DNA from: Lepisosteus oculatus
Lineage: Eukaryota; Chordata; Actinopteri; Semionotiformes; Lepisosteidae
Assembly: GCF_040954835.1 (NCBI RefSeq)
Contig: NC_090698.1
Span: 5,268,501-5,332,500, forward strand
Direction: 5' to 3'
Length of the DNA stretch: 64,000 nucleotides
This document shows, piece by piece, positions 1 through 64,000 of the stretch; positions within the stretch are counted from its first letter, which is position 1, and each line of letters opens with the position of its first letter. The notes beneath the pieces are model-generated. The model worked only from the letters and a program-made list of their open reading frames with translations. It made no database searches and was not told where the DNA came from. Made by a program: the position numbers and the translations under genes.

Positions 1-5640
<5,640 letters not shown>

Positions 5641-5900
5641 TGTTACGGCTTGCGTCCGGCGACGGGCGATTTTCTTCTTGCTGTTGTAGGCTCGACAAGC
5701 CTATCGTAATACTAGAGATAAACAAAAGATAATACTAAAGAAATTAAAAGCACGTTGATAACTCCGCTCTTGCTTTTCTGTTTATTCACGTGTGATTCCA
5801 CTGTCACTGCCCAACCTATCCCCCTCGATGGACGTAATCCCTCCTAGCGCGCCCACGATTGGTCACTTAGTCTTTGGAGGAGACGCAATAGGAGTTGCTA
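5641..5900 (-). promoter_or_regulatory. Probable ercc2 promoter and 5' UTR
   Basis: This is the stretch directly upstream of the ercc2 ATG. It holds several CpGs and an inverted CCAAT box at 5858-5862 (ATTGG on plus, so CCAAT in the direction of ercc2), about 220 bases before the start codon. No TATA box is evident close to the gene. The exact start site cannot be seen. Confidence 0.5.
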
Positions 5901-6366
5901 AATGGGTGATCTCGATGTCAATCACACTTCTTCCCCGCCCCCTGGTTAGTGCGCCCCGAAATCTAGACCTGACTAATCAATACCAATATAAAAAGTTGTG
6001 TCTTGTTGCTAATATTAGACCTGAATAGTCGAGGCCAGAGAAGTCTAGCTTTCCCTGTTGGCACGGACTGAAAAATTTCCAGCCGTCTATAAAAATCCAG
6101 TTACTGAGCAAATCAACTTTGAAGTAAAACAAAAACAAGGAACATAGACCTTGTTAGAAAATCATAATAACAAATTTATTGATGTTTGTAGATTTATAAT
6201 CAAACTTTATGAATTATCCGCCTATAGGTTTTAATTAGGAATATGACTTTTGTGTAAATGATTACTGCATTTTTTTATTTGGAGAACGTATGGGAACACC
6301 CTGCAAAGCTTACTAACACCAACATGTTTCTGAAACACGGCTTGCAGCTCTTCTTTAGAAAAAAAA
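5901..6366. other. Intergenic, AT-rich
   Basis: Between the ercc2 promoter and the first SINE. No coding potential or recognisable repeat. Confidence 0.6.
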
Positions 6367-6926
6367 TAAAATAATTGCTTACACTTAAATAGTGCTTTTC
6401 TGGACACTCCACACAAAGTGCTTTACAGGTAATGGGGATCCCCTCCACCCCCACCAGTGTGCAGCCCCACCTGGATGATGTGACAGCAGCCATAGTGCAC
6501 CAGTCCTCTCCCCACACACCAGCTCTCAGTGGGAGGAGAAGAGAGTGATGAAGCCAGTTCAGAGATGGGGATTATTAGGAGGCCATGAGTGGTAAAGTCC
6601 AGAGGGAAATTTGGCCAGGACACCGGGGTAACACCCCTATTCTTTTCGAGTAATGCCCTGGGGTTTTTAATGACCACAGAGTCAGGACCTCGGTTTTACG
6701 TCTCATCCGAAGGACAGCGCCTTTTTACAGTATAGTGTCCCCGTCACTGTACTGGGACATTAGGACCCACACAGACCACAGGGTGAGCGCCCCCTGCTGG
6801 CCCCACTAACACCTCTTCCAGCAGCAACCTTAGTTTTTCCCAGGAGTCTCCCATCCAGGTACTGACCAGGCTCACACCTGCTGAGCTTCAGTGGGCTGCC
6901 AGCTGTGAGTTGCAGAGTGATATGAA
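6367..6926 (-). mobile_element. 5S rRNA-derived SINE, near full length (copy 1)
   Basis: Read on the minus strand the element opens with a 5S-like head: AAGCTCAGCAGG, then GCCTGGTCAGTACCTGGATG and GGAGAC, which are the A and C box regions of a 5S gene. A long body follows, ending in a tail with AGTGTCCAGAAAAGCACTAT and an A/T-rich end (the simple-repeat tail at the left border). This places it in the SINE3 class (5S promoter). One base is missing in GGGAGACTCC relative to other copies. Confidence 0.8.
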
Positions 6927-7690
6927 AAGATTATTAAACCAGTCACTGTCAAGCCACACTAAAACGTCTCTTTGGTTCATTTTTTTTTAGTTGAAGTCTG
7001 TTTCATTCCTAAAGCAATCAACCCTGTCTATTGTTTTAGTTTAAAGGGCCAGTTCTTCACAGAGACGGCAGAGTGGAGGGAGGGGCAGCCTGAACCACAT
7101 TTCAGGCACCAGAGGAGTGTAGGAGCAGGCCTTGACCCTCGAGGTGGATCTGCTCAATAACAGGGCTGGAGGAGCTGTACAGAAGGTAAGGAGGCCAGGC
7201 GCTCCCAGCCCCGGACTCAGACGGGCAGGACACCGCGATCTCTCCTGGACCCGCTGGACGGCGGGCTTCTGGGTGTCCATCTCCCAGTGCTGAGCCAGGA
7301 ATAGCGAGAGGGCCTGGCTTGAATAAGGAGACAAAACAGGGGGCAAGTGCATGTACTGCACCCTGGGTTATGCACAAGGCCAAGCTGCACCAGATCCTGA
7401 TGTGTTTGTGTGTGCTCTCTTTTGTGCTTGGTGTGGCGTTAGGTGCATAGGTGCTTAGGAGTCTTCTCCTGTTGATATCACATGGTTCACTAGTGTTTGC
7501 ACAGTTGGTGCTTCTGAACCAGAGCTGCGGTATCTTCTCATAATGTGAGACGTGGTTTGTGTCACAGCCAGTATCTGATCATCTCACTGATTCAAAAGAT
7601 GAAGAGGGAACATAGGTAAAGAGATGTGGAAGCCAAAAAAAAAAAACAGCAAGAAAAACATACAAATTTGGAGTGACGTCTGCTTTAACA
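6927..7690. other. Intergenic between SINE copy 1 and the Cdc42-effector 3' UTR
   Basis: No gene recognised. The 93-106 residue minus-strand frames here have no family features. Confidence 0.55.
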
Positions 7691-7696
7691 TTCATA

Positions 7697-10287
7697 TTTA
7701 TTGACCTCAATACCGAGGCTAAATACATATAGAAACATTTTTTGTTTTAAAAAAGGTTGTCATTTTGTACTACAGAGACAGATGTCACACCACGCTGAGG
7801 AAGGGCAACTTCTGAAACTAGAGAAATGTTCGCTGCGACATGTTACTGACTTTAGACGCCCCGCTTGCCTTGAGCTGAAGATTTCAGAATAAATAACTGC
7901 AACAGTCACTTGCATGGTGTTCCTCTTCATGTCAATCAGAACGTAACACAAACTGCGAAATAATGTTCCATCCAGAACAGAAAATCATCGTTTCAAAAAA
8001 ACATTTTTCCTTGATTGTCTCTTTCTTTTTTCCACGCATTTATTTGGACTTTCTCCTCTCCTTCATCTACCTTGCACAGTCCACAGCACAGCAGATACCT
8101 ACTTCCCAGACGACAGTTTCATTTTAGTTCCCAGCAATCCATTGAAAGGCAACAGTATCCAGTCACATTCCTCCAAGCAGTCGTCTGGTCTGCATTCCGG
8201 CTGAACTCTTACACACCTCATCTTCGTCATCATCAGCATCTTCATCATGCTATTACCCACTGAGCTGAGCACATCAAACCTCTCCCCCAGTGCTTAGATC
8301 TGTGCAATTATTAGAATCCCCAGAATAGTGATGGAAAATGTATTAAACTCAAGCAGGGCCTGAAACACGTCTTAAAACATTCAGAAATCAAAACAGATTG
8401 TGAACATTAACGGAGATTTAAAAAAATGCAGAATTACAACAGAAATCATTTCTTTCCATCTGTCACCACATCCCAGTAGCAAAACTCAGTCTCAACACAC
8501 AGTCCTGCCAAGAAAAAAATGAAGAAAATGAACCGGCTTCGCTTTAAGGCATAGCTTTTAGGATTATTCGGTCGTTTCAGGTTTTAAATGTGTCGATTTC
8601 GTGACCTTCAGAAAAGCAAGAGAGCTGCGCTTCTCCAGGCCGCTTCTGGTACCGACCAATTACCAGGTGTACTACCCTCTCCTTCCACTAGATGGCCGTA
8701 CGAGCCAAGTGTAGTACTGCTCGGCAACCACAGTTGAACTGTTGAACTGGACCGGTGAACGGTTTGTTAAAACTATCGAAAGTCTTCCAATAAAATAAAT
8801 ATATATATTTATGCCAGCTTTTAGAATTTGTAAACAGTACTTCCCATCTTATCCTCTAAAGAGATAAATGCACTAAATGTCCTTATAAATTATTTTGAAT
8901 AGTGATTTCAGTATATATGTCCATGCAAGATTTCTGAGTGCGTAGAATAATCACCATCTTCCTGTGTTGATTCATCGTCCAGTTATGGTCAGGTGATTGA
9001 ACATTTTGATATATTTCAGAGGTGGAATAAAGACTCCCAATGCATCGCAGTATGAGCCACATCCCAGTTTTACAAAGCAAAAGCTGTAGTACTCAATCCA
9101 ACAACAGAGAAACTCAGAATGTTTCATTGTGACCTTAATCTGTCTGAAACTCAACAGATAAATTGACACTTTGAAACGGATGTGTCCAATATTTGATTTT
9201 ACACCCCGAAATGGATTAAAACTGCTGTGCAGTGCGAGTCATCTTTCCATGCCTCTGGAGTCACAGTTTCCTGGTCAAGGAGTAACAGACTAACACACAT
9301 TTTAAACACAGGCCCACGAGATGGTGTTTTTTGTACACGTGATTCTCACATCAGTAAATCGGTTGTATTTCATGTAAAAAGACTGCTGCCATTTTCAGGC
9401 TGAAAGAAAAGGAAGGTGGAAATTCGAATAAACCAATGTGCATGAAAATAAACTCACAAAATAATTCCAAGTTTCGGTCTAGATACAGCTCAGTAGCATT
9501 GCTCAGTTTTCATTTCACGTCTTTGTTAGTTTTGTAGAAAAGGAAAATATCATTTGAGAACTTCTTGCTCACGCCTTAAGGATCTCTTTTAGATTCCTAG
9601 CAGATGACAAGTGTTTAAGATCACCTGATTCCACCACCTTCCGTCTTTTCAGTAATTTCATCCACACAGGCGCAGTCTCTGTGTCTCTCTGTCCTTCATC
9701 GCTCAAGCCCCTGGCTGTGGAGAAACAAGTAAGGTTGCATTTCGTGAGCAGGGGCAGCACCTGAAGCAGGGCAGAGTCTTTCTCAGGGCTCAATGTGCTG
9801 CCTGCCCCACGTCCTCTCACTGGCTGAAGCCGAGAAGCAGGGAGCTCGGAAGGTGGTGTGGTGTGATCAGGTGTGCGCGGTGCACCACCAGCACAGAACG
9901 GAGCAGCAGCGCGGTGTCACTTGTGCTTTTGCGAGTGCGGACGCACAGGGCTGGCTGACACCACAGGAGTTGTTTTTGTAACATTGAGGAGTATATCCGA
10001 GCGTCACAGTGGGGCTGGGTTCCGTTAAAAAGCCACCATGAGGTTTTCTCAGAGCTGCGGAGCAGACGTGTATTGGCGAGCACAAGAATATGGCAGCATA
10101 TTTAAATTGTGTCCTCATCTGCCTCGAAGCCCCCCTCAGTTATATCAAATCTGTGTCACTAGTTGTGTCCTGCTCCTCTCAAACCTCTGGGGTTACGGTG
10201 GCATTTCAGGTTTTTTCTACACTATTGGTAACGCAGGTAGCTCATCATCAAGTCCATGACAAAGGAATCGGCAGCCAGGGTGAGGTG
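7697..10287 (-). other. Probable 3' UTR of the Cdc42 effector gene
   Basis: The 2.6 kb after the effector stop codon contain no repeat of the kinds found elsewhere in the window and no coding frame of note. An AATAAA on the minus strand (TTTATT at 7697-7702) is a plausible distal polyadenylation signal. Long 3' UTRs are known for BORG family genes. Inference only. Confidence 0.4.
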
Positions 10288-11046
10288 TCACAGCTCGTAG
10301 TCCCCGTCCTGCGCCTTGTACTGGTCCATGATCCTCAGCACGTCCTCCAGGATGGACGGCCCCAAGTCCAGGTCCAGCCCCAGCAGGGACTCGGAGTTGG
10401 GGACCCCGGGGGACTCGCTGCGCTCGCTCTGCAGGTCCTCGTTGCTCAGGCCCGCGTCCGAGTCGAGGCTGAGCCCCCGCCTGGCGTCCAGGGGCGGGCC
10501 GACCCCCAGCACCGAGTCCTCGGAGGACGCCTCGGAGAAGGAGCCGGAGGACGCCACCAGGCGGCCGAACGCCGGGATGGAGGCCGAGTGGCTGAGCTCG
10601 GGGTCGCTGTAGACGACGCGGGGCCCCTCGCAGCTCACGGACATGGAGCGCTGCGCCGGCGGGGTCTCCTCCAGGTGGAGGCGGGGGGGCTTGGGGGGCG
10701 CCTGCTCGGGGCTGAAGACGGGCAGGGAGACGGTGTTCTTGAGCAGGGTGGGCGCGGTGCCGGCCGGCTGCTGGCCCCTCTTGTCCGCCGGGGGGTTCTC
10801 GGCCCTCCCCCTCTCCGCGCTGCGGGACCGGGCCCGGCTCATGCCGGGGAGGAGGTCCAGCTTGCCCTGGATGAAGCCCACGTCCCCGAACATGTCCGTC
10901 TCGCCCTCGGGCCCCACGTGCGCGCTGTGGCGCAGGTCCCCCAGGGGCGGGCTGATCATATCCCCAGACAGGATGTCCCGCAGCTTGAGCTTCTTGCCCC
11001 GTTTCGGGGTGGACGTCTTCAGATACATTGGCGTCTTCGCCGGCAT
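10288..11046 (-). CDS. Cdc42 effector protein (BORG/CDC42EP family), CDC42EP2/3-like
   Basis: A 252-residue single-exon CDS. The start MPAKTPMYLK is the family N-terminus, preceded by CAGG. Residues 15-30 are a basic LRDILSGDM block, 31-45 the CRIB motif ISPPLGDLRHSAHVG, and 51-67 the BORG homology region (DMFGDVGFIQGKLDLLPG). Further on come LLKNTVSLP and APPKPPRLHLE blocks typical of CDC42EP2, and a C-terminal acidic helix (LDLGPSILEDVLRIMDQ). Family members bind GTP-loaded Cdc42 through CRIB and organise septins and actin at the cell cortex. The usual CRIB Phe is Leu38 here. The gene is very GC-rich, unlike its flanks. The paralogue is uncertain: the blocks look like EP2 and the N-terminus like EP3, while the only 19q member in human is EP5. 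An upstream ATG in frame at 11184 is rejected because homology starts at 11046. Confidence 0.92.
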   Translation of the reverse strand: MPAKTPMYLKTSTPKRGKKLKLRDILSGDMISPPLGDLRHSAHVGPEGETDMFGDVGFIQGKLDLLPGMSRARSRSAERGRAENPPADKRGQQPAGTAPTLLKNTVSLPVFSPEQAPPKPPRLHLEETPPAQRSMSVSCEGPRVVYSDPELSHSASIPAFGRLVASSGSFSEASSEDSVLGVGPPLDARRGLSLDSDAGLSNEDLQSERSESPGVPNSESLLGLDLDLGPSILEDVLRIMDQYKAQDGDYEL

Positions 11047-11126
11047 CCTGTTGCCCAGAGTGATCTGCTCCCAGATATGTCCCTGCTGCGCCGCACTGCG
11101 CCGCACTGCTCCGCGCTGCCTGACTC
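11047..11126 (-). promoter_or_regulatory. 5' UTR part of the Cdc42-effector coding exon, with candidate splice acceptor
   Basis: Upstream of the ATG the minus strand shows CGGTCTCCTGCAG ending at 11127, a good acceptor with an upstream TTAAC. The coding exon of BORG genes usually has such an acceptor a short way before the ATG, the first exon being non-coding. Confidence 0.5.
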
Positions 11127-13349
11127 CTGCAGGAGACCGGGGGGTTAATCTCTGCGCAGGAGAGGCCTGCGCATGAGTTGGCACCGTGTCTCTCTTCTTT
11201 AAACAGGAACAGATTAGACCAAGCGGGGATTATATATCTATATATTTCCAGGCCAGATCTCCTTCGGGCCAACGGAAGAACAAAAGGGATGTTTGTTTTC
11301 CGGATGCAGTGCCGTTGTGGTCTTTATTTCTGTGTTTTTTCGCCCCCCCCCGAGCCTCCCGCCACAGTCTGACCTGAGCGGCTTGAATGGCAGGCTGGTG
11401 AGAAAGGCCGGCTCCTTGCCGAGGGACACGCTAAATCCAGAAACCACCGAAAGCTTTTCTTCCCCCCAGCTTGATCTTGGGGAAGCTTCTACGTGACGGA
11501 TCCTTTGTCGAGCAAACCTCTCCCATATGCTGAGGGTGCTTCCCCTCCCCAGTAAAGTTGCAGTTAGAAAAGCAAGTCCTTGGGGACTTGGAAAAACGTT
11601 AACAACAATATTCTTCCGTCTGTCTCGTGCTGCACTCCTATACCTGGCAAGGGTGTGCAAAAATTCGGGATCTCTCGGAATGTGGTGCCGGGGTGCTATT
11701 CCCGCAGATCTGCAGGACAAACAGAAGAGAGAGATTTAGAGAAGAGACCAGGGTGAAAGGCACAATATAGGCGACACAAATAGCTTTGTACTTGCTCGAT
11801 ACTAAAATAACAGAGCAAAAACAGCTCCTTCAGATCTTCCTCACAGGCTTCTCAAATGGTGTCTTTTTTTGATTTTGTGTGCAAAGACGAATGTTTGGCT
11901 GACCTTGATGGCCTTTCTGGTTGGGCTCGTGAGTGGCTAAGCTATTGAAGGATATTTTAATATCAGGTGAAATACCTTCTTATAGCAACTCATTCAGTGC
12001 AAAGACGGCTAATCAAACACTTTGCAGGTATAGACAATCACCAGCTATTTGACTGTATCTGGATTGTGTTCCTGTCATCTGCGTCATTGAAACCAGGGAT
12101 GAGCAAGGGCACTTATCACACCATTGCTGCTGACCGCCTCAGGGGGAGAACTGCTTACCGATGAATTCTCGTCCCAATGTTTGAGACACTGGGTGTCTGT
12201 CCCTCTGTGGTACAGAGATTACTGAAAACTCTCATTTGCTTAAGACAACAAGCAGAGAAAGATCCTGGTCATAACCCCTATGAGAAACAAACTTCTTAAA
12301 AAAGTGTATGATGATGATGATGATGTTTCCTTTAAAATTAAAGTGATTTGGCTCAGCTCCTCTTGATCTAACCAAGGCGTGACATCACCAAGCGATGATA
12401 ATACCGATAAAGGGTGTGAGTGTGGGGAGAAGCAGGGGTCAGACTGCTGCACTCCTGCAGTGTCCAGAGCCGACAAGCCAGGAGATCGGCCAGATTATAA
12501 AGAAAAAGGAGGACATGGAGGGAGGAGGGCTGGTTGGGAGGGATTTACATGGCTGCAGCAGAAATTAAATCAGAGTTTTCCATTCCACTTTCTTCCTGGG
12601 GGATGGAACTCATGCAGGATTAGGGAGCCAGTGCACCGACACTTCCAAGACGATTCTCTAATCTTTTTAACTCCAGTGGAACATTTTCACCACATTCCGC
12701 AAACTCCAAATTCTGGTTCTTGACAAACTTTGAATGCGGGGAATAAAATATTTTTTACACCACCTCTCAAGACACGAGACGCACGCCTTCACACGCCAAG
12801 TCAGGAGTTGGTTCTGCCCCGAGACGAATTGTGTTAAAAGGTAACTCTCCAGCCAGCATTGTGCTGCCTGCCACTGGTCCTGCTGGTTCCTCACAAACCT
12901 GCACTTGGTCCGCATGTACAAGTTGGACAGCTATCTCCAGCAGTTCTCCAGGATCATTTCCCATAAATTCTGCTACTGGCAGAGGAGTGTCGGGTCTACT
13001 TCACTTCCTCCTCAGCACCTGTTCCGTTTTATTTATGCAGGACGCCGTTTTGATTCTTTATTACCGCTGTGTTCCTGCCACTTACTTATTTTAACCAGGG
13101 AGGGCTTTACACTAATTATAGCCCTGTGCCATCGTGGTAATGTTTTACAGTTTTAAGAGCTTGGGTGGTGCCTGCTTTTCCAGTCAATTAATGTCATCAT
13201 TACTAGAAAAGCAGCTGTTCCATTGCCTGTTTTATTATTCGACTTAAGCAAATCCCGCATGTGGCTGTGATCCGTGAAAGCTCCTCGGTCTTCACATCAC
13301 AAGAGTGCAAACAGAATGAAAAGCCACAGAATGCTCAGATCTCTCAGTC
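11127..13349. other. Putative Cdc42-effector intron 1, left part
   Basis: No gene recognised. It includes a short (GAT)n run at about 12308-12326. Open frames near 12.67-13.16 kb overlap on both strands and show no family motif. Confidence 0.5.
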
Positions 13350-13354
13350 GCTGT

Positions 13355-13595
13355 TTCTCAGTTTCGCTCTCTGTCAGTTATAGAGTGCCAGTTATAGAGG
13401 CTCACTCCTCTCTCTCTGTCAGTTATAGAGGCTCACTCCTCTCTCTCTGTCAGTTATAGAGTGCCAAAGTGACAAACTCACTCCTCTCTCTGTCAGTTAT
13501 AGAGTGCCAGTTATAGAGGCTCACTCCTCTCACTCCTCTCTCTGTCAGTTATAGAGTCTCACTCCTCTCTCTCTGTCAGTTATAGAGTGCCAGGC
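13355..13595. repeat. Minisatellite, CTCACTCCTCTCTCTGTCAG / TTATAGAG units
   Basis: Imperfect tandem units built from TCAGTTATAGAG, an optional TGCCAGTTATAGAGG insert, and CTCACTCCTCTCTCT. Six or more TCAGTTATAGAG occurrences lie within about 240 bases, with unit length alternating because the insert is present in some units only. Confidence 0.85.
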
Positions 13596-16500
13596 TGGGA
13601 GGCTCAGTAGAGTCTTTGTGTGTAGATACTAGTGAGGAGACATTTTCTCCTTTTCCCTCTTCCCATCTATCCAGTACTCCCTCCTGTTGCCAGCACAGGA
13701 TCAATATTTAATTTGTTGTTTATTTTCAGTTATTTGTTTGCTAAAATACAGGGTAACACAACTGCAAAACACACTCAGGCCTACATCTACAACGCTCCCA
13801 TCAACAAGTGGCGTCACATCCTGTGTGAGCTTGGATTTGCAAAGTGTGACTATACCAGCAGTGTACACCACATGTGTGTGTTTCCCCTTGGCCATGGGCC
13901 TGTGAGAGTCCGAGACAATGGGCTGGGCTAATTATGTCAGTTCTGGTTAAGACCAAATCACTCTTATATTCTATGCAAACAAACAAAACTGAAGCAGTGC
14001 CGTATGTCTCCTGACAGCCTTCAGTCTGGACTGAAGGGGAGTTCCTCTACTTCCTATATCATTTGGAAACAAAAGGCAGGTTGGTTGCATTCGTGATTCA
14101 CATAATAACATCCTGAGCTGTTACTCTAAGCTAATTAAGACAATGTTAGCCAACTGTAGGACTGCAGTGTGCTCTTCCTCCTCACGATAAACAGGGATCC
14201 TGCATGAACCAACCAGTGCAAATGACAAAATTACAGGACAGAAACATTGTAGCATTGCAGCTTAGTAAACTCCAAGTTGACAATGTTGTCACAACCAAAA
14301 TAATGCTATATTATAATCAAAATATAACACACCGCTGTTGGAACATTAACTTGTCAGCTCTGGAATCTGTAGCATTCTGAGAAACTAATATTTATAATAA
14401 TATTTTAATTTTACTTTAAAAATGTTCTGAAAGGGAAATATATTTGGTTAAAAGTGTAGAATTTAAAGCAAGGAATATTGCTTTGAAATTGTACAGTGCG
14501 CTAGTAAAAGCTCATTTAGAACACACTCATTTAAGTGTGAAATCGTGTTCTTGATACAAATATAACTAGCTGCACCAGAATCTGTCCAAAGAAGAAAATG
14601 AAGGTGTATACCCAAGATTAAAGGAATGTAATTCAATACCACACTAAAATAACTGAATCTCTTTAGTTTTCAAAGGCTGATAAAGTCAGCTGTGTCAGAA
14701 CTTCACACCATGAACACAGTGAAACACGGAAACAGAGTGGGAAATAAATGAAAGTGCATTTTAAATTATTATTTTTTCATTACACAGAGAGTTGCAGGAG
14801 TCTGTAACAAGCTACCCAATCCTGTACAGTGATATAACAGAAAAAAAACTTTTTTTTACATAAAGCTGGTTACAACGTCCTCTTGCTAAACCTGATTTGA
14901 ACACCCCGAGAAAGCAGATTTTGTAGTCTTAAATAAACGTATGTGTAAGAAGTGTGTTACGTTAATATTCTCTTAATCCACTTACTTAAAATGCTGTTCT
15001 TAGTGTAACGTTAACCAGCAGGCTTTCTGTTCAGACCTCCTCTTATGTAAGCTTAGCCCTACTGCAGATCCTTAGGGAAACGGGATCAGATGTCTGTGTT
15101 TTCTTTTTTTTCCCGGAGCAATACAGGAAAACTGCCTATGGAATCTGGGAGAGTTGCAAATTTGCCTCCCTTCCCAAAACACCCAACATCTGCTTTCCAT
15201 CTCTTTGCCACATTAAGGTCCCGTTAGTTCAGCCCTGCTCTTTTTGTCAGGCTTGCTGCGTGTGTACACACACACACACCCATGACCTCCGACCTCTCCC
15301 AGGCCTCTGGTGTTCCCTTCCACCCATCCCAAGGGTTCTGGTTCAAATCCAGCCGCCTGTGCAAGCCCCAGAAATGTGAGCAGAAAAGTCTCAGCATTTC
15401 CCCGGAAAAGGTCACAAGGCCCGGGAGCTCTCACCTCACGTGGCGAGAGTCATCTTACTGCACCGGCGCGGCCACGGGATCTACCGGGGCTAAAAATGAA
15501 CTTCTCGAGTTCCGTCTCGAAATATAAATACACCCAGCTCCCGTCAAGTGCGATCGGGGAATCAATTCTCTGGGCGCAAAAAGCGCTCTTTTCTTTGTAG
15601 GGATTCTGCCAGCAACTTTCGTGGCATCACACTTTTATTTCATTACAAGCAAAACATACAGCTGGTTTAAAAAAGAGAGGGTGTGTCATCGATTCCCTCA
15701 CAATACAGGCACCACCCAGGTTTGAAAAACTACGTATTGGTGCTGAGCCGTGTTCCGTCGCTGCTTTCATTCTGGTTAGTATATTACCCCGGACCCTGAC
15801 TTAAAAATAAGTTTGTGTCACTGAGGTGACCATAAGCAGTATATATAACCCCAGGCGTGCCCCAGAGCAGACTCAGACATGTTGGCATCTGATCTGACCT
15901 GGATTGGCTGTGCGCGTCAGGAAGGGCCTGATGCAGACGCTCACGCACCGAAAAGAGGCTTGAGTTCCTACACCGCGCGTTGAACTGCAGTGGAAACTGC
16001 ATTCTTTCCGAGTCGTTCGTGTGGAAAAAAACCAGTGGCCCCTGTCCCGTTTCCTGGGGCTCTGCGCACTGCGATTGAACCAGATAACTCAGGTTACTGA
16101 GACCGAATTCCGTTTTTCCAAACGGATACAGTTATCACTAAATCTGGGAAAAGCCCCCTTTTTAGGTAGTGATGATTCACTTTTATCACCGGATAAATCC
16201 ACCCCTTCATTAGAAACCGCCTCGCTTGGCCAAATTCACCAGAGATTTCCCTCACAATAACCCCGCGGACGCGATGAGTTCATCCCGTTTCCCGGACGTT
16301 TTCTGTTAATTCCATTGTACTCTGCATCTCCATCTGAAGTACAGTAATCCACACCCAGCCTCGCTATTTCTAAAACGTCATGAGATTTGAGCGCCCTTAT
16401 AAAAACTGCGGAGACGTATTTATGATGAAAACATCTAATCTGATCATGCTGTGGATAAAAGGGGTTGCTATGTTATAGACCGTGGTCTTTGACCCGGGTA

Positions 16501-17165
16501 TTGCTTGGGACTTGCTACTTGTCCAGTAAGATGTCTGTAGGACTATTTTTTTTAAGTCAACACTACATGAAAAGGGTTTAAAAAGAATCTGACAGTTTAT
16601 AGTAGCTGTCACAAAAGTAAACTGTAACTCTGATATGTTTAAATTTCGCGCGGCTCTTCCCCAACGCAAGCAGGTTAAATTAAACCCCTCTTAAGTCTTC
16701 TGATTAACAGCATTTTCTAGTTACTGGTAATCGGTCTGTATTCTGTTTTCACGTGGGAATACTGGAGTAGGAGACGCGTCTCAGTTGCGCGGCTGTGTAC
16801 ACGCTGTCTATAATAAGAGACTTAATCTTCTTAAGGAGAATGACGCATCTTATTTTATATAACCCACATTGCTGATAGATTAAGAGTCGCCCATCACTGA
16901 ACTGTTTCAGATGTCACGCAACTTTCGGAAAAAGGGTGACGGACCTAGACAGACCCAAATCACAGCGTTACCGTCCGCATAACCATTGGTAAGACTTAAT
17001 GAGTAACTACTCTCCCCGCAGAATCGTTTCCGAGTCCGTAAAAAAAAAATATATTTAAAATAGTAGTTCCGAAGCGCAAATGAATAGCAGCTGATTGATT
17101 AGGCAAAACACAATCGAAAGTGGTAGCAAGAGCGAATGGACGACTCCCGCCCCGGGGGTACTCAC
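13596..17165. other. Non-coding, no gene recognised
   Basis: Mostly AT-rich from 14.0 to 15.1 kb. The 15.2-15.6 kb part is richer in CpG and has another donor-like GAG/GTGAGA on minus at about 15.43 kb. Nothing else is supported. Confidence 0.5.
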
Positions 17166-17400
17166 CTGCAGTAGCCCGTGTCTCGTCCCCGAGTGGAGAA
17201 GTCCGCGCAGAGGCCGGGCCCGCTGTGAGGTGTCGCGCGTTCCCCGCGACCGCGATGCCAACTTAGAAGCTCCTAAACCTCTTATGTGACTCACGAGCCC
17301 GGGAGGGAGGGGCCGCGCGGGCTGTGAATGGCTGAGCCGCCCAGAGGTGCTGGGTCGCGCGCGGGTGAGAGAGAGAGAGAGAGTCACATCTGTTCAGGGC
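17166..17400 (-). promoter_or_regulatory. Candidate first non-coding exon and CpG-rich promoter of the Cdc42 effector gene
   Basis: On the minus strand CTACTGCAG is followed by GTGAGTACCC, a perfect donor at 17165. The 235 bases upstream of it are CpG-dense and contain an (AG)n run at about 17366-17382. Spliced to the acceptor at 11127 this would give a 6.0 kb first intron. Inference from splice signals and composition only. Confidence 0.4.
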
Positions 17401-18640
17401 GCGAGAGCTTCCAGCTGTTGTCCCGCACCGCTCGGTTACAAGTACCCCCCCCCCTCCTCTTCCTCCTCCCCCTTCTGTTAGTCCTCGGGCAATTTCACAA
17501 TCGCATTTCCTTCAAACTCCCACAAGAAACCCCCCCTCTCTCCCCAGTGAGACCCTGGCAGTAAGCGACGAGCGACTGGGCGCTCATAAACGTCTTCCCT
17601 GCCGAATTTAACACTTCACGTACGTGGCACGTTTCCCACTGCAAATCTTTCCCGCCCCCTCCGCGCAGAAATTAAGTTTTTGGCGTGCTCGCCCCTTCCC
17701 TGACCCCCAGACGGATGTGAGGAGCTGCAGCTATGCGGCCACGTTAAATGGTAATATTATGAGAGCCGAGAGGAGTTGAATGTTAGTTTTGACGTGAGTC
17801 CCAGCTGTGGGACTCATGAATCATTCGGAACCGGAGCCAGGTTCTCTTCTCGTCTCTTCGTAGAAATCCGGCTTTCTCTTCCAGCTCCGGAGCGCATAAG
17901 CGTCCAGGAATTTCCCTCGTTCCTGTCATTCCACAGGAATGTAATTTTTTTTTTTAAATGCAATTATTATCATGAAAGTTATCTAACGTGGTGGCCTGTA
18001 CCTTGTGTTGAAGACGCTGGAGGTGGTGCTCTCTCACCGTTCAAGGACACCATCGCCCTGTACGAAAGGATGGATTTGTGGCACGTCAGGAAGAGTTTTC
18101 ACGGGGTTTCAAAACCGTTGTTGACATGCACGATGAAAATATTGGGCGAGGTTAACTGCGTCCATACCCCTCCGACAGCGGTCTTATCTACGGGTCTAAG
18201 TTCGCGATATCGCCGCGCAGTTTAGAGACGGGTCGTTTGCTTGGCCGAATAGAAATCCCCCGAGCGGGCGACGCTCCTCGCTGGGAGACAGGCCGGGAGG
18301 CGCGGGGCCTCAATTAACCGGCGGCGGCCTTTTATCTTTGTGTATTCGCGATCAAAGCCCGCTCGGTCTGACTAATTAAAAAGAAAAATCGGAGGTATCC
18401 ATTTGGAGGGGGAAAAAAGGAAAGAAGAAGGTGCCAGAATATTCGCCGCTGCGTGCGTCGTAGCAGTAGCGTGAAGGTGTTTGCCGAGATCTTGTAAACC
18501 GGCGAGTTCAGCGCTAAACTCTGGTGACCACGGCGCCTTGATGAGGTCCGGAGCGCCAGCAGCGCTTGATGACCCGATTGGGCATATCAGAGCTCTGTGA
18601 ATACAGCAGAAATATACGTGGCTGACTTCGGCGTGGTCTA
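17401..18640. other. CpG-rich upstream sequence
   Basis: Several CpG-rich patches (17.64-18.0 and 18.2-18.6 kb), probably the upstream flank of the effector-gene CpG island. No coding exon recognised. Confidence 0.45.
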
Positions 18641-18875
18641 CTGAGATGTAATCCTGTAAAATACGACAATACTTCGGAGTACGGCTTGTATTCCTTTCAA
18701 CTGTGATCTTATTGCGGCAATTCCTCGCGGGATCATTGCTTTATTGGGGTGTGAAAAGCCCAGAGCACAGATGAGGAAGGGGGGTTGGGGTATTTGGATA
18801 GCAAATGTTAGACTGAGGTTCTCATTTTCCATTTGTTTTCTAACCAATTCTTCCAATTCAGGGTGGTGGGGGAGT

Positions 18876-19140
18876 CAGAGCCTATCCTGGTAAGCAACAG
18901 GCTCAAGGCAGGCTACACCCTGGAAGGGATACCAGTCCATCTCGGCATCTCGGGCCAGAGAAGGGCACAGACACACATACACTGACAAAAGGGCCATTAG
19001 TTCTACGAACCCCTTTAAACCTACTTTGGATTTTGTCTTTGGACTGTGGGAGGAAACAGAAGCAACCTGAGGAAACCCATGCAAACACAGGGGGACTCCA
19101 CACAGACAGCACTCATGGTCTAGTGCTAACCGCTGTGTCA
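18876..19140 (-). repeat. Dispersed fish repeat (same body as at 3040-3215)
   Basis: Contains CACCCTGGAAGGGATACCAG, then CTTTGGACTGTGGGAGGAAA and GAGGAAACCCATGCAAACAC, the reverse complement of the common fish repeat body ending in its 3' part. It is longer and better kept than the copy in ercc2. Confidence 0.6.
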
Positions 19141-19719
19141 ATGTAAGCAGAACGATGTCACATAAAAAATGTTACACTTAAGACATAACTCAAAAATGGA
19201 ATAACAAAAACGTCGAGACTTTTATGTTCACCTGCCTTGCCTTGTTAGAGTTCCACTTTCCACTCTTTTTTAAAAGCATTTTATTTAAGACATTTTGAAG
19301 ATGTTTACCAGACTAACAAAAACTAAGAAACGTAAAAAAAAACACCCCAAAAAACAAAACCACAGAACAAACCACAGTAAGACTAAGAAATAAAGCATCT
19401 CAAACTTGCCCGTGTCTTTTTACAGTTGACTTGTTGAACTGAAGCAGTCGCGCAGCGTGTGGATGTGCAAAACAATCAGAGAACCAGACTCAGCCTTTTC
19501 TAAAACACACGAGAAAGAGACCCCAGCTCCCATGGAATCATTCCACAGAGCCGCCACTCCTGACATCAGCCCAGATTCAGACCAGGGAATGGAAGACACC
19601 GTTTTGGAAATTAAGAGCCGCAGTGAGCACAGTGTGGCCCACAGCTGCTGTGACTGGAGGTGTTTCAAAGTGCTCACAACGGCATACACCCAGGCACTGC
19701 AGGATTTCACTTTGTATTA

Positions 19720-19975
19720 CAATAGGAGGTTAAGGATCTGTGCCTGTGGCTGGAAGGTTGCCGGTTCAAATCTGCGGCCAGCAGAGGAATCCTACTCTGT
19801 TGGGCCCCTGAGCGAGGCCCTTCACCCCAGCTGCTCCAGGGGTGCTGTACAATGGCTGACCCTGCGCTCTGACCCCCAGGTTCTCTCCCTGTCTGTGTGT
19901 CTCATGGAGAGCAAGCTGGGGTCTGCGAAAAGACACATTCCCAATACAAGAGATTGTAAAGGGTTAATAAAGTGA
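19720..19975 (+). mobile_element. tRNA-derived SINE (copy A)
   Basis: A-box-like GGTTAAGGATCTGTG is followed by B box GGTTGCCGGTTCAAATCT, then a body with GCTCCAGGGGTGCTGTACAA and GGAGAGCAAGCTGGGGTCTG. The same order of blocks occurs at 58608-58855. Confidence 0.75.
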
Positions 19976-21369
19976 TGTTAAAAATGTTAAAAAGTGATGT
20001 TAAACTGGAGCTGCACAAAGGGTGAAAGATAGGCAAGAAAGGAATGTATAAGTTGTACTATCCACTTATATATATATACCCCAAGAGAATTTGCCACATT
20101 GGAGTTTCTCTGACCGCCTTTAGCTTGATTCTATGGGGCTGTGTAGCCGAACCAAATTGTGTCCCTGTATTAAAACTGATACCTGTCCTCGCACACTGTC
20201 TGTTCTCCAGATCCTCTTAGGATTAGTCAATTCCAAGGGGAAACTCCCTATGGATCTCTCCCTCCCCCCCCCTCCAAGCAAACCTTCTCAAAGAAGATGG
20301 GAGCCAGGAATTCTGTAGATGGCCTTGGCTCTATCTTTCTGCTCCAAACAGGAATCAGCCCCCCCCCTCCTTGGCTACATCTCCTGATAAGCCCATTGCT
20401 TCACAACAAACATTCCACACTCAGAGGGAGATGTACTGGCTGGCTGTGGGTGTCAGAAGTGTCTTAAAAAATAAGTTTTTGTTTCCGTTGTTGAGCTAAC
20501 ATGGAACATGGAAATGGACAACTTGTCTGAGACTTGGTGTTGGGTCGCATGAGAGTTGGGACCCTCAGATGGTTTTGGATGATCACTAGTCTTTATGTAA
20601 GATCATGCCAGAAATATAAGCATGCAAACTAAAAAAATAGTCTGTTCATTTTTTTTTTCAGAACAGAAAATGCCGCCTCGGAGTCAAGACTGATTAAATG
20701 ATGCAATCAGTTCTGTACTGGAAATAACAGGACCCATGTTTATTGTAGTGGTTGTGGGGTGGAATTTCGTGGCACAAACAAAGTACTTGAAAGTTTGGTT
20801 CACTCTTCTTCAAGTTGTGTTGCTGTTCCAGACAAACCGAATCACAGCTGTAAGGAGGTCTTGAATGCGAGATTTCCAGGCGAAGGGGAGTAAAACACCC
20901 CCACATGTGTAAATCAGATCGCTCAGGCCTTCGTGGAGAGGAATTAATCTAAATCTGCATTTAGAGACGCGTCCCGGCGAGGTACTGTAGTATGCTGTAA
21001 AATGACCATTCAGTGGACCTGGAGGGGGGGTGTCACTGTGGACAAGGGGGTGTGAATGACTGGAGGAGGTGTTGATGAAGACGGAAAGGGGATTAGCCCT
21101 TTGTCAATTAATCTGTTCACATCACTCAGCCAGCACGGCTAATTGCTCCGCTGTCTTCCGCCTTTTGCCCGTGTAATTGCGTCAGCTCTGACGGTGTCAT
21201 CGGGTTTTTTAACGAGCCCTGGGCCCTCTGGTGAGCTCATGCGAGCAAACATCGGAGACTTTCCGCTGGGCCAGCGCTGCACGGGGCAGCTCCCCGCAGC
21301 CTGAGGGTGGCTTTCCTTCTCTGCCCTCTGCAGTGCGTGGTGTGCTTGCACCACTGTGTATCATGGTCT
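19976..21369. other. Non-coding, no gene recognised
   Basis: No recognised repeat or coding exon. Short homopolymer runs only. Confidence 0.5.
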
Positions 21370-21740
21370 TTAGATAGATAGATAATAGTTTATTAATCCC
21401 GTAGGGAAATTGATGTGTTACAGCAGTCCAGCCCAAGACAAGCAAAACAGACATCAGAATAGTTATAAAACAAAAGACAAACAAGATAAATAAAAATAAA
21501 TAAGTACATAGGTGTGTGCAAAATGTGCTGATCATAGTCACTGTAAACACAATAAAATATGTGCAAAATGTGCATAGGTTTATACAGACTGATTGTCCAA
21601 AAAGTACAATGGAGTAAACATGCTGTCCATAGAGGAGCAAATGAAGGGCTAAAAGTCCTAGCCTAGGGCAGCGTTATACACCCTGACAGCCACCGGGAGG
21701 AAAGACCTGCGGAAACGTTCCCTTGATTGTTACTGTAGAG
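21370..21740 (-). mobile_element. LINE 3' fragment with (TATC)n tail
   Basis: Read on minus, a coding remnant in the pattern ERFRRSFLPVAVRVYN (C-terminus of a fish LINE polyprotein) is followed by a degenerate tail with ATCAATTTCCCTACGGGATT and a (TATC)n end at about 21373. Clade not assigned. Confidence 0.6.
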
Positions 21741-21805
21741 AACTTCGGCTCGTCTGCGGGCTCACCCCCCGCAGCTGAAACACGTGCTGTCTGCGGGTTC
21801 CCGTT

Positions 21806-21834
21806 TTGAGGTGGCATGGTGGCATAGCGGCTAG

Positions 21835-21874
<40 letters not shown>

Positions 21875-22300
21875 TGCTTACACTTATACAGGTAATGGGG
21901 ATCCCCCCATCCCCACCAGTGTGCAGCCCCACCTGGATGATGCGACGGCAGCCATAGTGCGCCAGAACGCTCACCACACACCAGCTCTCAGTGGGGAGGA
22001 GAGCAGAGTGATGAAGCCATTGGTGCCCTGCAGAGCTTGGGCCCTGGGTTTAATCCCGAACTTGGGACGCTATATGTGTTGAGTTTGTTTCTTCTCCCTG
22101 TTTTCTGGTCGGTGGGTTTCCTCTGGGTGCTCTGCTTTCCTTCTACAGTTAATTGGCATCTGGTGGAACTGGCCCTGGTGTGAGTGTGTGCACATCTGCC
22201 CTGTGATGGATTGTTGTCCTGCCCAGGGTGTGCCCTGCCCTGTGCCCGTTGCTTGCCCATTGCTTCTGCGACCCGGAATTGGGAGAAGCGGTTAGACGGT
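21806..22300 (+). mobile_element. Dispersed SINE/L2-like element split by a nested 5S-SINE
   Basis: The head GGTGGCATAGCGGCTAGCAT lies at 21815-21837. The body resumes at about 22020 with GCAGAGCTTGGGCCCTGGGT, goes through GGGTTTCCTCTGGGTGCTCT, and ends in GGGAGAAGCGGTTAGA. The 21838-22019 stretch between is a truncated 5S-SINE, so the host element was present first. Confidence 0.6.
21838..22019 (-). mobile_element. 5S rRNA-derived SINE, 5'-truncated and nested (copy 2)
   Basis: (TAA)n at 21838-21872, then GCTTACACTTATACAGG and the tail-proximal part of the SINE body. The 5S head is absent. It lies inside another dispersed repeat. Confidence 0.75.
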
Positions 22301-23368
22301 GGAAGGTTCTTGTTTCTTGTCAACTGCCTCGTTCTCTCAACTTGTACATTGAAGGGCTTCTATTACCAAAAGTTAAAAAACAACAACATATACAGTAGCT
22401 CCCAGGTAAATTAAATACTGTTTCCTAGAAACCTAGAAATAGGTTTTTGTACTTTCATAAGGATACATGATGCTTTTTATCTTTGCTATAGGTATTATGG
22501 AGTTATGAAATAGGATAACGTGTTTACAGCATCATAAGGGAATTATGGAAGATATTCTGGAGAGAAGAGCACCACCTACAGGTCCACCAACACCACTTAC
22601 AGCAGCAGCCTGTTTTTTTTTTTGCAGGAGTCCTGTGCTAGTATTGACCAGGCATAGCCTTACTTAGATTGTCAGATCAAATTCCAAGCTGTTAAATAAG
22701 CTCGGTACCTACCAAATACGGCTGTATCATGGCCTGCCATGCCTAATCAATATGTCTGCAAAGGACGGGCTACATCACTGCCACACTTCACCTCCTATTC
22801 ACTCCTGGCAGTCTGGTTTTGGAGACCCCTTTTGAAAATTAGCTTCTGCTACAGTTTCGGTAGCAAGAAATAAAATACCTTTAATTTACTCAGAGGTGCC
22901 ACTTGGGGCCAGCGCCCCTCTTACACATGCGACCCAGAGAGTGCTCAGTTATCCAGCAGGATATTTCCCTGGAGCACTCTGAGTGAAACACCTCCCTCCA
23001 CAGTGCTGCCCCCCTCTCCCCCTCCCCCGTCCCTCCCTGCAATCTGAATTCCAGGGCCCTGTACTCTTCCTTGGCGAGGCGATGCTGCAGAGATGTCACG
23101 CAGAGCACGAATGATGTCAGAGCATGAGCCCAGAGGGAGCAACAGCCAGAGGAAAACAAACATCAGCTCCCTTAGGTTATGACACCAACCGCCCACCCCC
23201 CCCCCCTCGAGCAACGTCCAGGGAAAATCAGGAACAATGTGTGTGGAATCCCAGCTGGCTCCCCACCAAGCTGCTTGAGCAGGCTGCGTTCCTTACCTCT
23301 GATGCGTGTGACAGCAAGCACTGCAGCAGCAACAGAAACCAGATCATACAGAATAACGTGTTGGAGGG
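22300..23368. other. Non-coding, no gene recognised
   Basis: Unique-looking. Open frames near 22.9-23.4 kb show no family features. Confidence 0.5.
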
Positions 23369-23947
23369 TTAATAATATAATAATAATTGCTTACACTTAT
23401 ATAGCGCTTTTCTGGACACTCCACTCAAAGCGCTTTACAGGTAATGGGGATCCCCTCACCCCCACCAGTGTGTACCCCCACCTGGATGATGCGACGGCAG
23501 CCATAGTGCGCCAGAACGCTCACCACACACCAGCTCTCAGTGGGGAGGAGAGCAGAGTAATGTAGCCAATTCATAGAGGGGGATTATTAGGAGGCCATGA
23601 TTGGTAAGGGCCAATTGGAAATTTGGCCAGGACACCGGGGTTACACCCCTACTCTTTTCGAGAAGAGCCCTGGGATTTTTAATGACCACAGAGAGTCAGG
23701 ACCTCCGTTTTACGTCTCATCCGAAGGACGGCGCCTGTTTACAGTATAGTGTCCCCATCACTATACTGGGGCATTAGGACCCACATGGACCACTGGGTGA
23801 GCGCCCCCTGCTGGCCCCACTAACACCTCTTCCAGCAGCAACCTTAGTTTTTCCCAGGAGGTCTCCCATCCAGGTACTGACCAGGCTCACACCTGCTGAG
23901 CTTCAGTGGGTTGCCAGTTGTGAGTTGCAGGGTGATATGGCTGCTGG
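23369..23947 (-). mobile_element. 5S rRNA-derived SINE, full length (copy 3)
   Basis: The best-kept copy with a complete 5S head. On minus: AAGCTCAGCAGGTGTGAGCC, then the C box TGGATGGGAGACC (23860-23872), a body with AGCAGGGGGCGCTCACC, and a tail with GAGTGTCCAGAAAAGCGCTA and (TTA)n. The 5S head carries an RNA polymerase III internal promoter by family knowledge. Confidence 0.88.
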
Positions 23948-24300
23948 TTATATTGATGAACTGCTGTATCACAAATAGAGGCAAAAAAGAAGCTGTGGCT
24001 GACCAGCGTCTGTCCTGATGCCTATTGTGAGCTTCCAGAGAGATGGGCTTTCTTCAGGAAGCACTTCGTCAGCAACGGGAAGAGTCAGTCCAGAAACAGG
24101 CAGTGTCACGCACGCACAGCAGGGTGTGCGCTGATAAGGGATGAGGTAACAGGAAAACAGAGAGGATGCACAGGCTCTTTCTCATAGCCCATTCCAATTT
24201 AGAGGAGAGACTTTTTTGGGGGAGGTTGAATGCTGGCATGAGGTCTCACACAGTAGTGACATATGGGCTCCAAACACACATCCTTTTCTTGTTTACACCA

Positions 24301-24352
<52 letters not shown>
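24301..24352. repeat. (AAT)n microsatellite, about 17 units
   Basis: An uninterrupted AAT run forming the tail of the adjacent 5S-SINE fragment. Confidence 0.95.
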
Positions 24353-24353
<1 letters not shown>

Positions 24354-24600
24354 CTGGATGATGCGACGGCAGCAATAGTGCACCAGTACTCTCTCCACAC
24401 ACCAGCTCTCAGTGGGGAGGAGAGCAGAGTGATGAAGCCAGTTCAGAGAGGGGGATTATTTGGAGGCCATGATTGGTTAAAGCCAGTGGAAAATTTGGCC
24501 AGGACACCGGGGTAACACCCCTACTCTTTTCAAGAAACACCCTGGGGTTGTTCATGGCCAGAAAGTCAGGACCTTGGTTTTACATCTCATCTGAAAGAGC
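24353..24600 (-). mobile_element. 5S rRNA-derived SINE, internally deleted (copy 4)
   Basis: The middle body of the SINE (GATGATGCGACGGCAGCAAT through CATCTCATCTGAAAG) sits directly against the (AAT)n tail. The usual 100-base segment with the GCGCTTT motif and the 5S head are both missing. Confidence 0.75.
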
Positions 24601-27600
24601 GTTCATAACCTTTGCTCTGAAAGTTTTTCATGAGCGACTGGGAAGGCTTTATAGCAAGCAAAGAAGGCTTTATAAACTGTAGAGTGGGTGTCACGGGGGA
24701 TGAAATTCTTAACGACTCGAATAGAAGCTTATGAAATCTGTAACTTGAAAATATGTGAAAAACATTTTATTAAAAATGAATTGAAGTAGTATTGAATTGT
24801 ATGAGCTGTACAGAACACAACAAAGTATTTGTAAGGGCTTTGCCTGACCATATGTTAGTGTCTGCTCCATTTTATGCTTGGCGTTGCGGATCTCTCACCT
24901 CTGGGTCAAGGATGCTCATTGTTCAGTGAGGCAGGATGGGATGTTAACGATGCACTTCCGCAGAATTTCTTGTTTCTTAATTACCTGGTAATTAAGCATT
25001 GTACCTGTGCTAAATGGGGTGTTTTTTCTTCATCACTCCACGGAAGTGATTTTCCACAAAGAAGTAATAATAATAATAAGAGGAATGATATAATCACCCC
25101 CACTAATAACACAATTTGAATTCAGAGTGCAGGAGTCTGCATCTGACTGGGAAGTGTGGGCTGTCTTCACAATGGTCAGGGGCTTTGGTTGTGACCCAGG
25201 GTCTCTCCGATCCTCTGTAAATCCCTCAAGCACTTCTTTGTTGATCCACACGCATGGAACTGCTCTGGAATGTCCCCCACGAAAGACAAGCAATGCGAGG
25301 AATTCTTGCGGTTGCTTTCAGACAATGGACCATGCCAACAGAACTGCAAAAGCCAAGAGTCAAGAGCATGGAATCCTGTGCGGACTATACAGAGGCACTT
25401 CAGAATGGCTTTCAGTTACAGTGATCATCTGAAATGTGCAAGTTCCCATCTATTGTGGGCCTGGTCAAATCGGTACACTTTGCCAGGGGGCTGGGCCTTG
25501 TGAGTCAATTCTCAATCATAGAGTGCAACTACAGGACAGTAGTTGATCTTTTTTTTAAAAAAAAAGAAACACATCCATTATAAACAACATTCCTTTTTTG
25601 TGCCTGACAAACGGAGCCCGATTTAGCCAGTGAAGAGACAATCTTATCCGTAAGGGAAACGGAAGGTCAGGGAAGGGAAGGGATACGCTGAAAAAAGAAG
25701 GAACTTGTAAATATGTCACCCAGTGACTGCCCTCCCTCCAGGAGAATAAAACGTAGCCCTCATTTCTCACTTGTGCAGCACATCTGACCAAAACACGCAC
25801 TGTGAAGTAAAGTCAAAACAGCCCTTGAACTTTCAGAGTGAAGCTGTAGTGAACCTGCAGTTTTTGTTGTAATGAATGCCGCGAAAGGAAACCCAAAGGT
25901 GAAGCTCCACAATGTCAGTCCTGCCTGGGTGCTGGATGATATTATAGCAGAACAGAGCAGGGACCGTACCGGAGGCGCTGAGAAGCTCTTTCTTCCCTCC
26001 GCTAAAGTTTCAGCTTTCAAAATGAGAGAGTTCACCTTTTTTTCACCATTAGAAACGGAGAAATTACGAGTTAAAGGCTCGTGAAAAAGGCCCGCTTAAT
26101 TAAAGCCTTTAATTAATTCCCTTACACACCTAAAAGAAGGCTCATGCAGCAGTTTTTGCGTCCATGGGCCCTGTGTGATATGTCTGCTGCTATATATTTA
26201 TTAAAAGAAGAAGAAAAGATTGAAAATGTAGGAAGGCCAGGAGGCTTCACACCTCGTTTGCTCCAAGTGTTCCCAAGTGGGGGGAGGAGGGAGGGGCAGC
26301 CGGGTTCACGCCAGTCACTCCAATCCACACACCAGAGGCCCCACGGCTCCAGGCCTTAATGGGCTCCTGCTGCCCTGCGGAGACTTTCTGCTTGCTTATT
26401 CTACGCAAGAATAAGCACTTACCCTATTCAGGATGTGACTTATCGCTCCGTCATCAGAACCACTCTAAAGACGTGTGAATTGGAAGTAATTTAGGCTGAA
26501 CACTGATGTACTGTGACTAGAAGTAAAACACCTAGCACCATGCAGAGCAGACACAAGCTCAGCAACATCTGTATAATTTGCCCTTTTTATTGCATTCTAC
26601 AGTGCCCCACAGGAACGCTCTTGTAGAAGCATAAGATTGCACGCTGTCAGTTCTTTCCAGATTGTGCCAAACCATGCAGCTCTTTCGTGCCTGTAGAAAT
26701 ATCAGCCACTTTCAGCTGCTTCATACCCTATGTACGCCTTGGGTGTAGAGCACAAGGCAGAACCACCCCATACTGCTGTGTTTCTGTCTGTTCTGTTCCC
26801 AGGGTTGTGTGCGTATTCACGTTATCCCCAGATCAAGATGGCTCATTTTATTCTTTAATGCACTGTGAATGGAATGAAGTGGAGGAAAGCACATCAAAGA
26901 GAAAGAATTCCATTACAGTGTGTGTTTGGGGTAGAGGACAACTGCATACTTCCCCTCCCCCCCCTCCCCCATCAAGACTTATTTATTATTTTGCTTTTAA
27001 AGCCGGTCTGTGAGTTTTAAATTCCCAAAGCACAGATTAAATAGCAGCACCGAGGAAAAAGGGGCAACAAACTTCTGAATGGGAATAAGAATCTTCCCAG
27101 GAAAACATGCTGGGCTGTGGAATGCTTTTGGACGAGGCAGGAAATAGGGGGTTACATAAACAAACATGAAGGAGCAGCTCCCCCGAGGAAGAGCGCACAC
27201 ATGGCCGGAGTCTGTCCCTAACAGTTGCAACTCCTGGTCTGTGAAAGAGGAGGGGCCCAGGATTGCGCACTGTGCTCACGGAAAGATCCCAGCCCTGCCA
27301 CTGGAGCAGGCGCCCACACCCCTGTGGTGACCACACACCCCGGTCTGCACTCGTATAGCCACCCCTGCACTTACCCTGTAGCTGCCTTGTCGTCACGTCC
27401 TGACTCATCGGGGAAGACCAGAAAATACATGTACCATGAAACAGCTGTCCCGACACTATTAGGACATTCAGATGCCACTGCAGGGCTGAAGGAAAATGAA
27501 CAGCATATGACCTCTCTCACCTTCTACCTTCCTGCTTGGGAGATGTCTGAGCAGGTCAGTGTCGGACATCAGGAGTCAGACACAACTTGTTTTTTTTAAT

Positions 27601-27625
27601 GGTTGTTATTTGTGAGGCATGTTGA
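24601..27625. other. Non-coding, no gene recognised
   Basis: About 3 kb without a convincing exon or repeat. Open frames (for example 25127-25432) are not supported by any motif. Confidence 0.5.
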
Positions 27626-27920
27626 ACACCCCTACTCTTTTCAAGAAACATACTGAGATTTTTAACAACCAGAGAGACAGGACCTCAGCTTAACATCTCA
27701 GCTGAAGGACAGCATCTTTTTACAGTATACAGTTATACTGGGGCATTAGGACCTACTTAGACTGCAGGATGAGCGCCCCCTGCTGGCTCCACTGACACCT
27801 CTTCCAGCAACAACCTTAGCTTTTCCTAGGAGGTCTCTCATCCAGGTACTGGCCAGACACACACCTGCAGAGCTTCAGTGGGCTGCCAGCTGTGACCTGT
27901 GAGCTGCACGGTGATATGGC
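27626..27920 (-). mobile_element. 5S rRNA-derived SINE, 3'-truncated (copy 5)
   Basis: Contains the 5S head and adjacent body (AGCGCCCCCTGCTGGCTCCA on plus), but stops before the tail half. More diverged than copies 3 and 7. Confidence 0.7.
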
Positions 27921-29631
27921 TGCCGGCAATGGAGGAGCTGTTAACTCTGCATTAAAATCAGAGTTCATTCAGTGTCTGATGCCTGACACTTTCGATTCAT
28001 TGCTGTTCATTTTATCAGTGTCAAAACAAGAGCCTCCCATACAGGATCATCAAATCAGGTTTAAACATAAGTCCAAGACGCTCATAGGGTCACACAGCCC
28101 ACATGCTAAAAATCTGGGGAAATCTTTTTTTTTTTTATTCCTGACCTTTGAGCTAGTGTCAGCTCTCTAACGTCATTTCTCTCCTCCCTTGTGTTACTGA
28201 AACCGCTGAAGAAAGGGAGAGCTGCCTTCATGTTGCAGAGGTAGTGAAAGAATGTTTTCATGACCGATCAAAAGCATTGGAACACATACCTGGACTATGA
28301 AGTGTGAACTTTGACCCTTTAGACCAGGTAGTGGTGAGACCTCTAAAAGAGAGTGTGAAAGAGACCACAGCCACTCCAATCTTGATTTGTTTCTGGGTCA
28401 AATTCAGGATATCAGTAAAAGCAAGACAGCCAGAATGGAAACCCTGGTATAATAGCGTAATCCCTGACACTCATTTTCTTTCCCGAATTGTTATTCCAGA
28501 CTGGGAACATGTCTAGCAACTTCCCTGTGGGAAGCTGAAGTCTGTCTGTCTTTCCTGCTTCTCTTTCCAGACCCGGCGTCCCCACCCGGTCAGGAAGGCC
28601 GAGATCGGCCGGCAGTAAGTCTCGGATCACTTTCTGTGCTGTGCGTCTGGTTCTTTGAACCTGCCTGTTTCGTCCTGTCAGCTCTTCCAGGAGAGTGGGA
28701 AACACTCACGAGTGTTTATAACGATAGCTCAGGAGGGAAGACAACAGCCATGCTCACTTAACCTCGGCTGTCGGTAATTTGTAAGCAATCCTGATGTCAT
28801 TTCCTTACCTCAAACTTCATAGATACTGTATGTGATCCCCTCCTCTCCCTTCTCCACCCCATGTGCACCCCTCATTCTGGTGGGGGGGTCCCAGACTCCT
28901 CGTCCTGTGGCCAGGAGGTCAGCTCTCGGCCAAGCAGGCCAATTCAAATGTCCCGTGACTAAAACAATCAATAAACCTGTCCATACTCTCATTTCTTGGG
29001 GGGTGTAATTCCTAGTGAATTGGAAAAAAAGAGGCTAAATCACACAAAAAATAAAGTGTTCAAACACATAAAATGGGAATACTCTCCAGCGGGCGTGTGC
29101 TGTCAGTAGAGTCTGCAAGGTGAGGATGGAGAGGCAGGGGCGGAGGTCAGAAATGAAAGCTCTTGGAAAGCACAAAAAAAAACATGAAGGAGGGATCAGA
29201 GATAGAGCAAGACAGGAAGTGCAGCAGAGGGCTGGTTGTCCCTCAGCGGCTAAGATGTCCTGACCCATTTTAACTTTTAAGTAGATTAGGGAAGCTATAA
29301 ATATACGGTATATAGATATACTCCGCACAGAAGCGCCAAGTTGCTCCGCTTCAAATTGAGTAATAGAGTGCTAAGAGGATTTAGGAGGCAGTAATTTCCT
29401 GTGCTGTAAAAGCTATGAGCTAATGTAAGAAGTGTTTGCTCATAAGCGTGTTACAGTAAGAAAGTGAAACTAGGGAATTTCATAAAATCCTTGAATATTC
29501 CAGTAAAGCTCCCTTCCTCACAGGCTGCATGGACCTGCCCTGGGGAATCAACCTGCATAAATTAAGCAACTTTGCAAATTCTGTGCTGACAGTAGTCTTA
29601 ATTAAAAGAAGAACAAGTCCTGTACATGTGC
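27921..29631. other. Non-coding, no gene recognised
   Basis: No exon or clear repeat seen. Confidence 0.5.
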
Positions 29632-29905
29632 ATAAGAGCATAAGAAAGGCTACAAATGAGAGGTGGTTATGTGGCCTATCTAGTCTTTTTGGTAGTTAGT
29701 AATTGATTCATCTCATCCAGCCGGTTCTTGAAAGATGTCATAGTTCCAGCTTCAGCAGCATGGGCAGCTAGCCTGTTCCATGCTCCCACAACCCTTTGTG
29801 TAAAGAAATGCCTCTTGTTCTCCTGTTCAATGCATTTCCAAATCGTTTTTCCATTTGCGTCCTCGAGATTCTGTTTCATTGTTAATTCTTTGTGTCAAAC
29901 CAGTG
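29632..29905 (-). mobile_element. CR1/L2-like LINE ORF2 C-terminal remnant
   Basis: The minus frame 29676-29879 reads FFTQRVVGAWNRLAAHAAEA then GTMTSFKNRLDEM. This is the characteristic C-terminus of CR1/L2-type LINE ORF2 proteins (pattern RVVxxWNxLP...FKxRLD). It is a fragment with no reverse transcriptase domain. Confidence 0.75.
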
Positions 29906-30442
29906 AGATCGGCTGGTAAAAGGGATGGATGTATAAAGGGGACAGGAGAAAGCTAGCTGGCTTGGGAGCTTTACGACTGTCCTCATGGGCTTCATTTCCT
30001 GACTTCGGAAGCCTGCTTTCGGATGATTTCCAAATACGCGGGAGCGCAGGGAAACAGCGGGCAGTGCGAGCCTGGTCACGTTGCCGACTCGGGTCTCCAG
30101 TCCCCTCGCTCCGGGCAGCTGTGGGGGGAAGGAGAATCCTCTGCTCACAAATGCCCACCTCACACAGGAGTCAGAGGTCAACGCAGACCGGGAATCCACT
30201 GGTGTAACTGATGTGGCAAATGATGCTTCAAGGTTTGTTGAAAACAAAAATGTGTAGCAAGCCTTTAGGATAATGCCACTGACTGCTTCTATTACTGTGC
30301 AAAAGCTATTTTATCTACACAGATGCAGCCTCCCCCATCCCTCATTCACATCACAGCAGCCCTGCCTTCTCTCCTGTGCAAACACTAGAGGGCACTGCAC
30401 CCACAGTCAAAAATCCCCCCCCCCACCCCAAAATGTACTATA
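29906..30442. other. Non-coding
   Basis: Between a LINE remnant and a SINE fragment; nothing recognised. Confidence 0.5.
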
Positions 30443-30666
30443 AATAATAATAGCTTACACATATATAGCGCTTTTCTGGACAGTCCACTCAAAGGGCTTT
30501 ACAGGTAATGGGGTACCCCCCACCACCACCAGTGTGCAGCCCCACCTGGATGATGCGACAGCAGCCATAGTGCGCCAGAACACTCACCACACATCAGCTC
30601 TGAGTGGGAGGAGTCAGAGTGATGAAGCCAGTTCAGAAATGGGGATTATTAGGAGGCCATGATTGG
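30443..30666 (-). mobile_element. 5S rRNA-derived SINE, 5'-truncated (copy 6)
   Basis: Tail (TAATAATAG, CACATATATAGCGCTTTTCT) and tail-proximal body up to AGGAGGCCATGATTGG. No 5S head. Confidence 0.75.
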
Positions 30667-30859
30667 CACTAAACGGCGAAAATTAAAGAAAACGCCCAAC
30701 ACAGCAGTGGTACTAATCAGCCTTTTTGTTCTGTATTATTTTGGGTTAGAAATCCCATTTCTGTATAATGGGGCATTTAGCAGGGACTCCATCCTTCAAA
30801 GCACTGACATACGATCAGCCTCCCAAAACAATAACCGGAAATAATCTCCTAACACAAAT

Positions 30860-30965
30860 GTTATGCCCTTCGATGGATGGGATGTAAGTCCCATCCAGTG
30901 TGTATCTCAGCTTGTGCCAGGTGCTTGATATTGAATAAGCAGATTAGAAAATGGATGGATGAACA
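30860..30965 (+). repeat. 3' end of a dispersed fish repeat
   Basis: Ends in AAGCAGATTAGAAAATGGAT, GGATGAA, the usual terminal block of the common tRNA-SINE/L2-like fish repeat. Confidence 0.5.
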
Positions 30966-31798
30966 CATTACATTATAATGCTGATATTAATAATCAAGTC
31001 CTGGTATCTGTGGACATGCAGATATACAATTAAATTATTGAAGGCAAATCCTGAAAAGATTACCAAGAATGATTATTTTAAACAATTAAGAGAAACATTC
31101 CCAGATTTTCCTCAGATATATCCCTTGTTCCTACAATAAGAGAATTTAATGCTGTGCTCTCACGCAATTCTGATCGGATTACTTCATCAATCAAAATAAA
31201 CAGCCAGTTTAATCCATCCCTGAATTACAATCTAGCAAATAATTAGAGGACCTGAGTGAGATGAGCGCATTGTGTGAGAATAAATCCACAATTTAAAAAC
31301 ATCACAGGCCTCCGGGAAGAAAGGAGTCAGACACCTGTGGTTTAAATTCAGCAGAGACTTGTGCCAATAAAAACATTACACAGTGTCACCAACCTGCCAT
31401 TCACACCCCCTTTGGTGCAGACTCCAGCTGAACAGCAGCGTGATCCATTTCAGGTTTAACTGGCAGCAGGGTTTTACGCAAGACAACAGCAGTGACCAAC
31501 AGCAGGTAAACACTTTAAAAAAATAGTTTACATATTTTTAATGCTTTCACTGGGTGTCTGGTCTTCGAAACCAGTGAATGCAAGTGGAAACTCCATCTTT
31601 AATCTGTTCAAATGACTGAAAAAGCTGGTCACAGATCGACACGGGATGTTAAAAGTCCCGCTGAGTGAATATTTTTGTTGCTGTCATTTCTGCACGAGGC
31701 CGCAGTCTGCAATGGTGACAATGGATAAGCTGCTGGCCACTGGGAGATCTGCTTGCACGCACACGCAGACACTGACGCATGAACACTGAACTCGCTCT
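30966..31798. other. Intergenic, AT-rich, downstream of zc3h4
   Basis: No gene or recognisable repeat. Confidence 0.5.
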
Positions 31799-31799
31799 G

Positions 31800-32999
31800 G
31801 CGTCCAGCTTGTACCAACTTTATTTCACATCCCGCCTCCAGGACCAGGACCCAGACCCAGGAGGAACAGGTGGCAGGGACCTGGTCTATACAAAGCTGGT
31901 GTTCCTGCCCCGTTGACACCAAACAGGCAAAGAGGAGCCAGTGGACAAGGTGGACAGTGATTTTTTTTTCTTCCCATTTTCAGTTATAAAAACAGTTGGA
32001 AAAAGTCCCGTTCTTCCATTACAGCTGATGTATTTCAGATTTCGAGTGTTTTTTTTTAAGTGTGCAGGAGGGTGAAAATGAAACAAGACTCAACTGCCAA
32101 CTGACACTGAAAAAGCAGATTCTTTTAAGTATAAAAATAATAAATAAAAAAAAAATAACACACATTACAAAGACAGTTATTCAAATAGGTATACAGGTTT
32201 CTTTTCCTTTCCCACCAATCACTCCCTCCCTGCCCCGAGGAGAATAAAGCAAACGAGCTGCGATGAAGGAGAGCTAAAACATTTAAAACGGTTACATCAC
32301 TGACCGACTCGGGGGGGAAGTCCAGCAGCACAGGCGACAGGCCCTTCCCAAATCCACAGCCAATGGGAAAAAAACAACAACAAACCAACGGCCGTCCTTC
32401 CCCCCCGGCACACTGCACTGTCTTCATCAGCTCCCTGTGAGCCAGGCGCCATGTGCTGGACATGCTGCCAGAGTGCGGAGGAGCAGTGCCCAGCTCTGGC
32501 CGCCAGGGCAGCAGGAACTATCATACAAAAAAAGGGGGGGGCTTGAGTAAGCTTGAGCTGACACCCCATGATTACTGCACGGATTAACTTAAGAGAAGAA
32601 AACAACATCCTTCTGGGAGTAAACAAGTTTATATACAAGCATATATTTGTATTTTTTTTTGTTAATTTTTTATTGTTTTGGTAAAGTAGAAGAACAGGGA
32701 TTATTTTATATAGGAAGTATAGTTTTTTTATCATTAGGTTTTTCTTTATTTTATTAAAAATAGAAGCTGTTTTGCTTTTCTTATCCCTCCTCCCCCACCC
32801 CGAACAACGCCCCCCCCCGGATAAGAAGAGAATCTGATTTGCCAACACTGTACGGTGTCAGAGACAAGGAGCGACGCACACACCATCATCCTTTCCAATT
32901 CTGTTCTCTCGCTCAATGGTGGTTCGCTTTCCTTGGCCCATAGACTGGATTTAAAAAGGAAACTTAGAAACGCGATACAAAAAGGACAGGCGGGCTCCT
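31800..32999 (-). other. zc3h4 3' UTR with candidate polyadenylation signals
   Basis: Downstream of the stop codon, minus-strand AATAAA signals occur about 250 bases on (near 32748-32756) and at 31819-31824 (TTTATT on plus). The latter is the likely distal end, giving a UTR of about 1.2 kb. Confidence 0.55.
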
Positions 33000-34705
33000 T
33001 CACTGGCAGAAAGGGGAGGCCGTGGGGTCGAAGCCCTTGAAGACGTCTTTGAGGGACGCGGCGTCCTGCTCCGTGCTCTCGGGCTGCGCCGGGCTGTTGC
33101 CGCCGAAGGGGCTGCCGGCGCCGCCGGGCTTGCTGGCCTGCTTCACCATGCCGAACAGCGTGGACACGGGGAGGTTGTGGACGCCCGGCTGCGGCCCGGT
33201 CTCCGGGTTGCCGGCGGCGGCGGCGGCGGCGGCAGGGGCGGCGCCGGCCCCTGGGCCGGCCCCAGCGGCGGGCGGGGGCGTGGGCTTGGGCCGGGGCCGG
33301 TTGTAGCTGTTGTACCTGTCCGTCGCCGGCTCGCCGGCGCTCTTCTCCGCCTCCGGCTGGTCCAGGGCGGACTTGCGCACGAACAGGGGCTCCTTGGGCT
33401 TGCTCTTGCTCGGCTCCGGGGCGGAGGCCGCCGAGGGGGCGGGGGCGGAGGAGGAGGCGGCCGCAGAGGGGGCGGGGGCCCCGGCGCCCTCCGGTTTGCC
33501 CGAGCTCTGAGTCCGCGGGTCGTACAGGCTGATCCCGCTGAGCACGCTGCTCTGGCTGCCGCCCCCACCCCCCACCCCTCGGGCGGCCCCGCCGGCTGAC
33601 AGCAGCCGCGGGTCGTATGGGGCGATGGTGGTGGACGACGGGGGGGAGGCGGCTGGGGCAGGGGGCTGGGGGGCGGCCGCGGGGGCCGGGGCCTCGGCGG
33701 GCTGCTTCAGGGCTGGTTTCTGAGGCAGCAGCCGGGGGTCAGCTGGGGTTTTGCGCATGATCCTGGGGTCCACCGGCTTCTCTGCGGGAGCCGCCGCCGC
33801 CGCCGTTGAGGCCGCTGCAGAGGGCTGGGGCGACGGGGACTGCTGGGAGTTGGGGGAGCCCCCGGAAGAGGCGTTGACCGTCTTCAGGATGCGGGAAATC
33901 AGCTCGAAATCCGGGAGGGAGGAGGGCACAGGGTCCGAGGCAGCCGGGGGGGTGGGCGTGGAGGAGGTGTGGAGCAGCTGCTGGGCCCTGTTGAGCCGCG
34001 GGTCCATGCTGGTCACGGGCGGGATGCCGGGGGGCAGCGGGAGCAGGTCCTGTTTCGGGATGGGCAGGGGGATCAGGTCCTCGGGGTTCCACAGGACCGT
34101 CTTGGAGAAGTGGGGCTTGTGCAGGACGATGTCCTTCTTGATGTGGCTGAACTGCTGCAGCTGAGACCGCGGATCCCGCAGCGCCTGGCCCAGCAGGGGC
34201 TCCAGGGGGATGGGCACCGGCTTGTCCCTCAGCACCCTCTCCCCGTCCTCTTCATCCGCCGCCGAGGAGGAGGAGGCGGCAGCGGCGGCGGCGGTGGTGG
34301 TGGAGGCCGGGACCGAAGACGGGGGAGGCTTGTGGTGGGCCGAGGCGTGAGGGGCTTCCAGCTTGGGAGGCAGGCTGGCTGCGTGGCGGGCCAGCCGGGG
34401 GTCCACAGGGGCTGAGGAAGAGGAGGAGGAAGGCGCAGCAGAGGGGCTGCCCTCTGCACTGTGGCTGGGTTCTGCAGTCCGAGAGAGGCGGGGGTCCCGG
34501 GACAGCCTTGGGTCCGCAGGGCGGCTGGAGGCATGTGTGGCCTGGGACTTTTGCAGTCGGGGGTCGGTCAGGACGCTGGGGCTCGACTCGGACGAGTGCG
34601 CCTGCTTGGCAGCAGCCTGGGTCTGCTGCCTGAGGGTCTTCAGGATAGAGGTCACGCTGCCTCCACCATCCTCGTCCTCACTAGAGTACCAGTTGGCTGA
34701 ATCGC
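33000..34705 (-). CDS. zc3h4: zc3h4 exon 14 (terminal, DPRL-repeat tail)
   Basis: Residues 808-1375 and stop TGA at 33000-33002. Starts [20 protein letters not shown]. Many DPRL/DPR repeats, low-complexity Ala and Pro runs, and the conserved C-terminus. Confidence 0.95.
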
Positions 34706-37700
34706 CTGTTAAAATAGAAAACACAAAATCGGGCATGAAGAGATGTTCCTGAACTCATAAAAATGTATATGCCACTTATTACCTTGAGCTGATTTAAAAC
34801 ATTTAAGTAAATCAGTTTAAGTAAATCACATTAAGTAAATCAGTTTGACCTTCTCTTGATCAAGTAAGGCAGGTAATGTAAACTACGGAGGCTCGTTCTA
34901 AGCTGTAACTAAACACTGATGTAATTTATTTATTGATGACAGGTTACAGCCCTTTATAGAAACGCCATATTTAAACAACAGAAGAGCAACAAAAGACAAA
35001 TTTAGCCAACAATCTGAACAGAAGCTGGAATCTTTACAGATATCTTGACTGGTAATTCTCAGCATGCTGAAGCCACTGTTTGCGCACGATTCAAAAACCA
35101 GGACCACCACATCGAGAAATGACGCTGCCCCGGAACGCCAGAATGACATTGGACACACGTCGGACTGACACATGGAAAACGTGGGGTACCTTCCGTGTCC
35201 CTCTCGGCGCCCCCCTCGGCCAGCCGCCGGGCCTCCTCCTCCTGCTGCTTCTGCTGGATCCTCATGAAAAGAGCGCGCTGGGCCGCCGGCAGGAAGTCCG
35301 GCACGTTTATCCCCTGCTGCTGATTGGGCGCTCCGGCAGGGGCAGGGGGGGCCTGCTCATGGAACGAGCCCATGCCGCCTTCCTCTTCCTCCATCCCTCC
35401 GTATTCTTCATACTCTTCTCCTGCAGGCACACAGGAGAGATCCCCCATCACTTCACACTCTGGACCCACAGGACAGCACTGGCCAGTGCTCCTCCCCACC
35501 TCACCCAAGAGCAGTGGAGCTGTCTAACACGACATGAGCATCTGCGTCAGGCCCTACAGTCGACCTGCGCTTTAGCTCTACCTTCCACGGCTGTGTTTGT
35601 GCTCGGAGCTGTGCTGCATGCATCCCTGCCTCCAGGTTGCTCTGTGCGATTTCTGGCATGTGAGAAAGCTACCACATTGGAAGAATAACCAAAGAATGGC
35701 CAAGCACCTCACATTCATACACAATGTCAACATCTTTTTCCTTCGCTCAAGAGGATATGCTCTCTGTATTTGTGGGACGTCAGAGTTAAAAAATTGTCTA
35801 AGGCACAAAATGAGCTCAAGAGAACACACGTATGCTAAAGAAATAAAACAGGACTTTTTTCACTGCCACAGATTTGGACTCATCAGGTTGGAGACAAATT
35901 CTACGCTGATGCACAGATCACTGAAAGCTGCCCTGCTGGTGCTTCCCCCCTCTATGCCCAAGATGTGCGCCCAAGCTGTGTCAGCGTGCCAGTCTGTTGC
36001 GGGGCACAGGGTCTACTCACCTTCTTCTCCTCCACCCTCCATCTCCTGCTGGTGATAGAAGTTATCGTAAAAGTTCGGTCCGGGGGGAGGGGGTCCAGGA
36101 GGCATCATTCCAGGGTGGGGCGGCCCCTCTCCTGGCCCGAAACCCGGCATCATTGGCGGCCCGGGACCCATCGGTGGCGGCCCTTGGTTCATGCCAGGAG
36201 GTCCCATCGGGGGCATGTCATGCGGGCCCGGGGGCCTCATGCCTGGAGGCCCAGGCGGTGGGCCGGGACCCATATGCCCTGGGGGTCCGGGAGGGCCAGG
36301 GAACCGAGGTGGGGGTGGGCCTGGAGGACCAGGTGGACCAGGAGGGACAGGGGGACCTGGGGGACCTGGGGGGCCTGGTGGGCCGGGAGCTCTGCAAGAA
36401 AAGATTGTCCATTTCTTAAAGCTCAAATAAAAAGCAAAACTTTTTTTCAACAAAGTCTAACATGAATCACTTTGATGCAGGAAACATAACTAATACGGTC
36501 TCCATGCAATCCATTGCATGCTAGTCAATAAGAAACAAGTTTAATAAAAGAGTGAACTAGGGGCTCCTCCTGCTGGCTTGGCTCACCTGACGCCCAGTTT
36601 CTGTGCCAGCTGTCCGGTTGGCTGCACCACAATCTCAAACAGCGACGGGATCTTCTTCTGAGAGTTCCCGGGACAGGGTGGTGGGGGGGCCATTGGCGGG
36701 GGTGGGGGACCAGGAGGGGGTGGCTGTCCAGGACAGGGCCCGGGTCCGGGGGGTCCCGTGGGCATGGGGCCGGGGGCTGGGCCAGGCGGGCAAGAGGGGG
36801 GCATGGAGCCCCCTGGTGAGCTCGGATCGGCAGGGCCAGGCCGGGGTGGCGTGGGCAGCAAACCTACGCCCGGGGGTGGCTTGGGCAGGGGGTTGATGCC
36901 TTGCTTCTTCAGCTCCTCCACCTCCTTCTCATCCTCTGCACCAGCCTCGGCGTCCTCCGCTAGCATCTGTACAGGAAAGGGGCCGTTACCGAGTGGACTG
37001 GGACACTGAAGACCACAGAGCAGGCGCAGGAATCTGTCCGCCTGCGGTCTACGTCCAGGGATCAAGAGCTAAGAGGGCGAGGGACGGCCGCACCTTGTCC
37101 AGCAGGTCCTTGGTGTCATCCGTCAGGGGCTCGTGGGAGAACATGCAGTCGTCTCCATTGACGCAGCTTCCTGTGGTGTGGAACAGCTTGCAGGGGAAGT
37201 CGCGTGAGGCCGAGTTAAGGATGGAAAGACAGTCAAACAGAACTCCCCAGTGATGGGATGCCCGTCCCACTCGCACCAAAATCGGGTTCAGGCAGCTTTC
37301 AGCGCCCTCCTTTAGAGACTAGTGATAAATGAAAGCCTGACACATTGCAGTGCCGTGTCCTCTCACACTGGCATTTCTGGTCCAGGGTATACAGCGCCAC
37401 CTGCTGCTTTACTAACACACATAGGCACAAGACGATTTCTCTTAGTAAGAAGCAACAGGACCATGTGCTTGAAAAAACACTCTAGAAATAACACGCTCCC
37501 AAACAGTGCCTTCTTTTAACAACCTTTCCCTGGATATTTAAACATTTTTTTTCTGTTGAGATAATACATTTCAGATGTATGGAATTGAAGGGTAAAATGT
37601 GTTTACATATACTCCAAAATACAGAGGCCATGCAGATATAAATAATACAGTTCAAAATGGAGGAGAGACCAACACATCCAGATCTGAAGACTTGGATACC

Positions 37701-40700
37701 TATGTATCACACGGGGGCCTAATGCAGACATCTTACAAGACCCAAAGAACAGGCCAGCTAGATTATTTCACCACTTCACACAACACCAGTTTTTACTGAA
37801 CCAGGTGCTGCCTCCATTGCAAAGCCAATAAGCAGCAGAACGCACGGCAGTGAAGGATATCATGCATGTAGGGGCAGTTCTCGGCCCGCGCGCAGAAGCC
37901 CGTGATGTAGAACTTGCACAGCTCCTTCTTCTTGGGCAGCTCAATGTCGTGGCTGAAGTTGCAGTGCTCTCCCTGTAAATGAATTACACGAATGAGAATT
38001 TTTAAAAACAATGTCATTTCCAAAAACGCTCAAATCTGATCTGCTTCTTACATCGCAAGCAGAAAAAAAGGGGTTCGGCTATTCCCCACGCTCCGTCACT
38101 CGCAGCTAGGGGACCCTCAACCCTGTTCTTCTTCCCTCATCTTCACTCCTTGTTCTATTCCGTTAAGTCCAGGGTAAACACTGACAGCTTTGATCGCCTG
38201 CATACAGGAGTCTACAACACAGCCTAACTTGCTCAAATATGTATGTTTTTTTCTGTGACTTCCTGCAAGGAAATTATTATTTTTTTCTTTATTCTTTTGT
38301 TTCTCAGTGAAAATTGAACCGGAAATGTGGCTCGATATCTGCCCCCCCCCCGTGCAGCAGCGCACGTCCCAGAGCAACGTACCCAGGTGCAGCGTCCCTC
38401 TATGTAGTACTTGCAGATGACCTTCCCCTTCTTGTCAGAGACCTGCTGGTGCGATTTGTCCTGATCATTCCTGCGCTGCCCTCCCCCGCCATCCTGCAGG
38501 GACACCGTTGAGACACACTGAGTCACCCTAGCAGCTCAGGGTGAGGGAGACAGATGCGGCAGAGGGCTACAGCCAACTTATTCTTAGGCAAATATAGAAG
38601 TGCAAACTCTCAGATACACACAGAAAGAGGTCAAAATTCAGTTGGACAAGCAGGTTGGTTTTAAAAGGTTGCATCCGAAAACAAACTACTTTGAGCAACA
38701 GCTCAGAGGGAGAAAACAGCCGAAAGTTCAAACAAAGGCTGAATACACGTTTTTCTAAGTTGGAGCTGTACTGAGAGTTAGCTTACGTTTATTTAGTGTT
38801 TGGAAAAGAGAAGAGAGTTTGCAGCGGATAAGAGGCACAGACTACAGGAATCAAGAAGCAGGAAACTGCTGTGACAGCTGCACAGAGCTCAATCCACCTG
38901 TGGTTACAAGTGTTCTGCTGCCGAAGAGTGAAGACATGCCTGGCAGACCGCGGCTCACTCACCCCCATGTCCATGTCGCCGTTGTTGTCCTCGTCGTTAC
39001 CCCCGCAGTCCCCGCCTCGCCCCCTGCCTCGGTGGTTCCTCCCCCGGCCCCGGTTCATGCCCCGGCCCCCCTTGCCTCTGCCGCGGCCGCGCCCACCTTT
39101 GCCACCTGCCGGAACGGGGAAGGAAGTGACACGGGTCACGGACAGGCGGGGAGACAGCACCGGGTCTCTTGTAGCTGCGCGCCAGTGAGGCCGCAGGAGG
39201 GCTTGGCTGAAATATTCAATCCAAGGGAAAGGACTATGCGCTGCCCTGATCTCGAATCACCACATGGGTTAATCACTGAGCCCGAGAAAACAACAAAACT
39301 CTGCTGTGTCTCACAACGGGCAGCAGGGGGCGCCACACCTCTATGTCTTCACCATACACCCCCATTGCCATACACTCTATAAAGAAAAGACCCTTGGATA
39401 CAAGATATTAACAAAGGTAATTTTGGGACTAAAAAGGAGCTACTTAACAATCAGGGCTGTGTGCCTCTAGAATATAGAGCTCTACCAGCCTCCAGTACAG
39501 CTGAAGCAGACTCAGGAATTGGCTGAATCAGGTTCTTGGATCAATAAAGTCCAAACTACTAAACAAGCAAAACAGGTGTTAATGGGCGACTCTCTTCTGA
39601 AACTTTTTTTTCCTCTTCTGACCCCCAAAAAATGCCGGTGAGGCAGACTGGCTATGGCACAGATGTTTACCCAGGCTGTACCAGAGAAACACAGCCATGG
39701 CCAGTGCTGGTTCTGCAGGGCACCGGACCTCACCTCTGCCTCGGTTGGGCCCCTCCTTTGCCTTCCGGTACTGGTTCAGCTCTTTGGAGTAATCATCATA
39801 ATCTTCCTCACACATGTTGTCATAGTCGTCCTCTCCATACTGTAGAAAAACCATACAAACCAAATCACAAAACGCAAAGTTACTGTCAGATGTAACAGCC
39901 AAACTGACCGAGAAGCATTCTGAATAATCTCAACAAAAATAATAAATAATCTATGAGGTATTTTGGTCTTGATGATAATGTAGCCACCCCACCAACCTAA
40001 CATTTTTTCCAAACACCATCTAAGCAGCTAGCCATTAACTAGTGCTAAAGCGGTCTTCTTCTGTTAGTGTCCCCCTGGTGAGTTTTCTATAAATCTAAAC
40101 TGTTCACCATTTTAAGAATACTCATCTAAGGAACTATAATCCTTTTGTTACGTTTTATACCTGTAATCACTACTTATTTTAACACGTAAAACTTAAAACA
40201 AGCCTACAGGTGAGGGGATCTCTGCTGGGTAGCTGCTTTTCATACTGAATGGACCAGGAAATTGTATATATCTGGTGGAAGGGTGGCAGTCCCCCTTGTA
40301 GAAACTGGGCTGCAGAAAATCCAGTGATCTGAACCGCGCCCATTTTCCAGCTCATTTCTTAAAAAACGTCAATGTTACATTTCAGAGAACACGGGATTAG
40401 GAGCTGGGCTGAGGTGGGGGAGTGGGATCCGGAACAGCAATTCCGATGGGCCTGCGCTGCCCTGATCCCTGAATTCCACATGGCCAGCGACGACACCTGA
40501 GAAAATAAACCACAGGCCACGGGGCGGCGCCTCACCTCCATGTCTTCGCCGTACATCCCATCGCCGTCGTCGTTCTCGCCACCCATCTTGCCCCGCCCCC
40601 GGCCCCTGCCGCCCCCGCCCCTGCCGACACGCCCTCTCATTCCTCCTCGGCCACGCCCTCGCTGGTTCTTCATCCGCCCTTTGCCTCCTGGGAAGAGAGG

Positions 40701-43700
40701 AACGCGATGCTAGACCTGACCGTGTGTCGACTTACAGAACATAGCAGGATGTATTTCAGTGCTGCTGCACGGGTAGTGTGCCAAAACAAACATGCTGTAG
40801 GAGAGGCCCGCAGTCTACCACATCCTGTAAGTCAGAGTTAGTAGGGAAGCTTCACCTGGGAAATCAAAGCCCCAACAACTGCAAAATACACACTGTTTTA
40901 TTACCTTTATCAGCAGCAAGGTAAACCCACAGCTCGTGTTCTAGCTGCTGATGTGAAAAATAACTTCTTGCATTTGTATGCAGGTGTTCATCCCATAGAA
41001 TCCCAATTTTTTTCATAGTACGGCACCCAGTTGACCCCCAGGGTGACACTGGGCCACTGTGCCTCATCAGGAGCCTCCTCTACAGCAGATCAGCTGGAGG
41101 AGTGAGGAATTTCTTTACCAGCTGATTTAAGGGCTAAATCAATTCATGCAGCACTGTTGCAGCATGCTAGCCTTCTCCTGACGGAGAGGAAAGTCCTATC
41201 TTTTCAAAATCAGAAGGACATAAACTGAACAAGGAGTCACAAAGTACGCATAATTAAACCTTATGAAATCTGTTGCTTTTGTGTTCCGATTACTCTCGTT
41301 TGCTCACCTCTTCCTCCACGGTTGCCGCCTCCTCCTCCTCCTCCTCCTCCTCCTCCTCCACCACCACCACCACCTCCTCCTCCTCCCTCCTTGGCTTTGC
41401 GGTACTGGTTCAGCTCCTTGGTAAAGTCGTCGTATTCGTCCTCACCCATCTCCTCATCCTCCTCGCCCTCGTAGTTGTCTTCCTCATAGTCATCGTAGAC
41501 CCCATAGCTCTGCTTCTCCATCTTCATGTAGCCCCCCTTCTTGGGCATGGGGCCACCGTGTGAGGGAGGGGGGTACCCAGAATGGGGCTGGCAGAGAAAA
41601 GGCATGTCCACAGTAAGCACTGATGCGTGCAATATGAGCACAACTACACTCATGGACAATCACCAGCATCAGGCTCTGTGTGATGTAGGGGGCCGTGCTC
41701 CCTGATAAGAATGTATTTTGTCTGCTCTCTTCAGGGCTCGGTGCTGTAATGTCTAGGCATAAAGGCTACTCGCCTTGTGGCAGAGCTCTGTGCATCGCGA
41801 ATCAGGAGAGGTGCTCTATTTTGTCAAGCATCTGCAACCAACATTTCCAAGCCATCTCCCATCATCTCAAACTCAACCTCTCAAAAGTTTGCAATTTTCA
41901 CGCCTGCTTCCTGGTTGCAGGATTTCTCTGAAATAACTAACGGATAGAGAAGAATGCAGAAGGGTCCTCTGGCAAGAGGCTTCACCTCAACACCAGAGCT
42001 AGGAGGGGACTGACCGGCGGTGGTGGGTACTGGGGGCTGTACTCCCGGTACTTCCTGTGGCTCTTCTCAGTGGGGCTGTAATCTGATTCGTCGCTGAAGT
42101 CCGAATGGTCATCGCTGGAGGACGCATGCCGCTGGGGAAACACCGAGGAAGAGGAAGATCTTAAGGACGCCAAACAGCGACAAAAACACAGCGTAGGTCC
42201 GGTTTCGGCACGGCTTTGCACAATCACTGCTGCTATCAAAACATTTTGTCCTTGCAAGAGGAACTTTCAATGGGCTTTAAATACATAGATGTATCTGGTG
42301 TGAGAACAGTGTTTTAAGCAGCATTACACCAGACAGGCTATAAGCTCTCTTTAAACAGAACTATCACCTCTAACTAGAACAACATTTCTATGCATGTAAT
42401 ATATTCTCATTACTTAAAGATCAATAATATGAAGTCCGAGCTGTGCAGGTCCCCCTGAGTTACTGAACCTCCTGTGCTCAGATGCTGCTCTGCTGTCAGC
42501 GAATCTGCAAACCGTGCTCCCTCTCAGACCGAGCATGCGCTCCTCGTCTCGGCAAGCTGCCCTGGTGAAAGCACGGCTCGGCCGAGCGGCTATTTTAAAC
42601 TCACTTTGTGCTTGGATTTGCGCCTCTTCTTGGCCCTCCTCTTCTCCTTCTCTCTCTCTTTCCTCCTCTTCCTCTTGCGGCGGTGGGCCTTGTCCTCGTC
42701 GGAGCCACTGCCGTGCCGCTCCCTGCCGTGGCGCGTCTTCTCCTGCGGCTCCCCGGCGCCGCTGGGGGCCTCCGCCTCGCCCCCGTCGTCCTCCAGCTCC
42801 CCCTCCTCCAGCTCGCCATCCTCGCGGCTGCAGGGACAGGGACAGGGCGAGAGACGTCACCGCGCGGCCCCTCGCCTCTCAGACCAGGCAGGTATTGGCA
42901 GCTCTGGGGCCGAAGTGCGCTCATACTCCTTGACCAATTTCAGCTGACACTGTGGACAGCACGGCCGTAAAACAGATGCAGCCATACTGGAAAGAAGCAG
43001 TATAGCCGCCATAAGATTTTTCACTCTTCTGGCTTGTGTATTAGTCTGCACCAGAAACAGACAGAATCACTTTGAGCTGGGGTATCCCATCCAGGTAGGT
43101 CACAGTGCATCTGCAGGTTTTCAACCCAAGGTGAAACTTAAGGAACTAAAACAGCTCATTAATTGGGCCAATTAGGCTACAGTGCACCCAGCTCTCTTTA
43201 AAGGGACCGAAATATCCTACAGATACATCAGCCCCTCAGGGACCAGAAACAGATCTTCCAGGTCTGGAGTCGGAACCAAAACAGTAGACAACCACTTAGC
43301 TGTTTGTCAGCTGTACATCACAAGTCATAAACAAAATATTCTGCAGAAATGTTTTACAAAGACTACAGCATTGGGGAAGACAAAACAAGACGATTGGAAA
43401 TGCTCAGTTAGAAGACTGGTGCTTTCTCAGAGATATACGTGAAAGATGCGGTTTTGAGCCATACCACTGCTGCAGAATGGAGGCGAAAAGCATGAGATAC
43501 AATCATAAACCACTCCATGTCAATAATTAGCTGTCAGTAGTAAATCTGAATCTGAATCTATTTCAGACCTTCGACACTGGCCTGCTTCACAGGTTTTATA
43601 AACTGGAATTTCTCTTAACTCCAGAAGTCAAAAGGCTATAATGTGTCCAATAAAAGACAAGAACGATTTCAGTGGGAAAAAAAAGAAACCCGTTTAGGGG

Positions 43701-46700
43701 TCACTGCCTCAAACATATATGTCCAAAAAAAGGGAAAGGCCAGTTAAATAAGGGACAGCTGAAAGGCAATGACCACAAGACCTGCTCTTGCAACAGATTC
43801 CATGGAAGATCTGGGAAGACGATGGGTGGCTTCAGAGTCTCAAAGCCCACAGTCTTGGTGAAGCAAATATTAAACCACCAAAGCAAACACTGTTCCAATA
43901 ATCAACGGAGCACAAGCAGTCCCGCAGTCTTACTATGAGTTGCTTGATTAGCTGGAGACAGCAGAACGCAGACAGCATTGTCCTGGCAGTGGTCACCAGA
44001 GGACCTGACAACCCACTTTCAACAAAACATGATTAACTTCAGAAGCTGATTCAGAGCTCATTTGCCCACTGCACAGAATTTAAGTCTGTCCAGGATTTAT
44101 CATAAGCAAATCCTGGAGAATCTGTACTTGCCACACTTGAAACACAGTGACAAAACAAGTAATTTGACAAATATGAAATTAAATAACATTAAACTTTTTT
44201 TTTCTTCTTAATCAGAGGAACAAACACAAAGAGCGTTCAGGTGTAAGAAGCCTGAAGTGGATCAAATTGCCCGTGCAAAGGGAATCTAACCTTTAGTGCC
44301 TTTGTAGTGAGGCGATAGAAAAAGGCTCGTCTCTCCTGGATTAGGGAAATAAAAGATTTTCCAGCTGTACCCTTGACGGTAACACCTCATCTCAGCGCTA
44401 ACAAGATTTCAGGGTGACTAAGTGCACAGCCTTTTAACATCCTAAATTTCAATTACTGTTGTCCCAGGGAGCAGGGATCTCTCACAACCTCTTTAACAAC
44501 GCTGGCAAGGTTAGCCCCAGCTGTCCTAATTACACACAGAACCCCTTAAAGAGCAGGTCCCCAATGAAGAGAAATGCTGCTGAACAGCAGCACTGGGAGA
44601 GGTTACAACACGCTCTGATTAGCCCTGTTATTGAAGAAGGAAGTCTGCCTCTCAGCAGAAAGTTGTGTCCCCTTTTGCACCACTGTTTGCTATTTTGTTG
44701 AGACTTATTCTGCTCAGAACACTACCTTGTTTTTACTTCACACCCTTCTCCGGTCAGAACACATGAAGAAGGCTCCTTTGTCCAATGAGCATTCATGGCT
44801 CATCACGTTATGCCAGCACTGAAGAATTACAGTCTTCAACATTAAAAAATACAACCGGGACACAGTACCCAGAACATAACAGAGCCAACAGATTCTTATC
44901 CAAGGGCTCGGCCTCGTGCATCACGCTCTCCTGTATACAGAAGGCAGATTTATATCCCTGCCGTGCACTTCCATGCGATAGCAAGATGGGACAAACAGTC
45001 TCACTGTGTTGGGTGGGATGCTGAATGTCACATGTCAGGACACACGCGCTTTTCAACAGAAACCACAGACCACTTCAGATCACATGGCAGTGTTTCAATT
45101 AATTAAAAAATAACACTTTGGAGTTGACAAGCAGAAAAATTGGTTTGGTTTTTCCCTGGAATGTCGACACAAGCCCTGCAGGGGAAAGAAGGACTGAAAA
45201 CTTGGAGAGGAGACGGTTAAGAAGGGAGTGTAGGATCTTTTCAATCAAGGGTACAAATTACAAAAGAAAAAAAAGGCCTGGACTCAGAAACAAGGGAGTT
45301 TACTTTACAAGACTTTATAATAAGGGCTTTATTTGAAATAATGGCTAAGTGTTGAACTGGAGAGTGCAGTAGCCTTAATAAGTTCATCCTCTTGAGAGAC
45401 GAGAGAGGTCTAAGCACTATTCAGCTAACTACATACTGCTTCAGAGTCGCTACGACAAGTCATAAGGTTTTCCTCGTCGTCTGTTTATTACAAGTAGTTC
45501 TCAGTAGTCACAGGTGCAGACGTTTTGGTTATTTTAAAGACTGAAATCAGCCAGCACCAGAGTCTTTGACTATTCTGTCTCTCCTCTGAAGGAATGCCAC
45601 CACAGTTTGAATTGAATAATGCTGAAACTTTAGAATCTTTACCATCAAACTATAGCACGACTTACAGTATGATCAACTTACACTTTATCTTATACTTTGC
45701 CCCTCCCCTTGGGTTCAGACCCAGGGTCCTGCAATTTTACACTTCCAAGGAGTGCTACTGAGCAGCGAAAACTGGTCACATGCCCTGATCATGTGCTCTC
45801 ACTGTCAAATTTGACTGAAACACCTCTCTGGTTCACACAGCAACAGGAAAAGCCTCTAAAACGGCAGGAATCTAAATGTACTCACAATTTGGTAAAAGTA
45901 TAAAATACCAAGCTCCTGGAGACTGGCTTAAATACAAAAGCTGGCAGGTTATAAATCCAAAAACTGTTCAGGCTGCTAAATCAGAAGAATCTTTCTTCCA
46001 CCTCTGCTCATGTCAAGTAAGAATAAGAAATACTAGACCTACACTGGAAAACTCACAATTAATAAGGTAAGAAAATAGACACGTCTGTGCAAATAGCTGC
46101 CAGAAACACTTCAATAGCAAAGCACCCCTACAAGACCCTTCTTGTGCACCAAAACACAGGAAAGAGCTGAAGAGGACCATTTCCAAAACCTGGAGACCCG
46201 GGGTGACAAGTGGATTATGTGCAATCTTCAGCCCACATGAAAGAAGTGAATTTACTACCCATAATTTAAAATATTCCTCTGCTACTGGAGGTCAATATTA
46301 CTGCTTTTGGTAATAATTCTCCTTATCTACAGAATTTACCAAATAAAGCACACTGCTAAATGCTTTTACTGCGAGTGACAATGAGTGTCCATGGCTAGCT
46401 CACAGCGCAGCACTATTAAACCAGCGTACAACAGTCAATAAGTGGCTAGTAAAAAAAAAAATCATTACAGTGTTGTTTTCACCCAGCAGGATTTGATGCA
46501 GTGCAATTAACTTGACTTTTTAAAGTATTTTTCAGGATTGTAACTGGCCATGTATTGTAAGATCATACTGACAGCTGTCCTGGACTCACAACAGCCCAGT
46601 ATCCACCAGTCACAGGTCCTAAACCACAAAAGGCCAGATTCAAGGAGCAGTAGTCAGAACTCTGGACCCGCAACTGGAAGCTTATTAAAACACCAGGTGG

Positions 46701-49700
46701 TGACAACACTGTTGTCGGACCCTTGAACAAGGTAATTTTCTGTTTCAGTAGAATACCTGGCTATATAATTTCAGGTCACTTTGGACAAAAAATGTCAGGC
46801 AAAAAAAAGACTGACTATCGGTCTATATGGTGTGGAATTAGTGTAACAGCACACATCACTGTTTGGTTACTTGATAGTTACAGCTGGAGTGAATTCACCC
46901 AGAAGAACTATTTATATTCAGTGCACACTACCTACACGACAATCACCCTGCATCCAGGCTGTGCTTTACAGAAAAAAATATCCAAAACTTATTGGGATCA
47001 CCAACTCACATTCTTCATAAGAGGGTTTCATTCTGTGTGATCAGGCTTTCTTCATTCAAACCTGAACCAAATGACCTCTAACCTCCTCTGGAGGAAGAGC
47101 AAAGGGTTTGTTGTTTTAGTTGTGTTTGCTCTGAAAGGGCCTCAGATTAAGCTAGCAGTGCTAGGCACATAGGAAAAATCCACTCAGTGCATGAACAGTA
47201 CTGTTCTCTGGTCCTGCAGGGCCTGGCCACATTAAAATAAGCAGACATACACCTTCACACTGCAGAATCGCCTGACGTTCTGCTGAATGCTTCTATGCCC
47301 TTGTCATATAAGTCAATTACCTCATCCATGTTGTTCGTCTCTGCTGTAGTTTCTGTCCAGAGATTAGGACACTTTGTTTTTTTGTTGTTGTCATTTTCCA
47401 GCTGCCATCTCAATTGCAATGGCAATTATAATATTGAAATATAACAATATATCAATATTAGTATATTTCAATACTACAAATTAATACATAAACAGAACTG
47501 AAATGATAATTAACTGTGTCTTCATAAAACTCCAGTGTGAAATTTCTGGATTTAGGATGAATGATTAACTCTCCAGATTTTAACTGTTGCAGTTATGATT
47601 ATTCTGTTGAAAGGGATAATTATCTGGATGCCTTGTTTAACTGCTGGTGAAAGTGAAAACCATAATAAAGCGTCTCTAGGCTACATTGTGAAACTGCTGG
47701 ACAGAAATGCAGGTTAAACAGGCTCTGGGCTGAGTGATCTGCCTCGCCTGTAAGCTCTGCTTGAGGGTTTGAAGAGGGGAAAACTCTGTGGCTGCAATGT
47801 TAAGTGAGAAGCAGTCTGCCTTGTTTTGTAATTAGCAGTTTGGGGGCATTTCTAACTATGAGATGTTTTTAACGATGAGCCTTGGGAGAGGTTTAAAGGA
47901 ACACCCATCCCCTGGTTAAAAATAAACACTGAAAATGAGTGCTACCAATGCGTTTTTCAAGAAAAAGGATCTTCTTAGACACGCTCATTTTTGTGTGTGT
48001 GTGTCAAGATCCAAAATGAAATCTTGTGGGGAAAAAAAGGCCATAGAACGTCACAAGCTATTAGCAATTCCTCCATGCCACGGTGTCTTCACTAGCACAC
48101 TGGTTCTTCCCTCTTCTGTAGTCAACATGACAACAACACTTGCTCTACCAGCGCTCTTCAATTTGCCCAGAGGAAGAACAGCAGTGGAACCTGACCTCAG
48201 AACTGCCACCTAAAGCATGGCAGTCACTCCATGGGCTAAATGAGGTCAGTTCTAGCTCCCAAAGCCTGCACTCTCCTAATACTAGTTCAAGCCAAGCTCT
48301 GGTAAATGGGAGTGCTTGAACTGCCACTTGGGACAAAAAGACGTCAAGCACAGAAAGCGTCCAGCACACTGAGGATGACCGAGATCACCCATCCATGCAG
48401 CGCACAATGAAATGATGGCATGGGAGCTCATTCGAGTTATCCGAGCTGCAGCAATGAGTTGTCGTCTCAAACACTTTTAGTTCAGTGCTCTGCTCTCCAG
48501 CGAAGAGCAACAAGATACATCTCTGGGCTTAGGGGACTGTCCTACGCTGACGGGGCAAGAGAACCAAACCTTTTTAGTCTGGAAGAGATGGGGAGACCCG
48601 ACGACCTGATTCTAGGACTTGAAATCCTTCAGGTCAAAGACAAAATCGAACTCACAAAGCAGCGAGACATGAACCATGGGCCAGAAATAAAGAAAGAAGT
48701 GAATATGAAAACGAGAACGGATGTCACTTCTTTATGCAAAGGGTTGTCGGAGTACAGAGCAGGTTATCTACCTGTGTTACTAAAGCCAAAACCCTGACAT
48801 CTTTCAAGAAGAATTAACTCAGACTAATTAAGTGCTACCTAACAAATGGGCAATGTGCTCAATGACCTCCTCTCATTTGTTACCATTCTTCTGTTGTGAA
48901 ACAATCATATTGGCGGTAAATATTATTAGTTATCTATTGGATCTAGAACATAATTAGATTTATGTACTACAAATCATAACACGCCCCAGGTCCTTCACTG
49001 GCTGTGCCAGGGAACACTAAGCTTAGCAACCAGATTTAAACCAGTGGATCCTTCTAACAAAGCAATCAGCAAATAACAGGGAGAGAATACCGACAGCTCC
49101 ACAATTAGTTTCTAGAGCTCTGGCACAAGCTTTGGCTGTGCTGAGACGCAGGAACCTTTATCAATGAACACAGGGAATCTATTTTTCTTGCACCACTGGC
49201 GGTTCACAAGACATCTCATCACGCATGCTGACAGATGAAACAAAGAGACCACTGACTGCCCCAAGTCCTGGCCCCCTTTCCCCTCTGCGCAGCGTTCACT
49301 CTGTGCACACAGGCAAGCTCAGGAAAGTGCCAATGAATTCTGCTTCTGCCATGCCAAAGACTCTCTTTAAAAGCACTGTAAGCCCTGCTAAACAAAACCG
49401 AGGCATGATCTTCGCAGTTCAATGCTGACGAGTTGTACTTCTCTTGCTTTATGACCAGCACATATGCAAAACAAGGACTGTCTTTCTATACCAACTCTGA
49501 CTTGTGCACAGCAGTGAATGTTACATGCTGTATATAGCCAAGCCAGATTGTAAATGTGTATGTGCACATTTACATTTACAGGAGGCATTAGTCCTAATAC
49601 TATGAAACTACCTAATCACTCATTGATAACTAATTCTATATGAAAAGAATGTTTGACAATAACACCTCTTGTCAGCACAGCTCAGAGTTATTCAGGCTAG

Positions 49701-52700
49701 CAAGCAGTAATCAGGTCGGTCTACGGAGTTAACTAAGTTAAAGGACAAAAGCAGCATTCTTCATTTTTCAAGCTTAATGAAAAACAACACAGTTGTGGGT
49801 AAAAGCATTGAAACATTGTATCAGAAACCTAGCAATTAACTACCAGTTACCAGTGGCTAAAATAATCTAAAATTCAGTACACCTAGGTTAAACAAATGGT
49901 TGCATTTTTTGCTGAATAACGTGATAACACTAATCCAGATACTAAGAATTATGCCTGAAAATGTATACAGATACGCCCTTATCTATAACCATGTTTCAGG
50001 GACTACAACATTTCTTGTGCTGTTTGTAATCTTTTGTTTTGATTCAGAATGTGAATGAAAATTTCCGTATTTGTAGTTTAGGCTATAACTAGGCTACGAG
50101 GTATAGAACTTGTGTGTATTTTTAAATAAAGATTTTATACCAGACGTTCTCAGCACATTTACTCAGGCAGACATGGAAAAGCAAGTGCTTTGGACACTTA
50201 ACAGGTGCTGGCTGAAGTAAACTACACAGTCCAGGGTGTTCAGAGCCTAAAAAGGCCTTGAAGCCTTTCATCTGCAATGTCACCTGCAAGAAATTATTCT
50301 TCTGAAGTAAGAGGCCTCCTCCTGAAGTCGAAAGCTAACGTCCCAATTTTGTTGTTTGATTTAGAACTAAAGAATTGTGGTATAAAGCACTTTCCAACTC
50401 CAGTACTCGGGACCCATAATCCAGCAGGATTTCCGTCTCCTTAAATTAGAAAGTTCTTCACCTGGGAGAAATGTTAAGAGTAATCCAATCATGGTTTAAC
50501 TGAACCGATGTTCATCTCTTCTACACTACGCTCACATTTGGCGATTTCAAGAGCCACAGAAAACGTGCTGCATTCTGGACCCCAGAATCTACAAGGGCTG
50601 GGAGTTGGGGAACCCCAAGTGGAGGGAAAACCATCAAGATTTAAACAGCACTCTCTACAAAATACGCAAAGGCAGAAGTACAGGTAACCAAAAAACTCCA
50701 GTTGTTGGAAAAATGTCTTTCAAAGGGACAGCAAATAGATGCTGTCAACTGGTAAAGACAGGAATGTGAATGCAAGTAGGATTCGGATCAAAGACGATCA
50801 GAATCCAAGAACACATTTGAACTGTGGTGTCCACCCTGCTGAAAGTCTGGTCTCTTCTGGTACAAAACCTTTGTGTAAAAATTTGACTAAAAAGCGATTG
50901 ACCACCTGGTGTTTTCCTACAGACCGCAGAGAATCTACAAGATTCAAACACGTCACTTTACAAATTAAATGCTGCATAAATATTACAAACACTACAAAAT
51001 ATTCCGATTAATGCACCGCCGTATGAATGTCGTAAACACTATCCTAAAAAGCAAAGAGAAAATGCTTTGGCTCTGACAAGAACTGTAAAATAAGGTTTCA
51101 AGAACTCACTACATCACATCAGTCCACATGCAATCCCTCCCAAAAGACACCCAACAGGAAAAATACACTCCGAACGTTACGGATTTACGTACAGCGTTGT
51201 CGTCTTTTAAAATAGTAGGCCTCTCTTTCTTTGTAGACAGGGAAATACTTACTGTTACCATGGCTATCTTCACAATTCCAAATCACTGGTACTGCTTTCT
51301 ATATCCTTTGTGTTGGTGCATTAGTAATCCATTTTTATTATTGTCTATGGGAGTCATGGACAAGGGAGTAAAAAAACTCAATATTGAAATCTAGGGGAAA
51401 GCAGCTGTACCCAGAATTACTATGGCAAGGAAGGGGTTAAAATGGGGAACTTGTGTTTTTTTTTTCTTTAGACTTTCTTTTGGTTATGCTTTTGAAACTT
51501 TGACCACTGTATTTGGTCTGTAATAAGGGATGCTGTAAAATAAATGAGTTGAAAACATTTTTTTGATTTGAAACGTCGTTTTTCAGAAGGTAAAAACAGC
51601 TAAAAATAAAAAAAAATCACATCATAAGCATTTTCAAAATGTACTGGTATCACACTAACAGGGAATAAAGTTAATCTATCGAATGTGTATAACCTGGGGG
51701 AAGGGAGAAGGTCGTAACAGTAAAGTGTTAACTTTTTTGGAGAAAAGGGATTTTACATAACGTCTTGCTTAAACGTGTGGTCAATAAACCTAAAAAAAAA
51801 CACTATATCATGCTTTAGAAACAACACATACATAACATGCATTCAAGTACGGGGTATCTTAAAATAAATATAAACAATTATCTTATGTAATTAATTTAAC
51901 GACTACATTACCTAACGAAATGGGATACTCTGTAACCGTACAAGCCTAAAACGTTAAGGGTGATTAAAATCTATTTCCGCTTAATTCAAATAGAGCAACA
52001 TAATATTTTAAAGGATAAAAACAACATTTTTTCGGAATCAAAGCTTCGGTTAAACAGGACAAATATTTTGAAAAATAAATTTGGTTTGAAAAACATTTAA
52101 ACGTAAATAGAAAAGCTGAAAAGCGTCGAAAGACTGTATTTGTTAAATGCGTAGCTGGGTACTTTGGCGTGCGTCACCAGCTGAAACTAATTGGTATCAA
52201 TTTAAAATTCCTTTTACGGAAAAGACCAATTAAAACAATTTAACACGACACTGATACGTTCATAAAATATAGAAAAATGTATATATAATTTAAAACAGAA
52301 TTCAACATTTTACATTCATTAACAATTAACTAGTTTTCCGATTGCGCTTCGGCAACCCTGGGAAAAATAAGTGCTAATCCATTCCCACATAGAATAAAGG
52401 AGTATAAAAAGTTATTACTGAATTTAAGATTTTACAAAATATTTGTCCTTGTTTCATCATATTATTTGGTTCGCTTTTTTCTTTGACGGCTTTTTTAAAG
52501 TTAATGTAATTACTTAAAATGTCCAGCAGGACGATTTGTCCTCTGCTATTTGATTTCAAAAACTAGATTTCGAAATAAAAGTAATTTTCAGAAAGAGCTT
52601 TAAAATACTGTAGCTTCGTATCCCACATCTTTTAATGTTTGACCTTCCTTTCGTTTGCTTTCTGCAATGTTTCAAGATGGCGTTACCTCTGTTACTTGTT

Positions 52701-52922
52701 CCCCAGAAAAAAAGGCGACTTTAATTCCTTTGAAAAGAAAAAAACAAAGAAAAAGATACCCGAGCTTTTTTATGCCCTAAAAAAGCCCAGGATGAATAAA
52801 CTGTTGTATAGAAATATGATTGTAGAATTACTCGACCTTTCGTCAGTGAGAAGGCTGTTGATGTGTTCGTGGTTGGAGGTTGTTGGGGAGTTTGGATGGA
52901 CAGTCATGCTTTCCACAGCCAT
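33000..52922 (-). CDS. zc3h4: zc3h4, CCCH zinc-finger protein ZC3H4 (complete, 14 coding exons)
   Basis: ZC3H4 is the RNA-binding partner of WDR82 in the Restrictor complex, which ends unproductive and extragenic RNA polymerase II transcription in the nucleus. Fourteen coding exons (listed separately) join in frame to 4128 nt, 1375 residues; human ZC3H4 has about 1300. Order: short N-terminus; [15 protein letters not shown] and a Lys/Arg-rich block (30-103); two acidic-plus-RG modules (143-286, 287-369); CCCH fingers at 396-414, 425-443 and 448-467; Pro/Gly-rich middle (480-730); Glu-rich and [20 protein letters not shown] (around 770-790); then a tail with many DPRL repeats, [29 protein letters not shown] and the invariant end [15 protein letters not shown]. 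One intron (37204-37860) is AT-AC. The tail exon is GC-rich. The gene lies head to head with sae1, as in human. Exon 1 is the least certain part. Confidence 0.95.
35190..35420 (-). CDS. zc3h4: zc3h4 exon 13
   Basis: Residues 731-807, with [20 protein letters not shown], a conserved helical segment. 231 nt, phase 1 on both sides. Confidence 0.93.
36021..36391 (-). CDS. zc3h4: zc3h4 exon 12 (Gly-Pro-Pro-rich)
   Basis: Residues 607-730, starting with collagen-like Gly-Pro-Pro triplets, then Met/Pro/Gly-rich sequence, ending [18 protein letters not shown]. Confidence 0.92.
36587..36966 (-). CDS. zc3h4: zc3h4 exon 11
   Basis: Residues 481-606: [20 protein letters not shown], a Pro-rich region, then [20 protein letters not shown]. 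Both conserved blocks match human ZC3H4. Confidence 0.94.
37094..37203 (-). CDS. zc3h4: zc3h4 exon 10 (finger 3)
   Basis: Residues 444-480. Finger 3 is Cys448, Cys457, Cys463, His467. The acceptor is CTCAC (an AC end), with TCCTTAAC as branch site 11 bases earlier. Confidence 0.93.
37204..37860 (-). other. Minor-class (U12-type) AT-AC intron of zc3h4
   Basis: The 5' splice site reads ATATCCTTC (37860 downward), the branch site TCCTTAAC at 37221-37214 and the 3' end CTCAC at 37204. No GT-AG choice joins finger 2 to finger 3 in frame, whereas this one restores [11 protein letters not shown], identical to human at MHGDFPCKL except one position nearby. 657 bases. Confidence 0.9.
37861..37972 (-). 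CDS. zc3h4: zc3h4 exon 9 (fingers 1 end and 2)
   Basis: Residues 407-443 plus one base. Cys410 and His414 finish finger 1; finger 2 is Cys425, Cys433, Cys439, His443. It is followed by donor ATATCCTT rather than GT. Confidence 0.94.
38383..38493 (-). CDS. zc3h4: zc3h4 exon 8 (start of zinc finger 1)
   Basis: Residues 370-406, ending [13 protein letters not shown]. Cys396 and Cys404 are the first two ligands of finger 1; the intron splits the finger. Confidence 0.94.
38963..39105 (-). CDS. zc3h4: zc3h4 exon 7 (RG-rich 2)
   Basis: Residues 322-369: Arg/Gly-rich, then [14 protein letters not shown]. 143 nt, same phases as exon 5. Confidence 0.92.
39734..39839 (-). CDS. zc3h4: zc3h4 exon 6 (acidic module 2)
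   Basis: Residues 287-321 with [16 protein letters not shown], a near repeat of the exon 4 motif. 106 nt, same entry and exit phases as exon 4. Confidence 0.93.
40536..40687 (-). CDS. zc3h4: zc3h4 exon 5 (RG-rich 1)
   Basis: Residues 236-286: an Arg/Gly-rich block, then [14 protein letters not shown]. 152 nt. Confidence 0.92.
41308..41587 (-). CDS. zc3h4: zc3h4 exon 4 (acidic module 1, poly-Gly)
   Basis: Residues 143-235, with [17 protein letters not shown] followed by 21 consecutive Gly codons (41324-41386). Starts in phase 0 and ends with one extra base. Confidence 0.93.
42015..42131 (-). CDS. zc3h4: zc3h4 exon 3
   Basis: Encodes [20 protein letters not shown] onward (104-142), a Ser/Asp-rich stretch. 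117 nt, phase 0 on both sides. Confidence 0.93.
42605..42827 (-). CDS. zc3h4: zc3h4 exon 2
   Basis: Encodes [15 protein letters not shown] and a long Arg/Lys/Glu block ending KSKHK (residues 29-103), a probable nuclear-localisation region. The acceptor is TCCCTGCAG and the donor GTGAGT. Confidence 0.92.
46640..46745 (+). repeat. Possible tRNA-derived SINE head
   Basis: A block with GTCAGAACTCTGGACCCGCA and GTCGGACCCTTGAACAAGG resembles the post-head region of fish tRNA-SINEs. Short and diverged. Confidence 0.3.
47425..47488. repeat. AT-rich inverted repeat
   Basis: ATATTGAAATATA on the left pairs with TATATTTCAATA on the right around a short centre. It could be a MITE-like remnant or chance in AT-rich DNA. 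Confidence 0.4.
48462..48830 (+). mobile_element. CR1/L2-like LINE ORF2 C-terminal remnant
   Basis: The plus frame reads [20 protein letters not shown] then [17 protein letters not shown], matching the conserved QRRATKxIPGLxxLSYxERL...LFSLExRRxRGDLI block of CR1/L2-type LINE ORF2, with decay after it. Its strand is opposite to the host gene. Confidence 0.75.
52837..52922 (-). CDS. zc3h4: zc3h4 coding exon 1
   Basis: Starts [20 protein letters not shown], ends LLTDE plus two bases. The phase fits exon 2 (AG joined to C gives Ser29). The donor GTCGAG is weak, but no other GT in the right phase is near. The ATG context is AGGAAATGG. Confidence 0.7.
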
Positions 52923-53836
52923 TTCCTCTTAACATTTAAAGTGCAAAAAAAAATTACAAATCGACAACTATAATCTACTGGATTATGCGTCACTGACTTG
53001 GAGCTATTTGGTTACTGATTTTTTGGAAAAGTTTCAGTTCAGCATAGTCAATTCCCCATTTACAGTTATAAAGAGAGAGGTTGACTTTTTTCCTGAGGTT
53101 GTCCTTCCTCCTATAGTTGCGCTCTGTAAAATGAAACTCATCCACTTAAAATGGCGGCGACTCAGTTAGTCAGGGAAGGGGGCGGTGATGAAGAGGGAGG
53201 AGCCCGGCCGAGTTTTGCCGATGATGACGACACAATGCTCTCGAAGCTTCCCGGAGACGCGCGAAGATACTTCGTGAGGGTGAAGTGGGCGTGTTTATGG
53301 GAGGTTGAGGATTTTCGGAAAGTTACGGAAATGGCCGCAAATCACAAAATGTTTTATTCATCCCCAAATTTACAGTCTGGAATTGGACTGTATTGTCTTT
53401 ATAATAATATGTAACAGAAAAAAAAATCCATGGAAAATCCCATATAAGTATGAATGTCTTTTCCATTATAATAACTGTTTTCTATGGTATCCTTCTTTGA
53501 AATAAATGTGTATTCGGCAGGGAAAGCCCCGAATATGAATCTAAAATACGTAAAAAAAAATGAGCTTGCAACATTTTCGGAAAATTCTTTCGAATTTTCT
53601 TTGTTTCTGTATTCGTGGCGGACCCACAAAGATGTGACGTCTTGTTGTCGCGACAGTGTCGCGTCTCTGATGACGCAATCCGTAAGCGCCTCTCCAAACC
53701 GTGCGTAGCGGGACATTGGTGACCGCGGTTTATTGAAATTTGTTGTTGGTGGATAATAGTAAATATAAAATACTCGCTAGAAGTAATTTTCTATAAAGTA
53801 TCGATTACTCTGGTTTGAAGTGTCACGAATTCAAAA
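52923..53836. promoter_or_regulatory. Head-to-head promoter region of zc3h4 and sae1
   Basis: 914 bases separate the two start codons. It contains a CRE TGACGTC (53635-53641), a CRE-like TGACGCAA (53671-53678), a palindrome TGTCGCGACA (53646-53655) and AAAATGGCGGCGAC (53148-53161), which resembles a YY1 site. The 53.15-53.30 and 53.60-53.72 kb parts are CpG-rich. No TATA box. Start sites are not visible. Confidence 0.65.
53151..53414 (+). other. Small ORF (87 codons) inside the shared promoter region
   Basis: The frame MAATQLVREGGGDEEGGARP onward has a strong start context (AAAATGG). No family recognised. It runs antisense to the expected zc3h4 5' UTR and upstream of sae1. It may be a chance ORF in a CpG island. 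Confidence 0.2.
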
Positions 53837-53928
53837 ATGGTTGAAAAGGAGGAAACACTAATAAGCGAGGAGGAGGCGGCTCAGTATGACCGTCAGATTC
53901 GGTTGTGGGGTCTGGATGCTCAGAAAAG
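53837..53928 (+). CDS. sae1: sae1 exon 1
   Basis: Encodes residues 1-30 plus two bases of Arg31. The donor is GTAATA. The start context is CAAAAATGG. Confidence 0.95.
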
Positions 53929-56900
53929 GTAATATAGCTGGTTCCGTAGCCCCCTATGTTTTGAGGATCGAACCGGATTTTTCGATAACAAGTTTTTCTT
54001 TCTTATCTTTTCTCACGTCTTGCTGTTTACAAGTATGGTGGCCAGCGACCATGTCTTTCATTGTGCACTATAATGTACATTATTAATATACCCTGTGCAG
54101 TGTTGTTCCGAAAAGATGAAGATTCGGTTGTTGTAAAGTGAGGGGTTGGTTGTTCATGGGGTAGAGCCAGCAGACAAACTGAAGGTGTTCGGGCTGTTGG
54201 GGATAGTGTGCTGTGTACAGCGACGCGACGTGAAAACCGAGGCAGCGGTGAAATCTCATCGCCAGGGGAATGTACAGTATATTCTCGCCTCTCTTGGCGA
54301 TAATAAGCAGGTGCAGGTCACTCATCACAAACCGGGTAAACTTTCGTGTATTTGTCTAGATTAGCGTGTTGAGTGCACTTGGTAAAATAGACGCTAACAT
54401 TCTAAATAAAACATATTTTGCAGATTGTCAGATTGATAAACCGGGGCTACTAGTCCGTAGTCTTTTCAATGAAGTGGACTGGTTCTCCTTAAGTGCGCAT
54501 TTTCCCATGAACCAATGTGATCTGCGCCTGTGTGTTCAAGTAGAGTTGTGCGTTTTGCACTGGTTGCTGTTATCTCGCAACTCTATCATCATCTCCTGCG
54601 TCTACGGTTTCTTTTTTTTTTTGATCAGCCATGTTTGTATATTCCTTTTCCCTGAAAGACCCTGGCGTTTAATACTTTTCAAAAGGGTTCTGGGATCGAA
54701 TCTGTCCTGCTGCATCTGTGTATGTGGAGTTTGCATGATCTTCCTGCATTCCCCTTTGAGGAATTTCATAGTTTCCCCCCCTCTTCTGGTAAATATGCTG
54801 TCTAGGATGGTCTAAATTGTCTCTTTCACCCTGTAATGTGAAATGGTATCCCTTCCGGATCCCATCCCATCCCATCCCATCCAACTGGTATCCCATCCAG
54901 AGAGAAGCTCAACCCTGTGCTCCATGCCTACCCTGTGAGCCGTGCTTTCAGATAGCTCCCAGCCTGCTGTGCCCCACAGTGGGACAAGTGTTTTTTTGGT
55001 ACGGGGTGGGTAAAATCGATGACCGCTTCAAACAGTGAGGCAACTGCTAGTTTAGGGGGGTTATCCAATTATTAATTCTCCCCTTTAAACAGAAAAGAGC
55101 AGACAGGGACTTTGAAATCGCCTTGGTTGCGTAGCTGCCTTCCCTACCTCTTACTTCAGTCCTTTCCTTTCAGTATGAACAGTGGACGAGGAGGAAAGCT
55201 CTGTAAAGGGGATGGAACATTTGCCATGTGTAACAAATGAGTTCTAATAATTCATCTGTGGTCTTATTTGCCTTGTGTTGTTTTAGTCGTCATGCAGGAC
55301 TCTAGATTAAATTTCAAAGAGTCGCTTCCCACACCCAAAAAATATTGCGCAGTCATCACTCGCGTTCAGAGAAACAAGAGTATCAGCCTCCCGGGTGTGT
55401 GAGAGAAGTCTGTTAGTAGGCGCTTGTTCCCCATCTGTGACTGCAGCTGAAAACAGTGTACAGGTTGAAAAGTAATATCAATGCAGGAAACCTCATCTTG
55501 TGAAGATTATGTCTTCAGCAGGGGTCTCTAAAGTAAAGTGATGTCTTGCACATTGCCATGTGTTCGAACGGAGGAATATTTGAAATTTCCTTTAGACTAG
55601 TATGTGCATCCGCTCTGACGCCACCGGTGGATGAAATTCATTAAAAAGGAAATTGTGTTTTGAAGAAGGAACTGAGCATTTAACTGGATTGAAGTGAGAG
55701 TGGGGAAGTCCAGGTCCGCTGCGCTCAGGAGCTGAATGTTTCGCTCTGTCTTGTGCCCTGTCCTCTCCCAGGCTGCGTGCCTCCCGCGTGCTGCTGGTGG
55801 GGATGAGGGGGCTGGGGGCAGAGGTGGCCAAGAATCTGATCCTGGCAGGAGTGAAGGGGCTGACGATGCTGGACCACGAGCAGGTAAGCCATTAGTGCCG
55901 GGGGTGAGACTTGATTCTCGGCTGTAGTAGTGTCTTTTTTTGCAGTGCCAACCAGTACGTGTGCAGTTTTCTTCGCCAAAGGAGAGCAATGGACATTTGA
56001 CCTCATAGGATTTTCAGAGCGAGGAAGAACACTAAAGCAAAGTCCACACACAAGGAGCTCCAGTCTGGCTTCAAACCCGGGTCTCTATGCACTTAGATAA
56101 CTACATGATTCTCATAAAAAGAATGAAAGGACATGTTTTGGATTTGGTGGTGGGACAGAGGGTTTGTGTTGCTCTGAGCTTTTGGGTCCTGGGTTTGATT
56201 CTACACTGGGGTGCTTTGTAGACCCTGAAAAGCCAAATACCTCACCTAGAGCTTGTGGGTTTTTTCTCCAGGTGCTCAGGTACTCTCCCAGCCACAGCCC
56301 AAAGACCTGCTGTTCTCGTAGAGAGACAGCTATCTTTAAATTGCCCCCCCCCCCGCCCCCCAAGCATATGGGAATGAATGAATGTGTGGCCAGCAATGAG
56401 CCGGTGTCCTTTTCGTGCTCCGGCTCCACCTTGTGCAGTTCTTGTTGGTTCTCTGGTTGGCTTTTGATTTGTTTCTCATATCTCCTTCCCTGCTGTGCGG
56501 TGAACGTGTCCGGTTGCTCTTCTTTTGAAGTGCATCCAAAGCTGCGTTATCTTTCACGTCACGTCATGAACAAAAGTGTCCCAGAGCCTGCATGAAGGCT
56601 TACTCTAGAGCATTGTTAATCATGTTAGCATAGACACTTGTCTTGAGGATAAGTTGCTTCTTCAAGCTCATTGTTTCGCATGTTATATTTCTAGGCTGCT
56701 ACCTGCATATACAGTTGTATCCAAACGTTTGGGCACCCCTGATCAAATTGCATATTTCAGGGAATATCTAAGTGAAAATAAGTTTACACAACCTCTGCAG
56801 GGTACAAACTTAAACGTGATGTATTTCTGCACATTGTAATGCACAATTATTACTTATTTGCTGAATTTAACAAACTTTGCATACAACTGAAGTAATTCAA

Positions 56901-59900
56901 GTAGGGAGCTGCGTCAGCATGTGTGGGCTGCAAAGGAACAAGTTAAAGGTTTATTCCAGGCTGAAAAGAGAAGAAAGGAAACACAATGTTTCGGCTGTGG
57001 AGCCTTCTTCAGGTGTGGAGAACTCAGCCTGTGTCCACACCTGAAGAAGGCTCCACAGCCGAAACGTTTTTTCCTTTCTTCTCTTTTCAGCCTGGAAATT
57101 AGCCTCTACATGTTCTTTTGCATACAACTGTAACACTCCACACTTATCTACATTAAATGTCATCTTCCAGGTGTTTGCCCAGTCCTGTATTTTGAGTAAA
57201 TCTTTAAAAACCTCCTGTGCTGTTTTTACAGTGTTTAACCCAACTTTGGCAGCTTTTGTGATTGGGGAGGGGGGGGTGGACTTATGGTATATGACTATGT
57301 GAGTAAACGGAGAAAAACACATAGGTCCTGCAATAGAAAAACTAGACTAAGCAAGAAGATGTAACGAAAATAATTACAAAATTTTGAGAACCGCTTTTCT
57401 GTTTGTTAATGGCGTATTGATTGGAGGATCTCAGCCAGTCCTTTCCCGAAAGCTCCCAAACAGTGTATTTCTGCAGCAAGACTTGTTCCAGGCACTCGCC
57501 TCTCTTTGTGTAAAGAAATTAGGCTTAAAAAACAAAGACTTTTCATTTGTCCAGGAAGAGGGTTTAAGAGGTCCTGCATTGCCTACTTTTCTTACCCCTG
57601 CCCCTCTCTTGTTTCTGTCTCAGGTGACCGAGGAGTCCAGCCGAGCGCAGTTTCTCATCCCAGTGGGTTCTGAGGGTCAGAACCGGGCCCAGACCTCACT
57701 GGAGCGTGCTCAGTACCTGAACCCCATGGTGGAAGTAAAGGCAGACCCCGAGAGAGCCGAGTCCAAGCCTGAGGATTTCTTCCTGCAGTTTGATGCGGTG
57801 AGTGCTTTGGAGAGCGGAGACAGGGCGGGTTTCCTGTTGCTGTGCTCTACTGCTCATCCTTCACCATCCAGTGCGCAAAGTTCCTTCTGCTTTCTTGTTT
57901 CTAGTAGGGGTGTGTGTTCAGAAAGTGGAAAGAAACAGCATTGTCTAACGTCGTCTTTAGTTTAGCTTTAGTGCCCAGGGTAAGGGCTGTGGGGCAATCA
58001 GGAGGAATAGGGGGAAGCAGAGATTTTGCTACATCTACATAATAATAATAATTCCTCACACTTATATAGCGCTTTTCTGGACACTCCACTCAAAGCGCTT
58101 TACAGGTAATGGGGATCCCCTCCACCCCCACCAGTGTGCAACCCCACCTGGATTATGCGACGGCAGCCATAGTGCGCCAGAACGCTCCCCACACACCAGC
58201 TATTAGTGGGAGGAGAGCAGAGTAATGAAGCCAATTCATAGAGGGGGATTATTAGGAGGCCATGATTGGTAAGGGCCAATGGGAAATTTGGCCAGGACAC
58301 CAGGGTTACACCCCTACTCTTTTCGAGAAACGCCCTGGGATTTTTAATGACCACAGAGAGTCAGGACCTCTGTTTTACGTCTCATCCGAAGGACGGCGCC
58401 TGTTTACAGTACAGTGTCCCTGTCACTATACTGGGGCATCAGGGCCCACATGGACCGCAGGGTGAGCGCCCCCTGCTGGCCCCACTAACACCTCTTCCAG
58501 CAGCAACCTTAGTTTTTCCCAGGAGCTCTCCCATCCAGGTACTGACCAGATTCACACCTGCTGAGCTTCAGTGGGCTGCTAGTTGTGAAATGGCTGCTGA
58601 AAGTATTATTCACCGCAGAGCAGTGGCTCTGTGGCTAAGGAACCCCACCTGTGTCTGGAAGGTTGCCAGTTCAAATCCTACTCCGCTGGGTCCCTGAGCA
58701 AGGCCCTTAACGCTAACTGCTCCAGGGGCGCTTACAATGGCTGACCCTTTGCTCTGACCCCCAGCTTCCCTCACTGTCTGTGTGTCTCGTGGAGAGCAAG
58801 CTGGGATCTGTGAAAAGACAAATTCCTAATGCAAGAAATTGTATATGACTTTTAAAATGATTTAAAAATAATAATAAGGCAGATGTTATGGAGCAGAATA
58901 CCTGTTGATGGTTACAGACTGTTGACAGACACGTATAGTGGAGAAAACGGCACAGATTGGCCAAATAAACTTTGTACTACTTCATGCTTTTCACTGCGCA
59001 ATGAGAGATGGTTTGAAGAAGAGAGGCAGAAAGCAGCAGCTTCACTGGTGAAAGAAGTGAAGTTGTTTCCGGGAGCCCTTTGTTTCTGCTTTGGAAGTTG
59101 TTTATATATACCCGTATATAATAACAGTGTTATTTGCTTTATGTGCAAAATGTAAAATATTTCACTGTTAAATCAATAAATTACGAAACAGAAAATCTTT
59201 TAGTTTAAGTGCAACCATTCTGAATGTTTCCCTTTTCTTGAAAGCCAAATAGCAATTTCTTGCAGTTCCCAAAAAACCCACTAGGTGATGCTTTTGCCCC
59301 TTCTTTCCACACAGCAGCCAGTTCCCTGAAGGTTAATCAGTCAGGAGAACTAAGCTCTTTGAATTTAAAAAAGAGCTGCTTTTAAGTACCAGGACATTTT
59401 AACCCCTGAGCAATAATAATAAATTACCCCACTCAAAGCGCTTTGCGGGTAATGGGGACTCCCCTCCACACCCACCACCATTTCTTTCAACTGCTGTGAA
59501 CTCTACACACCACACATCGGCTCGGTTACAGTTACACTGGTTTGCAAAGCATAAATGGGGGGCTGTTCGTTCCTGTGCACTGTAAGTGTATTGTGAATAT
59601 AGTAGCATGTAACGGTATGCTAAGACTAATATAACTGTTCAGGCGGGGGGCTGCGTCAGCAGGCGTAGGCTGCAAAGGAACAAGTAATGGGTTTATTCCA
59701 TGCTGAACAGAGAAGAAAGAAAACACAACGTTTCGGCCGCGGATCCTTCTTCAGGTGTGAGGAAGGCTCACGCCTCACACCTGAAGAACTCCACGGCCGA
59801 CACATTGTTTTCTTTCTTCTCTGTTCAGCATGGAATTAACCCATTACTTGTACCTAATATAATTGTTACTCATCTGGATTGACTCTTTCGGCCTTACATG

Positions 59901-62900
59901 TGTGCAGCATTGCTTTTTTATTGAAGCAGTCTGTGTAAAGCACCTTGCTCACAATAGCAGTGTCACCGCATGGAATTAACCCCTCCAGTGCCCTAACTGG
60001 TAATCCGCACGGCCATATACATTTTCACTGCACCTTTCAAGCAAGCGCGTGTTTTCATGCAGAGGTGCAGCCCAACGCAGGGCGAAGGTGAGAGGCAGGG
60101 TGATACACCCACTGTGGGCCTCTGCTTCTGCGGAGACCTGTCCCATTGTCTGCGCCGTGTGAATGGAAGGTCAGGCAGCGGCCACCTCCTTCCATTGTGA
60201 AGGGCGGAGATCTTGTCAGCTCGCACAATGCCGCGGTGAAAACTAATCCCAGAGCTGCTTTGTGCTTTCTTTCTGCTCCCTTGTTTGAATTGGAAAGGTA
60301 CAGGAAAACTCTGCAGTGTGAAAACAATATGTTGCTGGCGGTCTGGGATCCCTTTGCCTCTGCACATAAAGCAGTGGCTGAACAATGGCTCCTGCAGGGA
60401 AACCCTCTGGCAGTGTTTTCTGAAGGGCTGTGTGAAAAGGCTCGTCAGTACAGCTCCCAACTCGAGTCACATGCCATCATGCACCAGGAAGGCCTGTCCT
60501 CATCAGATGAGAGGCCTGGGCAAAACTCCCGGCACTAAAGGGAGCAGGCCCAAACACTGGTTCGTCTTGCACATCCTGTGGTTTCTAATGCATACGCTGT
60601 GAAACTGGACAGATTTATTTAGCGGGGTGCTCTTGTTTTCAGACTCAGGCGAGCTCCATAATGTTTTATTTAGACCCTTTTTGTTTTCCTCACTGCAAAA
60701 CATGATGTTTGTTTAACTCCACAGTTTTTATTTCATGCAAAAATGAAGTCTGACGTTTTCGGAACTGAAAACAATTTGAAGATCTGCATTAGCCAAGTTT
60801 GGTTCAGCTTGGGGTTCAATCGAATAAGAGCTGGAACAAAACCTAGATGAGATTGGGCTCATGATAACCTGGATTTGGGAAGGTAGGAAAAGATCTAAAA
60901 TGGTATAAAGAATGATGGGAAGGTGCAGCATTGCTTATACATCAAAATGCCTGCAGCACACAAGTAATGGCTTTTGTTTTAATAGTACGTGACACGGCCC
61001 TTCCTTCAATTATAGACGGGAAGTGATTAAGCCTTTGAATGGGATTTTATAATTTTTCCAATGACTCATTGTGAGGAGTTTCTCAATGAAATGTAAGAGA
61101 TTAATAAATCGCAGGGCACACATCACAGCACAGGTGCTCTCGTACTGCTGCTTCAGACTAGATCAAATCCAGGGAGGTATCTCCCACTGGGACTGGGATG
61201 CACAGTTCAGGGAAGAGACGCTTTCCTGTCTTTGAGATTCTTGCTTGTCCCAGAAACCTGGAGAAAACAAACTATCCGAAGTATCATCATAGCAAAAAAT
61301 GTGTGTTTGGGGGGGGGGGCTCAGAAAATAGTAGTAGAGAATCAGTGAAGCCTTAAACACCCGCAGTGAACAGCAAAGAGCAGGTGAAACCTGTTGACAT
61401 TTATGCAGAACGACTAATTCTGCCAAAATACAGATATGTGGAAACGTGAACCTTCGGGAACATAGACACGGATTCCTTTCTGCAGATAGAAATAAATGGC
61501 GCATTTGTAATAAATACGTTGTAGGTCTGTAGCACAGATGTACTTACTGGACTGGGGGTTGTATGTAGGGAATTTCTAAGGGGGAGGTGAAGGACTGGAG
61601 TGGACAAAGCTGGATCTGTGAAAGTTGGATGGGGTGGGTGCTGTGTGAGAACCGTGGGCGGTGCAGCTCGTGTCTGCCCGTGTGTGTGTGTCTGCCCGTG
61701 TGTCTGCCCGTGTGTCTGCCCGTGTGTGTGTGTGTGTCTCTTTGGTGGAAGACTTCACTGTCTCGCTCCCCTCCCCCGAGCCCCATTGTCCGACCGAGCT
61801 GTGGAAACCCCCCTGTCCTGCCCGGGGAACAATCCCTCCAGTGTCTGTGCCCCCGGGGTGCTGACTCGCAGCCCTGGCTGAATGAGCCCAGCGCAGCCAC
61901 GTCTGTTCAGCCGTGCCCAGGCGGTGAAAAGGGGAGGAAGGACTGCGGTTTTCCCACTCGAAGATCTCCTGGTTCAGGTTTCCAGACACTTCCAGTTAGT
62001 CATCCAGGCCCCCCCGGATGAATGGGGATCCTCCCTATTATACTTCCGTGTGTCAGCTTGAGCTGTCCTGGCGTAGGTCGGGTCTGTCTGCCTGGTCTTG
62101 TGACACACCTACACACTAGAGGTGTGAATGCTCTCTCTGCCCCCCTGACTGTCCACATAAGAGCATCTCCAGTGACAAACGGATCCTTTTTGTTTAGAAA
62201 TGAACCGCGTGTTTCCTTCCTCTCCTGCAGTCTCTGCCATGTGGTTCCTGTAAGCCTGTCTCCTGCAGCCAAGAGGAAACTTGGGACCTATTCTCTGATC
62301 TGTTGTGCCGTTTTCTGTTGAATGTTGTGTGTTCAGAAACGATGGCAGTATGTCAGTCATTCTGGTTAACCCTGAATGGCCCAAACACTAAAAGAAATAA
62401 GGCAGCCGTTCGGAATGGGAATTGTCTCTTCTTAATAACATTAAACGTCTGTATAGCTAATTGTATACGATCTGCATGTATATGGGGGGGCTAGGAGAAA
62501 CGGGAGCAATCCCATGCAGATATGGAAAGAACATCAACAGCAGCCATATGTGCAGCACCCACCTGGACGGTGCCTTTTTACAGTATAGTGTCCCCATCAC
62601 TATACTGGGGCATTAGGACCCACACAGACTGCAGGGTGAGCGCCCCCTACTGGCCCCACAAACACCTCTTCCAGCAGCAACCTCAGCTTTCCCAGGCGTC
62701 TCCCATCCAGATGCTGGCCAGGCTCACACCTGCTGAGCTGCAGCAGGATGCCAGTTGTGAGTTGCAGGGTGATATGCAGGCTTCATGCAGACAAGCAGCA
62801 CACAGAATGACAGGGCTTTGCATGTGTATGGGTGCTAGTATGGGTTGTGGTTCGCATATAACAAGCAGGAACTGAGCCCAAGACCCTGTAGCGGTGAGAT

Positions 62901-64000
62901 GCCCGTCTTAACCACCATGCGCCTGTGCCACGCACAGTGCCAGCATGCCTCGTGCGCGGTATTTCAGCGATGTCTTTGTACCGTGACAAACTGGCTAATT
63001 GTATGTTGCGCTTATTGTGCCCGATCTGTGACAAAGCAGTTCTTTATTGTCCTGTAGTGGAAGAACAGCACTGTCATGGACAGTGCCGTTAATAATGAAC
63101 CTGTATTTTTAGCCACACAGTGTTCCATCCTCACTCTCTCTGGCTCTCTTCTTCATCCTGTTATCCTTGGGGCTTGTCTTTTCTCTTTTGTGTTCATGCG
63201 TCTGAGCTGTGAAAAAAAAAAATTCCCTGTCGCCGTGGGTGGTAGGGACGTGTCCCGACATGTGCTTCCATTCAAAGGGAACATTTCCATGTATCCGACT
63301 GTACCAGTCTGGCTGCTGGCTCAGACCAAGGAAGGGTGACCGGTCTGTGCAAAATCCACTCAGTGCCCTTCTCTTTCCTGAGCTGCAGGGAAAAAAAGCT
63401 CAAGTCAAACCTACGCTGGAAGAAAAACCAAACATTCGTTCTTCTTCCCTGTGGACAGTTTTGCAACGTGCTGTTGAGCCTCACTTGTTTCCACAAGTAT
63501 TCACCTGTCGTCACAAGTATCTCTTTAATTGGAAAGGCTCTGTAATTCAGAGCTCCAGTTTAGGAACAAAAGCATCTCTGAGTATTTTACCAACGGAAGC
63601 AGGGATCTGAGAAAACAAGTCACATCCATGAATGAGGGAATAAGGAACACATTTCCTCTGCACGTTTCAGAAACAACAGCAGCATTTCTGTGTCTTAAAG
63701 TGCACAGAACAGCAAATTAAAAACTAAAGCAAGCACCCTCTCTGCCTACTTGCATATGTCCCTGGAGATTGGGTGGCACCCTGGGCTAATTTCTCTCTGT
63801 ACACTCTGTACTGACGCCCAAACGCACCTCACGCCAGAGGGATAAGAAATGGGGTGTGATGTGCACCCCCCACCCCCCCGCAAGGCCCACGCTTTATCTG
63901 TGCGCGCACCGAGGGAGTTGAGACCTCACCCCCACCCGGACCCCCGCTGGGGTTGGGGAGTGCTGTGGGTGATAGTGTGCACTCTCTCCCTTGGTCAGCG
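53837..64000 (+). CDS. sae1: sae1, SUMO-activating enzyme subunit 1, partial (exons 1-3)
   Basis: SAE1 (AOS1) pairs with UBA2 to form the SUMO E1, which adenylates SUMO and passes it to UBA2 and then UBC9 in the nucleus. Three coding exons are present: 53837-53928, 55772-55883 and 57624-57797, with GT-AG borders and phases that join in frame (residues 1-126 of about 350). The start [20 protein letters not shown] and [20 protein letters not shown] match the family N-terminus. [20 protein letters not shown] is the Rossmann-like nucleotide-fold loop, and [20 protein letters not shown]-like sequence (here LTMLDHEQ...) continues the fold; exon 3 ends at [10 protein letters not shown]. The next expected exon (family block VCLTCCSRDVIV...) is not in the window, so everything after 57797 is intron 3. 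Confidence 0.96.
53929..55771 (+). other. sae1 intron 1
   Basis: 1.84 kb. Around 54690-54790 it carries a diverged fish repeat body (ATGTGGAGTTTGCATGATCT) and at 54858-54900 a short (ATCCC)n tandem. Confidence 0.7.
55772..55883 (+). CDS. sae1: sae1 exon 2
   Basis: Encodes residues 31-68: the glycine-rich nucleotide-binding loop and DHEQ. The acceptor is CTCTCCCAG and the donor GTAAGC. Confidence 0.95.
56155..56325 (+). repeat. Dispersed fish repeat fragment
   Basis: GGGTCCTGGGTTTGATTCTA is followed by GGGTTTTTTCTCCAGGTGCT and CACAGCCCAAAGACCTGCTG, the plus-strand form of the body also seen at 3040-3215 and 18876-19140. Confidence 0.5.
56931..57122. mobile_element. Penelope-type inverted terminal repeats with hammerhead-like core (copy 1)
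   Basis: Two arms of about 89 bases (56931-57019 and 57034-57122) are near-perfect reverse complements around a 14-base centre. The right arm reads CTGAAGAAGGCTCCACAGCC then GAAACG: CUGAAGA, a 4-bp stem (GGCU/AGCC) and GAAAC, the layout of a hammerhead ribozyme core as known in Penelope-like element repeats. AGCCTGGAA follows a pyrimidine tract in both arms. Confidence 0.65.
57125..57260 (-). mobile_element. LINE reverse-transcriptase fragment
   Basis: The minus frame contains [20 protein letters not shown] followed by GVLQL. It matches the WxxxWxMxFNVxKC block just after the catalytic palm of LINE reverse transcriptases. Only about 45 codons remain. Confidence 0.7.
57624..57797 (+). CDS. 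sae1: sae1 exon 3
   Basis: Encodes residues 69-126 ([20 protein letters not shown] to FFLQFDA). 174 nt, phase 0 on both sides. The donor is GTGAGT. Confidence 0.95.
58039..58600 (-). mobile_element. 5S rRNA-derived SINE, near full length (copy 7)
   Basis: (TAA)n and CACTTATATAGCGCTTTTCT at the left, the complete body, and the 5S head on the right. Close in sequence to copy 3. It lies in sae1 intron 3, antisense to the gene. Confidence 0.88.
58608..58858 (+). mobile_element. tRNA-derived SINE (copy B)
   Basis: A-box-like TGGCTCTGTGGCTAAGG and B-box GGTTGCCAGTTCAAATCC, then GCTCCAGGGGCGCTTACAAT and GGAGAGCAAGCTGGGATCTG, ending near GAAATTGTATATG. Same family as 19720-19975, better preserved. 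It abuts SINE copy 7. Confidence 0.8.
59408..59484 (-). mobile_element. 5S rRNA-derived SINE tail fragment (copy 8)
   Basis: AATAATAATAAATT, then CACTCAAAGCGCTTTGCGGG and TAATGGGGACTCCCCTCCAC: the tail only, with the TATATAGCGC block deleted. Confidence 0.7.
59672..59853. mobile_element. Penelope-type inverted terminal repeats with hammerhead-like core (copy 2)
   Basis: Arms 59672-59761 and 59775-59853 mirror each other, as in copy 1. The left arm, read on minus, keeps CTGAAGAAGGATCCGCGGCC GAAACG. The right arm is eroded (CTGAAGAACTCC, GACAC). Confidence 0.65.
59854..61675 (+). other. sae1 intron 3, no repeat recognised
   Basis: Unique-looking intron sequence; no exon or RNA gene seen. Confidence 0.5.
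61676..61740. repeat. (TGTGTGTCTGCCCG)n tandem repeat
   Basis: Four GTGTCTGCCCG-type units with TG-dinucleotide expansion between them. Confidence 0.85.
62558..62780 (-). mobile_element. 5S rRNA-derived SINE, head half only (copy 9)
   Basis: Contains ACAGTATAGTGTCCCCATCA, AGCGCCCCCTACTGGCCCCA and the 5S head (CTCCCATCCAGATGCTGGCC on plus). The tail half is missing. Confidence 0.75.
62835..62935 (-). repeat. Possible tRNA-SINE head
   Basis: On minus, GGCGCATGGTGGTTAAGACG with a following GGGTCTTGGGCTCAGTTCC has the layout of a tRNA-like A/B box head. Low confidence. Confidence 0.3.
62936..64000 (+). other. sae1 intron 3, right end of window
   Basis: No exon recognised; the next sae1 exon is beyond the edge. 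Confidence 0.6.

Follow-up and report, generated by a model that had tools for sequence, protein, structure and literature searches.

The zc3h4 gene carries, between its second and third zinc fingers, what is very probably (about 0.95) an old intron of the U12-type AT-AC class, at a position that it shares with a zc3h6-like paralogue in the same genome. From the sequence we infer that this intron is spliced through the minor spliceosome. The donor ATATCCTT would be read by U11 and then by U6atac, TCCTTAAC would be paired by U12, and removal of the intron would join finger 2 to finger 3. The analysed window is the whole 64-kb stretch C3:5268501-5332500 of a 1.2 Gb genome, with zc3h4 on the minus strand. 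The coordinates of the features discussed below are collected in Table 1.

The gene model starts downstream of the ATG-bearing exon, which was left out, and the exon numbers 1-13 follow this model. Eleven of its 12 introns have GT-AG ends, and a single one (37860-37204) has AT-AC ends. The encoded CCCH fingers resemble those of human KIAA1064, which we take to be ZC3H4. The finger region was aligned to the human protein (PDB 2CQE) over 88 residues with an E value of 1.4e-53 and no gap across the junction (...NCPYMHGDFPCKL...), and it was also matched by the Pfam family zf-CCCH_9 'KIAA1064-like' with 105.6 bits. This bears out the original prediction that joining 37861 to 37203 brings the two exons exactly onto a conserved protein block. 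Human ZC3H4 limits non-coding transcription and has ZC3H6 as its paralogue (PMC8137146). Viral contigs were also searched for relatives of the fingers, and none were found.

Table 1. Positions of the zc3h4 gene model, of its AT-AC intron and splicing signals, and of the corresponding intron of the paralogue (window coordinates unless a locus is named)
Feature	Position	Strand	Remarks
zc3h4 coding exons 1-13	33000..42827	minus	single open frame, 1347 codons including stop
zc3h4 exon 8	37861..37972	minus	from the end of finger 1 as far as the final His of finger 2; 3' end ...TAC ATG CAT G
AT-AC intron	37204..37860	minus	657 nt, phase 1; between exon 8 (end 37861) and exon 9 (start 37203)
U12-type 5' splice site ATATCCTT	37853..37860	minus	+1 to +8; 8/8 to consensus
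Branch site TCCTTAAC	37214..37221	minus	8/8 to consensus; likely branch A 37215 or 37216
AC 3' splice site	37204..37205	minus	read directly in the sequence
zc3h4 exon 9	37094..37203	minus	110 nt; GDFPCK...DK, contains finger 3
zc3h6-like AT-AC intron	L012 4261-4800		540 nt, phase 1; same codon as the zc3h4 intron

Read on the minus strand, the two junctions of the intron are ...TACATGCATG/ATATCCTTCACT...TTTCCATCCTTAACTCGGCCTCAC/GCGACTTCCCCTGC..., so that it begins ATATCCTTC and finishes CAC. Donor and branch octamers were scored against the consensus sequences printed in PMC2831892. The branch octamer ends 10 nt before exon 9, a distance of 11 nt when counted from its second A. As had been predicted, the intron lies just past the final His of finger 2, after the first base of the next codon. 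Together, the complete donor, the complete branch site close to the acceptor and an AC terminus where protein conservation places the junction assign the intron to the U12-type AT-AC class, which upholds the original prediction. Among the other 11 zc3h4 introns, donors differed from the U12 consensus at 3 to 6 positions, and the best branch-like octamer within the last 45 nt had 1 to 4 mismatches. The nearest miss was intron 1, in which TCCTTAAG is present, yet the donor has 4 mismatches. The zc3h4 intron shares with known U12-type AT-AC introns both octamers, the AC terminus, the short distance from branch to acceptor and phase 1, and zc3h4 likewise has a single minor intron amid GT-AG introns. 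Its anatomy is without difference from that class. As an intron it is ordinary, one more of a well-known class, and the noteworthy part is the gene that hosts it.

A second gene of the family was detected on C17 of the same genome and read in part (L012). From its long C-terminal part we presume that it is zc3h6, and we refer to it as zc3h6-like. It contains an intron of the U12-type class at the homologous position (ATATCCTTT...TCCTTAAC...AC), in the same codon and phase, with donor and branch octamers identical to those of zc3h4. On both sides, the flanking introns of the two genes are GT-AG introns of phase 0 at corresponding finger positions. The two AT-AC introns differ in length and in their interiors, and in the zc3h6-like branch region (TTTCCTTAAC) the acceptor lies 14 nt after the second A as opposed to 11 in zc3h4. 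When the interiors were compared, leaving out the first 15 and the last 35 nt of each intron, 168 of 200 shuffles scored as high as the real pair. Since the interiors have become unrecognisable and the octamers are identical, the comparison points to selection on the U12 signals since before the split of zc3h4 and the zc3h6-like gene, and the intron itself would predate that split. The zc3h6-like mRNA also permits junction shifts of 1 and 2, neither of which creates GT-AG ends.

A third family member (zc3h8) was sought in the genome with the fingers of both genes, and none was found. These searches gave 7 and 8 matches. In each, zc3h4 and the C17 gene accounted for three exons apiece; the rest were CCCH exons that look makorin-like by eye, one on C4 in both searches and another on C5 in the second. 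A scan for the CCCH pattern in 50 kb around the C17 gene, which fingers split by introns escape, returned three matches, two of them inside the gene and one spurious. As a separate observation, ATATCCTT recurs in the zc3h6-like exon (L012 4805-4812, GAA TAT CCT TGC), 4 bases past the AC acceptor. This amounts to a decoy U12 donor just beyond the gene's own minor intron, and it is probably a coincidence.

At the level of snRNA genes, the host possesses the minor spliceosome, as matches above the Rfam cut-off were obtained for U12 (three places; 125.3, 125.3, and 71.2 bits), U11 (one place, 107.9 bits), U6atac (six places, 129.9 to 37.3 bits), and U4atac (one place, 100.7 bits). The top two U12 genes are identical and lie on C12 in opposing orientations, with about 16 kb between them (L001 1501-1654 and L002 1501-1654). 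Beside one strong U6atac gene there are five U6atac-like copies (L019-L023) of 86 to 37 bits, which are probably pseudogenes.

The genome's own U12 was predicted to form a duplex of -9.1 kcal/mol with the zc3h4 branch region in which the A at 37216 stays unpaired. For the zc3h6-like gene, the best predicted duplex was continuous (-8.3 kcal/mol) and had no bulged A. When the last 40 to 5 nt of each intron were considered, the AT-AC intron gave the strongest U12 duplex of the 12 zc3h4 introns (-10.8 versus -3.2 to -7.4 kcal/mol), and that of the zc3h6-like gene reached -8.5 versus -7.4 and -7.3 for its neighbours. Predicted pairing with U6atac separated the AT-AC intron only weakly in zc3h4 (-6.8 versus +0.5 to -6.6) but did set it apart in the zc3h6-like gene (-6.4 versus -0.2 and +0.6). 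The energy of U11 pairing with the donor was tried as a classifier and rejected as not discriminating, since the AT-AC intron of zc3h4 (-4.0) fell among its GT-AG introns (-3.6 to -10.8). The strength of the U12 duplexes speaks for the minor-spliceosome assignment; the missing bulge in the zc3h6-like gene, the weak U6atac contrast in zc3h4 and the uninformative U11 energies speak against it.

With the intron retained, the reading frame runs on for 22 residues beyond the final His of finger 2 before it meets a stop, without a shift of frame because 657 = 3 x 219. Skipping of exon 9, on the other hand, shifts the frame and leads to a stop after 12 further residues. By either route finger 3 and everything downstream are lost. 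The original prediction had stated that failed splicing would remove finger 3 and shift the frame; the first part stands, and the second holds for exon skipping and fails for retention. Decay of mRNA that bears such a stop is to be expected. If minor splicing were limiting, the intron would stay in the transcript with its early stop, and no full-length ZC3H4 would be made from it. On these grounds we infer a dependence of ZC3H4 dosage on minor splicing.

Human minor introns have been counted at 770 (PMC6717393) or about 850 (PMC9881141), with about 26% belonging to the AT-AC subtype (PMC10639083). The closest functional comparison is Integrator, in which 4 of 14 subunits (INTS4, INTS7, INTS8, and INTS10) contain minor introns, and cells with mutant RNU4ATAC lose INTS7 and INTS10 protein (PMC9881141). 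Like these genes, zc3h4 has a minor intron and belongs to the metazoan machinery acting at non-coding transcription units. Integrator is a separate complex, for which patient cells have demonstrated both the retention of introns and the loss of protein, whereas for zc3h4 such effects are predicted from the sequence. Minor introns in termination machinery are therefore nothing new in kind. That zc3h4 should need the minor spliceosome becomes less surprising because the same intron occurs in its paralogue and because the minor introns of Integrator are known. Our literature search, which did not extend to supplementary tables or to the databases MIDB, U12DB, and IAOD, found no report joining ZC3H4 with minor introns, U12-type introns, or the minor spliceosome, and the intron may well be listed already for human in U12 databases. 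One candidate report (PMC11460701) was discarded, as both of its zc3h mentions refer to ZC3H11A. The value of the finding is modest: a firm and probably ancient U12 intron common to two paralogous genes for a factor that regulates non-coding transcription. If the intron is conserved in mammals, ZC3H4 and its paralogue ZC3H6 would rank alongside Integrator among the genes dependent on the minor spliceosome, and minor-spliceosome disease would gain a testable link to a failure to stop non-coding transcription.

A wider reading turns this shared intron into a working control point, at which the level of the minor spliceosome would set overall early termination through zc3h4, zc3h6, and Integrator subunits. 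The presence of the intron in both paralogues and the Integrator precedent described above are consistent with it, as is the dependence of minor-intron genes on a U6atac level that is limiting and responds to stress (PMC3728624). On the other side, much of minor-intron evolution may be neutral (PMC10639083), and in PMC9501576, PMC6717393, and PMC10639083 the main text contains no occurrence of the string 'zc3h'. We consider such a control point unlikely. Were the ZC3H4/ZC3H6 pair and Integrator gated together by the minor spliceosome, reduced U6atac or U12 function would impair several routes of early termination simultaneously. Antisense and enhancer transcription left unchecked might then be a feature common to minor-spliceosome diseases, which is a speculative and rather doubtful extension.

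The assignment to the minor spliceosome also had to be weighed against removal by the major (U2) spliceosome, as occurs with AT-AC introns in some sodium-channel genes. AT-AC ends alone prove no route, since U2-type AT-AC introns exist; these carry G at donor position +5 (both points from PMC2831892), whereas zc3h4 and its paralogue have C at this position. With the full U12 match of the zc3h4 branch site added to this, a U2 route appears highly improbable, and the U12-type assignment is preferred.

Neither the octamers nor strict pairs of them are remarkable by themselves in 64 kb. The donor octamer was found 3 times in the window versus 1.59 expected (a count of 3 is attained in 20 of 100 shuffles), and the branch octamer 3 times versus 2.13 expected (35 of 100). 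Strict combinations of donor, branch, and acceptor within 5 kb numbered 3, the zc3h4 intron included, versus 0.33 expected under a first-order Markov model, in which 55 of 200 simulated windows contained at least one. The two further strict pairs (minus strand, 11955/9281 and 22466/19736) were taken as chance. Placement is a different matter: TCCTTAAC fell within the acceptor-proximal window in only 2 of 20,000 shuffles of intron 37860-37204, and the chance of the donor octamer at a given position is about 1e-5 (1.59/128000). Chance does not explain both motifs at a junction set by protein conservation, nor their recurrence in the paralogue. The idea that the motifs are coincidental and that a nearby GT-AG pair is the true junction can draw on their frequency in the window, but it is scarcely credible given that no other junction slid from -6 to +6 reproduces the zc3h4 mRNA, that the joined protein aligns to human ZC3H4 without a gap, and that the arrangement is repeated in the paralogue. 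The original prediction that no GT-AG alternative exists accordingly holds, within shifts of -6 to +6, for junctions giving the same message.

Elsewhere in the window, the sole Rfam match at the gathering threshold was a 5S rRNA-like sequence (23830-23948, minus strand, 52 bits), possibly a pseudogene of 5S or else the head portion of a SINE of 5S origin. Three open reading frames resemble, by eye, exons of what are presumably ERCC2 (5009-5590, minus), a CDC42EP-family gene (10288-11229, minus), and SAE1 (57351-57965, plus).
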